Source: Deltaproteobacteria bacterium (GTDB lineage Bacteria; Desulfobacterota; Desulfarculia; Desulfarculales; Desulfarculaceae). Taken from it: a DNA stretch of 64,000 nucleotides. Below the pieces are notes generated by a model. That model did no database searches and was not told the origin of the DNA. It saw only the letters and a program-made list of their open reading frames with translations. The first letter of the stretch is position 1. Every line of letters starts with the position of its first letter. The stretch covers positions 1-64,000 of the forward strand of contig JAJZPI010000002.1 in NCBI GenBank assembly GCA_021811275.1, in the 5' to 3' direction. The translations under genes and the position numbers were made by a program. Of the stretch, positions 1-64,000 are shown piece after piece.

Positions 1-111
1 CCAGCTGGCCAAGCTGCTCGTCAAGCTTTAACCGCCGAGCCTCCGCCTCCTCTCTCCTCCTCTCCCCAGCTTGGGGGAACCCCGCGCCAACCGGGGTTCC
101 CCCAACCCCCC

Positions 112-203
112 CGTCCGGGTGCCCCGGCTGCCAAAACGGGTCGGCGGGGGCGTGCTTCGTCCGGGTGCCCCGGCTGCCAAAACGGGTCGGCGGGGGCGTG
201 CTT
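112..203. repeat. Tandem duplication, 2 x 46 bp (unit cgtccgggtgccccggctgccaaaacgggtcggcgggggcgtgctt)
   Basis: Direct reading: copy 1 at 112-157, copy 2 at 158-203, identical. Confidence 0.9.
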
Positions 204-392
204 CGTCCGCCCCTCGCGCGCTCCCGGTGGGGGCTCGCGCCAAGGGAAAAAATGCCGCCCGCGCGCCGCGGGCACCATGGCGGGTCGGCGGGGGCCCTGG
301 TTTTTTACCGCCGGCGGGCCGGTCTGCTCTGTCTCTGGGGTGGAAAAGAATGCCGCCCCCGGGTGGGGTCGGGGGCGGCGAGGGGTGGGGGA

Positions 393-689
393 CTAGGCCA
401 AGGCGTGTAGCGGAGCCCTGCCGGCCGTCTTGCCCCGGGCGGGCACGATGGCCTGGTGCAGGAGCAGGGCCTTGGCCTCGGCGAAAGCGCGTCTGAAAAC
501 CATGTCGAAGATAAGGTTCTCGTTTCCAGTGCTCGTGGGCGCCAGCTGCCGCCGCACATCGCGCTCGACCTGTTCGAGCATCTCGGGCGACCATTGCTCC
601 CCGCTGGACACGACCTCGGGGGTCAGGGACACCAAGGTCTCGAAGATGAGCCTGGTCAGGCCTTGGGGATATGGCGTTCCGGGGTTCAT
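393..689 (-). CDS. Small hypothetical protein (98 aa)
   Basis: ORF with plausible soluble protein composition; no family recognised. Confidence 0.5.
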   Translation of the reverse strand: MNPGTPYPQGLTRLIFETLVSLTPEVVSSGEQWSPEMLEQVERDVRRQLAPTSTGNENLIFDMVFRRAFAEAKALLLHQAIVPARGKTAGRAPLHALA

Positions 690-1009
690 GGCGTGCCTCC
701 TGTGTTCAGGCGCCCTTCATAACTGCAAGCCACGGGCCAATTATCGGCCCAGCCAAAATAACCAAGCATAATTAAGATATTGGCTTTAGAGGCCATGAAC
801 TGGAGGCAATTCCTGCCCAGGCGGGGGCCTTCGCCCCCGGCAAGTCCTGAACCATAAAGACAAGTTTTGCCGGGTAGTTGCAAACGAAAGGCGCTGTGAA
901 GCGCGCTTTACGGCCCTGAGCAGGCGGCTGCATGGCCCTTGGGGTGTGATTGTCATGAAAATGACGGCGAAGGGTTGTCGTGAATAGCGCCGGTCGCCGA
1001 GGCGGGGGA

Positions 1010-1303
1010 TCAAGTCAATAATTTGACAGGAGTGGCGGGGTCGGGCGCGGTTTTTTCTCCGGCGGCGGCCCTGGGACGAGTGAAGATGACCTTGAGCCGG
1101 GCCGCCGCCTCGGGATGCTCGAAGCAGGCCGCGCATTGGCCCTGGCGCTGGCAGGCGGCGGGGTCCACCGGTTCCAGCAGCACCTCGAAGCCCAGCTCGC
1201 GGTATTGGCGGGCCGCCTCGCCCAGGCGGGGCTCGGTCGCCATGAACTGGCGGGTCCAGCCCTGGCCGGCAAGCTCCTTTTCGCGCTCGGCGGAGCAACT
1301 CAT
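1010..1303 (-). CDS. Small hypothetical protein (MSCSAEREKELAGQGW...)
   Basis: ORF; start chosen at internal Met. Cys-containing C-terminal half (CQRQGQCAACFEHP). Confidence 0.5.
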   Translation of the reverse strand: MSCSAEREKELAGQGWTRQFMATEPRLGEAARQYRELGFEVLLEPVDPAACQRQGQCAACFEHPEAAARLKVIFTRPRAAAGEKTAPDPATPVKLLT

Positions 1304-1341
1304 CGCGCATCTCCCGGCCAAGGCCCCCAAGCCGCCCGGCC

Positions 1342-3351
1342 CTATGCCCGGCCGCCCAGGACCTCGCGCACGCAGCGGGCCAGTTCCTCGCGGTCGATGG
1401 GTTTGGAGAGGAAGCGCCGGATGCCCAGGGCCTCAACGTCCTTGGCCTCCAGGGTGCCGCTGTAGCCCGAGCAGAGAATGACCGGCAGGTCCGGCCGCGC
1501 CTGAAGCAGGGCCCGGGTCAGTTCGACCCCGGTCAGCAGGGGCATGGTCTGGTCGGTGATGGCCATGTCGAATTCGGCGGGCGCGGCCAGGAAGGCGGCC
1601 AGGGCCGCCGGGGAACTCTCGAAGGCCCGCACCTGGTAGCCCAGGTTGGCGAGCATGGTGGCGGCCATCTCCACCACCTCGGGCTCGTCGTCGACCAGGA
1701 GCAGCCGCTCGCCCCGGCCCCGCTCCGCCTGCTTGGGCGCCGGCTCGTCGGCGGCCAGGCCGGGAGCCAGGGGCAGGAACACCCTGAAGACCGAGCCCCG
1801 GCCCGGGGCGCTCTCCACCTGGATGCCGCCCTGGTGGCCCTTGACGATGCCGTGCACCACGGCCAGGCCCAGGCCGGTGCCCTCGCCGTGGCTCTTGGTG
1901 GTGAAGTAGGGCTCGAAGACGCGCTCGACCACCCGCGGCTCCATGCCCGGCCCGGTGTCGCTCACCGTCAGCCGCAGATAGCGCCCCGGCTCCAGTTCCG
2001 GCAGGGGCCCGACCTCCGGCCCCGGGCTCCGCCAAAGGTCCAGGGCCACCCCCAGGGTGCCCCCCTGCACCCCGCCGGGGCCGCCCATGGCCTGGGCGGC
2101 GTTGGCGCAAAGGTTCAGCAGCACCTGCTGCAGCTGGGTGGGCTCGCCCAGGACCACCCCCGCCCCGGCGGCCACCTCCGGGGCGACCTCCACCCTGATG
2201 CGGATGGTCGAGGGCAGCGAGGCCCTGAGCAGCTCCAGGCCCTCGGCCACCACCCCCGCCAGGTTCAGGGGCCGGCGCTCCTCGGCGCCCCGCCGGCTGA
2301 AGGTCAGGATGCGCCCGGCCAGGTCGCGGGCCCGGCGGCAGGCCTTGACCACCTGTTCCAGGGGTCGGCGGGCCGGGTGATCGGGCTCCAGGAAATCGTG
2401 CAGGGCTATCTCGGTGAAGCCCAGGATGGAGGCCAGGATGTTGTTGAAGTCATGGGCAACCCCCCCCGCCAGGGTGCCGATGGCCTCCATTTTCTGGGCT
2501 TGGCGCAGCTCCTCCTCCAGCCTGGCCCTCTCGGCCTCCGCCCGCTTGAGCCCGGTCAGGTCCAGCAGCGAGGCCACGCTGCGGGCGGTGCCGGGGATGA
2601 CGCCCACCGTGACCAGGCACTGGCGCAGGCCCCCCCGCCCGTCCTTGACCTTGGCCTCGTAGGCCCGGGGCGCGGCCCCGGGGTCGCCGCGGCGCAGCCG
2701 GTGATAGGCCAGCATGCGCTCCACGTCGTCCTCGGCTATTACCTCGCGCCAACTGGGCCGGCTGTCGACGTATTCCCTGCTGGCGCCGGTCAGGGCGATG
2801 AACTCGTTGTTGGCCAGGCTGACGGTGGTGTCCTCCTCGATGATGATCATGGCCGTGCCGGAGGTCTCGAAGATGGTGCGGTACTTCTCCTCCGACTCCA
2901 AGAGCGCGGCCTCGGCCTCCCGCCGGCGGGTGACGTCCAGGAAAAGGCAGACCAGGTGGCTGGGCCGGCCCTTGGGGTCGCGCACCAGGGTGCATTTCAT
3001 CAAGGCCCAAACCAGATGACCCAGCTTGTGCCGGAGCCTGAACTCCTGCTGGGCGGCCCGTATGCCCTGGTCGCGCATCTGCCTCCAAAGCTCCTCCAGG
3101 AGCACCCGGTCCTCGGCGCGGGCCAGCTCGGCCAGCCCGCGCGATTTCAGTTCGTGCTCGGAATATCCCAACATTTCGGCAAGATGGCGATTGGCGGCCA
3201 GGAAGGACCCCGTGGGGCCGAGAATGGCCATGCCCAGGGAGGCCTGGGTGAAGGCGCTCTGGTAGAGATCGCGCTCCCGCGCGACCGGGCCCGCGCCGAC
3301 ATCCCTCTTGGGGGCTGCCGGGCGTTGGCCGCCTTGGCGTGCGTCGCCCAT
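1342..3351 (-). CDS. PAS-domain hybrid sensor histidine kinase with C-terminal receiver
   Basis: H-box [22 protein letters not shown], HATPase motifs ([29 protein letters not shown]), receiver [16 protein letters not shown]. Start reassigned to MGDARQ. Confidence 0.9.
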
Positions 3352-3623
3352 TGGTTTCTCCGGCGTGGGGGACGGGGCGGAAAGCCCCGCTCCGGCTCCG
3401 GCATACCCGCCCCTGCCCCCCGGCTGGCGGTTGCCTGCAAAAAAAGTTGTCTCGGCGGAGCGGTACAGGAAATATATCACCCCCGCCCCTCCGGGGGAAT
3501 GCCGGTCGCCCTTAGCGCGGGGGAAGCGCCGCGCCAAGGGCCGCGGAGCCGAAAAGCGAGCGGTTGAGTTGCGGCGGCCGATCATAGTACACTTCAGCCG
3601 CCTTTTCCCCAAAAGGGTTGTAG

Positions 3624-5549
3624 ATGACTCGTCCCCTGGACAAATCCCTGGCCTGCCCTGAGCCACCGCGCATGACGCCCCGCAACCCCTTGAGGGCTGG
3701 TCTTGCCTCAAGGTTGAAAGACCGGATAGGCTCCATTTTCTCCCGGTGGCTGGCCATGCCCGAGGAGACCCTGCCCGCTTGGCGGGAGAGAATCTCCACG
3801 GCGGTCTTCTTCTGCTCCACGGTCATGGGGGTCATCCCGTTGATCTCCAGCCTGAAATGGGGCCTGAACAATGAGCGTTGGGCGCTCTCCGCATGCTACC
3901 TCGCCTTTTATGCCTGGTTGCTCTCCATTACGTTCTTCAGACGTTGGCCCTATTCCATCAGGGCCTGGAGCGGAGTGGCCATCTACTTCCTGCTCGGCGT
4001 CGCCTCCTTGGTCCAATTGGGGCCGGTGGGCAGCGGCAGGAACTGGCTTTTCGCCTCCGCGCTGCTGTCCAGCCTTTTGCTGGGCGTCTGGCAGAGCATC
4101 GCCGTTCTGGCCTGCATCGCCGGCGTCCTCTTCACCTTCCAGGTCCTGTTGGAGTCGGGGCGGCTCGTCTGGCCCCTGTTGGAGGCCAATTCCGTGCAGA
4201 CCTGGACCGCCACCAGCGTGACCTTGATGTTTCTTTGCAGCGCCATCACCATCTCCCTGGCGGTGCTGGTGGGCAGCCTGGGCAGGGCCCTCAACAAGGA
4301 AAAGGACGCCAGCCAGCACCTTCAGGAGGCCCACCGCGAGCTTCAGCACCACAAGGATCACCTGGAAGCGCTGGTGGGTGAGCGCACCGCCGACCTGGGC
4401 AAGGCCAACGATGAATTGAAAGCGGAGGTGGAATCGCGCAAGCAGGCGGTCAACGCCCTCCTGCACCTGGCCTCGGGGGTGGCCCACAACTTCAACAACG
4501 TCCTCATGGCGGGCAGCAGCAATGCCCAAAGCGCGCAGATTCTCCTGCGCCAGCAATCGCCCGATATCGCCCGGATAGACATGCACATGGAAAACGTGGT
4601 CAGAAGCTCCGAAGTGGGGCGCGAGGTGGCCAAAAGGCTTTCCCGCTTCGTGGCGGGCAAGCGGGCCGTGCAGGATCAGCTGCAATGCGTGGACGTTGGG
4701 GACGTGTTGGCCAAGATCGAGAACATCGCCCAGGGGACCTGGTTTCACCAAATCCGGCAGGGCGCGCTGGTGGTGAGGGTGGCGGGAGAGCCGGACCTGT
4801 TCGTCCTGGGGGTGGCCGGCGAGATAGTGGAGGTCTTGTTAAACCTCGTCAAGAATTCGGTAGAGGCCATGCAGGGCCAGGGCGTCGTAACCATCACCGC
4901 CGGCAGGGCCGGCGACAAGGTCCGCATCACCGTAGCCGACGAGGGGCCCGGCCTCGCACGGGAGGTTTCGAGCCGGCTCTTCAAGCCCTTCGTTACGACC
5001 AAGGGCAGGACTGGCCTGGGGCTGGGGCTGGCCATAAGCCGGGACATCGTCCTGGCCTTGGGCGGCGATCTGGTCTGCGAAGAATCCGCCGGGCGCGGGG
5101 CCGCATTTTCGGTCTCGCTTCCCGCCAGCGCCAGGCCCGCCCTGCCGCCGAGGGCGGGGCCGCCAAGTGAGCCGCGTCCCCTGCATATCTTGTTGGTCGA
5201 GGACGAAGCCTTGGTGGCCATGGGTCTGCAAACCATTCTCACCAGCGCCGGGCACCGGGTGGTCTGGGCCTCGGGACTCGCTCAGGCCAGGGAGGCTTTG
5301 CGGGAGGCGGTGCCCGACGTCGTGCTCTGCGACCTCAACCTGCCCGACGGACCGGGTTGGGAGCTGGCGCGCGACGCCTTCACGGCCCGCCACTCCCGGC
5401 AGGGCCGGCGCGTGGCCTTCGTGGTGCTGACCGGCTTCGACATCGACACCCTGGACGAGCTGCCCGACGGTACGCCTCAGCCCGTCGCCGTACTCAACAA
5501 GCCCATCGACCGGGCGGCGCTGCTGAAGGTGCTGGCGAAGGTGACCTGA
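3624..5549 (+). CDS. Membrane hybrid histidine kinase with C-terminal receiver
   Basis: Several N-terminal hydrophobic segments, H-box HLASGVAHNFNNVLMAG, GLGLGLAISRDIV, receiver ILLVEDEALVAMG...VVLCDLNLPDGPG. Start uncertain. Confidence 0.87.
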   Translation: MTRPLDKSLACPEPPRMTPRNPLRAGLASRLKDRIGSIFSRWLAMPEETLPAWRERISTAVFFCSTVMGVIPLISSLKWGLNNERWALSACYLAFYAWLLSITFFRRWPYSIRAWSGVAIYFLLGVASLVQLGPVGSGRNWLFASALLSSLLLGVWQSIAVLACIAGVLFTFQVLLESGRLVWPLLEANSVQTWTATSVTLMFLCSAITISLAVLVGSLGRALNKEKDASQHLQEAHRELQHHKDHLEALVGERTADLGKANDELKAEVESRKQAVNALLHLASGVAHNFNNVLMAGSSNAQSAQILLRQQSPDIARIDMHMENVVRSSEVGREVAKRLSRFVAGKRAVQDQLQCVDVGDVLAKIENIAQGTWFHQIRQGALVVRVAGEPDLFVLGVAGEIVEVLLNLVKNSVEAMQGQGVVTITAGRAGDKVRITVADEGPGLAREVSSRLFKPFVTTKGRTGLGLGLAISRDIVLALGGDLVCEESAGRGAAFSVSLPASARPALPPRAGPPSEPRPLHILLVEDEALVAMGLQTILTSAGHRVVWASGLAQAREALREAVPDVVLCDLNLPDGPGWELARDAFTARHSRQGRRVAFVVLTGFDIDTLDELPDGTPQPVAVLNKPIDRAALLKVLAKVT

Positions 5550-5559
5550 CCGACCCGGC

Positions 5560-6363
5560 CTAGCCCCGGGGGAAGCGCCGCGCGCAGGCCGCCCGCATCA
5601 GGCCGTGCAGCCCGGGGCAGGCCGCCACCACGTCGCCCCGCCACAGGGTTTCACCCCCGCCGGCGAAGTCGCTGACCACCCCCCCGGCCTCCTCCACCAG
5701 GAGCATGCCCGCCGCCAGGTCCCAGGGCTTGAGCCCCATCTCCCAGAAGCCCTCCGCCCGCCCGGCCGCCACGTAGGCCAGGTCCAGGGCCGCCGCCCCG
5801 GCCCGGCGCACGTCGCTTACCTGCAGGAAAAGTTCCTGGAAAAGCTCCAGGTAGGGGGCCAGCCGGGCCCGGTCGCGGAAAGGAAACCCCGTGCACAACA
5901 GCGCCCGTTCGGGGTCGGTCTGGGCGCTTGTCCTGAGCCGTTGGCCGCCCAGGAAGGCGCCTTCGCCCCGCACGGCCCAGAACTCCTCGCCCTTGGTTAC
6001 ATCGGCCACCACCCCGGCCAGGGGCCGGCCCCGGCTCACCGCCGCCACGCTCACCGCCACGTGGGGGAAGCCGTGGATGAAATTGGTCGTCCCGTCCAGC
6101 GGATCGACCACCCAGGTGACCCCCGGCGCGCAGCAAAGATCCCGCCAGCGGCCCGAGGAGGACTCCTCGGCCAGCAGGGCGTGGTCCGGATGCCGCTGTC
6201 CGATAACCTCCAGCACCGCCGCCTCGGCCTGGCGATCGGCGTCGGTGACGAAATCGAAGCGGTCCTTGTTCTCCACCGCCAGGCGCGAGCCCCAGCGGCC
6301 GCGCAGGACCTGGGCCCCGGCCGCGGCCGACGCCCGGGCGGTCTCCAGCAATTGGGATTCCAT
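5560..6363 (-). CDS. suhB: Inositol monophosphatase family protein
   Basis: Motifs LLAEESS, WVVDPLDGTTNFIHGFPHVAVSVA, WDLAAGMLLVEEAGG. Confidence 0.9.
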   Translation of the reverse strand: MESQLLETARASAAAGAQVLRGRWGSRLAVENKDRFDFVTDADRQAEAAVLEVIGQRHPDHALLAEESSSGRWRDLCCAPGVTWVVDPLDGTTNFIHGFPHVAVSVAAVSRGRPLAGVVADVTKGEEFWAVRGEGAFLGGQRLRTSAQTDPERALLCTGFPFRDRARLAPYLELFQELFLQVSDVRRAGAAALDLAYVAAGRAEGFWEMGLKPWDLAAGMLLVEEAGGVVSDFAGGGETLWRGDVVAACPGLHGLMRAACARRFPRG

Positions 6364-6497
6364 GATTGTCTTTCCCGGCCCCGAGCGGCCCCACAAATCC
6401 TTTATTTCCGCGATGACATGCTATAAGATAGCCCAAACCGGTCCCCGAGAGAAGTACTCGCCAGCCAAAGCATCTTCTGGAGCCGCCGGAAACCGAA

Positions 6498-7814
6498 GTG
6501 AATCCCCTCGCCGTCCATCCCCTGCCAGAGGCTAATTTACCCGAGCCGCGCATAGTGCCGCGCGGCGATCACGGCGTCAGCCGGGCCAACATCGACCCCG
6601 ACGCCCTCAAGGTCCTCTACCGCCTGCACCGCCACGGCTTCCTGGCCTATTTGGTCGGCGGCAGCGTGCGCGACCTGCTGCTGGGCAAACGGCCCAAGGA
6701 CTTCGACGTGGGCACCGACGCCCACCCCAGCCAGGTCCAGCGTCTTTTCCGCAACAGCCGGGTAATCGGCCGCCGCTTCCGCTTGGTGCAGGTTTTCTTC
6801 CAGCGCGGCAAGGTGGTGGAGGTATCCACCTTCCGCCGCCTGGCCGACTCCGACGACGACGCCATGCTCCAGGCCAACAACACCTTCGGCACCCCGGCCG
6901 AGGACGCCCTGCGCCGCGACATCACCATCAACGCCCTGTTCTACAACATCGCCGACTTCAGCGTGGTTGACTACGTGGGCGGCCTGGACGACCTGCGCGC
7001 CGGGCTGATCCGGGCCGTGGGCGACGCCGAGGTCCGCTTCCACCGCGACCCCGTGCGGGTCATGCGCGCCGTGCGCCACGCCGCCCGCGCCGGTTTCACC
7101 CTGACCCCGGACACCCTGGAGGCCGTCCAGCGCCACCGCGAGGAACTGGCGCTATGCCCCCCCAGCCGCATCCGCGACGAACTCATGCGCGACTTGAAGG
7201 GCGGCGCCGCCGCCAAATGGCTGGAGCTGGCCCATGAAACCGGCCTGCTCTACAGCCTGCTGCCCGCCCTGGAGCCCATCTACGGACCCGCCGGGAGCCC
7301 CGCCCGCGCCCGCGCCCGCGAGCTGCTCTCCCGGGTGGACCAGGCCCTGGCCCAGAACTCCTCCAAGGAGGTCGCCAAGGACGCCCACCCGGATGACCCC
7401 TTCGTCGTGGCCGCCCTGCTCTGGCCCGCCCTGGAGGAATTGGCCCGCGACCTCACCCTGGAGCCCGGCCGCCTCGGACGCGCCGCCTGGTCCAATTTCG
7501 TGCGCGACACCCTGCCCGCCCTGACCGCCCCGGTCTCTTTCGCCCGCCGGGTCATGGAGCGCGCCACCCAGTCCGGCGGCCTCATGGGCCTGGCCCTCGT
7601 GCCCGGCCGGGGACGCCTGCCCAAGAAGATCGCCCAGAAGGGCTATTTCGCCGACGCCCTCGCCCTGGCCGAACTCCTGGGCCTGGACATCACCCCCGGC
7701 GATGAAGGCCAGCCCGTGACCCCCACGGCCCCCCGCCGCCGCCCCCGCCGCCGCCGCCGCCGCCGGCCGCGTGGCGAGGCGGGTCAGGCGGGTGAGGCGG
7801 GTCGCGAGGCGTAA
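6498..7814 (+). CDS. pcnB: Poly(A) polymerase I / PcnB-type nucleotidyltransferase with Arg-rich C-terminal tail
   Basis: LVGGSVRDLLLGKRPKDFDVGTDAHPSQVQRLFRNSRVIGRRFRL; tail RRRPRRRRRRRPRG. Confidence 0.88.
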   Translation: MNPLAVHPLPEANLPEPRIVPRGDHGVSRANIDPDALKVLYRLHRHGFLAYLVGGSVRDLLLGKRPKDFDVGTDAHPSQVQRLFRNSRVIGRRFRLVQVFFQRGKVVEVSTFRRLADSDDDAMLQANNTFGTPAEDALRRDITINALFYNIADFSVVDYVGGLDDLRAGLIRAVGDAEVRFHRDPVRVMRAVRHAARAGFTLTPDTLEAVQRHREELALCPPSRIRDELMRDLKGGAAAKWLELAHETGLLYSLLPALEPIYGPAGSPARARARELLSRVDQALAQNSSKEVAKDAHPDDPFVVAALLWPALEELARDLTLEPGRLGRAAWSNFVRDTLPALTAPVSFARRVMERATQSGGLMGLALVPGRGRLPKKIAQKGYFADALALAELLGLDITPGDEGQPVTPTAPRRRPRRRRRRRPRGEAGQAGEAGREA

Positions 7815-7860
7815 TGCCAGTTGGCGTTCAAACGAGTAGTTTGAGCGCATATTGGTATAT
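7813..7860. repeat. Family-1 intergenic repeat, hairpin module 1 only
   Basis: atgccagttGGCGTTCAAACgagtaGTTTGAGCGCatattggtat immediately after the pcnB stop. Confidence 0.75.
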
Positions 7861-7891
7861 GGCCGCCTACCTATCTCGCTAGCTCCCGTTC

Positions 7892-7942
7892 CTGGCCGCA
7901 CTTGAAAACATGCCGGGCGGGTTGGCGTGGCGCAAACCGCCT
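7892..7942. repeat. Left copy of flanking direct repeat (GGCGGGTTGGCGTGGCG...)
   Basis: 23 identical nt ATGCCGGGCGGGTTGGCGTGGCG at 7910-7932 and 11994-12016. Confidence 0.85.
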
Positions 7943-7989
7943 CCGGCGACGCCGCCCGCTCCCCGCCGAGCCCGGCGCGATTTTTGTCA

Positions 7990-8018
7990 TTGACGATGGC
8001 GCTCCCCTGGAATATCTT
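7990..8018 (+). promoter_or_regulatory. Sigma70-like promoter upstream of the marR-like gene
   Basis: TTGACG - 17 nt - TATCTT. Confidence 0.55.
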
Positions 8019-8031
8019 GTGTGCTAAACAA
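8017..8031. promoter_or_regulatory. Candidate MarR operator (TTGT-N7-ACAA)
   Basis: Inverted repeat TTGTgtgctaaACAA overlapping the -10/+1 region. Confidence 0.4.
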
Positions 8032-8045
8032 TACGAGTGGCCGGC

Positions 8046-8456
8046 ATGGACACCCCCGAGGATTGCACAATCTTTTTATTGGCCAAGGCCTACCAGCGGG
8101 CCCACGGCATTTTGAAGGACCGCCTGCGCGGCTATGGCCTGACCAACCTGCAATTTCTCATCCTAGGCGCCCTGGCGGAAGAAGACGGCTTGAACGTCGG
8201 GGAGATAGGCCAACGCCTGGTGCTCGATAGCGCCACGCTTTCGGGCACTTTGGACCGCATGGCCGAAAACGGATGGATAAACAAGGAGGCCGATCCTCAC
8301 GACCGCCGGGTGGTGCGCGTCTTCCTGTCCTCCAAGGCCCGCCAACTGAGTGAGGAGCTGCGCGAGGTGCGCGCGCAAGGCAACCAGGAGGTTTTGAAGA
8401 ACCTCTCCCTGGAGGAAAAGGTGCTGCTCAAGCGTCTGCTGCGCGATTTGCGCTAG
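8046..8456 (+). CDS. MarR family transcriptional regulator
   Basis: wHTH: LTNLQFLILGALAEEDGLNVGEIGQRLVLDSATLSGTLDRMAENGWINKEADPHDRRVVRVFLSSK. Confidence 0.9.
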   Translation: MDTPEDCTIFLLAKAYQRAHGILKDRLRGYGLTNLQFLILGALAEEDGLNVGEIGQRLVLDSATLSGTLDRMAENGWINKEADPHDRRVVRVFLSSKARQLSEELREVRAQGNQEVLKNLSLEEKVLLKRLLRDLR

Positions 8457-8523
8457 CGGTTGTTTTTTTGGCTAATTAGTTAGTGTGCAAGATAATATCG
8501 CCACCCAGGCAGGAGCAAGGAAC

Positions 8524-9609
8524 ATGGAACAAGAGGCATATCGCAAGTTGGCCCGGCATCTGGACAGCCTGCCGGCGGGGTTCCCCGCCACCGAGGACGG
8601 CGTGGAGCTCAGGATACTGCGCCAGCTGTTCGCGCCGGAAGAGGCGGAGCTGGCCGTACACCTGGGCCTGAAGCTGGAAAAGGCCGAGGCCATCGCCCAG
8701 CGGGCCGGCCTGCCTGCGGAGGAGGCGGCGCGCCGCCTGCGGGAGATGTCCCGCAAGGGCCTCATCTTCAGCATCGAGACCCCGGACCGCCCCCCGACCT
8801 ACATGGCCGCCCAGTTCGTGGTGGGCATCTGGGAGTACAACCTTAACCGCCTGACCCCCCAGTTCGTGGCCGACATCGAGGCCTACATGCCCCACCTGTC
8901 GCAGGCGGCCTTCGGCGCGCTGCCCCAGCTGCGCACCATCCCCGTGGGACGCAGCGTGGCGGCCGCCCCGGAGGTGCTGGCCTACGAGTCGGCCGAGGAG
9001 CTGATCCGCCGCCAGGAGACCATCCTGGTGGCCCCCTGCATCTGCCGCAAGGAGCACAAGATCAAGGGCGGGGGCTGCGGCAAGCTCGACGAGGCCTGCC
9101 TGGTCTTCGGCTGGGGCGCGGAATTCTATCAGCGCAACGGCCTGGGCCGCATGATCGACCGGGATCAGGCCCTGGGCATCTTGAAGAAGGCCGAGGAGGA
9201 GGGCCTGGTGGTCCAACCCAGCAACTCTCAGGACATCGTCAACATCTGCCTCTGCTGCGGCGACTGCTGCCAGGCGCTCCTGCACTTGAAGCGCCACCCC
9301 TCGCCCGCCAAGGTGGTGTCCTCGTCCTTTGTGGCCGTTCTCGACCAGGAGGCCTGCCTGGGCTGCGAAATCTGCGTGGACCGCTGCCAGATGGAGGCCC
9401 TGTCCATGGACGGCGACAAGGCCGTGCTCAACGCCGAGCGCTGCATCGGCTGCGGGCTCTGCGTGACCACTTGCTCCGGAGAGGCCCTTTCCCTGTCGCG
9501 CAAGTCCGATCCGCCCCCGGTGCCCAAGAGCGTGAGCGAGGCCATGGCCCTGCGCGCCCGCGCCAGGGCGGAGCTCAAGGCCAAGCTGGAGCGCCACCAG
9601 AACCTGTAG
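8524..9609 (+). CDS. 4Fe-4S dicluster-containing protein with extra Cys motifs
   Basis: CLGCEICVDRCQ and CIGCGLCVTTCS plus CICRKEH and CLCCGDCC; SD AGGAGCAAGGA upstream. Confidence 0.88.
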   Translation: MEQEAYRKLARHLDSLPAGFPATEDGVELRILRQLFAPEEAELAVHLGLKLEKAEAIAQRAGLPAEEAARRLREMSRKGLIFSIETPDRPPTYMAAQFVVGIWEYNLNRLTPQFVADIEAYMPHLSQAAFGALPQLRTIPVGRSVAAAPEVLAYESAEELIRRQETILVAPCICRKEHKIKGGGCGKLDEACLVFGWGAEFYQRNGLGRMIDRDQALGILKKAEEEGLVVQPSNSQDIVNICLCCGDCCQALLHLKRHPSPAKVVSSSFVAVLDQEACLGCEICVDRCQMEALSMDGDKAVLNAERCIGCGLCVTTCSGEALSLSRKSDPPPVPKSVSEAMALRARARAELKAKLERHQNL

Positions 9610-9633
9610 CTGCCCGGCGGGCCGGGAGGAGCG

Positions 9634-11898
9634 ATGATGGGAGCTGCCGACAAGAGCATGGAGGGAGTCTGGCGCAAGACCGGCTGCGTGCTCTGCGCCC
9701 AGAACTGCGGCCTGGAGGTGTTGGTCGTAGACGACCGCATCGTCAAATCCCGGCCCGACAGGGACAACCCGCGCAGCCAGGGCTACTGTTGCCGCAAGGG
9801 CCTCAAGGTGGCCCATCACCAGCACCACGCCCAACGCCTGACCCAGCCGCTCAAGCGCACCTCCGCGGGCTTCGCGCCCATTTCCTGGGAACGGGCCATC
9901 GCCGAGATCGCCGAGCGCCTGCGCGGCCTGCTGGAGCGGCACGGCCCCCGCTGCCTGGCCTACATGGGCGGCGGCGGCCAGGGCTGCCATCTGGAGGCGG
10001 CCTACGGGGTGCGCCTGCTGCGCGGCCTGGGCTCCCATTACCATTACAGCGCCCTGGGCCAGGAACTCACCGGCCACTTCTGGGCCGGCGGGCGCTTTCT
10101 GGGCCGGCAATACCTGGGCGCCATCCCCGACGAGCATCACGCCGAACTCTTGCTGGGCCTGGGCTGGAACGGCTGGATGAGCCACCAGATGCCCCAGGCC
10201 CGGCGGGTGCTGGACGCGATCGCCAAGGACCCGGAGAGGCTGCTGGTCATCATCGATCCCCGCCGCTCGGAGACGGCGCGCCGGGCCGACCTCCACCTGG
10301 CCCTGCGCCCGGGCACCGACGCCCTCCTGCTCAAGGCCATGATCGCCATCATCCTGAACGAGGGCTGGCAGGACCAGGCCTACCTCGACGCCCACGTGAG
10401 CGGCTGGGACCAGGCGCGGGGCTGGTTCGCCGGTTTCGACGCGGCGGCGGCGCTGGAGGTGTGCGGGCTCAAGACGGCCGAAGTGGTGGACCTCTGCCGC
10501 CTGCTCACGACCAGGCGCTGGGCCATGCACCCGGACCTGGGCGTCTTCATGAACCGTCACAGCACCGCGGTGTCGTATCTCTACTACCTGCTCATGACCA
10601 TCTGCGGCGCCATCGGCCGGCCCGGGGGCAACGTCATCCCCGGCTACCTCATGCCCCTGGGCGCCCACTCCGACGAGCGCGACCCGCGCACCTGGCGCAC
10701 CGTGGCCACCGGCTTTCCGGCCATCATGGGCGTCTACCCCCCCAACGTCATGCCCGAGGAAATCGAAAGCGGCCGCCCCGACCGCCTGCGCGCGGTGATC
10801 TGCGGCCAGTCCAACCCCCTGCGCTCCTACGCCGACACCTCGGCCTACGAGCGGGCCTTCGGCAAGCTGGAGCTTCTGGTGACCTGCGAGCTGGCCCTGA
10901 CCGAGACGGCGGCCCTGTCCCATTACGTGCTGCCCTGCCGCAGCGCCTACGAGTCCTGGGACACCACCTTTTTCACCTGGACCTGGCCGGGGGTGTTCAT
11001 GCAGCTGCGCCGCCCGGTGGTGCGGCCGGCGGGCGAGCAGCTGGAGGCGGCGCAGATCTTCGCCCGCCTGGGGCGGGCCCTGGGCCTGGCGCCCGAGATA
11101 CCCGACTCCCTGCGGCAAGCGGCCCAGGGCAACCGCCCGGGCTTCGGCATGGCGCTCATGTCCTACGCCCAGGCCCAGCCCGCGGCCCAGGCCATGATGC
11201 CCTTCGTGCTGGCCCAGACCCTGGGCGAGAGCCTGGGCTCGGCCAACCTGGCCGCGCTCTGGGGCCTGCTCATGACCGCGCCCAAGGAGTTCCGCGCCAA
11301 CGCCGCCCGGGCGGGTTTCGCGCCGGGGCCGCTCCAGGGCGAGGCCATTTTCCAGGCCCTGCTGGACCACCCCGAGGGGGTGTGGATCGGCCAGGCCGAC
11401 CCCGCCGACAATCTGGGCGGCCTGCGCACCCAGGACAAGAGGATCAACGTGGCCGTGCCGGAGATGGCCGAGTGGCTGGCCGGCATCGAGCCCGCGGCCG
11501 AGGCCCGCGCCCTGGCCGGCGACGGCCAGTTTCCCCTGGTGCTCAACGCCGGCCGGCACATGGACTACAACGCCAACACCCTCATGCGCGACCCGGCCTG
11601 GAACCAGGGCAAGCGGGCCTGCACCGTGGCCATGAACCCCGCCGACGCCTCGGGCCTGGGCTTGGCCGACGGGCAGCGGGTGCGGGTGACCACCGCGGCG
11701 GGGTCGGAGCAGGGCGAACTGGAGCTGAGCGACCAAGTGCGCTCCGGCACGGTGCTCATCCCCCACGGCTTCGGCCTGGAGTACGAGGGCAAGGTCCACG
11801 GCCTCAACGTCAACCGCCTGACCAGCGCCCGGCACCGCGACCCCCTGGCCGGCACCCCCCTGCACCGCTTCGTGCCCTGCCGGGTGGAGGCGGCCTGA
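9634..11898 (+). CDS. Molybdopterin-dependent oxidoreductase (DMSO reductase family)
   Basis: N-terminal C-x2-C-x3-C region (TGCVLCAQNCGLEV, CRKG) and C-terminal molydopterin-dinucleotide-binding-like domain (MNPADASGLGLADGQRVRVTT). Confidence 0.88.
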   Translation: MMGAADKSMEGVWRKTGCVLCAQNCGLEVLVVDDRIVKSRPDRDNPRSQGYCCRKGLKVAHHQHHAQRLTQPLKRTSAGFAPISWERAIAEIAERLRGLLERHGPRCLAYMGGGGQGCHLEAAYGVRLLRGLGSHYHYSALGQELTGHFWAGGRFLGRQYLGAIPDEHHAELLLGLGWNGWMSHQMPQARRVLDAIAKDPERLLVIIDPRRSETARRADLHLALRPGTDALLLKAMIAIILNEGWQDQAYLDAHVSGWDQARGWFAGFDAAAALEVCGLKTAEVVDLCRLLTTRRWAMHPDLGVFMNRHSTAVSYLYYLLMTICGAIGRPGGNVIPGYLMPLGAHSDERDPRTWRTVATGFPAIMGVYPPNVMPEEIESGRPDRLRAVICGQSNPLRSYADTSAYERAFGKLELLVTCELALTETAALSHYVLPCRSAYESWDTTFFTWTWPGVFMQLRRPVVRPAGEQLEAAQIFARLGRALGLAPEIPDSLRQAAQGNRPGFGMALMSYAQAQPAAQAMMPFVLAQTLGESLGSANLAALWGLLMTAPKEFRANAARAGFAPGPLQGEAIFQALLDHPEGVWIGQADPADNLGGLRTQDKRINVAVPEMAEWLAGIEPAAEARALAGDGQFPLVLNAGRHMDYNANTLMRDPAWNQGKRACTVAMNPADASGLGLADGQRVRVTTAAGSEQGELELSDQVRSGTVLIPHGFGLEYEGKVHGLNVNRLTSARHRDPLAGTPLHRFVPCRVEAA

Positions 11899-11977
11899 GG
11901 TCGCCGGCGGCGTACCGCGGCGGGTTGGGCGGGTCGAGAGGCGAAGGCCGCCAACCCATTCCGGCCGCTGCCGTTCA

Positions 11978-12024
11978 AGGCCGCGCTTAAAAAATGCCGG
12001 GCGGGTTGGCGTGGCGTAATCCGC
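11978..12024. repeat. Right copy of flanking direct repeat
   Basis: See 7892-7942. Confidence 0.85.
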
Positions 12025-12102
12025 CTTGCGCGTCCCCGGCGCCTTTCCCGGTCACCAGGCCACGGGTTTTGGGCTAATATGGGCGCAGGCAAGGAGGCGG
12101 CC

Positions 12103-12537
12103 ATGGACGTGATACGCCCCGAGAACCAGGGCCCGCCCCTGGTCAAGACCCCCACGGTCAACACCTTCGGCATCCGCTACCTGCGCTCCGGCCCGGGCTG
12201 GGTGGAGGCCGAGTTCACCCCCGACCAGCGTTTCAGCAACAACTTCGGCCTGGTCCAGGGCGGGGTGCTGGCGGTGTTTTTGGACAACATCATGGGCCAA
12301 AGTTGCTACACCCTGGCCGAGCAGGAGCAGAGCCTCACCACCACCTCGCTCAACCTGCAATTCCTGGAGCCCGCTTCCCTGGGCCTGCTAAAGGGGTCGG
12401 CCCGGGTGGTCAAGAAGGGACGGCGCATGGTCTTCGCCGAGGGCGAGGTGCAAGACGCGCGGGGCCATGTTCTGGCCCGGGCCACCGCGGCCATGCTGGT
12501 GATCCGCCGGCCGCGCACCCCCGCCCCGACGTCCTGA
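12103..12537 (+). CDS. PaaI/hotdog-fold thioesterase family protein
   Basis: FSNNFGLVQGGVLAVFLDNIMGQSCYTL; SD AAGGAGG 5 nt before ATG 12103. Confidence 0.82.
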   Translation: MDVIRPENQGPPLVKTPTVNTFGIRYLRSGPGWVEAEFTPDQRFSNNFGLVQGGVLAVFLDNIMGQSCYTLAEQEQSLTTTSLNLQFLEPASLGLLKGSARVVKKGRRMVFAEGEVQDARGHVLARATAAMLVIRRPRTPAPTS

Positions 12538-12544
12538 GGGGTGT

Positions 12545-13555
12545 TCAGGCCGGCGGGTCTTGCCGCCCTTGTCCGCGCAGGCCGCCGGTGAAATAGAAAT
12601 AGAGGCCGGGCAGGGAGATGACGATGGAGGAGACGTTGGTGGCCAGGCCCAGCAGGAAGGCCTGGGTGGCTCCGATGCCCACCAGGCCGAAGAAGAAGAC
12701 GAACAGGCCCTCCACCACCCCGAAGGCCGAGAACCACACCGGCAGCCTGGCCAGGGCGATGGCCACCGGGGTCACCGCCGCCGAGGCCAGCAGCGAAAGG
12801 TCGTAGTGCAGGGCCCGGGCCGCCAGCCAGTTGGCCAGGATGGGAGCGGCCTGCTCCAGCAGCGAAAGCACCAGGAAGGACCACAGCACGCCGGGGTGCC
12901 GCCGGTACTGGTGGTAGGCCCCGAAGAACTTGGACAGCCAGCCCGCCAGCTTGCCCCGGTCGGCCAGCTTGCGGTCCAGCGCCTCCAGCAGCCGGCCCGA
13001 AAAACGGCTCAGGGATAAAAGCAGGGCCAGCACGGTCAGCGCCGCCAGGCCCACGGTGAGGGCCGTGGTCATGCCCAGACGGTCGGGCATGCCCGCGATG
13101 GCCAGGCGGGTGAGCAGGAGCAGGGCCCCCAGCCCGGCCAGGGCCGAGGCCACCAGGCCCAGGGCCCGCTCCATGACCACGCTGGCCGCCACCAGCTCCG
13201 AGGGCCGGCGGGGACCGCTGACCGCGGCGGCGCGCAGGGCGTCGGCCCCCAGGGTGGTCGGCAGGAAGCTGCCGGCCAGGGTGCCCAGGTAGTAGGCGCG
13301 CAGGGCCTCGCCCTGGCTGATCGCCATCCCGCGGCAGCGCAGCAGCAGGGTCCACTTCCAGCTCATCAGAAACCGGTCGGCGGTCAGCCAGAGCAGCATA
13401 AGGGCCAAAAAGAGGGGGTCGGCGTTCTTCAGGCGCTCCCAGGTCTCCTCAAGGTCCACCAAGAAGAACACCAAAACCAGAATCAGCCCCACGCTGATGC
13501 CCAACCGCAGGAGCCGCCCCCAGGCCTTGCTTTTTTCCGCGCGCGCCGTTTTCAT
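12545..13555 (-). CDS. Lysylphosphatidylglycerol synthase TM-like / flippase (UPF0104) membrane protein
   Basis: Polytopic membrane protein; YLGTLAGSFLPTTLGADALRAAAV, LARLPVWFSAFGVVEGLFVFFF. Start reassigned to MKTARAEKS. Confidence 0.85.
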   Translation of the reverse strand: MKTARAEKSKAWGRLLRLGISVGLILVLVFFLVDLEETWERLKNADPLFLALMLLWLTADRFLMSWKWTLLLRCRGMAISQGEALRAYYLGTLAGSFLPTTLGADALRAAAVSGPRRPSELVAASVVMERALGLVASALAGLGALLLLTRLAIAGMPDRLGMTTALTVGLAALTVLALLLSLSRFSGRLLEALDRKLADRGKLAGWLSKFFGAYHQYRRHPGVLWSFLVLSLLEQAAPILANWLAARALHYDLSLLASAAVTPVAIALARLPVWFSAFGVVEGLFVFFFGLVGIGATQAFLLGLATNVSSIVISLPGLYFYFTGGLRGQGRQDPPA

Positions 13556-13585
13556 CACCGACCCCTGTCTGGCCTGGGGCTTTTT

Positions 13586-13791
13586 GCGCCAATAAGCGTT
13601 CAAAGAAAAACTTTGAACGCTTAAGTTGGCATGCGGGCCAAGGCTCACCCCGGCCAACAAATTGGCCGGGGTCTCCGGGGATGGCCTGCCGGATGCGCAA
13701 GCATCCGGGCGGTCGGGCAAAACCACGCTTTGACCCGACCGGCAGGCATTCAAGGCCGTGGACGGCTTTTGAATGCAACCTTGGTGTTGCG
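13586..13791. repeat. Family-1 composite repeat, essentially full length (modules 1-4)
   Basis: Successive hairpins: AAGCGTTCAAAG..CTTTGAACGCTT; CCCCGGCCAA..TTGGCCGGGG; GGTCGGGCAAAACCACGCTTTGACCCGACC; CATTCAAGGCCG..CGGCTTTTGAATG. Confidence 0.85.
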
Positions 13792-14077
13792 GCCCCAGAC
13801 CGCCCGCGCCCTGAGCCTACTATGTCAGGGGGGCCTGGTCAAGGCGGGGCCCGGGGCGGCGGCCAGGCTCGCGGCACTGGCTTGCCATGGGATATGTACT
13901 TGTTATAACGGCGGCATCTCCCCTAAACCCCCGCGCCGCCCGCCCGCCTCGTTCATCGGCCCCGCCGGGGGCGAAAAGCCCCCCGCCAGCCGTGAAAATT
14001 CCGGCGGCCCCCCCTTTAAATAGCGTTGATACAGGGATAAAATTGGTCCGCGCCGGTTGGGGGCAGGCCCGGAACGG

Positions 14078-14106
14078 TTGACTTTGCATACCTCCCTGGC
14101 TATAGT
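14078..14106 (+). promoter_or_regulatory. Strong sigma70-like promoter for the tol-pal locus
   Basis: TTGACT - 17 nt - TATAGT directly upstream of tolQ. Confidence 0.7.
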
Positions 14107-14136
14107 GACCGCAATATAATGTGGGATAGTGTAACC

Positions 14137-14964
14137 ATGACCAACTATATCTGGGGATTGCTGGAATCCTGGGCCCCCACTTTCAGCGGCCAGATCCAAA
14201 CCACCTCGACCAGCACGGTAATGACCTCGCACGGCACCGACGTCTGGCAGATGGTCTGGCACGCCGGCCTGGTGGTCCAGTTCGTGCTGCTGCTCCTGGT
14301 GCTGTTCTCCGTCCTCTCCTGGTCCATCATCCTGGCCAAGTACAAGGCGATCCACGACGCCCGCAAGGAGAACGCCGAGTTCGAGGAGGTCTTCTGGAGC
14401 GCTGGCTCACTCTCGGCCGCCCACAACCAGACCAAGCACCTGGTCTCCAGCCCGCTGGCGGTGGTTTTCCGCCTGGGGTACGCGGAGATGGGCAAGGTGA
14501 TGCGCGCCCAGAGCGGAGAGGGCCATGGCGAAAACATCCTGGGCCAGGGGGTGATAGAAAACCTCTCGCGCGCCCTCAGCCGGGGCCAGGCCGCCGAGAG
14601 CACCCGCCTGGGCCGGGCCGTGACCTTCCTGGCCACCACCGCCAACACCGCCCCCTTCATCGGCTTGTTCGGCACGGTCTGGGGCATCATGGACTCCTTC
14701 CGCTCCATCGGCGCCTCCGGGGCGGCCAACCTGGCCACCGTGGCCCCGGGCATCGCCGAGGCCCTGGTGGCCACGGCCACCGGCCTTTTCGCCGCCATCC
14801 CGGCCGTGGTCTTCTACAACTATTTCAATCGCCGCTTTCAGGTCTTGGAGAACGAGATGGCCTCCTTCGCCCAAGACTTCCTTAACTTGGTGGAACGCGA
14901 CCTCATGCGCCGCACCGGCCCGGCGCCGGAGGCGGCCGAGCCCCGCGGAGCCGCCCGGCCCTGA
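14137..14964 (+). CDS. tolQ: Tol-Pal system protein TolQ (MotA/TolQ/ExbB family)
   Basis: [25 protein letters not shown]...[27 protein letters not shown]; followed by tolR/tolA/tolB/pal. Alternative ATG at 14119. Confidence 0.93.
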
Positions 14965-15023
14965 CCCGGCCGGAACGCGCCGCATCGGCCAGCGAATCTT
15001 TTTTTTAGGAAAGGGAACCCGCC

Positions 15024-15461
15024 ATGGCGGGCGTGAGCACAGGCAAGGGCCGTTTCATGGGCGAGATCAACGTGGTGCCCCTGGTGGACGTCATGTTGGT
15101 TCTATTGATCATCTTCATGGTCACCGCGCCCATGATGGTCCAGGGGCTGGACGTTAAGCTGCCGGAGACCACCACCGCCGCCTTGAAGCAGAGCGACGAG
15201 ATGCTGGTGCTCACGGTGACCAAGGAGGGGCAGCTCTTCCTGGACGAGTTCCCCCTGGGCACGGAGGGGCTTTCCGACAAGCTGGCGGGCATCGTGGCCC
15301 GCAAGCCCGAAACCAAGGTCTATTTGCGGGCGGACAAGGACGTGCCCTACGGGGTGGTGGTGACGGTCATGGCCGAGGCGCGCAAGGCCGGCATCACCAA
15401 CCTGGGCATGGTTACCGAGCCCGAGAAGGTGCCCCCGCCCGAGAAGAAGAAAGCGCATTGA
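15024..15461 (+). CDS. tolR: TolR/ExbD family protein
   Basis: EINVVPLVDVMLVLLIIFMVTAPMM; position after tolQ. Confidence 0.93.
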   Translation: MAGVSTGKGRFMGEINVVPLVDVMLVLLIIFMVTAPMMVQGLDVKLPETTTAALKQSDEMLVLTVTKEGQLFLDEFPLGTEGLSDKLAGIVARKPETKVYLRADKDVPYGVVVTVMAEARKAGITNLGMVTEPEKVPPPEKKKAH

Positions 15462-16321
15462 CGGCGGCCGTGCGCAAATTCCTGGCCCCCGGCCCGAGCG
15501 ATCAACTGGGCTGGGGGGTGGCCCTCAGCCTGGGGCTGCACCTGCTCTTGGTGGCGGCCATGATGTTCGGCCATGTCTTCCTGCCCGGCAAGCGGGAGAT
15601 ATTTTCGCCGGTCTACAACGTGCAGCTGGTGGGCCCGCCGGGGCCGCCGGCGGCGGCTCCCCGGCCAGCGCCTCCGGCCCCCAAGCCGGCGGCGGCCCCG
15701 GAGCCCAAACCGGAGCCCAAGCCCGAGCCCAAGCCCAAGGCGGAGGTGAAACCCCCGCCCAAGCCCGAGCCGGTCAAGGAGCCCATTGCCACCAAGCCGC
15801 CTGAAAAGCCGGAACCCAAGAAGCCGGAGGTTAAGAAGGAACCGGAGGTGGACGCCAGCAAGGAGCTGGCCAAGTCGCTGGAAAAACTGAAGGCCAAGGT
15901 TGACGATGAACGGCGCTACGACCAGGCCATGAACAGGCTGGAAAAGAAGTTCGCCACCCAGGCCAACACCGTGGGCGGGGCCTTCAGTTCAGGCACGCCG
16001 GGGGCGGGCGGCGGCAGCAACGTCTCCACCCGCGACCAAGTCTACCTGACCGAGCTTTGGGAGCGCATCCAGCGCAACTGGATTCTTTCGGAGGTGCTGG
16101 TGCAAAAGCCCAAGGGCCTGGTGGCGGTGATCATGCTCCGCATACGCCGCGACGGCGTTCTGGACAAGGCCTGGCTGGAGCAGGGCTCGGGCAACCAGCG
16201 CTACGACGAATCGGCCCTGCGGGCCACGGAGAAGGCTTCGCCCTTCCCGCCCCCGCCGGCCGCCTCGGGGTCCTATTACGAAGTCGGAGTCCGCTTCCGG
16301 GTGGAAGACATCACGGGGTAG
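15458..16321 (+). CDS. tolA: TolA-like protein with TonB-type C-terminal domain
   Basis: TM segment, PKPEPKPEPKPK-rich linker, C-terminal TonB-like domain; TTG start overlaps the tolR stop. Confidence 0.85.
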   Translation: MTAAVRKFLAPGPSDQLGWGVALSLGLHLLLVAAMMFGHVFLPGKREIFSPVYNVQLVGPPGPPAAAPRPAPPAPKPAAAPEPKPEPKPEPKPKAEVKPPPKPEPVKEPIATKPPEKPEPKKPEVKKEPEVDASKELAKSLEKLKAKVDDERRYDQAMNRLEKKFATQANTVGGAFSSGTPGAGGGSNVSTRDQVYLTELWERIQRNWILSEVLVQKPKGLVAVIMLRIRRDGVLDKAWLEQGSGNQRYDESALRATEKASPFPPPPAASGSYYEVGVRFRVEDITG

Positions 16322-16323
16322 CG

Positions 16324-17646
16324 ATGAAAACGATGCGCCAAATAACGGCATTTTTCTGTCTGGTTGCCTTGGGGGCGATCCTGGGGGCGTCCCTCTTCTG
16401 CCCCGCCCCGGCCTCGGCCCGGGTCTACATCGACATCACCAAGCCCTTCTCGCGCAAACTGCCCCTGGCCCTGCCCGAATACACGCCCATGCCCGGCTCG
16501 GCCCCCGCCGCGGTGGGCTCCGACGGCGCGCGCATCCTGGCCACCGACCTCAGCTACACCGGCCTCTTCGACATCCTGGACCGCAAGACCTACCTGGGCG
16601 GGGCCGATCAGGTGAACCCGCGCCTCTGGCGGCGCATCGGGGCCGAACTCCTGGTCACCGGCAGCTACAGCCTCCAGGGCGAGGTGGTCTCCCTGGAGAT
16701 GCGCCTGCACGACGTCACCGACGGGCGGCTCATGGTGGGGCGGCGCTACGACGGCACCCTGAAGGACGTGCCTGCCATGATGCACCGCTTCGCCGACGAG
16801 ATCATGCAGGCCATCACCGGCGAGCGCAGCGTCTTTTCCACCGCCATCGCCTTTGTCCACGCCGATGGCGGCAAGAAGGAAATCTGGATGATGAACTTCG
16901 ACGGCACGGGGGCCCGCCAGGTCACCCACCGCGGAGACATCACCCTCTACCCCGCCTGGTCGCCCGATGGCGCGCTCTTGGCCTACACTTCCTATGTCAA
17001 TCGCCGGCCCGCTGCCTTCATCCAGGCCATCAGCGGCGGCGAGGGGCGCATAATATACAACCGGCCCGGCGTGAACCTGACCCCGGTCTTCCTGCCCACC
17101 GGCGGCCAGGTGGCCGTGAGCCTTTCCTTCTCCGGCAAGACCAACATCTACCTGGGCGACCAGACCGGCAACCTGGGGCCCAATCTCACCGACGGCTGGG
17201 GCATCGAGGTTTCGCCCACCTTCTCCCCGGACGGCAAGAAGATGGCCTTCGTCTCCGACCGCGGGGGCTCGCCTCAGATCTACATCCGCGACATGATCAG
17301 CGGCTCGATCAGCCGCCTGAGCTTCGGCCAGAAGTACGCCGCCGCCCCCGACTGGTCCCCGCGCGGCGACCGCATCGCCTACCAGGCCATGGTCAACGGC
17401 AACTTCCAGGTGATTTCCATCCGCCCCGACGGCAGCGACATGCGCGTGCTCACCAGCGGCCACGGCGGAGGCGAGGACCCCTCCTGGTCCCCGGACGGCC
17501 GGCTCATCGCCTACGCCAGCCGCACCACGGGCCGTTATCAGATATACGTCATGACCGCCGCCGGCGAGCCGGTGCGGCGCATAACCGAGCTTTCCGGCGA
17601 CAACACCGACCCCGCCTGGTCGCCCAGGGGGGTGGCGGGCAGATAG
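16324..17646 (+). CDS. tolB: Tol-Pal translocation protein TolB (beta-propeller)
   Basis: Signal peptide; repeated YPAWSPDG, SPTFSPDGKKMAFVSDRGGSPQIY, PSWSPDGRLIAYAS. Start set at MKTMRQ. Confidence 0.93.
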   Translation: MKTMRQITAFFCLVALGAILGASLFCPAPASARVYIDITKPFSRKLPLALPEYTPMPGSAPAAVGSDGARILATDLSYTGLFDILDRKTYLGGADQVNPRLWRRIGAELLVTGSYSLQGEVVSLEMRLHDVTDGRLMVGRRYDGTLKDVPAMMHRFADEIMQAITGERSVFSTAIAFVHADGGKKEIWMMNFDGTGARQVTHRGDITLYPAWSPDGALLAYTSYVNRRPAAFIQAISGGEGRIIYNRPGVNLTPVFLPTGGQVAVSLSFSGKTNIYLGDQTGNLGPNLTDGWGIEVSPTFSPDGKKMAFVSDRGGSPQIYIRDMISGSISRLSFGQKYAAAPDWSPRGDRIAYQAMVNGNFQVISIRPDGSDMRVLTSGHGGGEDPSWSPDGRLIAYASRTTGRYQIYVMTAAGEPVRRITELSGDNTDPAWSPRGVAGR

Positions 17647-17737
17647 GTTCGGCTTGAGGCTATACAGGGGAGCCTGGACCCTTAAGGGGCATTTGGTTGC
17701 ATATTTTCCGAAACATATTCAGATACGGAGGCTAATC

Positions 17738-18289
17738 GTGAGAAAGAGTGTGATGTTGACCCTGATTCTGACCCTGATGCTGGGTCTGCTGGCCGGCGGC
17801 TTGACCGGATGCTCCAAAAAGGCCGTGGGCCCCGGCGAACTCAGCGCCGAGGAGCAGGCCCGCCTGAAGGCCGAGGAGGAGCGCCGCCTGCGCGAGCAGC
17901 GCCTGCGCGAGGGCCAGGCCGGCGCCCTCTCGGGCACCGAGGCCCAGATGCGCGAGATCTTCCAGAACCAGGACATTCACTTCGACTACGACCGCTATGA
18001 CCTCCGCGGCGACGCCAAGCAGGTCTTGAACGACAAGGCCGCCTTCCTGCAGTCGCACAGCGACCTGAACGTAATCGTCGAGGGCCACTGTGACGACCGC
18101 GGCTCCTCGGCCTACAACCTGGCCCTGGGCGAGAAGCGCGCCAAGGCCGCGGCCGCCTACCTGGCGGCCATGGGCATCGGCGCCAGCCGCATGGAAACCG
18201 TGAGCTACGGCAAGGAGCGGCCCCTGGTCATGGGCCAAACCGAGGAGGCCTACGCGGCCAACCGCCGGGCCCACTTCGTGATTAAGTAG
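17738..18289 (+). CDS. pal: Peptidoglycan-associated lipoprotein Pal (OmpA-like)
   Basis: Lipobox LTGC; IHFDYDRYDLR...VEGHCDDRGSSAYNLALGEKRAKAAAAYL. GTG start. Confidence 0.93.
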   Translation: MRKSVMLTLILTLMLGLLAGGLTGCSKKAVGPGELSAEEQARLKAEEERRLREQRLREGQAGALSGTEAQMREIFQNQDIHFDYDRYDLRGDAKQVLNDKAAFLQSHSDLNVIVEGHCDDRGSSAYNLALGEKRAKAAAAYLAAMGIGASRMETVSYGKERPLVMGQTEEAYAANRRAHFVIK

Positions 18290-18308
18290 AGTCCCGTCGG
18301 CGCATCCC

Positions 18309-18340
18309 GGCCCGCCGCCCCCCAGCGGGGGCGGCGGGCC
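18309..18340. terminator. 14-bp perfect hairpin between pal and cpoB
   Basis: GGCCCGCCGCCCCC-cagc-GGGGGCGGCGGGCC; no T-run. Confidence 0.5.
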
Positions 18341-18385
18341 TCCGAGCAATCCGCCGGACGCGTCCGGAAGAAAGGGGGAGCTTTT

Positions 18386-19240
18386 ATGACCTTGGCTCGG
18401 TTGACCAAGACCGCTCGGCTGCTTTGCTGGCCCGCCTTGGCCGCCCTGCTCTTGGCAGGCTGCTCCACCGTAAGCTCCGATGATTTCGCGGCGCTGCAGG
18501 GCACGGTGGCCCGCGAGCAGGCCCGGCAGCGCGAGCTGATCAAGAGGGTGGACGCCCTTACCCGCAACCTGGAAGGCAGCCGGGGACCCCAGGCCAACCT
18601 GGTGGCGGACATGGACACCATGCGCCAGGACCTCCTGCGCCTGCAGGGCCGCATTGAGGAGGAGTCCATGCGCCGGGGAGGCTCCGAGGAGACGCAGATG
18701 CTGGAACAGCGTCTGGCCCGGGTGGAGTCCATGCTGGGCATCGCCGCCGCCGCCGGCGAGGCGCCGGCCGTCGCCGGCCCCAAGCCCCCGGCCCGGCCGG
18801 CGCCGGTGGCCGAGGTGGACAACACCCCCCCCGCCAAGCCCGGCAAGGCCCCCGAGCCCGCCCCGCAGGGCGCCGAGGCCCTCTTCGGCCTGGGCCAGCG
18901 CCTGCACAAGCAGAAGGCCTACCATGCCTCCCGCGAGCGCCTGGAGGATTTCATCAAGCGCTATCCCAAGGACAAGCGCATCGACGACGCCCAGTACATG
19001 ATCGGCGAGGGGCTATACGCGGAAAAGAAGTACGAGGAGGCCATCCTGGCCTTCAACCAGATGGTCAAGCGCCACCCGGAGAGCAGCCTGGCTCCGGCGG
19101 CCCTGCTCAAGGAGGGCATGTCCTTCGCCGAGCTGGGCGACAAGCGCACGGCCAAGATCGTCCTGGGCAAGCTGGTCAAGACCTATCCCAAGTCCAACGA
19201 GGCCAGGCAGGCCGAGAAGCTCATGGCCAAAATGCCCTGA
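18386..19240 (+). CDS. cpoB: Tol-Pal system protein CpoB/YbgF (TPR)
   Basis: Lipobox LAGC, coiled coil, C-terminal TPRs (LFGLGQRLHKQKAYHASRERLEDFIKRYPKDKRIDDAQYMIGE). Confidence 0.88.
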   Translation: MTLARLTKTARLLCWPALAALLLAGCSTVSSDDFAALQGTVAREQARQRELIKRVDALTRNLEGSRGPQANLVADMDTMRQDLLRLQGRIEEESMRRGGSEETQMLEQRLARVESMLGIAAAAGEAPAVAGPKPPARPAPVAEVDNTPPAKPGKAPEPAPQGAEALFGLGQRLHKQKAYHASRERLEDFIKRYPKDKRIDDAQYMIGEGLYAEKKYEEAILAFNQMVKRHPESSLAPAALLKEGMSFAELGDKRTAKIVLGKLVKTYPKSNEARQAEKLMAKMP

Positions 19241-19265
19241 GCCGGAAGACCTGACCGGGCCGGCT

Positions 19266-19316
19266 CGCCGGCAAAGCCAAGGGAGCCCCCGCCGGGCTCC
19301 CTTGGCTTTGCCGGCG
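19266..19316. terminator. 23-bp perfect inverted repeat downstream of cpoB
   Basis: CGCCGGCAAAGCCAAGGGAGCCC-ccgcc-GGGCTCCCTTGGCTTTGCCGGCG. Confidence 0.65.
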
Positions 19317-19385
19317 GGTCAATCAACCAACATATCCAGCCGTTGGCTGTTCGGCGGAGGCGCGGCCACCGTCGTGCAGACGGAA

Positions 19386-19940
19386 TCAGCGTCCGGTGAA
19401 GCCATCCACCGTGGCCGAGCCCGAGGGAGGCAGGTCCACGTCCAGGATTCTTTCCCGCGCCAGCAGGTAGAGGTATTCGTGGACCTCGCCGGCCAGGTGG
19501 TCCATGTAGGTTCGCCGCACCGAGCAGGTGAAGACCACCCGCAGCCGGTGCCGCCCCGGCGGAGCCAGGAACTGGGCCGTGGTGTCCACGGCGTAGCCCT
19601 CCTGCTCTTGGATGGCCGTCCCCGGCGCGGGCGGAAGCTGATAGTAGCCGCCTTCCGGGGAGATTATGAAGGCCTGGGCGTCCCAGAGCGGCTCGGAATA
19701 CCTGTTGTAGCGTGGGGGGAAGTTGGCCCACTCCAGCCCGCCGAAGGGGGCGGCGGCCATCGCGCGTTGCTCGGGCGTCACCTGCCCCTTGACGGGCACC
19801 TCCAGGCGGGCGGCCTGGGGCCCGGGGTCCAGGTATAGCCCGGCGCAGCCGGGCAGAAGCCAGGCCGCGGCCAAGACCAGGAGGGTGGCGAGGATTCTGG
19901 CGGAAAACCGGCGGTAGAGGGGGTTCGGCTCGGCGGTCAT
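19386..19940 (-). CDS. Hypothetical lipoprotein
   Basis: Signal/lipobox LVLAAAWLLPGCAG; no family recognised. Confidence 0.7.
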   Translation of the reverse strand: MTAEPNPLYRRFSARILATLLVLAAAWLLPGCAGLYLDPGPQAARLEVPVKGQVTPEQRAMAAAPFGGLEWANFPPRYNRYSEPLWDAQAFIISPEGGYYQLPPAPGTAIQEQEGYAVDTTAQFLAPPGRHRLRVVFTCSVRRTYMDHLAGEVHEYLYLLARERILDVDLPPSGSATVDGFTGR

Positions 19941-20303
19941 GGTTTTCTCCCGGGTTGATGGGGCCCGCCAGGGGGCCCATGACGGCTATTGTATACCAAG
20001 GCGGGCGAAGGCCAAAGGCGGTGAGGCCGGCGGAATCGGACGCCCTTGCCTTCTTAGGAGGGGCCGGAAGAAAAAACCGCTTGCCCGGACGCCGGCTTTC
20101 GGAAAAAATTATATAACGAAGTTTTCGACCGCCCTCCTGCCGGGCGTCCGTGATTTGAATGACCGGGGTAACCCAAGGTCCTGGCCGGGGAGCCCCCATC
20201 CGACCAACTAGGCAATGATTTCAGGGCCCTTGCCCAGGTTGGCCCGGGCGGGTAGCCATGCGCGCGCAACCGTGGTTCCGAAACGCAGCGGAGTGAAAGG
20301 TCC

Positions 20304-22436
20304 ATGATTAACAAGCTCAAGCTGGGCGCCAAGATCGGCGCGGGATTCGGCATCCTCCTCCTAATCGCCCTGATCCTGGGCGCCATGGCCATGTTCAACA
20401 TGGTCAAGGTCCAGGGCCAGAGTGAGATCCTGGACCGGGCCTATGTGACTGAGGTGGATCAGGCCAGCCTCCTGGAGGGCCGGGTGCAGCGCGTCACTTC
20501 CAATGTTCAGGCCTACGCCCTGAGCGAGGACAAGGAGTACCTCAAACTGGGCCGCGAGGGACTGGCCCAGGTCAGGGAAACACTGCAAGCCGGAAAGACG
20601 CTGGTGGCCCAGTTCCCGTTCCTGGTCAAGCTCAAGGACGATCTGGGCAGGATCGAACCATTGCTGCTCAACTTCGAGAAACTGGTCAACGACCTGGAAA
20701 AGTTCGACGGCCAGCTGGACGAATCGCGCAGGAAGATGGACGCCGGGGCGGCCAGCTACATTGAAAACTGCAACGCCTACCTTACCGGTCAGAACCGCAA
20801 GACGGCGGCCGAAATGCAGGCCGGGGTTCCCGCGGCCAAGCTGTTGGAGCGGCTGAAGAAGATAACCATCATCAACGAGGTGATCGACCTGGTCAACGAC
20901 ACCAGGGTGAAGAACTTCAAGGCCCAGGCCCTTAACAATTTCCAGGGACTTGATGATGCCCTCAAGAATTTTACGGCCATAGACAAGAAGCTGGCCGAGC
21001 TGGAATCCATCACCACCAGCCAGGACGACCAGCAGGAAATCAAGGCGATTCACAAGGCGGCCGACGCCTATCAAGCGGCCATCAAGGAATTCCAGGAGGC
21101 CTGGGTGGCCACCGAGAAGACCCGCAAGCAGGCCGACCGGATGGGCGGGGAGGTTTTGGGCACCGCGCACGAGATCGTTCAAGCCGCCATGAAGGGCATG
21201 AGGCGCATCGCCGGCGAGGCGGTGTCCTCCCTGTCCCTGGCCACCTGGGTGATGGCGGTGGGCCTGATCGTGGCCTTGATCCTGGGCGCGATGGTGGCCG
21301 TATTCATCACCAGGAGCATCACCAAGCCCGTGCTGGCCACGGTGGAGGCCGTGGGCTCGGCCGCCCAGGGCGACTTCACCCACAACGTGGACGCCGTCTA
21401 TCTCAAACGCGGCGACGAGCTGGGCGAGATGATGCGCGATGTGGCCAAGATGTTCGACAATCTCTCCACCACCGTGACCGAGGTCAGCGCGGCCTCCGAG
21501 ACCGTGGCCAGCAGCGCCGGCGAGATCAGCCAGGGCAACCAGGACCTCTCCGAGCGCACCCAGCAGCAGGCATCCGCCATCGAGGAGACGGCCTCGGCCC
21601 TGGAGCAGATGACCAGCAGCGTCAAGCAGAACGCCGCCAACAGCGCCCAGGCCAACGACCTGGCAAAGAAGACCGCGGCCATGGCCAACCAGGGCGGGGC
21701 GGTGGTGGAGCGCACGGTGGAGGCCATGCGGGCCGTAACCGAGTCCAGCAAGAAGATCAGCGACATCATCAACGTGGTCAACGAGATCGCCTTCCAGACC
21801 AACCTGCTGGCCCTGAACGCCGCCGTGGAGGCGGCCCGGGCCGGCGAGGCCGGGCGGGGCTTCGCGGTGGTGGCCGGCGAGGTGCGCAACCTGGCCGGGC
21901 GCAGCGCCAGCGCGGCCAAGGAGATACAATCACTGATAAGCGACAGCGTGGGCAAGGTGGAGCAGGGCAACGAGCTGGTGGCCGAGAGCGGCCGTCTGCT
22001 CGGCGAGATAATCGTCAACGTGCAGGCCGTGGCCGACACCATCGGCGAGATCACCGCCGCCAGCCAGGAGCAGGCCAGCGGAATCGACGAGATCAACAAG
22101 GCGGTGACCCAGATGGACGAGGGCGTGCAGAACAACGCCGCCCTGGTGGAGGAGGCGGCCAGCTCCTCGGAAAACCTGGCCGCCGCCGCCGAGCAGCTGC
22201 GTTCCCAGATGCGCCAATTCAAGGTGCGCTCGGGCTCGGCCAGCCCCACCAAGGCCCTGCCCGGCCCGGCGCACTCCGCCCCGGCCCCGCGGCCTCCGGC
22301 CAGGCCGGCGGCCAAGGCGGCGGCCAAGCCCCTGGGCATGTCCGCGAACAAGCCGGCGGCCAAGGCGGCGAACAAGCCGGCCGCCAAGGACGACTTCTTC
22401 GATTCCAGCGATCTGGACGGCTTCGAGGAGTTCTAG
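20304..22436 (+). CDS. Methyl-accepting chemotaxis protein
   Basis: Two TM segments, HAMP, signalling tip [48 protein letters not shown]-terminus GFEEF. Confidence 0.95.
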
Positions 22437-22461
22437 AGACCGCCGGCGCGCGCGTCCGGAG

Positions 22462-23760
22462 ATGAAGACCGGCCGTGGCCCTCCGGCCCCGGCCCAGCCT
22501 TGCGCCGGGAGCATGTCCATGGCCTTGCCCCAAACCACCCTGCAAGCCCATCCGTCCGAGGAGGGTCGCTCTCCGGCGTCATCCAAGCCGGTGATGCAGG
22601 CGTCCACGATTCGGGTGGAGACGGACAAGCTGGACAAGCTGGTGAACCTGGTGGGTGAGCTGGTGATCGGGGTGGCGCGGGTGAACCAGCTTTCCGAGGG
22701 GTCGGGCGGTGAGGACCTGGGCGGCGCGGTGGAGGCGCTGGACCACATCAGCCGGGACCTGCAGGAGCAGGTGATGCGGGTGCGCATGATCCCGGTGGAG
22801 GGGACCTTCAACCGCTTCCAGCGGGTGGTGCGCGACCTGGCTGGGGAGATGGGCAAGAAGATCCGTCTGGAGATGAGCGGGGCGGAGACCGAGCTGGACA
22901 AGAACGTGATCGAGCAGATAGCCGATCCGCTGAAGCACCTGATCAGGAACAGCGCCGACCACGGCCTGGAGCGGCCGGCGGCGCGCCTGGCGGCGGGCAA
23001 GGCCGAGACGGGGACGATCTGGCTGCGGGCCTATCAGCAGGAGGGGAAGATCTTCATCGAGGTGTCCGACGATGGGGCGGGAATCAACCGCGATCGGGTG
23101 TGGACCAAGGCGGTGGAGCGGGGCCTGGCGCCGGCGGGTGCCCAGCTTTCCGACTCGGAGGTGTTCGGGTTCATGTTCCAGCCCGGTTTTTCGACGGCGG
23201 AGACGGTGACGGAGGTATCCGGGCGGGGGGTGGGGCTGGACGTGGTGCGTCAGAACATCGAGGCGCTGCGGGGCTCGGTGGAGGTGGAGAGCCGTCCCGG
23301 GGCGGGGACGACTTTCCGGATCAAGCTTCCCCTGACGCTGGCGATCATCGACGGCATGACGGTGAGCGTGGGGGAGGAGATCATCACCATGCCTCTGCTG
23401 TCGATCGTGGAGTCGCTCAGGCCGAAGGCGGCGGAGGTGCGGACGGTGGAGGGCCGGGGGGAGCTGATCAGCGTGCGTGGGGAGTATTTGCCCCTGGTGC
23501 GGCTGCACGAGGTCTTCGACCTGCCCACCGAGCGGAAGGACCCCACGCAGGCCTTGGTGGTGATCATCGAGAGCGTGGGCCGCCGCTTCGGGGTGCTGGT
23601 GGATGACATTCTGGGCGAGCAGCAGGCGGTGATCAAGAGCCTGGAGCAGAATTACCAGAAGGTGGAGGGCGTGGCCGGGGCCACCATCCTGGGCGACGGC
23701 CGGGTCAGCCTGATCCTGGACATCCATGGCCTGGAAAAGCTGGCCTTCAGGCAAAATTGA
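22462..23760 (+). CDS. CheA-like chemotaxis kinase with P3-P4-P5 only (no HPt/P1, no P2)
   Basis: TDKLDKLVNLVGELVIG (P3), HLIRNSADHGLE / DDGAGIN / GRGVGLDVV (P4), CheW-like C-terminus; no HPt in the about 57 N-terminal residues. Confidence 0.9.
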   Translation: MKTGRGPPAPAQPCAGSMSMALPQTTLQAHPSEEGRSPASSKPVMQASTIRVETDKLDKLVNLVGELVIGVARVNQLSEGSGGEDLGGAVEALDHISRDLQEQVMRVRMIPVEGTFNRFQRVVRDLAGEMGKKIRLEMSGAETELDKNVIEQIADPLKHLIRNSADHGLERPAARLAAGKAETGTIWLRAYQQEGKIFIEVSDDGAGINRDRVWTKAVERGLAPAGAQLSDSEVFGFMFQPGFSTAETVTEVSGRGVGLDVVRQNIEALRGSVEVESRPGAGTTFRIKLPLTLAIIDGMTVSVGEEIITMPLLSIVESLRPKAAEVRTVEGRGELISVRGEYLPLVRLHEVFDLPTERKDPTQALVVIIESVGRRFGVLVDDILGEQQAVIKSLEQNYQKVEGVAGATILGDGRVSLILDIHGLEKLAFRQN

Positions 23761-23786
23761 CTTCGACAAACGCAGATGGATGAGTC

Positions 23787-26700
23787 ATGAGCCCCAATGG
23801 CCAACATCCACTTCCCGCCCGGGAAGTCCTATCCGGCGGCCGCGATGCCGTTGAGACCTGCCTGGAGGGATTCCCCGATCCGGTTTTTTGGCTTGACCGC
23901 CAGGCCCGGGTGGCGGCGGCGAACACGGCCGCCTGCCGGAGCCTGGGCTACGACCGCCAGGAGCTGGAGGGCCTGGATCTGGGGGCCATGGACCCCTCCT
24001 TCAACCCGGAGGGCTGGGAGATTTTCTGGGGACAGCTCGAGGGGAAAGGCTGGTTCGGTTTTCCGGCCAGCCTGCGCCGCAAGGACGGCGTGGTGATCAA
24101 GGCCCGGGTGCGCGGCCGCCGGCTGGACACCCCCCTGGGCGAGGTGGTCTGCGCCGTGGCCCGCCCCCAGGACTACGCGCGCTTTCTGAACGACGACCTG
24201 CCGGAAAACCTCGGGCGGCTGCGCGACGTTTTCGAGGCCATGCCCGACTCGGCCTACCTCAAGGACGGCCAGGGCCGCTGGCGGCTGGCCAACCAGGCGG
24301 GCCTGGAGGTCTTCGGGCTGCACTGGTCCGAGTACCAGGGCAAGACCGACGCGGAGCTGGCCGAGATGGCGCCCCGCCATCGCCAGGCCCTGCTCCATTG
24401 CGCGCGGACCGACGAGGATGCCTGGCGCGGAGGCAGGCCAACCCAAAGCCAGGAGCAAGCGCCCCAGCCCCAGGGCGAGCCCCGCATCTTCGACGTGACC
24501 AAGATTCCCCTCTTCGACGCCGAGGGCGGGCGCAAGGCCCTGGTGGTGCTGGCCCGGGACGTGACCGCCCAGAAACGTGACCAGGAGAGGCTGAAAAGGA
24601 GCGAGGCGCTGCTGGCCGAGACCCAGCGCATCGCCAGCCTGGGCTCCTGGGAGTGGGACTTCCGTACCAGGGAGGCGATCTGGTCCGAGGAAACCTACCG
24701 GGTCCTGGGGGTCGATCCCTCCCTGGACCCCATACCCCTGGACACCTTCGTCGCCGAAATGGTCCACCCCGAGGACCGGCCGGCCCTGGAAAACCTGCTG
24801 GTCCAAGCCGCCCGCTCCCGGGAGCCCATCGAGATCGACTACCGCATGATACATCCCGCCCGCGGTCTGCGCTGGCTGCGCAGCCGCGGCGAGGGAAGCC
24901 TCGACGCCGCCGGCCGCATCACGCGCTTGGTGGGGACGGTGCAGGACATCACCAGGCAGCACGAGGCCCGGCGGCGGATCGAGAGAAGCGAGCGTATGCT
25001 GGCCGAGGCCCAGCGCATATCCCACCTGGGCAGTTGGGAGCGCAACCTGGGCACCGGCGCGGGCATCTGGTCCGAGGAGACCTACCGCATCATGGGCCTG
25101 GAGCCCGGCGCTCCCATCCCCTCCCCCCGGGAGGTTTTGGAGCGGGTGCATCCCGACGACCGCGAGGCCGTCTGGCAGAGCTACAACCGGGCCGTGCAAG
25201 AGCGCGGCAGCGCCGACATGGTCTTCCGTCTGCGCCGTCAGGACGGACGATGGCGCTGGCTCCACGGCCGGGCCGAGGCCAGGGCCGAGGAAAAGACCGG
25301 CGAGCTGATGGTGCTGGGCACCGTGCAGGACATCACCGAGCAGCGCGAGGCCGAGAGCCAGCTGGCCCTGGCCGCCAAGGTCTGGGAGAACAGCGTAGAG
25401 GGGGTGGTGATCACCGACGCCGCGGGTACCATCGTCAACGTAAACCAGGCCTACACCATCATCACCGGCTTCAGCCCGGAGGAGGTGGTGGGCGCCAGGG
25501 CGCCTTTTCTGCTCCGGGGTCAGCCCGGCTGGGACCAGCGCCGGGGAGTGATCGTGTCCCTGCGCCGGCACGGTGAGTGGCGGGGCGAGATGTGGGCCCG
25601 CACCAAGGAGGGGCAGGCCTATCCCCTCTGGGTGACGGTCACCGCCGTGACCGACAACCGGGACCGGCTGACCCACTATGTGGGACTGATGCACGACCTG
25701 AGCGATCTGCGCCGGAGCGAGGAGGAGCTCAGGTATCAGGCCCAGCACGACGCCCTGACCGGCCTGCCCAACCGGGCCCTGCTGCACGACCGGCTGGAGG
25801 TGGCGCTCAAGCACGCCGCCCATCGCGGGGCCAGGCTGGCCGTGCTCTTTCTGGACCTGGACAACTTCAAGAACATCAACGACAGCCTGGGCCACCAGGC
25901 CGGGGACCAGCTCCTGCGCGAGGCGGCCCACCGCATCAAGCAGCGGGTCGGCCCGGAGGTGACCGTGGCCCGCTTGGGCGGCGACGACTTCATCCTGGTG
26001 CTGGAGGACGTGCCCCGGGCGGAGGCCGCGGCGGCCAAGGCCGATGTCATCCAGGAGGTCTTGAGCCTGCCCTACCATCTTCAGGGCCGCGAGCTATTCG
26101 TCACCGCCAGCATCGGCGTCACCCTCTACCCCGAGGACGGCGAGGACCCCTCGACCTTGATCAAGAACGCCGAGATGGCCATGTATCGGGCCAAGGCCGA
26201 GGGCCGCAGCCGCTGCCAGCTCTTCACCTCGGCCCTGAACGAGCAGACCAACAAACGCCTGGCCCTGGAGAACGACCTGCGCCGGGCCCTGGACCGGGGC
26301 GAATTCCTGCTCCACTATCAGCCTATCGTCGACGCCTCCACCGGCGAGGTTCCGGCCTGCGAAGCCCTGCTGCGCTGGGAGCGTCCCGGCCTGGGCCTGG
26401 TTTCCCCGGCCGACTTCATACCCATCGCCGAGGAGACCGGCATCATCGTGCCCATCGGCATGTGGGTGATCGAGGTCGCCTGCCGCCAGGCCCAGGCCTG
26501 GCGCGAAGGGGGGCGGGACCTGCGCGTCTCGATCAACCTCTCGGCCCGGCAGTTCCTCCAGCCCGACCTGGTGGCCCTCGTCGAGGCCTGCCTGAGAGAA
26601 AGCGGCCTGCCGCCGCGGTGCCTCGAACTGGAGATCACCGAAAGCGCGCTGATGCTAAACGTCAGGAAGGCGGTGGAGATCATGGGCCGGCTCACCACCC

Positions 26701-27032
26701 TGGGCGTGCGGCTCACCCTGGATGATTTCGGTACCGGCTACTCCTCCCTGATGTATCTCAAGAACTTCCCAATCAGCGCCCTCAAGGTCGACCAGCAGTT
26801 CGTGCGCGGCGTGCCCGACGACCCCGATGACTCGGCCATCGTGGCCACCATCGTGGGCATGGCCAAGAGCCTGAAGCTGGAGGTGGTGGCGGAGGGCGTG
26901 GAAACCCCGGCCCAGCTGGGCTTCCTGCGCGGCCTGGGCTGCCAGCTCATGCAGGGCTACCAATTCAGCCGCCCCCTGCCCGCCGCCCAGTTCGTCCGCT
27001 TTCGCGCTCCGGGCCGTGGGACGAGGTATTGA
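23787..27032 (+). CDS. Multi-PAS GGDEF-EAL protein
   Basis: Several PAS/PAC domains, GGDDF motif ([13 protein letters not shown]), EAL domain with [61 protein letters not shown]. Confidence 0.93.
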
Positions 27033-27083
27033 CGGCAACGCATATGCGTTGATGGCCATGACCGCCGGCCAAGGGAGAAAATC

Positions 27084-27443
27084 ATGGACAAACCGGCCCT
27101 TCTCAAGAACATCGAATTCGCCAGGCCGCTGGACCTGGCCGGCCTGGTATCCTACCAGCCCGGCCAGGTGGTGAGCCGCACCCTGGCCCAGAACCCCTTC
27201 CTGAGCCTTACCGTCTTCGCCTTCGCCGAAGGCGAGGGCATCAGCGCCCACAGCGTCCTGGCCGACGCCCTGGTGCAGGTGGTGGACGGCCAGGCCGAGG
27301 TGACCATCGGCGGCCAGACAGTCACCGTGGCCGCCGGCCAGGTGGTGGCCATGCCCGAGGGGGTGCCTCACGCCCTGCAGGCCCGCCAGCCCTTCAAGAT
27401 GCTGCTCACCGTCATCAAGCGGCCCCAGGAGATCCAGCTTTAG
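27084..27443 (+). CDS. Cupin-domain protein
   Basis: Cupin pattern ...HSVLADALVQVVDGQAEVTIGGQTVTVAAGQVVAMPEGVPHAL. Confidence 0.9.
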   Translation: MDKPALLKNIEFARPLDLAGLVSYQPGQVVSRTLAQNPFLSLTVFAFAEGEGISAHSVLADALVQVVDGQAEVTIGGQTVTVAAGQVVAMPEGVPHALQARQPFKMLLTVIKRPQEIQL

Positions 27444-27449
27444 CCGAGC

Positions 27450-27493
27450 CCCAAAAAACCCGCCCCCGGCCGGGATCATCCCGGCCGGGGGCG
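27450..27493 (-). terminator. Rho-independent terminator for the WGPG-repeat lipoprotein gene
   Basis: 15-bp stem CGCCCCCGGCCGGGA/TCCCGGCCGGGGGCG followed on the minus strand by GGGTTTTTT. Confidence 0.8.
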
Positions 27494-27521
27494 AGCCGCG
27501 CACGGATTTTTCAAGGAGCGC

Positions 27522-27992
27522 CTAGCGCCTCGGTCCGGGTCCCCAAGGTCGCGGCGCGGGTCCCCAGGTGCGCGGACCGGGTCCCCAGGGACGCGGGCCT
27601 GGACCCCAGATGCGCGGGCCTGGTCCCCACCAGCGCGCGCCTGGTCCCCACCAGCGCGGGCCCCACCAGGGGCCGGCCCAGGGGGCGGGCCAGGGCCAGC
27701 CGCCCCAACCCCACCAGATGCTAACTTCGGGCGCGGGAACCCACCAGACCCCGGGCAGCGGCCAGACCACCGCCGGCGGCGGCGCGTAGGCCGTCCCGGG
27801 CTGGTAATAATCCGGCGGCGCTCCGATGGGCTGCTCGGTGAAGCCCTGTTCCTCCGGCCCCGGGCCGGCGGGGGCGGTCATCTGCGCCGGAGGCGGGGAA
27901 GCCACCACGTAGCCTGGGGGCGGGGCGGGGTAGACATAGCAGCCGCTCAACAACAACAACGCAGAGAGGCAACCGATAAGCCGGGCTTTCAT
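27522..27992 (-). CDS. Lipoprotein with WGPGPRx tandem repeats
   Basis: Lipobox LLLLSGC; C-terminus WWGPGPRIWGPGPRPWGPGPRTWGPAPRPWGPGPRR encoded by about 21-bp repeats. Confidence 0.75.
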   Translation of the reverse strand: MKARLIGCLSALLLLSGCYVYPAPPPGYVVASPPPAQMTAPAGPGPEEQGFTEQPIGAPPDYYQPGTAYAPPPAVVWPLPGVWWVPAPEVSIWWGWGGWPWPAPWAGPWWGPRWWGPGARWWGPGPRIWGPGPRPWGPGPRTWGPAPRPWGPGPRR

Positions 27993-28175
27993 TGAACCCC
28001 TCCAGAAATTGGACCTGAAAATTATTATACTCCATACGGCAGGGCCCGCACCGGTTCCGGCCAGGCGAAATCAGTTCGCCTCCCGGGCGCGCGGGGGTAT
28101 ACTTTCGGCATCCAAAAAGGCTGCCGACCACAACTGCCTGCCCGGGCGCCGGACGGAAGCTTTGGCTGGCCTCAT

Positions 28176-28235
28176 GCCAAGCGGCGCTCAAGCTGCACGT
28201 TTGAACGCTGATTGGAATGATGCCAGCCTGTACCT
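28176..28235. repeat. Diverged partial copy of the Family-1 repeat (module 1)
   Basis: catgccaagcggcgctcaagctgcacgTTTGAACGCTGATTGGaatgatgcc. Confidence 0.5.
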
Positions 28236-28285
28236 GATAACGGGAGGTTATCGCGGGAGGCCCAAAGGAGGCTCGCGGGAGAAGC

Positions 28286-28963
28286 ATGGCAGGCGAAAAC
28301 CTCACTCACGGACTGATCGCCCACGGCAGGCTGGCCTTGGAGCCGGGCCTGCCCCTGATGTTGCGCGCCGATGAGTCCGCCGAGCAATTCCGCGCCTATT
28401 TCGTGGGGCTGCACGAGGAGAACTGCCTGGTCTTGCGCCTGCCCCCGAACGTGGGGGTGGGCTGGCAATTGGGCGACGGCTCCCTGGTCACGGCCAAGTT
28501 CCTCAACTTGGGCGCGGTCTATGGCTTCCGTTCCGAAATCCTGGGCAAGTACTTCAAGGCGCCCTTGCGCTTTCTCTTCCTCTCCATGCCCTTGCACGTG
28601 GAGAAGGTGGAGATTCGCAAGCACTTCAGGGTCAGCTGCATCCTGCCGGCCACCGTGGAGGCGCCGGGGGCCTCCACGCAAGGCATGGTCACCGACGTTG
28701 GCCTGGGAGGCATGAGGTTCGAGTGCCATACGCGGGAGAAGGCCCCGTCGGATATCAAGGAGGGAGATCGCGTCACCCTGCGCTGCCTGATGCTGGGCAT
28801 GGCCGGGGTCCAGGAGATACCCTGCCTGGTGCGCGGCGTGCGCCAGGACTCCACGCGCTCATCCCTGGGTTTGGGCTTCGACGACCTGGCCCCGGAAATC
28901 CTTGAGGCCGTCCGCGGCTATGTAAACCGGGTGGTGCGCCTGACCGAGGACGTGGACCTCTAG
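28286..28963 (+). CDS. PilZ-domain protein, YcgR-like
   Basis: N-terminal YcgR-N-like domain; PilZ RKHFRVSC and DVGLGGMRFE. Confidence 0.82.
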   Translation: MAGENLTHGLIAHGRLALEPGLPLMLRADESAEQFRAYFVGLHEENCLVLRLPPNVGVGWQLGDGSLVTAKFLNLGAVYGFRSEILGKYFKAPLRFLFLSMPLHVEKVEIRKHFRVSCILPATVEAPGASTQGMVTDVGLGGMRFECHTREKAPSDIKEGDRVTLRCLMLGMAGVQEIPCLVRGVRQDSTRSSLGLGFDDLAPEILEAVRGYVNRVVRLTEDVDL

Positions 28964-28985
28964 CCCCACCTTGTTCGCGGCGGCC

Positions 28986-29450
28986 TCAGGGCCGATTGAG
29001 CAGGACCAGCCGCGCCCCCGGGCCCACTCCGTGGGTTTCCGCCCAGCCCGCCGGCAGCTCCAGAATCATGTCCACTTCCGTGGGCGGCCCCACCTCCCGG
29101 GGCGGCTCCTGGCCCCGGGGCGGGGGCACCCGGGGCGTCACTCCCACCACCACGCCCTCTCGCACCCAGACGAAGTCCAGGGCGAAGAGCATGTCTCGCA
29201 TGACCATGCGCCATCGGCCCAGGTAGGGATAGGCGAAGGCCATGCCCCGGCCGGGGGGCAGGCCCCGCCGCCCCGACAGGCCCAGGTAGCGCGCGCCGGG
29301 GCTGGCGGCCATCTCCAGCTCCAGCCGGGCCTCCCCCAGAACCGCCGGGATCACCGGGTTCTCGCCCTGGGCCCTGGCCGCGGGGGCCGCGCCCGAAGCC
29401 AGCAGCGCCATCAGCAAGGTGAGCAGCGCCTTGATCCCCTTGGCCCGCAT
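28986..29450 (-). CDS. DUF192 family secreted protein
   Basis: MRAKGIKALLTLLMALLASG signal; YLGLSGRRGLPPGRGMAFAYPYLGRWRMVMRDMLFALDFVWVREGVVVGVTPRVP...LELPAGWAETHGVGPG. Confidence 0.85.
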   Translation of the reverse strand: MRAKGIKALLTLLMALLASGAAPAARAQGENPVIPAVLGEARLELEMAASPGARYLGLSGRRGLPPGRGMAFAYPYLGRWRMVMRDMLFALDFVWVREGVVVGVTPRVPPPRGQEPPREVGPPTEVDMILELPAGWAETHGVGPGARLVLLNRP

Positions 29451-29685
29451 GGTTACCTCCCGCCCCGGCTTGTTGTCGCCACCTGTGGCGATCAGGGCAA
29501 GGTTAAGCGCCGGGACCGTCCAGGTCAAGAGCGGCCGCCGGCCGGGGCGATTGACCATGGCAAACATATTCCTTTCATGCCAAAATAAACCGCAATTTGT
29601 CCGTGGGCTAGGCCCTGGCGATTGCTGAACTGCCCCTCGGGGAAGCTGCCGCCTCCCGTGGAGAGATGGATGCGCGTCACAGAAC

Positions 29686-32004
29686 TTGTCGATCCTCATG
29701 CTAGAAAAGCTCAACCCCTCCCGTAACTTCGGCGCCAGGCTGGTTTATTTCATAGCCGGCCTTTCCCTGGTCACGGCCCTGGCTTTTTCCCTTCTGGTGG
29801 GGGAGCGGGCCCGCCAGGACCTGACTAAATCCACCGGGGACTCCCTGGCCGAACTGGCCTTCCAGATGGTCGACAAGCTGGACCGGGGCATGTTCGAGCG
29901 CTACCGGGAGATCCAGATCATGACCACCTGGCCCCTGCTGCGCCAGGCTGACGCGGACCCGGCCCTGAAACGCGCGGTCCTGGAAAAGCTCAAGGACACC
30001 CATCCGGTGCATTCCTGGATCGCCATTACCGACGCCAAGGGGGCGGTGGTGGCGGCCACCGGGGGGCTGTTGGAGGGCCGGGACCTCTCCCACCGGCCCT
30101 GGTTCCCCGGGGCCAGGAACGGCCCCTACGTGGGCGACGTTCACGGCGCCCTCCTCCTTTCGCGCCACCTGCCCGCTCCGACGGACGGCAACCTTCGCTT
30201 CGTGGACGTGGCCGCCCCCCTGCACGATCGGGAGGGCCGCTTCATCGGAGTGCTCTGTTCCCATCTCAACTGGGAGTGGGCCAGGGAGGTGCGAAGCTCC
30301 CTGTTCCACGAGCTGCAGGGCTCCGCCGGCATCGAGGTCTTCATTCTCAACCGCAAAGGGGAAGTCATGCTGGGGCCCTCGGCTCTCGGCCAGGAGCCGC
30401 CCCCCGATCCCGGCCTGGTCGAGATGGCCAAGGCCCTGAAGGGAGGCAAGGGCTATTTCGCCAGAACTTGGCCCGACGGCCAAGTCTGCCTGACCGGACT
30501 GGCCCCTTCGTCCGGCTATCTCCAGTATCCCGGCCTGGGCTGGGTGGTGGCAGTGCGCCAGAACGTCGAAACCGCGCTGGCTCCCGCCCGTCGGCTGCAA
30601 AAGGATATTTTCAGTCTCAGCCTGACTTTGGGGCTTTTGACGGCGCTCTTGGGCTGGGCCGTGGCCCGGCGGCTCTCGCGGCCCCTGCGCTCCATCGCCG
30701 TCGCCGCCGACCAGATGCGGCAGGGGCGGACGGAACTGCGGCTCCCCACCGTCGACCGCCAGGACGAGATCGGCGTGCTGGCCCGCTCCCTGGGCGCGCT
30801 GGTCGAGTCCCTCAAACGCAGCAACGCCGAGCTGGCGGCGTCCCGCGACCTCCTGGAAGACAGGGTCCGGGAGCGCACCGCCGACCTGAGCGTGGCCAAG
30901 GACGAGCTGGAGAACGAACTGAAGCTGCGGCGCAAGGTGGAGGCCGAGCTGCGCGACAGCCAGGAAAGGCTGAACCAGGCCCAGCATCTGGCCAAACTGG
31001 GCAGCTTCGAGCAGGACCTCGCCGACGGCCGCGTTCATTTCTCCGACGAGCTGTACAACCTTCTGGGCCACCCGCCGGGGGGCGACGACCCTTCCCTGGA
31101 GGCGCTTTACCGGCGCGTTCACCCCGAGGACCTGGGCCCGCTCAAGGCCTTTTGGGACGGCCGGGAGGACGAGGCCTCCCTGAAGGTACGACTCCTGTTG
31201 GATGACGGCCAGGAGAAATATTGCCAGGCGCGGCTTTCGCGCCTGCGGGGGCCGGAAGGGACAGTCAGGGGCTGCCGCGGGGTTCTCCTGGACGCCACCG
31301 CCCGCCGGCAAGCCGAATTGCTGCGCGCCGAGGCCGAGCGCATCATGCGCCACGACCTCAAGGCCCCTTTGAACGCCATCATCAACCTGCCTCCCCTGTT
31401 GACCGACGCCGGCGGCCTCAACCCCGCCCAGGCGGAGGTGGTGGAGATGATCCAGGAGGCCGGCTTGCAGATGCTCAGCCAGATAGACGCCTCGCTGGAC
31501 ATCTACAAGATGGAGATGGGGGTCTACCAGCTGGAGCCCCTGCCCCTGGATCTGGTCGCCCTTTCCCGCCGGGTTATGCGGGAGATGGAGGGCGAGGCCC
31601 GGCGGCGGGGGGTGAAGACGGCGCTGACCCTGGACGGCCGGATGGCCGGCGAAGGGGAGTCCCTGACCGTCTCCGGGCAGGATACGCTGCTGCACGCGAT
31701 GTTGGCCAATCTGGTCAAGAACGCCGTGGAGGCCGCCCCGGCCGGCAGCCTGGTCACCGTCGATCTGGCAAGGTCCGCGGAACTCGTGGCCGCCGCCGTC
31801 CACAATCCGGGGGCGGTGCCGGAAGATGTCCGCGCACGGTTTTTCCAGAAATACGCCAGTTCCGGCAAGAAGGGCGGCATGGGGCTGGGGGCCTACTCGG
31901 CCAGGCTGATCGCCCGGGCCCACGGCGGGTCGGCCGAGTTGGAAACCTCGGAGGAGGCCGGCACCACGGTGAGGGTTTGGCTGCCCGCCGGCCCCCACCG
32001 GTAG
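29686..32004 (+). CDS. Membrane sensor histidine kinase (Cache-like sensor, HAMP, PAS)
   Basis: N-terminal TM, periplasmic Cache-like region, HAMP, H-box RHDLKAPLNAIINLPPLL, GGMGLGAYSARLIARAHGG. Confidence 0.88.
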   Translation: MSILMLEKLNPSRNFGARLVYFIAGLSLVTALAFSLLVGERARQDLTKSTGDSLAELAFQMVDKLDRGMFERYREIQIMTTWPLLRQADADPALKRAVLEKLKDTHPVHSWIAITDAKGAVVAATGGLLEGRDLSHRPWFPGARNGPYVGDVHGALLLSRHLPAPTDGNLRFVDVAAPLHDREGRFIGVLCSHLNWEWAREVRSSLFHELQGSAGIEVFILNRKGEVMLGPSALGQEPPPDPGLVEMAKALKGGKGYFARTWPDGQVCLTGLAPSSGYLQYPGLGWVVAVRQNVETALAPARRLQKDIFSLSLTLGLLTALLGWAVARRLSRPLRSIAVAADQMRQGRTELRLPTVDRQDEIGVLARSLGALVESLKRSNAELAASRDLLEDRVRERTADLSVAKDELENELKLRRKVEAELRDSQERLNQAQHLAKLGSFEQDLADGRVHFSDELYNLLGHPPGGDDPSLEALYRRVHPEDLGPLKAFWDGREDEASLKVRLLLDDGQEKYCQARLSRLRGPEGTVRGCRGVLLDATARRQAELLRAEAERIMRHDLKAPLNAIINLPPLLTDAGGLNPAQAEVVEMIQEAGLQMLSQIDASLDIYKMEMGVYQLEPLPLDLVALSRRVMREMEGEARRRGVKTALTLDGRMAGEGESLTVSGQDTLLHAMLANLVKNAVEAAPAGSLVTVDLARSAELVAAAVHNPGAVPEDVRARFFQKYASSGKKGGMGLGAYSARLIARAHGGSAELETSEEAGTTVRVWLPAGPHR

Positions 32005-32035
32005 GGATCGGAGGGCGTTTACCGGGCCGCCAAGG

Positions 32036-32076
32036 CAAAGGGGCTAGGCGTTTCCGCCTAACCCCTTGTTTTCTTT
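32036..32076 (+). terminator. Rho-independent terminator after the kinase gene
   Basis: AAGGGGCTAGGCG-tttc-CGCCTAACCCCTT followed by GTTTTCTTT. Confidence 0.7.
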
Positions 32077-32152
32077 GGTGGAGCTGATGGGGATCGAACC
32101 CACGACCTCATGACTGCCAGTCATGCGCTCTCCCAAGCTGAGCTACAGCCCC
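32076..32152 (-). tRNA. tRNA-Ala (anticodon GGC)
   Basis: Cloverleaf GGGGCTG..CAGCTCC-ACCA, anticodon loop CTGGCAG, T-loop GTGGGTTCGATCCCCAT. Confidence 0.96.
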
Positions 32153-32251
32153 GAGCACAACTTTCTTATCAGAGGCCCGCCGGGTTGTCAACGCTCGCCA
32201 GGGGAAAAAGGTCCCCGGGACCGCAAGGTTGGTTGACCGGGGACCCGGCTC

Positions 32252-34066
32252 GTGCTACAAGCCAAAATACCCGAAGTTGGGTGGTGTTACATGGATTTCC
32301 CCGAGCGGGCCTTCAGCCAGGTAGTTCACAACGATCTTCCCCTCTGGGAAAGGTGCGTGGCCTCGCCCCAGGGCCAACCCACCCTGGAAGATATCCTCAA
32401 GGTCCAGGAATTCCTGCATATCGAATCGGGGCTCCTCCATCCCTACGGCCCCGATTACCCCCTGGTGGAGCCCCGGGAGCTAACCCCGACCTTCGACGCC
32501 GCCCTGATCGAGTACAAGCACCTGCCGGCCTTCAGCATGGTGATCCTGGACCGCCCCTTGAGCTTTCAGGACGAAGGCTTCCAGTTCGACCTGCTCGTGC
32601 CCGAGGGCCAGCCCTCCGACCCCGGCAAGGCCGCCTACAACCGCCAGGTCATGCGCGAGCGCCTGCCCCGCAACCTTATCCCCGAGTTCGACCAGTCCAT
32701 GGGCCGCAAGGCCATGACCAACTTCAGCCGCTACGCCCTGCTCCTGCCCTTCCTGTTCAAGATGGACCGCGGCCACGTCATGGCCCGCGATGAGAGCGGG
32801 CGCTTCCACCTGGCCGGGGTCTTCGCCTCCTTCCCCTCGGACCTGGATGGCGAGATCAAGCGTTTCGGCCGGCATATCGGCAAGTTCGTCCCCGGGGACA
32901 ACGAGACCTACGCCAACAACCGCCGCTGGGTCTACCGCTTCCTCATGGAGCAGCTGGGCTTCCCCATCTGCGGCGAACGCCACACCAGCGCCGCCCTCTT
33001 CGCCCGCCGGCTCATGCGCCGGGGCGAGCGTTTCGTGGTCAAGGTGCTCGGCAACAGCGACCGCACCATCACCACCCTCACCAGCCTGGGGGCCCGCCGG
33101 GGGCTGCCCAGGGTGGAGAAGGTGGCCTTGGTGGCGGCGGTGGGCCTGCGCAAGGAGGCCGAGGCCAAGCTGCGCGAGGAGGGCTATTTCATCGATCCCA
33201 AGCGCAAGGCCGTGATCCTGCGCGTCCACTACGCCCAGCACCTCTACCACCCCGACAACGTGCTGGAGGACCGCGCCATGTCCGTCCTGCGCCAGGAGAT
33301 CATACACCCCCGCAACGGGAAGCTCCTGGAGATGGACGTGCTGGGCTTGAGCTACGACCGCCTCCTGGCCCTGCAGGACATCGTGCGCGGCGAGTTCCAG
33401 GGAACCATCGTCTATCACGGCCGCGAACGGGTCGAAGGCACCGCCGACGTCAAAAGCCGGCTAAAGTTCCTCTCGGCCTGGCTCAACAAGCATCGCCTGA
33501 TCCTGGCCGACTACTCCCCGGACCACTTCGAGCGCCTGCTCAGGCTCATGGCCTCCTTCCTGGACGACCCGGCCCAGGACGAGGAACTGGCCCGCCAGCC
33601 CGAGCTGCGGCAGGAGGTGGTCAAGACCATGGCCACCCTGCGCCTGAACCACCGCCTGCGCCTGCTGGAAAAGCTGGTGCAGAACCGCGCCGACGCCAGC
33701 GGGCGCAAGCTCCAGCTGGCCCATATCCTCATCATCCTGGTGCACGTGCTTTCTCAGGAGGGCGAGGAAATGGCGGCCGAGCACCCCCGCTCCCTGCGCA
33801 AGCTCTTGCGCATCTGCCGCAAGCAGCTGGCCGACCGCACCCTGCGCCGGCTGCTGGTGGCCAAGGCCCTCCGCTCCAGTTACGAGCGCGAGGTGATCAG
33901 CGAGGCCAAGATGCTCATCCACATGGTCGAGGATATGGAAGCCAAGCTGGCGGCCTTGCTGAAAACCGAGGGCCGGCCGGCCGGCGAGCACCATCCCGCC
34001 CCAGCCAAATCCGCCGAGGCCAAGCCGGCCGAGGAACAGCCCCCCGGCCGTCCGGCCGTCATTTGA
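32252..34066 (+). CDS. Large protein of unknown function (up to 604 aa)
   Basis: Long ORF with coding-like composition; 4-bp overlap with moaA; no domain recognised. Start uncertain (ATG also at 32291). Confidence 0.8.
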   Translation: MLQAKIPEVGWCYMDFPERAFSQVVHNDLPLWERCVASPQGQPTLEDILKVQEFLHIESGLLHPYGPDYPLVEPRELTPTFDAALIEYKHLPAFSMVILDRPLSFQDEGFQFDLLVPEGQPSDPGKAAYNRQVMRERLPRNLIPEFDQSMGRKAMTNFSRYALLLPFLFKMDRGHVMARDESGRFHLAGVFASFPSDLDGEIKRFGRHIGKFVPGDNETYANNRRWVYRFLMEQLGFPICGERHTSAALFARRLMRRGERFVVKVLGNSDRTITTLTSLGARRGLPRVEKVALVAAVGLRKEAEAKLREEGYFIDPKRKAVILRVHYAQHLYHPDNVLEDRAMSVLRQEIIHPRNGKLLEMDVLGLSYDRLLALQDIVRGEFQGTIVYHGRERVEGTADVKSRLKFLSAWLNKHRLILADYSPDHFERLLRLMASFLDDPAQDEELARQPELRQEVVKTMATLRLNHRLRLLEKLVQNRADASGRKLQLAHILIILVHVLSQEGEEMAAEHPRSLRKLLRICRKQLADRTLRRLLVAKALRSSYEREVISEAKMLIHMVEDMEAKLAALLKTEGRPAGEHHPAPAKSAEAKPAEEQPPGRPAVI

Positions 34067-35142
34067 CGCTGCGGCCCGCCGGGGCTACACTTCCTTCAGC
34101 CATGCGAGAACCACTTCCCAGCGCCGGCCCGCCGCCCGGGCTCCTGATCGACCGCTTCGGGCGGCGCCTGCACTACCTGCGCTTGTCCATAACCGACCGC
34201 TGCAACCTGAGCTGCCTCTACTGCATGCCCAGCCAGGGCATGGCCAAGCTCCCCCACGAGGAAGTGCTCTCCCTGGAGGAGCTGGCCCGGGTGGCCCGCG
34301 TGGCCGTCTCCCTGGGCGTGGACAAGATCAGACTCACCGGCGGCGAGCCCCTGGTGCGCCGCAACCTGGCCTCGCTTTTGGCCGAGCTGGACGCCCTCAA
34401 GCCCCGGCCCGACCTGCGCCTGACCACCAACGGCCTGCTCCTGGCCGACAACCTGGACCTGCTCGTGGCCCACGGCGTCTCCACGGTCAATGTTAGCCTG
34501 GACACACTCAAGCCCGAGCGCTACGGCCCCATCACCGGGCTGGGCGCCGAGGAAGGCCGTCGCGCCTTCGCCCGGGTCTGGGAAGGCATCGAGGCCGCCC
34601 TGGCCGGAGGCAAGCTGGCGGTCAAGATCAACGCCGTGCTCCTGGCCGGGGTCAACGACGACGAGGCCCGCGACTTCGCTCGGCTCACCCTGGATCGGCC
34701 CCTGGCCGTGCGCTTCATCGAATACATGCCCGTGGGCCGGCGCACCCCCTTCCAGGCCCAGCGCTTCCTGCCCGCCGAGGAAATGCTCCAGGACCTGCGC
34801 GGCATGGGCAACCTGGTTCCCCTGCCCGCCCGCCCAGGCGACGGACCCGCCCAGCGCTACAAACTGGAGAACGCGGCCGGCGAGCTGGGGGTTATCACCG
34901 CGCTCACCAGCCACTTCTGCGCCGCCTGCAACCGTTTGCGTCTCTCTGCCGAGGGCCAGCTCGTCCCCTGCCTCTTCTCCGACCAGACCCTGGATATCAA
35001 ATCTCTCCTGCGCGGCGAGGCCGATGACGCCAAGCTGGCCGAGGCCATGCTCGCCGCCGCCGCCGCCAAGCCCGAGCACCACCAGCAAAACGCCAACAGC
35101 CACCGCTCCGCCGGCTGCCAGATGTCCCGCCTCGGCGGCTAG
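34063..35142 (+). CDS. moaA: GTP 3',8-cyclase MoaA (radical SAM)
   Basis: FGRRLHYLRLSITDRCNLSCLYCMP; KIRLTGGEPLVRRNL; C-terminal HFCAACNRLRLSAEGQLVPCLFSDQTLDIK and MSRLGG. Confidence 0.97.
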   Translation: MTLRPAGATLPSAMREPLPSAGPPPGLLIDRFGRRLHYLRLSITDRCNLSCLYCMPSQGMAKLPHEEVLSLEELARVARVAVSLGVDKIRLTGGEPLVRRNLASLLAELDALKPRPDLRLTTNGLLLADNLDLLVAHGVSTVNVSLDTLKPERYGPITGLGAEEGRRAFARVWEGIEAALAGGKLAVKINAVLLAGVNDDEARDFARLTLDRPLAVRFIEYMPVGRRTPFQAQRFLPAEEMLQDLRGMGNLVPLPARPGDGPAQRYKLENAAGELGVITALTSHFCAACNRLRLSAEGQLVPCLFSDQTLDIKSLLRGEADDAKLAEAMLAAAAAKPEHHQQNANSHRSAGCQMSRLGG

Positions 35143-35422
35143 CCGGGTGCCCCGGCGGGCGTAACGGGCCGGGGAGGCCGTGCTGGGGGCGAACCTGGCG
35201 CGCTACCGTTCAACGCTGGCTGGGGCTCATGAAGGGTTGGCCGGCGTCAGGATAACCCGCCTTGCGGCACAGGCCTTATACCAAGTCGCACCTATGACAG
35301 GCACGCGTTGGTCAAGGGTTCATTTTTCACGGCTAACGGTTTTGATTATGTAGGGAGCTCGTCGCCAAGCATTTATTCGTGCTCGCGGATAGGCGGCGCA
35401 GTGTTACGCATACGATAATAGC

Positions 35423-35656
35423 AATACGCGATCAAAACCATCCATGGCCTTGATCGCCGGTCAGCGGGGCCAAAGCGTGGTCCGACCCCACAAGGCAAGC
35501 CTTGTGGGGACCCAGGTTTTGCCCTGCCTCGCGATCGCTTGCGCCCTTGGCGGGCCATCCCCGGGGCCCCCAGCCAACTTGCCGGCTGGGGTGAGCCTTG
35601 GCCCGCATGCCAAATCAGCGTTCAAGGTTATCCTTTGAACGCTGATTGGTATCAGG
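35423..35656. repeat. Family-1 composite repeat, full length, inverted orientation relative to 13586-13791
   Basis: Reverse complement aligns module by module to the 13586 copy (TTGGCATGCGGGCCAAGGCTCACCCC shared); extra hairpin CCCCACAAGGCaaGCCTTGTGGGG inserted. Confidence 0.85.
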
Positions 35657-36875
35657 CGGTATCCTTCCCGGCCTCGCCGGCGTTGGCGTAGCCAAGCCGC
35701 TTGAGCACCGCGTCCAGAAGCTTGACGGCTTCGGGGAAGGCGGGCTTGAGCTTCAGGGACAGGGACAGCTGTTCGGCCGCGCACTGGAAGTCGCCCATCT
35801 CCCAATAGCAGCGGGCCATGTTGTAGAGCAGATTCTCGTCCTCGGGGTGGAAGGTGAGCGCCTTCTGGTAGAGATTCAGGGCCAGCTCGTAGTTGCCCTG
35901 GCGGCGGTAGGCCATGCCCAGGTGGTTGTAGACGTGGGCCAGCTCGGGGTCCAGGGCCAGGGCCTTTTGGTAAAACTCCACCGCCTCGTCTACGTAGCCG
36001 GCCTTTGAAAGGGCGTCGCCGATCTTGGCCGGCAGGCGGGGGTTGGCGGGGTCGGCCCGGCAAGCCTCGCCGAACAGGCCCATGGCCTCCTGCAGGCGCA
36101 TCAGCTCCAATTCCAGCTCGCCCATGAAGAAATAGATGCTGGAGCGGGCCTGTCCGGCGGCGGTCAGCTTCTTGGCGGCGCCCACCGCCCCGGCCAGGAC
36201 CTTCAGGGCCTCCTCCAGCCTGCCCACGGCCTGATAGACCTCGGCCAGGCCCAGAAAGGCGCGCAGGCTGGAGGGGTGGGCCTTGAGGGTGGCCAGGAAG
36301 ACTTCCTCGGCGCCCGCGAAATCGCCCTTGTCCTTGAGCAGCTTGCCCAGGCTGAGCTGGGCCTCTTCCTCGGCCTTGACGGAGATGGCCAGGCGGTAGG
36401 CCTTTTCGGCCGCGTCCAGGTCGCCACGGCGCATGGCCTGGCGGGCGCTGCCGATCTGCTCGAGGTAGGTCTCCTCCTTTTCGTCGACATAGGGAGCCAG
36501 CGCCGCCTCCACCGCTTGGCGCAGGTCGCTGGCCTCCAGGGGCAACAGCACCACCCCGGCGGGTTCGACCGACTTGGCCTGCCCGACGGTTTCCTGATCC
36601 CGGCGGTCGACGGTCAGTATCACCGGCAGTCCCTTTAAGCGCTCGTCGGAACCCATCATGGCCAAAAGCTGGAAGCCGGAGATGGGCTGCTGCTTGGCCG
36701 CGCAGATCACCAGGTGCAGCCTTTTGCCGGCCAGGAGCCGGTTGGCCTCATCGACCGAACGCACCCGCCAGACCCGATAGAAGTGAAAGGGCTCCAGCGC
36801 CGCGTCGAGGGTGTCCAGGGCGGTGGAAATGGGGTCGACGAGGAGGACGTTCATGCGGCGGTAACTGAGCTTCAA
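35652..36875 (-). CDS. TPR-repeat protein with N-terminal degenerate response-regulator receiver domain
   Basis: MNVLLVDPISTALDTLD...LHLVICAAKQQPISGFQLL receiver-like fold, then multiple TPRs. Confidence 0.82.
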   Translation of the reverse strand: MKLSYRRMNVLLVDPISTALDTLDAALEPFHFYRVWRVRSVDEANRLLAGKRLHLVICAAKQQPISGFQLLAMMGSDERLKGLPVILTVDRRDQETVGQAKSVEPAGVVLLPLEASDLRQAVEAALAPYVDEKEETYLEQIGSARQAMRRGDLDAAEKAYRLAISVKAEEEAQLSLGKLLKDKGDFAGAEEVFLATLKAHPSSLRAFLGLAEVYQAVGRLEEALKVLAGAVGAAKKLTAAGQARSSIYFFMGELELELMRLQEAMGLFGEACRADPANPRLPAKIGDALSKAGYVDEAVEFYQKALALDPELAHVYNHLGMAYRRQGNYELALNLYQKALTFHPEDENLLYNMARCYWEMGDFQCAAEQLSLSLKLKPAFPEAVKLLDAVLKRLGYANAGEAGKDTA

Positions 36876-37287
36876 GAGCCCTCCCGGGGTTTCGGGTATC
36901 CCATTTCCCTATAATACACGCCGAGGCGCCAAGGCAAGGGGGCTAGGTTGGACGTCGCCCGCCGCCGTCGAGGCGCTTGACCCCGCCGCCACTCTGTCCG
37001 TATCCTAATAGTCAGGGCACACGCAGCGCCCTTAATTCGGCTTCCGCACGGAGGAGCCATGACCTGTCCGGCCCACGGACGGACTTCAGCCTTCTCTCCA
37101 AGCCCCTGTCCGCGCAGCCTTCCACCCTGCCCGGCCGGCCCCGGCCCCAGCCGGCCTCCCCGGCCGGGCATAGCCATTGATCCGGCCAGCCCGCCCCGGT
37201 CCTTTCGCGAGGCCGGGGCTGTCCGTTCCCACCGCCGGTCCCCGACCATCACGGGAGGGCGACCCCAGAGCAACGGAGGAAAAAGGC

Positions 37288-38415
37288 ATGCTTGACCCCG
37301 GTGAACTGCTTAGCCTGGCGGAAAAGAACACCCGGCCCCACCCCACCTTAAGCCTGTACCTGGCCCTGGACCAATCGCGCGAGGCCAGGCTTCTCTCGCT
37401 GGGCCAGATGGTCCGGCGGCAGGAGCAGAAGATGGCCGAGAGCGGCCAGGCCGAGGCCTGGAAAGCCCTGGCCGCCGACCTGGAGAGATCCACCCGGCTG
37501 GTGGAGGAACTGCCCACCGGACCCCACAAGGGACTGGCCTTGTTCGCCTGCGCGGGCCAGAACCTCTTCGCCTCCTACACCCTGCCCCTGAGCGTGCCCA
37601 ACCTGTTGGAAGTGGGCGCCGTCCCCTATATCCGCCCCCTGACCGCCCTGCTCAGCGACCACCGCCGCACCCTGGTGGCCGTGCTGGACCGGCGACGGGC
37701 CCGCTTCCTGGAGGGCTACCTGGGCGGCCTGCAGGAGTTGGAGGACCTGGCGCTCGCCAACGACGCGGCCCCTCCCGAGCGCGACGGCGACCAGGGCCGG
37801 GCCGGCGACAGCAGCCTGAACCGCCGGGCCGAGGAGGCCCTGACCCGCTATCTCAAGCAGGTGGCGGCCACCCTCATGAGCGAATTCAAGACCCGGAAGG
37901 CCCAGGAGATTCTGGTGGGCGGCTCCAAGGCGGCGGTGGAGGCCCTGCTGGGCCAGTTGCACCCCTACCTGGCCCCCAAGCTGGGGGCGAGCTTCATCTG
38001 CGAGTCCGGGGCCTCCCTGCGCCAACTGGGCGAGGAGGTGGCCCGGGCCCAGGCCGAGGCGGCGCGTCAGCGTCAGGCCAAGCTCCTGGACAAGCTGGGC
38101 GAGAGCCTGGGCAGCCGGGGCCAGGCCGCTCCGGGGCTCATGGAGACCCTGGCCGCCCTGCACGAGGGCAGGGTGCACACCCTGTTCGTGCGCCGGGGCT
38201 TCACCCACCCCGGCGGCTTCTGCGCGGACTGCGGCCGTCTGCGCGACCAGGCCGGGGCCTGTCCCCTGTGCAAGACCGAGATGACGCCGGTTGAGGATGT
38301 GGTCAACTTGGCCGTGGCCCGGGCCCTGGATTCCGGCGCGGCCCTGGTGCAAGTGGAGGGCGACTCCATCCTGGACAAGATGGGGGGCGTGGCCGCGCTC
38401 ATGCGCTACGCTTAA
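37288..38415 (+). CDS. eRF1-like (baeRF-type) protein with Zn-ribbon insert
   Basis: HPTLSLYLALDQSREARL; NRRAEEALTRYLKQVAATL; CADCGRLRDQAGACPLCKTEM; C-terminal DKMGGVAALMRYA resembling eRF1 GGIxAxLRY. Confidence 0.75.
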   Translation: MLDPGELLSLAEKNTRPHPTLSLYLALDQSREARLLSLGQMVRRQEQKMAESGQAEAWKALAADLERSTRLVEELPTGPHKGLALFACAGQNLFASYTLPLSVPNLLEVGAVPYIRPLTALLSDHRRTLVAVLDRRRARFLEGYLGGLQELEDLALANDAAPPERDGDQGRAGDSSLNRRAEEALTRYLKQVAATLMSEFKTRKAQEILVGGSKAAVEALLGQLHPYLAPKLGASFICESGASLRQLGEEVARAQAEAARQRQAKLLDKLGESLGSRGQAAPGLMETLAALHEGRVHTLFVRRGFTHPGGFCADCGRLRDQAGACPLCKTEMTPVEDVVNLAVARALDSGAALVQVEGDSILDKMGGVAALMRYA

Positions 38416-38430
38416 CTTATTGCGCGCCAA

Positions 38431-38470
38431 GCCGCCAGGGCGGGGAAGCCCCCGCCCTGGCGGCGTTTTC
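38431..38470 (+). terminator. Rho-independent terminator
   Basis: 15-bp stem GCCGCCAGGGCGGGG-aagc-CCCCGCCCTGGCGGC then GTTTTC. Confidence 0.8.
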
Positions 38471-38544
38471 GGACTCGGCGAAGGACCCGGTTCCTGGCTC
38501 CGCCGGGGCCATGGCCCTAAAAGGAAGAAGACGCGGAAGGCGGG

Positions 38545-38572
38545 TTACGCTTGCGCTAACCCGCCCTACATT
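38545..38572. repeat. GGCGGGTTACGC..GCTAACCCGCC intergenic hairpin
   Basis: GGCGGGTTacgcttgcgctAACCCGCC; similar unit at 55489-55515. Confidence 0.65.
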
Positions 38573-38764
38573 TTCCCGGCTTCTCCACCGAACAAGCCCT
38601 GCGAAAGCGCGCGAGGCAAGGGAGCGATACGCCGCCCGCGAGCGGCCATGTTTGGCAACAACCAGGAGCGGGAGCGTATGAGGCCGGCCCGAAGGATGGT
38701 TTCACCGACCCGCCTTGGCGCCCGCGGCACGCGGGCGACTCGCTTTAGCCACGGCGTTACGCCG

Positions 38765-39808
38765 TTAGAAGCGGAGGGTGATCGAGCCGGCGGGCCCCAC
38801 CCCGGCGCGGCCGATTACCGCCGCGGCCAGCCCGCGCTCCTTGAGCAGGGCCAGGGCCCGCTCCAGGCAGGGCTCGTCCAGGCCCATCAGCAGGCCGCCG
38901 GAGGTTTGGGCGTCGGCCAGCAGGTCGTAAAGCACGGGGTCGGGGCTGCCCTCGATGAGAACGGAGCGTTCGCAGAAGGCGCGGTTGGCGTGGGAGCCCA
39001 CGGGGACCAGGCCCAGGGATGCCATCTCGCGGGCTTCCTTGAGGATGGGCACTTGGCCGGCGATGATCTCCAGGCCCAGTCCGGAGGCTTGGGCCAGCTC
39101 CAGGGCGTGGCCCAACAGGCCGAAGCCAGTGATGTCGGTGGCCCCGCGGACTCCGCACATGGCCATGACCTCGGCCCCGCCGGCGTTGAGCTGGCCCATG
39201 ACCTCCACGGCCTCGGCCACGGCCGCCGGGCTGGCCAGGCGGGCCTTCAAGGCTGTGGCCACCACCCCGGTGCCCAGGGGTTTGGTGAGCACCAGAACCT
39301 GCCCGGGCTTGAGCCCGGCGTTGGTCACCACCTTGGCGGGGTGCACCACCCCGGTCACGGACAGGCCGTACTTCAGTTCGGGGTCTTCCACGGAATGGCC
39401 GCCGGCCAGACAGGCCCCGGCCTCGTGTACCTTGTCCAGCCCGCCTTTCAGGATGTCGCGGAAAATCTCGGGGGGCATTTCCTTGACCGGAAAACAGCAT
39501 ACGTTCATGGCGGTGAGGGGCCGGCCGCCCATGGCATAGACGTCGGAGAGGGAGTTGGCGGCGGCGATTTGGCCGAAGAGATAGGGATCGTTGACGATGG
39601 GAGTGAAAAAATCGACGGTGAGGATCAGGGCCAGCTCGTCGGTGAGCTTGTAGACCCCCGCGTCGTCGGCCGTGCCCGCGCCCACCAACAGGCGCGGATC
39701 GGTCTCGGCGGGCAGGCCCGATAGGATGTTGGCCAGGTCGCCCGGACCTATCTTGGCCGCTCAACCGGCGGCGCGGGCCTTTTCGGCCAGCTTGTAGTCG
39801 TCGTTCAA
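38765..39808 (-). CDS. selD: Selenide, water dikinase SelD, selenocysteine-containing (TGA at 39761-39763)
   Basis: TTG start 39808 with upstream GGGAG; reads MNDDYKLAEKARAAG-U-AAKIGPGDLANILSGLPAETDPRLLVGAGTADDAGVYKL in frame with ORF 38765..39688; GHSVEDPELKYGLSVTGVVHP matches SelD. Confidence 0.9.
39735..39749 (-). promoter_or_regulatory. Candidate bacterial SECIS stem-loop of selD
   Basis: AGGUC-CGGGC-GACCU, stem starting 11 nt after the UGA, G-rich apical loop. Confidence 0.6.
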
Positions 39809-39865
39809 GGTAGTGCTCCCGGTGTTGGCGCGGGGCGGCCGGACCGGCCGCCCCGCCTACTAATT

Positions 39866-40759
39866 CTACTCCCCCTGCTCGGCCAGGCACAGGGCCAGGA
39901 AGGCCTGGGCGGCGGGGGAATGGGTGCGGCGGCGGCGGGTGACCAGGTGGAATTGGCGGGTGATGTCCAGCCCCTCCACCTCCAGGAGCACCACCCGGCC
40001 GGAGGCCAGGTCGTCCTCCACGGCCCGGCGGCTCAAGAGCCCCACGCCCACCTGGGCGCGCACGGCCATGAGCACGGCCACGGTGGAGCCCATCTGGGCG
40101 GCCACCTCCAGGTCCTTAAGCTCCAGACCGGCCTTGCGCAGGGCCTTGGCCAGGGCCTGGCGGGTGCCGCTGCCCGGCTCGCGCAGGATGACGGGGGTGT
40201 GGGTCAGCTCGGTCAGGGTCAGTCTGCGCCCGGCGAGGGGATGGCCGGGCCAGGCCGCCAGGACCACCTGGTCGTCCATCATGGGGGTGAAGGCCAGGCG
40301 CTCGTCGTCGATGGCCGCCCCCACCATGCCCACCTCCAGCTCGCCCTTGAGCACCTTCTCGGTGATCTCGCTGGTGTCGCCGATGGTGAGGGTGACCTGC
40401 ACCTCCGGGTGCAGCAGGCGGTAGCGGCCTATGATCTCGGGCAGGACGTACTGGCCGGGGTGGGTGGAGCCGCCCAGGAGCAGCTCTCCGCGCAGGCGGC
40501 CCAGGTAGGCGTCCACGGCGCGCTGGGCCTGCTCGACCATCTCCAGAATCTGCTTGGCGTGGGCGATGAGAACCTCGGCGGCGCGGGTGGGGATGATCTC
40601 CCGTCCCAGACGGTCGAAGAGGTTGACCCCCAGCTCGGTCTCCAGGCTCTTGATGTGGCCGCTCACCGTGGGCTGGCTGAGAAGCACCTCCTCGGCGGCG
40701 CGGGAGAAAGACCTGCACTCGTAAACCTTTGTGAAAACTTGTAATCGTCTAAGGTCCAT
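39866..40759 (-). CDS. LysR family regulator (selenium-metabolism-associated type)
   Basis: MDLRRLQVFTKVYECRSFSRAAEEVLLSQPTVSGHIKSLETELG HTH; adjacent to selD. Confidence 0.88.
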   Translation of the reverse strand: MDLRRLQVFTKVYECRSFSRAAEEVLLSQPTVSGHIKSLETELGVNLFDRLGREIIPTRAAEVLIAHAKQILEMVEQAQRAVDAYLGRLRGELLLGGSTHPGQYVLPEIIGRYRLLHPEVQVTLTIGDTSEITEKVLKGELEVGMVGAAIDDERLAFTPMMDDQVVLAAWPGHPLAGRRLTLTELTHTPVILREPGSGTRQALAKALRKAGLELKDLEVAAQMGSTVAVLMAVRAQVGVGLLSRRAVEDDLASGRVVLLEVEGLDITRQFHLVTRRRRTHSPAAQAFLALCLAEQGE

Positions 40760-40839
40760 GCTCGTCCTCGCGCAAAGTGGGGAGGGGTGGAGGCCAAAAA
40801 GACCAAAAATTATTAGGCATATGGATTATTTCACTTTCA

Positions 40840-40868
40840 TATATAGTCAATATCTATATTTATGTCAA
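40840..40868 (-). promoter_or_regulatory. Sigma70-like promoter upstream of the LysR gene
   Basis: Minus strand TTGACA - 17 nt - TATATA in an AT-rich island. Confidence 0.6.
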
Positions 40869-40925
40869 TCGTCTGGCGAGACGTTTTTGGCGTTTCCTGG
40901 CTTTTACTGGAGACGCTGTGGGGGA

Positions 40926-41311
40926 GGGAGCGAAGCCGGCCTGTAAGCCGAGTTCTGTTCCGGGCCTGATGGCCCGGCGATGGTCATTCCTCTAGGACGC
41001 CGGTTGCCCGGCGTCTCCAGCGACCTACCCGGAGGCTTCGGACGGGCCGCCCTCAAACGCCTCCCTATTTGGTCTTGCACCGGATGGGGTTTGCCTAGCC
41101 CCGGGCGTCGCCGCCCGGACTGGTGAGCTCTTACCTCACCGTTTCACCCTTACCGCCTCCCCGGGGGGAAACGGCGGTCTGCTTTCTGTGGCGCTTTCCG
41201 TGGGGTCGCCCCCCCTGGCCGTTAGCCAGCATCCCGCCCTCTGGTGCTCGGACTTTCCTCCCGCCCCCCTCTGGGAAGGGGGCCGGCGACCATCCGGCCG
41301 ACTTCGCTCCC
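40926..41311 (-). ncRNA. rnpB: RNase P RNA (class A)
   Basis: 5' GGGAGCGAAGTCGGCCGGATGGTCGCCGGCC..., 3' ACAGAACTCGGCTTACAGGCCGGCTTCGCTCCC; P1 pairing GGGAGCGAAG/CTTCGCTCCC. Confidence 0.95.
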
Positions 41312-41317
41312 GTGTAC

Positions 41318-41323
41318 ATTATA
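41318..41323 (-). promoter_or_regulatory. rnpB -10 box (TATAAT)
   Basis: Perfect TATAAT 6 nt upstream of the inferred 5' end; no clear -35. Confidence 0.55.
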
Positions 41324-41479
41324 AGGCATGGGACAACCTGCCGCAGGCGGGCGGGCGCCGCCCGCCCTGGGTCTGGGTTTTTTTGTATTCGCCGCTACGG
41401 GCCCTCAACGGGAGCCCGCGAGGCCCGGGCGGGCGCGAGCGCTTTCGACCCGCTTCGGCAGCCCGGGAGCCGGGCCGCC

Positions 41480-42109
41480 TCAGCCCTCGTCCATGGCCTG
41501 GTTGGCAAGCTCGTCGGCCAGGGCGTTTTGGGCGCGGGGCACGTGGACCAGGCGGGCGCGCTCGAAGCGGGCCAACAGGGCGCGGGCCTCCTCATAGAGC
41601 GGCAGCAGGTGGGGTGCCCTGACCTTGTACTGGCCGTTCAGCTGGCGCACCAAAAGCTCGCTGTCCAGGCGCACCTCCAAGCGGCGCACGCCCAGGCGCA
41701 AGGCCTCTTCAAGGCCCATGAGCAGGCCATGGTACTCCGCCACGTTGTTGGTGGTCTGGCCCAGGTAGCGCTTGAGCAGGGCGACCTCGCCGCCCTGGGG
41801 GTCCAGGAGAACCGCGCCGGCCCCGGCGGGGCCGGGGTTGCCCCGCGAGCCGCCATCGGCGTGCAGGATGTGGGGGCCCGGTTCTTGCCCCGGAGCCCGC
41901 GGCGGGGCCGGGGAAGGGGCCGGAGGGCTGAAGGGCAGCTTGGCAGGGACCGAGCCCATGGCCTGGCCGGCCCGCTCCAGACAGCGGGCCAATTCCCCGG
42001 CGTCCACCCCCAACTCCTCGGGCTGGGGCAGCCGGCCCCGGACGGTCAGGCCCTCGGCCAGCCGCGCCAGCCAGCCGGGGCAGGGATCCCCGCCGGGCCG
42101 GCGGCTCAC
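41480..42109 (-). CDS. Ribonuclease HI family protein with N-terminal extension
   Basis: [71 protein letters not shown]. Confidence 0.9.
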   Translation of the reverse strand: MSRRPGGDPCPGWLARLAEGLTVRGRLPQPEELGVDAGELARCLERAGQAMGSVPAKLPFSPPAPSPAPPRAPGQEPGPHILHADGGSRGNPGPAGAGAVLLDPQGGEVALLKRYLGQTTNNVAEYHGLLMGLEEALRLGVRRLEVRLDSELLVRQLNGQYKVRAPHLLPLYEEARALLARFERARLVHVPRAQNALADELANQAMDEG

Positions 42110-42834
42110 TTCAGGTCGGCCAGCGGCTCGGCGTCGGCCCAGTAGAGCAGGCGCTTGCAGGACTGGCAGGCCATGATCTTGTCCAGCCGTTGCAGCTCGT
42201 TGAACTGCTGGGGCGGGATGTCCATGTGGCAGGCCAGGCAGGTGCCGTTGGAGACCGGGGCCAGGGCCACGCCCTGCTTGCGTTTGCGGATGAAGTCGTA
42301 CTCCTTGAGCAGGGTCTCCTCCACCACCTTGGCCAGTTCCTGGCGCTCGCTGTCCAGCGCGCTCACCAGCTTGCCCACCTCCTGGGCGCGCCGGGAAAGC
42401 TCCTGACGCTGGGCCTCCACCTTGGCGCTGGCCACCGCGTGCTGCTCGCTGATGCTCTTGACCTGGCGTTGCAGGGCCTCGTGGCGCTCCATCAGCTCCA
42501 ACAGCAGGTCCTCGCTGCCCTTGACGCTGTCGCGGGCCTCCTCGATCTCGGCGGTGGCCGCCTTGTACTCGCGCTGGGTCTTGGCCCCCATGAGGCGGCT
42601 CTCGGCCTTGCGCATGCGCTGGCGCACGGCCTCCACGCTGGCCTCCAGCTCGCGACGCTGGGCGGCAACCTGCTCCAGGTCGGCGCTGGCCGCGGCCAGG
42701 GCCTGGCCCAGGCGGTCCTCATCCAGGCTTAGCTCGGCCAGGCGCAGGGGTATGGTCTCCTGCTCCTGCGTCAGCCCGAAAAGAGTTTTGTCCACCGCCT
42801 GTAGCTTGATGAGAAACCTGATCTGTTCCAGCAC
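42106..42834 (-). CDS. C4-type zinc-ribbon coiled-coil protein (DUF164-like)
   Basis: N-terminal coiled coil, CLACHMDIPPQQFNEL...CQSCKRLLYW; GTG start with AAGGAGG SD. Confidence 0.88.
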   Translation of the reverse strand: MLEQIRFLIKLQAVDKTLFGLTQEQETIPLRLAELSLDEDRLGQALAAASADLEQVAAQRRELEASVEAVRQRMRKAESRLMGAKTQREYKAATAEIEEARDSVKGSEDLLLELMERHEALQRQVKSISEQHAVASAKVEAQRQELSRRAQEVGKLVSALDSERQELAKVVEETLLKEYDFIRKRKQGVALAPVSNGTCLACHMDIPPQQFNELQRLDKIMACQSCKRLLYWADAEPLADLK

Positions 42835-42835
42835 C

Positions 42836-43981
42836 TCAATCCTCCTTGCCAACTGCCACCGCGCGCCAGGGGCGCGCGCTTTCTATACAAGGGGTCACCT
42901 GGGCGTCGAGGCCGGCCCGAGTCAGGGCAGAGGCCAGACGCTCGGCCCAGGGGCCGACCATGACGTTCTCGGTTTCAAAGTGTCCCAGGGTCAGAAGACA
43001 AATGCCCAGGTCAAGAGCTTCTTGGGCGGCGTGGTGGCGGGCCTCGCCGGTCACCAGCACCTGGGCCCCGGCCGCCGCCGCCTCGCCGAGCATCTCTCCG
43101 CCTGCGCCGCTCACCACCGCCACCCGCGCCACCATCTCCGGCAGCAACCCGGCCATGGCCGGGGCCGCCGAGCCCAGCTCCCGCGCGGCCCTGGCGGCAA
43201 AGGCCGCGCCGGGTTCCGGGCGGGCCAGCCGCCCCACCCGGCCCAGGCCGAAGCCGGCCGGCGGGTTGCGCAAGGGGTAGAGGTCGGCCGCCGGCTGCTC
43301 GTAGGGGTGGGCCGCGGCCAGGGCGGCCAGGACCCGTTCGGCCCGGGCCAGCGGAGCCACGGTTTCCAGGCGGATCTCCGCCACGCGCTCGCGTCGGCCC
43401 GGCCGGCCCAGGAAGGGCCGGCCGTCCTCCGGGGCCAGGAAGCTGCCCTGGCCGGGGGACTCGAAGGCGCATTCGCGGTAGGCGCCGATGCGTCCGGCTC
43501 CGGCCGCGAAGAGGGCCTGGGCCACGGCCTCGGCGTGGTCGGCTGGCACAAAGGTCGTGAGCTTGGCCAGGCCGTCCGCCCCTGCCGGAACCAGGGGCTT
43601 GAGTTCCGTGAGCCCCAGCCGCGCCGCCAGGGCGTCGTTCACCCCGCCGGGGGCGGAGTCCAGGTTGGTGTGGGCGGCGAAGATGGCCAGATCGGCGGCG
43701 GCGGCTTGGATGAGGCGGTTGGCGTGGAGGCGGTCGGAGCGAAGGTCGGTCAGGGGTTTGAAGATCGGGGGGTGGTGCAGGAGGAGCATCTGTTGGCCCT
43801 GTTTCAGGGCGGTGGCCAGCAGGTGATCGCTCAGCTCCAGGGCCACCATCACCCGCCTGGCCTGGCCGCCGGGGTGGCCGCAGGCCAGGCCCACCCGGTC
43901 CCAGGACTCGGCGGTCCAGGCCGGGGCCCAGTCCTCCATTATGTCCATGACGTCCTTGACCTGGGCCGGGCGCATGGCCAT
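42836..43981 (-). CDS. Nif3-like dinuclear metal centre hexameric protein
   Basis: VGLACGHPGGQARRVMVALELSDHLL, LLLHHPPIFKPL, AAHTNLDSAPGGVNDALA, VTGEARHHAAQEALDLGICLLTLGHFETEN. Confidence 0.9.
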   Translation of the reverse strand: MAMRPAQVKDVMDIMEDWAPAWTAESWDRVGLACGHPGGQARRVMVALELSDHLLATALKQGQQMLLLHHPPIFKPLTDLRSDRLHANRLIQAAAADLAIFAAHTNLDSAPGGVNDALAARLGLTELKPLVPAGADGLAKLTTFVPADHAEAVAQALFAAGAGRIGAYRECAFESPGQGSFLAPEDGRPFLGRPGRRERVAEIRLETVAPLARAERVLAALAAAHPYEQPAADLYPLRNPPAGFGLGRVGRLARPEPGAAFAARAARELGSAAPAMAGLLPEMVARVAVVSGAGGEMLGEAAAAGAQVLVTGEARHHAAQEALDLGICLLTLGHFETENVMVGPWAERLASALTRAGLDAQVTPCIESARPWRAVAVGKED

Positions 43982-44102
43982 GTGGGTCAAATTAAGCCGG
44001 CGCCCCGTTGTGGGGGGCGCCGCGGGAAATGGGCGTTGGGACGTTGTTTCATTGCCTGCACCTGCCGGACGCCCCGGTCGGAGGCGGCCACGCATGCTTG
44101 AA

Positions 44103-44178
44103 TGGTGGGCCCACCTGGTCTCGAACCAGGGACGATCCGGTTATGAGCCGGAGGCTCTACCAGCTGAGCTATGGGCCC
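44103..44178 (-). tRNA. tRNA with CAU anticodon (elongator Met or Ile2)
   Basis: GGGCCCATAGCTCAGCTGGTAGAGCCTCCGGCTCATAACCGGATCGTCCCTGGTTCGAGACCAGGTGGGCCCACCA. Confidence 0.95.
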
Positions 44179-44407
44179 AGGATAATCAAGAATATGTATT
44201 ATGGCCGGGGGTTGGGGGGCTGTCAAGGGAGGGGACGAAATGAGCCGTCACGGATCGTTCCGATTCGCGCCTCGCCGACAGCGCCCGACCCGTCTTGGCC
44301 GGCGCGGCACGCGCCCGACCCGAAGTCCGAGCTTCACCGGGAGCGCGCCAAGCTCGCCCATGGAGGCCCTCGTCGACCCGCCTTGGCCGGCGCGGCACGC
44401 GCCCGGG

Positions 44408-44938
44408 CTACCATTTTTCCTTTCCCGCGCCCCAGCGGGGTCCCTTCCAGCGGGTGGTGCTGGTCGAACCCAGCACCCGGCCTTCGGCGTCGAGATAGAA
44501 GATGTCGTCGAAGGTGACCGGGCCGTACATGGGGTCGCGCAGGCGGTAGACGTGGCGGATGGCCTGGGCGTAGGGCCCGTCCTGGAACTTGACCGGCTTG
44601 CTCCAGTTGACGCTCTGGTAGGAGCCGGGGTCGATGGCATTGTCCTTGATGAATTTCTCCACCTCGGACTTGACGTTGACCGCCTGGGCGCGGGCGGCGG
44701 GGGTGAGGGCTAGGCTGGCGGCAAGGGCCAGGAGGGTAAGGGAGAGCAGGAGCCCGGCGCGCCTCGGAGAAGACGGGGATGCTGTCTTCGTGGTGGGGTT
44801 TATCCCCGCCCTCTCGCCTTGGCGCGCAAAAAAAGGACGGGCGGGGGAAAACCCCGCCCCTGCGAAGATGGCCGTGAAGCAGGCCGCAGATTCGGCCAAG
44901 GACCCGGCTCCGACCACTGCCGGCGGCGCTGGCCCCAC
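44408..44938 (-). CDS. Hypothetical secreted protein; true start likely well downstream of the ORF-track start
   Basis: Signal-peptide-like [24 protein letters not shown] then [28 protein letters not shown]-terminal ORF segment overlaps a terminator hairpin. Confidence 0.6.
44825..44861 (-). terminator. Rho-independent terminator downstream of rpoD
   Basis: Minus strand GGGCGGGG-ttttc-CCCCGCCC-GTCC-TTTTTTT. Confidence 0.75.
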
Positions 44939-44944
44939 CGCCCC

Positions 44945-46729
<1,785 letters not shown>

Positions 46730-46732
46730 GTC

Positions 46733-48574
46733 CTAGTCCTTTGCGGCGTTAAGGGAGGAAAGCCTTTGCCTCAATTCCTTGCGCTTGGCCTGGAGGCCGG
46801 CGAGCCGGTCAAAATCGCCCTGGGCCTCGGCGGCGGCGATGGCGTCCTTGATGGCGGCCTGCTCCTGGCGGAGCAGGCCGCGGTGGATCTGGCGCAGGAG
46901 GTCCAGGGCCATGGAGCGGGCCTTGGCCGGGTCCACCTGAGGGGATCGCTGGGCCAGGTCGGCCACCAGGGAGGCCAGGGACTGGTCGTCCAGCTCCAGG
47001 GCCACGGCGTCGGGGGTGGGCTCCACGGACCGGGCGATCAGGGAGGCCATGGCCCGGGCCACCTCGTTCAGGCCGGAGTCGTCCAGGCCGGAATCGTCCT
47101 CGGGCGAGCCCCCTCCCAAGGCTCCGCCCTCCAGGAGCACCCGGGCCGCCTCGGGCGAGGCCAGAGCCAGTTCCATGGCGACGCGACGGTTGCTCTGCGC
47201 CCGGCAGGCCCGGCCGGAGACGGCGGGGGCGGCGATCTGGCGCGCGCCGGCCAGGGGCAGGCCCAGCTGGGCGGCCACCACCCGGGCGTCGAGCTTCAAG
47301 GCTCCGGCCACCTGGTCCAAATAGCCCGCCCGGGTCACCGGGTCCTTGATCTGCTGGAGAACCTCGCCACAGGCGGACACGATCCTGCTGCGTCCCTCGG
47401 GGGAGGTGCGGTCGCCCTGGCCGATTACGCGGTCCAGCACCATCTCGATCAGGGGCCGGGCCTTGGCCAGGGCCTTCTCGAAGGCGTCCGCGCCCTGCTC
47501 ACGCAGGAAGCTGTCGGGGTCGTGGCCGCCAGGCAGGGTGAGCACCCGGGCGGAGAGGCCCTCGCCCAGGAAGACCGGCAGGGCCCGCTGGGCGGCCTTG
47601 ATGCCGGCGGCATCGCCGTCGAAGACCAGCACCAGGTCGGCGGCCTGGCCCTTCAAGGTGCGCGCCTGCTGGGGGGTGAGCGCGGTGCCCATGGGCGCCA
47701 CCGTCTCGCCGAAGCCATGCGCGGCCAGGGTGATCACGTCGAAGTAGCCCTCCACCACCAAGGCCCGGTCCTTGCGGCGCATGTGGTTCCGGGCCTGATC
47801 CAGGTTGTAGAGAGAGCGCGACTTGTGAAAGACCGGGGATTCGGGGCCGTTCAGGTACTTGGGTTCATCGTCGCCCAGCACCCGGCCCCCGAAGCTCACC
47901 ACCCGGCCGCCCGCGTCGCGGATGGGGAACATTACACGGCCGCGAAAGCGGTCGTAGCAGCCCGAGCCCGTGCTCGATCCCGCGCCCTTGTCGCGCCGGA
48001 CCAGGAGTCCGGCCTGCACGGCCAAGTCCTCGGGCACCTTCTGGCCTGCCAAGAAGCGCCCCAGGCCCTCCCACTCGGCCGGGGCCCAGCCCAATCCGAA
48101 GGAGGCCACCACCTCGGGTGCGAGACCGCGCCGGCCGTCGAGGTAGTCCCGGGCAGAAAGGCCGGCGGGCAACTCCAGTTGCCGGCTAAAAAATGTACCA
48201 GCCAATTGAAGCACTTGCAACAGGCGGTCATTGACCTCCTGGCGCCGGCGCTCCTCGGGGTCCTGGCGGGGGGCGGGCAGGGGAACCCCGCAGCGGGCGG
48301 CCAGCTCGCGCACCGCCTCGGGGAAGGAGAGGTTCAGGTCGCGCATGACGAAGTTGAAGACGCTGCCGCCCTCGCCGCAGCCGAAGCAGTGCCAGGTGCC
48401 CTTTTCGCGGTCCACCTTCAGACTGGGGCTGGAATCGCCGTGAAATGGGCACAGCCCCCAGAAATCCTTGCCCTTCTTGTCCAGGCGGATGCGCGAGCCC
48501 ACCACCTCCACGATGTCGGCGGCCAGCCTCACCTCATCGATCTTCTCCGCCGGTATGCGCTCGCCCTGGCTCAT
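46733..48574 (-). CDS. dnaG: DNA primase DnaG
   Basis: Zn finger LCPFHGDSSPSLKVDREKGTWHCFGCGEGGSVFNFVM; TOPRIM LVVEGYFDVITLA, LVFDGDAAGIKAA. Confidence 0.98.
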   Translation of the reverse strand: MSQGERIPAEKIDEVRLAADIVEVVGSRIRLDKKGKDFWGLCPFHGDSSPSLKVDREKGTWHCFGCGEGGSVFNFVMRDLNLSFPEAVRELAARCGVPLPAPRQDPEERRRQEVNDRLLQVLQLAGTFFSRQLELPAGLSARDYLDGRRGLAPEVVASFGLGWAPAEWEGLGRFLAGQKVPEDLAVQAGLLVRRDKGAGSSTGSGCYDRFRGRVMFPIRDAGGRVVSFGGRVLGDDEPKYLNGPESPVFHKSRSLYNLDQARNHMRRKDRALVVEGYFDVITLAAHGFGETVAPMGTALTPQQARTLKGQAADLVLVFDGDAAGIKAAQRALPVFLGEGLSARVLTLPGGHDPDSFLREQGADAFEKALAKARPLIEMVLDRVIGQGDRTSPEGRSRIVSACGEVLQQIKDPVTRAGYLDQVAGALKLDARVVAAQLGLPLAGARQIAAPAVSGRACRAQSNRRVAMELALASPEAARVLLEGGALGGGSPEDDSGLDDSGLNEVARAMASLIARSVEPTPDAVALELDDQSLASLVADLAQRSPQVDPAKARSMALDLLRQIHRGLLRQEQAAIKDAIAAAEAQGDFDRLAGLQAKRKELRQRLSSLNAAKD

Positions 48575-48656
48575 GCAGCTCCCGCGATTTCGGGAGGGCG
48601 GGGATAAGCCCCGCCCCTACGTCAAAAGGAAGAAGACAGCCCTAAAAGGAAGCTCC

Positions 48657-51215
48657 TTATTCCCGCAGCTCGGCCACGGTGACCCCGGCCCCGCCGCGCC
48701 GGCCCTCGGCGCGGTGGGTGGCCACCACGTAGGGGTGGTTGTCCAGAAACTCGCGCACGGCGGCGCGCAGGCGGCCGGTGCCCACCCCGTGCACCACCGC
48801 GAAGCTGGTCTTGCCGGCCAGGATGGCCTGGTCCAGGGCCTTGTCCACCTTGGGCAGGGCGTCGTCGACGGTCAGGCCGACCACGTTAAGGTCGATGCCG
48901 TCGCCGGCGCTGGCCTGCACGGAGACGCCGGAGCGGGGCCGGGAATCCTGGTCCTTGGCCTGGCCTCGGGGCAGGGGCTCCATCTCGCGCAGGGCCATCA
49001 CCACCCGCACCCCGCCCACGCCCACCGAGACGGGCATGGTCTCCAGGCCGGGGCGGGGGTCCTCCAAGAGCACCCCCCGCTGGCCCAGGGCGGTGAGCAG
49101 CACCGGGTCGCCGGCCTTGCATGCGTAGAGCCCGGCCAGGGAAGGGGCTTCGCCCTGGGGAGAGGGCGGGGGCAGCACCGCGGCCTCCACTTCCTTGAGG
49201 GCCTGGCGGCGCTCGCCGTAAAGCTCCTGGCGCACCCGGCCCGGACGCGGCCCGGTGGGGGGCTGGGCCCCGGCTTCGGAGGCGGCCTGGGCTGCTGCCT
49301 CGTGCTCCTCCTGGGCGGACCGCGCGCGCTCGAAGAGTTCCTCCAGGCGCCTCTCCAGGCGGGCGGCCACCTCGCGCACCCGGCGCTTGCCCTCGGCCAG
49401 GGCCCCGGCCTGTTCGCGGCGGGCCGCCTTTTGCATGGCGCGGGCCTGTTCGCGCTCGTTTGCCGCCACCAGGCGGTCGGCGGCGGCGGCGGCGCGGCTG
49501 GCCTGGGCCTCGTCCAGGGCCTGGCGCACTTGGCGCATGAGGGCCAAGGTCTGGGCCTCGCCCTGGTCCACCTGGGCGCGGGCGGCCTCCACCAACTCCG
49601 GGGGGAAGCCCAGGGAGCGGCTTACCGCCAGGGCGTCGGAGAAGCCGGGCAGGCCGTAGGTGAGCTGGTAGGTGGGCCGGCCGCTCATGGGGTCGAAGGC
49701 CACGGAGACGTTCTCCACCCCTTCGGCCTGGGCGGCGTAGGCCTTGAGCCGGTGGAAGTGGGTGGTGCAGAGCACCCGGACCCCCCGGCCCTTGAGCCAG
49801 TCCAGCACCGCCACGGCCAGCGCCGCGCCCTCGCCGGGGTCGGTGCCGCCGCCGATCTCGTCGATGAGCGCCAGCGAGCCACGCCCGGCCCTCTGGACCA
49901 TCCAGGCCAGGCGGCCGGCGTGGGCGGTGAAGGTGGAGAGGTCGCTCTCCAGGGACTGGTCATCGCCCACCTCGGCCAGGACTTGGCTGAAGATCGCCAC
50001 CCGGCTGCCCTGCAGGCAGGGAGGGTGCATTCCGCACATGACCATGAGGGTGACGAGCCCCACGGTCTTCAAGGTGGCGGTCTTGCCCCCGGCGTTGGCC
50101 CCGCTGACCACCAGCACCCGCTGGCCCTCGTCCAGGCTGACGTTGATGGGCACGGCTTGGCCCCGGCCTTGGGCCGCCCGCCAGGCCAGCAGGGGATGGC
50201 GCGCGGCCAGGAGCTCGACCCTGCCTCCGGCGTCCAGGATCGGTTCGGCGCAGTGCAGGCGCTCGCAAAACTCGGCCTGGGCCAGGAGGCAGTCCAGCTT
50301 GGCCAGGACGCCCAGGTTTTCGCGCAGCACTTGCAGGTGGGAGGCCAGGGCGCGGGAGGCCTCGATGAGCACCCGCTCCTCCTCCTCCCGCTCCTTGCGT
50401 CTGAGGAGCGCCAGCTGGTTGTTGCCCTCCACCGCCTCCAGGGGCTCCACGAAGCAGGTGGCCCCGCTGCCGCTGGTGTCGTGGATGATGCCGGTGAGCC
50501 TGCCCTTGGCGTCGGTGCGCACCGGCACTACGAAGCGGTCGGCGCGCTGGGTGACGATCTGGTCGCTGAACACCCCGGCCAGATCGTCGCGGCTGACCAG
50601 GGCGCTGAGCTGGCCGCGCAGGCGCTCGCGGGCCGCGCCCAGGTCCCGGCGGATGCGGGAAAGCTCCACCGAGGCCGAGGAGGCCACGGAGTTGCCCGGG
50701 CCCACCACCCGCCTGAGGCGCAGGGCGATCTCCGGTAGGGGGGTCAGGCGGTTGTAAAGGCGGTAAAGCTCGTCGAAGCGGCCCTCGCCGCCCTGAAGGA
50801 CCTCGGCCGCGCGGCCGGTCGCGCCCAAGAAGTCGGCCATGACCGTCAGCTCCTCGGGCAGCAGATAGGCCCCGTCCACGGCCAGGCGGGAGAGCAGCGG
50901 GCGCACGTCGGTCAGCCCGTCCAGGCCGGGCCGGCCCCGCTCGCTCACCAGGGCCCTGAGCTGGCTTAACCGGCGCTGGCGGCGCTCCACCAGGGCCAGG
51001 TCGGCGCTGGGAGCCAGGCGGCGAGCCAGCTCCGCGCCCAGGGGGCTCATGGCCAGCGAGGCCACGCGCGCAAGCAACTGGGGCAGCTCCAAGACCTTCA
51101 AGGTGTGCTCGTTGGCGACAGGGAGCTCGCCCGTGGGCGAGGGTTCCCCGCCGCCGGACTGGCCGGCGGGGCCCGCCTCGGCGGCGGACGGCTCCCGGGG
51201 ATCGGCGGCGTTCAT
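48657..51215 (-). CDS. mutS2: MutS2 family protein with Smr domain
   Basis: Walker A VVSGANAGGKTATLKTVGL, DEIGGGTDPGEGAAL, C-terminal Smr DLNVVGLTVDDAL...VVHGVGTGRLRAAVREFL. Confidence 0.95.
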   Translation of the reverse strand: MNAADPREPSAAEAGPAGQSGGGEPSPTGELPVANEHTLKVLELPQLLARVASLAMSPLGAELARRLAPSADLALVERRQRRLSQLRALVSERGRPGLDGLTDVRPLLSRLAVDGAYLLPEELTVMADFLGATGRAAEVLQGGEGRFDELYRLYNRLTPLPEIALRLRRVVGPGNSVASSASVELSRIRRDLGAARERLRGQLSALVSRDDLAGVFSDQIVTQRADRFVVPVRTDAKGRLTGIIHDTSGSGATCFVEPLEAVEGNNQLALLRRKEREEEERVLIEASRALASHLQVLRENLGVLAKLDCLLAQAEFCERLHCAEPILDAGGRVELLAARHPLLAWRAAQGRGQAVPINVSLDEGQRVLVVSGANAGGKTATLKTVGLVTLMVMCGMHPPCLQGSRVAIFSQVLAEVGDDQSLESDLSTFTAHAGRLAWMVQRAGRGSLALIDEIGGGTDPGEGAALAVAVLDWLKGRGVRVLCTTHFHRLKAYAAQAEGVENVSVAFDPMSGRPTYQLTYGLPGFSDALAVSRSLGFPPELVEAARAQVDQGEAQTLALMRQVRQALDEAQASRAAAAADRLVAANEREQARAMQKAARREQAGALAEGKRRVREVAARLERRLEELFERARSAQEEHEAAAQAASEAGAQPPTGPRPGRVRQELYGERRQALKEVEAAVLPPPSPQGEAPSLAGLYACKAGDPVLLTALGQRGVLLEDPRPGLETMPVSVGVGGVRVVMALREMEPLPRGQAKDQDSRPRSGVSVQASAGDGIDLNVVGLTVDDALPKVDKALDQAILAGKTSFAVVHGVGTGRLRAAVREFLDNHPYVVATHRAEGRRGGAGVTVAELRE

Positions 51216-51294
51216 GGAATGGCTAGGATTCCGGGGTTCATCATGTTCCTGCCCGCACGGGGAGGCCTGGCCTGACCAGGCTCCGGCCGGATTC

Positions 51295-51458
51295 ATGCCA
51301 ATTAGCGTTCAAACGAATGGTTTGAGCGCTAATTGGCATGCGGGACGAGAATGGCCCGCCGAGCGCGCAAGCGCTCGCGAGGCAGGGCAAAACCACGCTT
51401 TTGCCCTGCCGATCGGCGATCAACGCCATGGATGGCTTTGATCGCATATTGGTATCAG
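51295..51458. repeat. Family-1 composite repeat (modules 1, 3, 4)
   Basis: TGCCAATTAGCGTTCAAACgaatGGTTTGAGCGCTAATTGGCA perfect-type hairpin, GGCAGGGCAAAACCACGCTTTTGCCCTGCC, CGATCAACGCCATGGATGGCTTTGATCG. Confidence 0.88.
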
Positions 51459-51901
51459 GCCCCAAGCTTCTTGCGGACCAGGGCGTTGACCAGCTTGCCG
51501 TCGGCGGCGGTCCCCAGGCGGGCCATGGCGGTCTTCATGACCTTGCCCATGTCCTTGGGGCCCTGGGGCTGGATTTCGGCGATGACCTCAGCCAGGGCGG
51601 CGGCGATCTCGGCCTCGCCCAGCTGGGCGGGCAAATAGGCCTCGACCAGCTTGAGCTCGGCGGCCTCCTTGGCGGCCAAGTCCGCCCTGCCGCCGGAGGT
51701 AAACTGCTCCACGGACTCGCGGCGCTGCTTGGCCAGGGTCTTGAGGACCTGGATCTCCTCCTCGCCGGCGAGGGGTCGGCGCAGGTCCTTGGCCTTGTTT
51801 TTCAGGGCGTTTTTGATCAGGCGCAAACAGGAAACTACCGCTTCGTCGTGGGCCTTCAGGGCGGCGATCAGGTCGGCTTCCACCTTCTCGGCGATGCTCA
51901 T
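51455..51901 (-). CDS. yqeY: GatB/YqeY domain-containing protein
   Basis: KVEADLIAALKAHDEAVVSCLRLIKNALKNKAKDLRRPL...EAYLPAQLGEAEI...MGKVMKTAMARLGTAADGKLVNALVRKKL. Confidence 0.93.
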   Translation of the reverse strand: MSIAEKVEADLIAALKAHDEAVVSCLRLIKNALKNKAKDLRRPLAGEEEIQVLKTLAKQRRESVEQFTSGGRADLAAKEAAELKLVEAYLPAQLGEAEIAAALAEVIAEIQPQGPKDMGKVMKTAMARLGTAADGKLVNALVRKKLGA

Positions 51902-52274
51902 GACAACCTCCCCTGAAAAACGGCCACTTATCAGCGGGTTTGGGCTGGGGCAAGCTTACCAGCGCCCCCCCGGCGCTGTCAACGCGGGCCTGGGCGGTCC
52001 CCTGGCTGGCGCGGCCCTTGCCGGGGGGCCGGAAGCCGGAATCCGGCCCTCAGGCCGCGCAAGGGGCGTGCCAGCCGGTCTTCCGCAACGGGCGGGAACG
52101 GGAGCGCGCAAGGCCCGACCAGAGAGCAGCCTCGACGACCCGCCTTGGCTGGCGCGACGCGCGCCCGAACCCCTTTGGCCGCGGCGGCGAGGCAATCGCC
52201 TGCGACGATGCTTGCCAGGCCCGGGCATAGGTGCTATTTTGCGCAAGTCCTGCAAACTCCCAACGGGAGAAGCT

Positions 52275-53429
52275 ATGAACAGCCCTCCTCCTCCGCCCGC
52301 TCCGGCCTACCTCTACACTGATGAATTCCTCAGCTTCGACTACGGCCCCACCCACCCGCTGCGCATCTGGCGCCTGGGGCTCACCCATGAGCTGATCGGG
52401 CTCTGCGGCCTGACCCAGCCCTCGGAGGAGATTCATCCGGCCACGCCCGAGGAGCTGGCCACCTTCCACGACAAACACTACCTGGAGACTTTGCAGGACC
52501 TGAGCCGGTTCCCGGCCCAGGCCGACCATGTCATCTCCTTCGGCCTGGGGGCGGAGGACAATCCGGTCTTTCCCGGAGTCTACGAATGGTCGGCGCTGCT
52601 GGCCGGGGCCAGCCTGCAAGCCGGCCGCCTGGTCATGGTCAAGAAGCACCCGGCGGCCTTCAGCATGTCCGGGGGAATGCACCACGCCCTGGCCGGCCGG
52701 GCCTCGGGCTTCTGCTACGTGAACGATATCTGCCTGGTCATCAAGGACCTGCTCTCCTGGGGCTACCGGGTGGCCTACGTGGACATCGACGCCCACCACG
52801 GCGACGGCGTGCAGTGGGCCTTTTACGACAGCGACCAAGTGCTTACCATCAGCCTGCACCAGCACCCGGCCACGCTTTTCCCCGGCACCGGCTCCTGCGA
52901 GGAGATGGGCCGGGGGGCGGGCAAGGGCTACGCGGTCAACGTGCCCCTCTGGCCCGACACCGACGACGACATCTACATCCAGTGCTTCGACGAGGTGGTC
53001 CCTCCCCTGATCGAGGCCTTCAAGCCCGACTACATCGTCACCCAACTGGGGGTGGACACCTTCCTGGCCGATCCCCTGGCCAACCTGAACATCACCACCC
53101 GTGGCTTCGGCCACTGCCTGAAGGGCCTGCGGGAGATGGCCATGGGGCGTTGGATCGCCCTGGGCGGCGGCGGCTACCACGTGGTCAACGTGGCTCGGGG
53201 CTGGACCCTGGCCTGGGCCACCATGCTGGGCCGCGAGGATGAGCTGCCCCATGACCTTCCCTGGGAGTGGTGCGAGAAGCTGAACCTGCCCTATGACGAG
53301 CGCTGGCTGATCGACCCCAAGGAGAAGATAAGGGGCCGCATGTGGAACCGGGCCGGCCGCGACGCCGAGGATGTCATCGCCTTTATCCGCAAGAACATCT
53401 TCCCCATCCACGGCGCCAAGAAGGCCTGA
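52275..53429 (+). CDS. Histone deacetylase / AcuC family protein
   Basis: DYGPTHPLRIWRL, GGMHHALAGRASGFCYVNDICLVIKDLL, VAYVDIDAHHGDGVQWAFYDSDQVLTISLHQ, LGVDTFLADPLANLNITT. Confidence 0.93.
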   Translation: MNSPPPPPAPAYLYTDEFLSFDYGPTHPLRIWRLGLTHELIGLCGLTQPSEEIHPATPEELATFHDKHYLETLQDLSRFPAQADHVISFGLGAEDNPVFPGVYEWSALLAGASLQAGRLVMVKKHPAAFSMSGGMHHALAGRASGFCYVNDICLVIKDLLSWGYRVAYVDIDAHHGDGVQWAFYDSDQVLTISLHQHPATLFPGTGSCEEMGRGAGKGYAVNVPLWPDTDDDIYIQCFDEVVPPLIEAFKPDYIVTQLGVDTFLADPLANLNITTRGFGHCLKGLREMAMGRWIALGGGGYHVVNVARGWTLAWATMLGREDELPHDLPWEWCEKLNLPYDERWLIDPKEKIRGRMWNRAGRDAEDVIAFIRKNIFPIHGAKKA

Positions 53430-53552
53430 GGCACGGCACGCGCCCCGCGCCACGATTCCTCCAACAACCATGAACGGGAGCGCGTCAGGCGCGAGGGCGG
53501 CGCGCCCTCCCCGACCCGCCACGGCCGGCGCGGCCACGCGCCCGGCGCGCCC

Positions 53553-54392
53553 CTAGCGGAGGCGGGGGTCGAGGGCGTCGCGGATGCCTTCGCCCAGGAG
53601 GTTGTAGCCCAGGACGGTGACCAGGATGGCCAGGCCGGGGTAGAGGGAGAGCCACCAGGCTATCTCTATGTTGGCCTTGCCCTGGTTGAGGATGTTGCCC
53701 CAGGAGGCGTCGGGCGGCTGGACGCCCAGGCCCAGGAAGGAGAGCCCGCTCTCGGTGAGAATGGCCCCGGCCACGCCCAGGGTGGCGGCCACCAGCACCG
53801 GGGCCATGGCGTTGGGCAGCAGGTGGCGGAAGATGATGCGGGCGTCGGAGGCCCCGAGCGACCGGGCGGCCAGCACGTACTCGCGTTCCTTGAGCGAAAG
53901 CAGCTCGGCTCGCACCAGGCGGGCCACGCCCATCCAGGAGGTGAGGCCGATGACGATCATGATGTTGATGATGCTGGGCTCCAGCAGGGCGATCACGGCC
54001 AGGATGAGAAAAAAGGTGGGGAAGCAGAGCATCATGTCCACGAAGCGCATGATGACCGCCTCCACCCAGCGGCCGTAGTAGCCTGCCAGCGCGCCCAGGA
54101 GCACGCCGATCAAGGTGGAGAGCCCGGCGGAGACCAGTCCGACCTGCAGGCTCACCCGCGAGCCGTAGACCATGCGCGAGAACACGTCGCGGCCCAGCTC
54201 GTCGGTGCCGAAGTAGTGGGCCGCGCCGGGCGGGAGCAGGATGGCTTCGACGTCGATGGCGTTGGGGTCGTAGGGGGCGACCCAGGGGGCCAGCACGGCG
54301 ATGGCGAGCAGCGCGGTCACGATGGCCAGGCCGGTCATGGCCAGGCGGTTGGCCCGCAGGGCCTCTCCGAAGCCGACGCGCGCCGTGCTCAC
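53553..54392 (-). CDS. Dipeptide/oligopeptide-type ABC transporter permease (DppC-like)
   Basis: [70 protein letters not shown]. Confidence 0.93.
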
Positions 54393-55363
54393 GAGCGCCT
54401 CACCCTGGGATCGGCGGCGGCGTAGCCCAGGTCGGCCAGCAGGTTGCCGGCCAGGGTGAGCACCGCGCCGATGACCAGCCCGCCCATGACCATGGGGTAG
54501 TCGCGGCTCATGACCGCGTCGTAGAACAGCTTGCCCATGCCGGGGATGGCGAAGATGGACTCGAAGATCACCGAGCCGCCGATCAGCCCCGGCAGGGAGA
54601 GGCCCAGCACGGTGATGACCGGCATGAGCGCGTTGCGTAAGCCGTGGCGGTAGATCACGGTGGTCTCGGTCAGGCCCTTGGCCCGGGCGGTGGTGATGTA
54701 GTCCTGGCGGATGACCTCCAGCATGTTGCCGCGCATGTAGCGGCTCATGCCGGCCAGGCTGACGAAGGCCGAAAGCGTCACCGGCAATAGCAGGTGCCAG
54801 GCGTAGTCGAGGAGTCTGGCCCCGGCTGAGAGGGTCTCGTGGTTCAGGCTCTTGATGCCGCTGATGGGCAGCCAGCCCAGGTTCACCCCGAAGAGGATCA
54901 TGCACAACAGCGCCAGCCAGAAGGTGGGGGTGGCGAAGCCCAGAAAGACGAATACCGTCGTGGCCTGGTCGAAGAGGCTGCCCCGGTGGGTGGCGCTGAA
55001 TACGCCGATGGGCACGGAAAAGAGCAAGACCAGGGCCAGGGAGAGCAGGTTGATGGTCACGGTGATGGGCAGGCGCTCGACGATCTTGTCCAGCACGGGC
55101 CGGCCGTCGGGGGCGAAGCTCTGGCCGAAGTCCAGCACGGCCAGGCGCTTCAGCCAGGTCCAGTACTGCACGTGCAGGGGCTGATCCAGGCCGTAGAGCT
55201 TGGTCAGGCGCTGTTTGGCCAGCTCGCTGATCTTGGGGTTCAGGTCGGTGAGCACGTCGGTGGGCGAGCCCGGGGCCAGGTGCATGATGAGGAAGCTGAT
55301 GAAGGTGATGCCGATCAACAGCGGCGCCATCATCGCCAGGCGTTTGGCCAGATAGGTCAGCAT
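54389..55363 (-). CDS. Dipeptide/oligopeptide-type ABC transporter permease (DppB-like)
   Basis: [76 protein letters not shown]. Confidence 0.93.
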
Positions 55364-55488
55364 GGGGGCGTTGGGGCCTCCGTCAGTGGGCTCGCGCTGG
55401 GGGCGGCCGGGCGGCCCCCGCGTTGGGGGTCATTATAGCGCGCTCGCGCCGGGGGACCTAGGGGGAAGGCGGGGGAAGGGCGGCAGCG

Positions 55489-55515
55489 GCGGGTTACGCT
55501 TCGCCAACCCGCCCC
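55489..55515. repeat. GGCGGGTTACGC..CCAACCCGCC intergenic hairpin
   Basis: Similar to the unit at 38545-38572. Confidence 0.6.
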
Positions 55516-55694
55516 ACGTCATGCGCCTTGGATCATTGGGGGCATTGGGAGGCGCCCCACACCGTGCGCGCGCACGGTTCACCCCAAGCACGGCCGCCCC
55601 GACCCGCTTCCCATGAGCGGTGGTAAACCGCGCCCGTTGGTTTTGGGGGCTTCATGAAAAAGTTTATCAGAGCTTGATCCTGGGCGTGGCGTCC

Positions 55695-55797
55695 AGACCA
55701 AGGCCTGCGCAAGCATCCGGGAGGTCGGGCAAAACGCGGTTTTCCCCGACCGGCGGGCATTCCAAGCCATGGACGGCTTTGAATGCGACTTGGTATG
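55695..55797. repeat. Family-1 repeat, modules 3 and 4
   Basis: GGTCGGGCAAAACGCGGTTTTCCCCGACC; CATTCCAAGCCATGGACGGCTTTGAATG; ...CTTGGTAT. Confidence 0.8.
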
Positions 55798-55856
55798 AGT
55801 TCCGCCTCCCGGCCTCGCCGCCGGCGGTTGCGTTTTTGGAAACCTGAAACCCTGCT

Positions 55857-58097
55857 TCACCTGGCCGGAGCCTCGACTTGAGCTTGGCCGGGCATCTCCG
55901 GGGCGGCGTAGGCCTTCTGGCCCGTGGCCAGAAGCCGGTCGGCCTCGCGGTTGAAGTTGACCAGCCGTTTCTTGCACTCGTAAAAACCGTGCCACCAGGC
56001 GTAGTCCGGGGCCATCATGGCCGCGCCCATGCGCGCCCGCCGGCCCTCGTGGTGCCACAGCTCGTAGAACTCGGTTAACAGCGGGGTCCTGAAGAACGAC
56101 CCCGGATCGACGAGGCCCTTGGCCGTCAGCTCGTCCAGCTTGGCCTTGGCCGGCCGGTAGTAGACCCGGTTGTATTCCTCCACCACCTGGTCGAGCTTGG
56201 CGAAGTGGTCGTCCACCCAGGAGCGGCCGTGGCAGTTCAGGCAGACCGCGCCCATGGCCGCCCGCTCGGTGCGCCAGTCGGTCTTGGCGGGCCAGGGCGC
56301 GAAGTCCTGGGGTCTCACGGTCAGCGGGGCCTGCAACTCCCAGCTCAGCCGGCGGGTGACGTCGTGGCTGCCCGCGACCTGGCCTGCGGCGGAGATGTGG
56401 CAGGCCGCGCAGGTGGGCGCGCGATAATCCTGGCCCGGCCGCCAGAGCCCCGGCGGGGCGGCGAAGTTCCATTCCTGGTTTTCGGCGGCATGGATGGCCC
56501 CGTGCTTGGACTCGGCGTAGATCTCCTTCTGGGGGTGGTCCGGGCCCAGGTGGCATTGGCCGCAGGCCTCGGGCTTGCGCGCCTCGGCCACGCTGAACAG
56601 ATGCCCGGTGTGGCAGGCGGCGCAGGAGCCCTTGCTGCCGTCGGGGTTTAGCCTACCCACCCCCTGGTTGGGCCAGGTCAGGGGGGCGGGCTTGCCGTCC
56701 TTGAACCCCACCGCCGTGCCGTGGCAGTGGTAGCAGCCGCTGGCCCTCTCCAGTTCGCTGTTCAGCCCGGCCTGGAGCCAGGGGTCGATCTTCCACATGA
56801 TGTCCCAGGTCTGGGCGTGCTTGCTCGCCGCGAACTCGACCGCCTGGCGCGGATGGCAGCGGGCGCAGTCGGCCGGGCTTACCAGGGCCTTGACCGGTAG
56901 GCGGTACTCGGCCTTGGCCCAGGGCGAGCCCCCCTGCTCGTAGATCTTGTCGTGGATCGGGCTGCGGGCGGGGTCGTCCTTGGCGGCTTGGTGGCAGTGC
57001 AGGCAGCTCACCCCGGCGCGGGCATGCTGGCTGCCGATCCACTCGGCGTGCTTGGCCGGGGTGGCGGTGGCGTGGCAGCCCAGGCAAGAGGGGGCCAGGT
57101 CAACCCGCCAGGTGGGCGCGGCCTGGACCAGGGCCGGGCCCCAGCGCCACCAGGCCAGGCAGATGAGCACCACGCCGATGCAGACCAGGGCCGAGTAGGT
57201 CAGCACCACGAAGAGGCGGGCCACCAGCGGGGGCGGTGACTCTTCCCCGCCGGGCTTGGGCGCCGGCCCCAGCTTCGGCACCCGCTGGAGCACCTCGGGG
57301 CCGTGGGGCGCGGCGGCCAGGGCCTCGCTCAAATCTTGGCCGGCCTGGTGGCGTCCCATGTGTTTGCCGTTCTTCCAAAGCTTGCTGGCCCCGACGTCGT
57401 AGAGCAGGCCCTGGACGGCCACGTGGGCCGGACGTCCTTCCTGGCCGTCGGCTTCAGCCAGGAGGTCGGGGCCGGACCGGCCCCCGGCCTGGATGGCCCC
57501 GGCCTCCTTGAGCTTGCGGTTGATGTAGCCGGTGGTGGTGATGGCGATGCCCAGCATGACCAGGAAGGCCCCCACCTTGACCAGCCAGACGATGCCGAAG
57601 GTGGTGGTCCACAGCTCGGCGAGTGAATGCAGGCGCAGAATGCTGAGGCCGACGCCGGTGAGCCCCACGGTCACGACGCAGGTCAGGCCCAGGATGCGCT
57701 CGCCCCTGGGCAGCCCGCCGGTAAGCGAGCGCGGCCCGATGAACAGGTGCACGTAGAAGATGGAGCCGAACCAGAGCACCCCGGCCGCCACATGCAGCAG
57801 GCCCAACCCGAACCAGGCGCCCTGCCGCCAGGCCACGGGCTGGCCCTGGGGGGGCGGGACGAAGCCGGCGTCGCGGAAGTCCTGGCCGCGCCGGGTGAGG
57901 GTGCCTCCGCCTTCGGGGCTTTCGTGGCAGGCGGCGCAGGAAAGGCTGGTCTGGGCGGAAAAGGCCGGTGTGGCCCAAGCCGGAGCGGGGGCCGCCAGCC
58001 ACAGGGCGAGGAGTCCCAGCGCCATCACGGCCCAAAGGGCGCGGGCGCGCGTGGGGCCCCGGCCGGGCCGGGGGCGCGCTGAAGCTGCCTGTCTCAT
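55857..58097 (-). CDS. Nine-CXXCH fusion cytochrome: CopD-like membrane domain + cytochrome b5-like domain + HAO-like octaheme module
   Basis: CXXCH at residues 54, 338, 365, 411, 455, 492, 512, 563, 619; b5-like VAVQGLLYDVGASKLWKNGKHMGRHQAGQDLSEALAAAPHG; C-terminal APDYAWWHGFYE. Confidence 0.82.
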   Translation of the reverse strand: MRQAASARPRPGRGPTRARALWAVMALGLLALWLAAPAPAWATPAFSAQTSLSCAACHESPEGGGTLTRRGQDFRDAGFVPPPQGQPVAWRQGAWFGLGLLHVAAGVLWFGSIFYVHLFIGPRSLTGGLPRGERILGLTCVVTVGLTGVGLSILRLHSLAELWTTTFGIVWLVKVGAFLVMLGIAITTTGYINRKLKEAGAIQAGGRSGPDLLAEADGQEGRPAHVAVQGLLYDVGASKLWKNGKHMGRHQAGQDLSEALAAAPHGPEVLQRVPKLGPAPKPGGEESPPPLVARLFVVLTYSALVCIGVVLICLAWWRWGPALVQAAPTWRVDLAPSCLGCHATATPAKHAEWIGSQHARAGVSCLHCHQAAKDDPARSPIHDKIYEQGGSPWAKAEYRLPVKALVSPADCARCHPRQAVEFAASKHAQTWDIMWKIDPWLQAGLNSELERASGCYHCHGTAVGFKDGKPAPLTWPNQGVGRLNPDGSKGSCAACHTGHLFSVAEARKPEACGQCHLGPDHPQKEIYAESKHGAIHAAENQEWNFAAPPGLWRPGQDYRAPTCAACHISAAGQVAGSHDVTRRLSWELQAPLTVRPQDFAPWPAKTDWRTERAAMGAVCLNCHGRSWVDDHFAKLDQVVEEYNRVYYRPAKAKLDELTAKGLVDPGSFFRTPLLTEFYELWHHEGRRARMGAAMMAPDYAWWHGFYECKKRLVNFNREADRLLATGQKAYAAPEMPGQAQVEAPAR

Positions 58098-58272
58098 CGT
58101 CAGCCTTGTTCCTTTTTGACGGCCTGATTATGCCACAAGCCTGGATAGGCAGCCAAATGGCTTTTGATTTGAAGCATCTTGTAAAACAAGCCACAAAGCG
58201 GCCCCCCGCCTTGCGCCTGGCGCGGCGGGCGGTTTAGACTCCCAAACACATCTTAAAACCCCCAGGAGGAGC

Positions 58273-59574
58273 ATGACTGTCAACGCCTCCGCCCCGGATC
58301 GCCCCTCCAACTACCGCTGGGTGGTGTTCGCCCTGCTGGCCCTGGCCTACCTGCTGGTCTACTTCCACCGCACCTGCCCGGCGGTGGTGGCCCTGGACCT
58401 CATGAAGGACCTCCGGGCCGGGCCGGCCCTGATGGGCTACCTGGCCTCGGCCTACTTCTACCCCTACGCCCTCATGCAGCTGCCGGCCGGCCTGCTCTCC
58501 GACACCTGGGGCCCCCGGCGCACCATCACCATCTTCTTCCTGCTGGCCGGCCTGGCCTCCCTGGGCCTGGCCTGGGCAGGCTCGGTGGCCACGGCCATGA
58601 CCGCCCGGGTCCTGGTGGGCCTGGGGGTGGCCATGCTCTTCGTGCCCACCATGAAGATTCTCACCCGTTGGTTCCCGGTGGAGCAGTTCGCCCTGATGAT
58701 GGGCATCCTCATGGCCGTGGGCGGCCTGGGGGTGCTCTCCGCCGCCGAGCCCCTGGCCCTCCTGAGCCAGGCCGTGGGCTGGCGGGGCAGCTTCCTGGCC
58801 ATCGGCGCGGCCACCGTGGTCCTGTCGGTGGCCATCTGGTTCATGGTGCGCAACGGCCCGGAGGAGATGGGCCTGGCCCCGGCGGCCGGCACGGCGGGGC
58901 AGGCCTCCGCCCCGGCCATCGGCATCCGCCAGGGCATGCGCCTGGTGCTCACCTCGCGCGGCTTCTGGCCCCTGGCGGTGTGGTTTTTTTTCACCCCCGG
59001 CGTCTTCTTCAGCTTCGGCGGGCTCTGGGGCGGGCCCTATCTCATGCAGGTCCACGGCCTCAGCAAGCCCCAGGCCGGAGAGGTGCTCAACATGCTGGCC
59101 TGGGGCATGATCTTCGGCAGCCCGCTGCTGAGCTGGCTTTCCGACAAGGTGCTTTGCTCGCGCAAGAAGGTGCTCATCCTCACCGCCCTGGGCCTCACCG
59201 GGCTGATGGCCCTCTTGCTGCTCTTCCCCGATTCCATGGGCCACTACCAGCTGCGGCTGTGGTTCCTTTTCTTCTCCCTGTTCAGCAGCGCCATAGTGGT
59301 GGTGGGTTTCACCACCGCCAAGGAGCTTTTCCCGGTGCGGATCGCCGGCACCGCCACCGGCTTGGTCAACCTCTTTCCCTTTCTGGGCGGGGCCATCCTG
59401 CAACCCCTGGCCGGCCTGGCCCTGGAAGGCAAGGTCCAGACAGCGCCGGCGGCCGCCTATCGCGGGGCGTTCCTTATCTACCTGGTTTCGGCGTTGGCGG
59501 CCCTGGCGGCCAGCCTGTTTTTGAAGGATACTTTGCCCGGGCGGCGGCAAGGTGAGCGGCCCGCGAACTCCTGA
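58273..59574 (+). CDS. MFS transporter
   Basis: Polytopic; LVYFHRTCPAVVALDLMKDL, SDTWGPRRTITIFFLLAG. Confidence 0.9.
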   Translation: MTVNASAPDRPSNYRWVVFALLALAYLLVYFHRTCPAVVALDLMKDLRAGPALMGYLASAYFYPYALMQLPAGLLSDTWGPRRTITIFFLLAGLASLGLAWAGSVATAMTARVLVGLGVAMLFVPTMKILTRWFPVEQFALMMGILMAVGGLGVLSAAEPLALLSQAVGWRGSFLAIGAATVVLSVAIWFMVRNGPEEMGLAPAAGTAGQASAPAIGIRQGMRLVLTSRGFWPLAVWFFFTPGVFFSFGGLWGGPYLMQVHGLSKPQAGEVLNMLAWGMIFGSPLLSWLSDKVLCSRKKVLILTALGLTGLMALLLLFPDSMGHYQLRLWFLFFSLFSSAIVVVGFTTAKELFPVRIAGTATGLVNLFPFLGGAILQPLAGLALEGKVQTAPAAAYRGAFLIYLVSALAALAASLFLKDTLPGRRQGERPANS

Positions 59575-59592
59575 AAAAGCCGCGAGGTTGTC

Positions 59593-59994
59593 ATGGGCGA
59601 AAACGATCGGATCAAGTACGCGCGCGAGGTGGTGGGCGGCGATCCCCTGGCCACCTTCCTGGGCATCAAGGTGGAGGAGGTCTCCCACCAAAAGGCGGTG
59701 GTCAGCCTCCTGCCCGGCCCCCAGCACATGAACGCCGTGGAGAGAGTGCACGGCTCGGCCATCTACGCCCTCATCGACCAGGCCGCGGCGGTGGCGGCCA
59801 ACACCATGGAGCGCGGGGCGGTGCTCTTCGAGACCAAGGCCAACTTCCTGGACGCGGGCCGGCCGGGCGAGAAGCTTCTGGCCACCGCCACGCCCCTGGA
59901 CCTGAAACGCAAGCTGAGCCTGTGGGAGGTGCGGGTCAGGGCCCAGGACGGCCGCCTGGTGGCCCTGGCCCAGGCCATGGCCTATCACCAGTAA
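59593..59994 (+). CDS. PaaI-type hotdog thioesterase
   Basis: HMNAVERVHGSAIYALIDQAAAVAANT hotdog motif. Confidence 0.88.
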   Translation: MGENDRIKYAREVVGGDPLATFLGIKVEEVSHQKAVVSLLPGPQHMNAVERVHGSAIYALIDQAAAVAANTMERGAVLFETKANFLDAGRPGEKLLATATPLDLKRKLSLWEVRVRAQDGRLVALAQAMAYHQ

Positions 59995-60103
59995 CCACGC
60001 CCGGCCCGGGTGAAGCGCGCCGTACTTCTGATATTGTTAACTGAGCGCCGGCGACTCGGGCCCGCCTGGGCGCTGGCACTTCACAATCTGGGCGCGGGTT
60101 GAG

Positions 60104-61222
60104 ATGTCCTGGTTCTATCTCTCGTTCTTCGCCATCTACTCCGCCATGCACGCGGCGCTCTACCTGCGCCTGCGCCCCCTGCTGCCCGCCTTCCGGGGCC
60201 GCTGGGCGGTGGCGCTCCTCTTCGCCGCCCTGATGGTGCTGGCCCCGTTTTTCGCCCGCCTGAGCGAGCGGGAGGGCCACCACGCCCTGGCCTGGACCTG
60301 GGCGGTGGTTGCCTACTGGTGGATGGGCCTGTGCGCCCTGGGCTTCCTGAACGCCCTGCTCTCCTGGCTGGTCCAGGGCGGCCTGACCCTGCTCAAGGCC
60401 TGGACGCCGCTAGCCGTTCCGGACCTCGGCCCGCGCTTCTTCGCCGCGGCCGTCCTGACCCTGACCCTGGCGCTCACCGCCTTCGGGGCCTGGGAGGCCG
60501 GCTCGCCCCGCCTGGAGCGCCTCGCCATGACCACCGACAAGCTGCCGGCCGGACGCGAGCGGGTGGTGGTGGCGCTGGTCAGCGACGTGCACCTGTCCAT
60601 CATGACCACCCAGCGCCGCCTGCGCGCCCTGGTCGAATTGGTGGCCGCCCAACACCCCGACCTGGTGGTCTCCAGCGGCGACATGATCGACGGCACCCTT
60701 TTCCAGCAGGACGACCTGGCCGCCCTCTGGGCTGCGCTCAAGCCGCCCCTGGGCAAGTTCGCCGTCACCGGCAACCACGAGTTCTACATCGGCCTCGACA
60801 CCGCTCTGGCCTACCTGGACCGCTGCGGCTTTACGGTGCTGCGCGGCCAGGCCGTCAGCCCCGGCGGAGTCCTGGCCCTGGCCGGGGTGGACGACCCCGC
60901 CTTCCCCGGCGCGCGGGCGGAGGAAGCCCGGGCCCTGGACGCCGTCTCCCCCGGCCTCTACACGATTCTTTTGAAACACCGGCCCTCGGTGGAGGCGGCC
61001 AGCCTGGGGCGGCTGGACCTCCAGCTCTCCGGCCACACCCACGGCGGTCAGGTGTTTCCCTTCAACTACGTAACCGGCGCGGTCTATCCCATGCAGGAGG
61101 GGCTTTACCGCCTGGGCAAGGGGACCTCCCTCTACACCAGCCGGGGCAGCGGCACCTGGGGGCCCCCTCTGCGGATAGGGTCCCCTCCGGAGGTGACCGT
61201 CATCGAAATCAAGCGCCAGTGA
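60104..61222 (+). CDS. Membrane-anchored metallophosphoesterase
   Basis: ALVSDVHLS, DLVVSSGDMIDG, GKFAVTGNHEFY, LQLSGHTHGGQVFPF. Confidence 0.93.
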   Translation: MSWFYLSFFAIYSAMHAALYLRLRPLLPAFRGRWAVALLFAALMVLAPFFARLSEREGHHALAWTWAVVAYWWMGLCALGFLNALLSWLVQGGLTLLKAWTPLAVPDLGPRFFAAAVLTLTLALTAFGAWEAGSPRLERLAMTTDKLPAGRERVVVALVSDVHLSIMTTQRRLRALVELVAAQHPDLVVSSGDMIDGTLFQQDDLAALWAALKPPLGKFAVTGNHEFYIGLDTALAYLDRCGFTVLRGQAVSPGGVLALAGVDDPAFPGARAEEARALDAVSPGLYTILLKHRPSVEAASLGRLDLQLSGHTHGGQVFPFNYVTGAVYPMQEGLYRLGKGTSLYTSRGSGTWGPPLRIGSPPEVTVIEIKRQ

Positions 61223-61262
61223 AAACGCTGGCGGCATAAAACCGTTACAAGGAGAGAGCAGC

Positions 61263-61697
61263 ATGGACGCCAGAGTCAGCACCACCGGACGCCGGATCAT
61301 GGGCCGCCTGCCCAAGGGCCAGGACCTCCTGGAGAGCCTCACCGCGATTTGCGTGCGCGAGCAGATCACCCTGGGCGAGGTCCGCGCCATCGGCGCCGTG
61401 ACTAAGGCCCGCCTGGGCTTCTACGACCAGGAAAGGCAGGTCTACGAGTACCTGGATTTCGACCAGCCGCTGGAAATTGTCACCCTCATGGGCAACATAA
61501 GCCTGAAGGACGGCAGGCCGTTCGTGCATGCTCACGTCACCCTGGCCGACCATCAGGGACGCTGTTTCGGAGGCCACCTGGTCGAGGGCGCGCCGGTCTT
61601 CGCCTGCGAGTTCGTCGTGAAGGAGTACCGCTCCGAGACCGCCTTCGCCCGCGGCCTGGACATCCCCACCGGCCTGGCCCTCTGGCCTAGCGCCTAG
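61263..61697 (+). CDS. PPC (DUF296) domain-containing putative DNA-binding protein
   Basis: GRRIMGRLPKGQDLLESLTAICVREQITLGEVRAIGAV...LMGNISLKDGRPFVHAHVTLADHQGRCFGGHLVEGAPVFACEFVV. Confidence 0.9.
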   Translation: MDARVSTTGRRIMGRLPKGQDLLESLTAICVREQITLGEVRAIGAVTKARLGFYDQERQVYEYLDFDQPLEIVTLMGNISLKDGRPFVHAHVTLADHQGRCFGGHLVEGAPVFACEFVVKEYRSETAFARGLDIPTGLALWPSA

Positions 61698-61822
61698 GCC
61701 CCCAAAGCGGGTCGGCGGCGTGCCGCCGCAGCCATAGCGGGTCGGTAAGGTAGGGTCCTTGGGCGGACCTTTGCCGCTCCCGTGGCGGGCTCGCGGGGGG
61801 CGAAGAAATGGTTTCGTATTTT

Positions 61823-61852
61823 GGGGCGGGTTCGTGTCCGCCCCTATTTTTC
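61823..61852 (+). terminator. Rho-independent terminator
   Basis: GGGGCGG-gttcgtgt-CCGCCCC-TATTTTT. Confidence 0.75.
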
Positions 61853-61883
61853 CCTCCGTGAGGAGGAGGGGGGCGGCCAGGGC

Positions 61884-63212
61884 GTGGAGCGTTCGCGACT
61901 GATATTCCTGGGCCTGGACGGCGTGGGCCTGGACCTAGCCGCCGGGCTGGCCCGGCGCGGGGTGATGCCCCGGCTGGGGCGGCTGCTCGAGGCCGGCGCG
62001 GCTTGGGCCACGGCATCGCCCCTGCCCGAGGTCTCCCCGGTATGCTGGACCACCATGTTCAGCGGGGCCGATCCCGGCGATCACGGCGTTTTCGGTTTCG
62101 GCGAGCACATCCCCGGCTCCTACCAGGTGCGGCCGGTGGACGCCGGCGCGGTCCGGGTCCCCCGCCTTTGGGACAGGCTGGGCCTGCTGGGCCGGCGCTC
62201 GGTGGTGCTCAACGTGCCCCTGACCTATCCCGCGGCCCCCTTGGAGGGCCTGATGGTGAGCGGCTTCGTGGCCCCGGAGCTTTCCCGCGCCGTGCATCCC
62301 CCCGGGCTCCTGGCCCGCCTTAAGGCCCACGGCTACCGCCCCGAGGCCGACCTGGACCAGGGCCGGGACGACCCCGCCGCCTTCATCGCCGACCAGGCAC
62401 GCGCCCTGGCCGCCCGCCTGGCCCTCTTCGGGGAGCTGCTGGACGAGCCCTGGGATCTCTACGCCGCCGTCTTCACCGACACCGACCGCGTCAACCACTT
62501 CCTCTGGCCGGCGCTCTCCGACGACGCCCATCCCCTGGCCGGGGCGGCCAGGGAGGTCTACGCCCGCATCGACGGCTTCATCGGCCTGGTGCTCGAGCGC
62601 TTCGCCCCGGAGCTGGAATCCGGCGGCCTCAAGCTTCTCATCGCCGCCGACCACTCCTTCGGGCCCATCCGCTCGGAGGTCTACCTTAACCCCTGGCTGA
62701 TCGAGATGGGCTACCTGAAGACCGAGGGCCCGCCCGGGGCCGAGCGCATCCTGCCCGAAACCACGGCCCTGGCCCTGGACCCGGGGCGAATCTACCTACA
62801 CCGGGCCGGGCGCTTTCCCAGGGGCCGGCCCCTGGGCGATGCCCAGGCCCTTGGTCTACTGGAGGGCATCCGCTCCGGGCTCAAAAGCCTGCGCTTCAAG
62901 CGCATAACCCGCGAGGGCTGCGGCATCTGCGTGGTGGAGGACGCGCCCATGGCCCAGGTCCGCCTGGGCCGCGAACTCTACCAGGGCCCGCGGGCCGCCC
63001 AGGGGCCGGACCTGGTGGCCACCCCCGCGCCGGGCTACTCCCTGCGCGCCGGCTTGGGCCGCGGCTCGGTCTTCGGCCAAAGCCACCTCACCGGCACCCA
63101 CCAGCCCGCCGGGGCGCTGGCCCTGATGTGGCCGCCCCTCCCGCCCGAGCAGCGCCCGGATACGGTGCGGGGGCTCTTCGGCCTCATGGCCGTGGCCCTG
63201 GGCCTGAGCTAG
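61884..63212 (+). CDS. Alkaline-phosphatase-superfamily phosphodiesterase/nucleotide pyrophosphatase
   Basis: RLIFLGLDGVGLDLAAGLARRGVMPRLGRLL, SPVCWTTMFSGADPGDHGVFGF, LLIAADHSFGPI; GTG start. Confidence 0.88.
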   Translation: MERSRLIFLGLDGVGLDLAAGLARRGVMPRLGRLLEAGAAWATASPLPEVSPVCWTTMFSGADPGDHGVFGFGEHIPGSYQVRPVDAGAVRVPRLWDRLGLLGRRSVVLNVPLTYPAAPLEGLMVSGFVAPELSRAVHPPGLLARLKAHGYRPEADLDQGRDDPAAFIADQARALAARLALFGELLDEPWDLYAAVFTDTDRVNHFLWPALSDDAHPLAGAAREVYARIDGFIGLVLERFAPELESGGLKLLIAADHSFGPIRSEVYLNPWLIEMGYLKTEGPPGAERILPETTALALDPGRIYLHRAGRFPRGRPLGDAQALGLLEGIRSGLKSLRFKRITREGCGICVVEDAPMAQVRLGRELYQGPRAAQGPDLVATPAPGYSLRAGLGRGSVFGQSHLTGTHQPAGALALMWPPLPPEQRPDTVRGLFGLMAVALGLS

Positions 63213-63315
63213 GCCCGCCGAGCGCGCACGATCCGGGATGTCGGGCCAAACCACGCTTTGGCCCGGCAAGCATTCAAAGCCATGGATGGCTTTGAATGAT
63301 GCAACTTGGCATCAG
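63213..63315. repeat. Family-1 repeat, modules 3 and 4
   Basis: GTCGGGCCAAACCACGCTTTGGCCCGGC; CATTCAAAGCCATGGATGGCTTTGAATG; ACTTGGCATCAG. Confidence 0.83.
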
Positions 63316-64000
63316 ATTGAAAGGCGTTTCATGATTTCCAGCGGGTTGAGCACGGTGATCTCGCGCCCGCTGACGTTGATCAAGCCCTCCTGCTGAAGGC
63401 TCTTCATGATCTCGCTTACGGTCTGCTGGCAGGAGCCGGTCAGCGAGGCGATGTGCTCCTGGGTCAGCCGCATGGGAACCGCCACCGGTTTGTCCCAGTC
63501 GCCCTCGCGCTCGCCGGCCAGCTGGGAGAAGCACAGGTAGATGAGGGCCTTGAGCAGCCGAGTGGGCGCGTCCAGGACCATGACGTTTTCCAGCACCTCG
63601 TTCATGTAGCGCAGGCGGCGGCCCAGCACCTCGATTACTCGCCGGGCCAGGGGGTAGTGGGCGGCCAGCAGGTGCTCGAAGTCGGCGCCCTTGATCCGGT
63701 GCACCACCGACTCGCTGATGGCCCGGGCGTTGCACTTGCGCTCCCGCCCGCCCAGCACCTCGGCCAGGCCGAAAATCTCTCCCGGCTGGCGCACGCTCAT
63801 GATGGGCTCCTTGCCCTCCGAGGAGGTGCGGAAGATCAGCACCGTGCCCCGCTCCAGGTAGTAGGCCTGATCGCCGGGCTCGCTCTCCAGGAAGATGAAA
63901 CTGTTGCGCTTGTAGCAGAGGCGCTCGGCCAGGGCCAGGAAGGCCCGCTTCTCCTGCTCCAGGCCCAGGAAGAAATCCTGCTCGCTCAGGTGCCAGTGGG
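63312..64000 (-). CDS. Crp/Fnr family transcriptional regulator (5' end beyond window)
   Basis: In-frame reading upstream of the ORF-track start gives WHLSEQDFFLGLEQEKRAFLALAERLCYKRNSFIFLESEPGDQAYYLERGTVLIF; HTH LTQEHIASLTGSCQQTVSEIMKSLQQEGLI. Confidence 0.9.
   Translation of the reverse strand, partial: HWHLSEQDFFLGLEQEKRAFLALAERLCYKRNSFIFLESEPGDQAYYLERGTVLIFRTSSEGKEPIMSVRQPGEIFGLAEVLGGRERKCNARAISESVVHRIKGADFEHLLAAHYPLARRVIEVLGRRLRYMNEVLENVMVLDAPTRLLKALIYLCFSQLAGEREGDWDKPVAVPMRLTQEHIASLTGSCQQTVSEIMKSLQQEGLINVSGREITVLNPLEIMKRLSI

Follow-up and report, generated by a model that had tools for sequence, protein, structure and literature searches.

The window, a stretch of 64,000 nucleotides from a bacterium of the family Desulfarculaceae that was analysed as a whole, encodes a cytochrome in which a hydroxylamine oxidoreductase (HAO)-family octaheme is joined within one chain to a membrane module composed of a single c heme, a CopD-like bundle of transmembrane helices and a cytochrome b5-like domain. 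Its fold, its architecture, the recurrence of the fusion in other genomes and the pattern of missing NrfH-type genes are well supported, and the protein is best read as an HAO-type octaheme that would work reductively and carry its own electron donor. An earlier note on this DNA had proposed an octaheme tethered to the membrane and connected to it by a b5/CopD module of its own, and this stands as the best reading of the protein.

A single gene with nine heme motifs

The gene is one minus-strand open reading frame (Table 1) at the coordinates of the earlier note, which named no strand. Nine CXXCH motifs are present, at residues 54, 338, 365, 411, 455, 492, 512, 563 and 619, which agrees with the count and order given there (one at residue 54, then eight). 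Shuffled versions of the protein carry 0.02 such motifs on average and two at most (20,000 shuffles). The C-terminal segment that had been singled out, APDYAWWHGFYE, is likewise present in the fused protein.

Dipeptide-type permeases and an MFS gene flank the fused gene, and no nitrogen gene adjoins it among the window neighbours scored with Pfam. Upstream, a search for a regulator site returned nothing beyond uninformative inverted repeats. A gene for a Crp/Fnr-family regulator lies roughly 5 kb from the fused gene (window positions 63312–63998, minus strand).

Table 1 Coordinates of the fused cytochrome gene, its parts and related gene clusters
Feature	Position	Strand	Remarks
Whole fused cytochrome gene	55857..58097	minus	746 aa plus stop; uninterrupted ORF, like architecture in other genomes
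Signal peptide, residues 1–42	57972..58097	minus	hydrophobic core 20–38; APAPAWA/TP site judged by eye
N-terminal monoheme c site, C54AACH58	57924..57938	minus	unchanged in all 21 aligned modules, fused or free
TM1–TM3 (98–116, 135–153, 168–186), CopD-like	57540..57806	minus	hydropathy, AlphaFold, Pfam
Cytochrome b5-like domain, residues 213–277	57267..57461	minus	invariant H246, H250, H265; predicted cytoplasmic
TM4, residues 295–313	57159..57215	minus	hydropathy, AlphaFold
HAO-family octaheme module, residues 335–746	55860..57095	minus	sequence profile and fold matches
Heme 1–3 region, residues 350–422	56832..57050	minus	fused-specific F350H, R357Q, I363V, D367H, D417R
Octaheme motif 4, C455YHCH459	56721..56735	minus	expected active-site heme by motif order
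D520-H521	56535..56540	minus	counterpart of HAO Asp-His pair (D267-H268, chain numbering)
W702-H703	55989..55994	minus	position of HAO cross-linking Tyr467; no Tyr
nrfH, nrfA, monoheme cytochrome c, stand-alone HAO-type octaheme and cupin, in a row	L135 (contig C39) 71–4497	minus	
Free c/CopD/b5 module plus shorter HAO-family octaheme	L131 7414–9615; L132 272–2655; L133 776–3055; L134 7976–10296		

The octaheme lacks the cross-linking tyrosine

The eight C-terminal motifs follow the HAO order, and the assignment of this part to the HAO/octaheme family, proposed in the earlier note, is borne out by both sequence and fold. The fused protein matches PF13447 (Multi-haem_cyto) with 92 bits, which exceeds the Pfam cut-off. 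A profile search with the octaheme returned 4QO5 first (E 5e-59) and 6H5L second (E 3e-34), and Foldseek gave the same two structures in the same order (1.8e-9 and 2.2e-8). MccA matched the octaheme fold with an E value of 2.5 only, and the hydrazine dehydrogenase model NF052343 (NCBIfam) scored 65 bits against a curated cut-off of 900. Membership in a non-HAO multiheme family (MccA, NrfA or MtrC-like), the outcome that the note had named as fatal to its proposal, is ruled out by profile, fold and scores.

Active-site residues are retained. In HAO-type octahemes the active-site heme is heme 4 (PMC12758564); D520 and H521 are kept in all 12 complete fused copies, and H358, H382, H427, H499, H532, H578 and H682/H683 are kept in every fused row, with the pairing of individual histidines to individual octaheme hemes being putative.

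By contrast, the cross-linking Tyr of oxidative HAO/HDH (P460), which the note had marked for checking, is absent from the aligned position in the window protein. Tyr467 of Nitrosomonas HAO (1FGJ, chain numbering confirmed) falls on W702 in an ungapped alignment and on H703 if one gap is allowed; in one fused copy, L025, the residue corresponding to H703 is Arg. Tyr-free HAOs are treated as reductive (PMC12758564; PMC3701875; HAOr in PMC12485887), and a reductive enzyme is therefore expected here.

The membrane module

CopD (PF05425) is matched by residues 136–202 of the window protein with 37.2 bits (cut-off 32.1), a match that does not imply a copper role. Hydropathy yields four helix cores (Table 1), with which the AlphaFold helices agree. 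Where four hydrophobic segments had been counted within about residues 94–190, both methods place three transmembrane helices; the further segment noted at about 292–316 is the fourth helix. The b5-like stretch described earlier gains from the match of residues 213–277 to a solved b5 chain (6nzx, E 2e-14), although the window protein scores below the Pfam threshold for Cyt-b5 (PF00173; 15.8 bits against 23.7). Free relatives of the module exceed that threshold, at 33.2 and 25.4 bits.

The structures closest to the b5 part are the archaeal proteins 6NZX, listed as a b5 domain protein from Hadesarchaea, and 6VZ6 (48% and 39% identity; Foldseek). Both were solved as b5 domains of some 76 residues and have no c heme, transmembrane bundle or octaheme. 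The AlphaFold model of the fused protein is of modest confidence (pLDDT 66). When the module was modelled alone, Foldseek matched only the b5 part and returned no membrane-fold match.

Twelve residues are invariant in 21 of 21 aligned modules: C54, C57, H58, H102, H117, E133, R155, K174, H246, H250, D255 and H265. H102 and H117, both in TM1, are the only conserved transmembrane histidines. Heme c is attached on the periplasmic side only, and the monoheme c site and the octaheme must therefore be periplasmic. Because four helices separate these two sites, three of them before the b5 domain, helix parity in the sequence predicts a cytoplasmic b5 domain, and the charges around the helices are consistent with this placement.

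The fusion recurs and the module also occurs free

The same fusion is found as a continuous open reading frame in about 15 other Desulfobacterota genomes, which rules out a unique or artefactual fusion. The earlier note had weighed whether such a protein might be both widespread and characterised. The recurrence is real; in the literature searched, with subscription papers largely outside it, we found neither the fusion nor a name for the module, and the fusion seems to be undescribed.

A phylum-wide search of 395 genomes, with open reading frames checked for the 30 loci retrieved, recovered the free module (roughly 300–370 aa) in about 40 genomes and the fused form in 10. Further fused cases outside that search are L006, L060, L072, G405 and G409, along with L074, of which the start only is present. 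In four loci (L131–L134) the free module adjoins another HAO-family octaheme, of 412–415 aa and a different subfamily; in L131 and L133 it immediately precedes that octaheme on the same strand. Tied to HAO-family octahemes by fusion and by neighbourhood, the combination of c heme, CopD-like bundle and b5 domain is a candidate electron-entry module, widespread in Desulfobacterota, for which we found no assigned function. The existence of free and fused forms makes the question of the donor directly testable.

The free modules in L106 and L113 adjoin, as judged by eye, an Fe-S oxidoreductase-like and a cytochrome b-like open reading frame, so other partners may also draw electrons from the module.

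NrfH-type genes are missing beside nine fused genes

A scan of contigs for relatives of the octaheme collected 80 loci, mostly from sulfate-reducing Desulfobacterota, in which the octaheme is about 58–65% identical and almost always a stand-alone protein of about 465 aa. A gene for an NrfH/NapC-type tetraheme protein (a PF03264 member, E 6e-36) lies directly upstream of the octaheme in 75 of the 80 loci (74 found by script, plus L025, where the start of the octaheme reading frame was over-extended), a count to be read with the conserved gene order of related loci in mind, which does not make each locus independent evidence. Among the five exceptions, three start less than 250 bases from a contig end, L006 is fused and L047 has no such gene.

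Near the fused genes of the window, L006 and L124–L130, no NrfH-type gene was found within reach, and genomes G260, G048 and G232 yielded no octaheme of this type other than the fused protein. Elsewhere the fused gene stands in tandem with an nrfH–octaheme pair (L025/L138, L060, L074, L123 and L072). Where a fused gene has no NrfH-type gene nearby, we infer that the fused module has taken over from the separate quinol dehydrogenase. In terms of the HaoA-type reverse-HURM octahemes, the window protein shares the lack of the Tyr, whereas an adjacent NapC/NrfH gene is not found in the window.

Altered residues around hemes 1–3

Fused and stand-alone octahemes differ at positions that are otherwise highly conserved. 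Position 367 is Asp in 81 of 81 stand-alone copies and in none of the 12 fused copies, in which it is His in one group and Lys or Thr in the other; position 363 is Ile in 80 of 81 stand-alone copies and again in none of the 12. At conserved columns, the changes specific to fused copies cluster in residues 335–422 (Fisher p 0.0006); the rows of this comparison are related rather than independent, yet the replacements differ between the two fused groups. This pattern in the alignment suggests that the residues near heme 2, or around hemes 1–3, form a rebuilt electron-entry face. The D367 signature offers a simple sequence test for distinguishing NrfH-fed from self-fed octahemes.

The organism's own stand-alone octaheme (L135 514–1959) carries H350 and V363 as in the fused form, yet keeps D367. 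It departs from 11 conserved columns, the most of any stand-alone copy.

Proposed function and rival explanations

The genome that carries the fused gene also holds, on contig C39, a stand-alone paralog 75% identical to the fused octaheme, located in an nrfHA cluster (Table 1) that contains the only NrfH/NapC protein found in this genome. Three hcp genes are present, and a search of the genome for NapA gave nothing above the cut-off. Across the 80 octaheme loci, hcp occurs in 17, against about 0.5 expected from two copies per 4 Mb. The reverse-HURM scheme of Nautilia profundicola (PMC3701875) comprises HaoA with the NapC/NrfH-type CycB, plus Hcp. Because of the nrfHA cluster and the hcp linkage, nitrite, hydroxylamine or NO chemistry is favoured over sulfur chemistry. 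Reductive chemistry on nitrogen or sulfur compounds had been raised as a possibility in the earlier note, and the reductive direction is favoured by the missing Tyr together with this linkage.

The protein is probably an HAO-family octaheme that is anchored in the membrane, lies on the periplasmic side and works reductively, with nitrite/hydroxylamine (or NO) as its most likely substrate. The module would collect electrons from menaquinol or from a cytoplasmic donor; these would travel from b5 through the transmembrane bundle, then to the monoheme c and on to hemes 1 and 2 of the octaheme, so that the module would stand in for a separate quinol dehydrogenase of the NrfH type. Reduction of the substrate would follow at heme 4, with D520 and H521. 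Speaking against this scheme, the c heme in the periplasm and the b5 in the cytoplasm would be too distant for direct transfer unless the membrane bundle carries hemes, for which only H102 and H117 are conserved. The lone setting of the fused gene, away from nitrogen genes, the lack of a NapA above the cut-off in this genome and the modest AlphaFold confidence also count against it. A more far-reaching form of the proposal, which we regard as tentative and on the doubtful side, is a single-chain transmembrane enzyme in which electrons from a cytoplasmic donor enter at the cytoplasmic b5, cross the membrane and reach an octaheme nitrite/hydroxylamine reductase in the periplasm; NrfH, and perhaps quinol too, would play no part. 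On this view the free module would serve Desulfobacterota octahemes generally, as an electron-entry device not described before.

Sulfur chemistry deserves consideration in an organism from a sulfate-reducing family. A sulfur role has been proposed for a Desulfobacterota HAO clade from vent sediments poor in oxidised nitrogen, with MccA and OTR cited as sulfur-chemistry precedents among related octahemes (PMC9213671). The module would in that case feed an octaheme that reduces sulfite, tetrathionate or polysulfide. This is unlikely given the organism's own paralog in an nrfHA cluster, the enrichment of hcp beside stand-alone octahemes and nearest structures that are of the HAO family, with MccA far behind. 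We consider it somewhat less likely still that the octaheme has no substrate of its own and serves as a non-catalytic conduit, relaying electrons from the membrane to periplasmic cytochromes or to a stand-alone octaheme or NrfA. Such a relay would fit the departure of fused copies at 5–25 conserved residues, compared with 11 or fewer in a stand-alone copy, and the fused gene does adjoin a stand-alone octaheme in several genomes; but the Asp-His pair and all heme-ligand histidines are kept in 12 of 12 fused copies, and no other octaheme of this type to be served was found in G260, G048 and G232. Finally, the HAO family includes oxidative enzymes, and a membrane module could reduce quinone with electrons from hydroxylamine (or hydrazine); the absent cross-link Tyr, the anaerobic lineage and the linkage to nrfHA and hcp make this direction very improbable.

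If the protein is a nitrite/hydroxylamine reductase, as we favour, the module represents a possible route feeding such reduction in sulfate-reducing lineages, for which the literature is divided between nitrogen and sulfur chemistry.

Relation to known systems

The reverse-HURM system of N. profundicola (PMC3701875) resembles the present case in its Tyr-free reductive HAO-family octaheme, its membrane electron donor and the presence of Hcp in the genome, but its donor is a separate tetraheme protein of the NapC/NrfH type, whereas here a module of one c heme, a CopD-like bundle and b5 is fused to the octaheme. The closest solved structure, IhOCC of Ignicoccus hospitalis (4QO5), is likewise a membrane-associated HAO-family octaheme; it is archaeal and, unlike the window protein, lacks a c/CopD/b5 module. 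HAOr of Kuenenia (Kustc0458/0457, 6H5L) is a Tyr-free member of the HAO family reported to reduce nitrite; its redox partner is a separate protein bound to it in a complex, and it has no fused membrane module. NrfHA, which the organism also possesses, is a multiheme nitrite reductase of the periplasm that receives its electrons from the membrane, but it consists of two chains, a pentaheme catalytic subunit and a tetraheme donor. The stand-alone octahemes of sulfate reducers (L007–L085) have a separate upstream NrfH-type donor and keep D367, I363, F350, R357 and D417.

Evolutionary history

In the tree of the N-terminal module, the window protein groups with the fused L006, L060, L025, L123 and L124 (100/99). 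A second fused group also contains one free module, which could be a later split. A clade uniting all fused modules is rejected (AU p 0.0017), which leaves simple vertical descent of every fusion from one event unsupported.

In the tree of the C-terminal part of the octaheme, the closest partner of the window protein is instead the stand-alone paralog of the same genome (100), and a fused group is rejected (AU p 9e-5). The trees of the two octaheme parts differ, although that of the N-terminal part is short and weak and is also compatible with pairing to the own paralog. Over its C-terminal two thirds (55860–56850), but not in its first 80 residues, the fused octaheme is unusually similar to L135 514–1959: identity to the paralog is 49% in residues 335–415 and 85–88% from residue 496 on, where other rows are about 55–77% identical to the window protein. 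Because identity to the paralog is high C-terminally and low in the first 80 residues, the sequences point to gene conversion that spared the entry face as the likely history. A fresh fusion within this genome is less likely than gene conversion, given the same difference in identity and the differing part trees.

Fused copies evolve faster than most stand-alone copies, and a changed or relaxed role of the fused copies is therefore possible.
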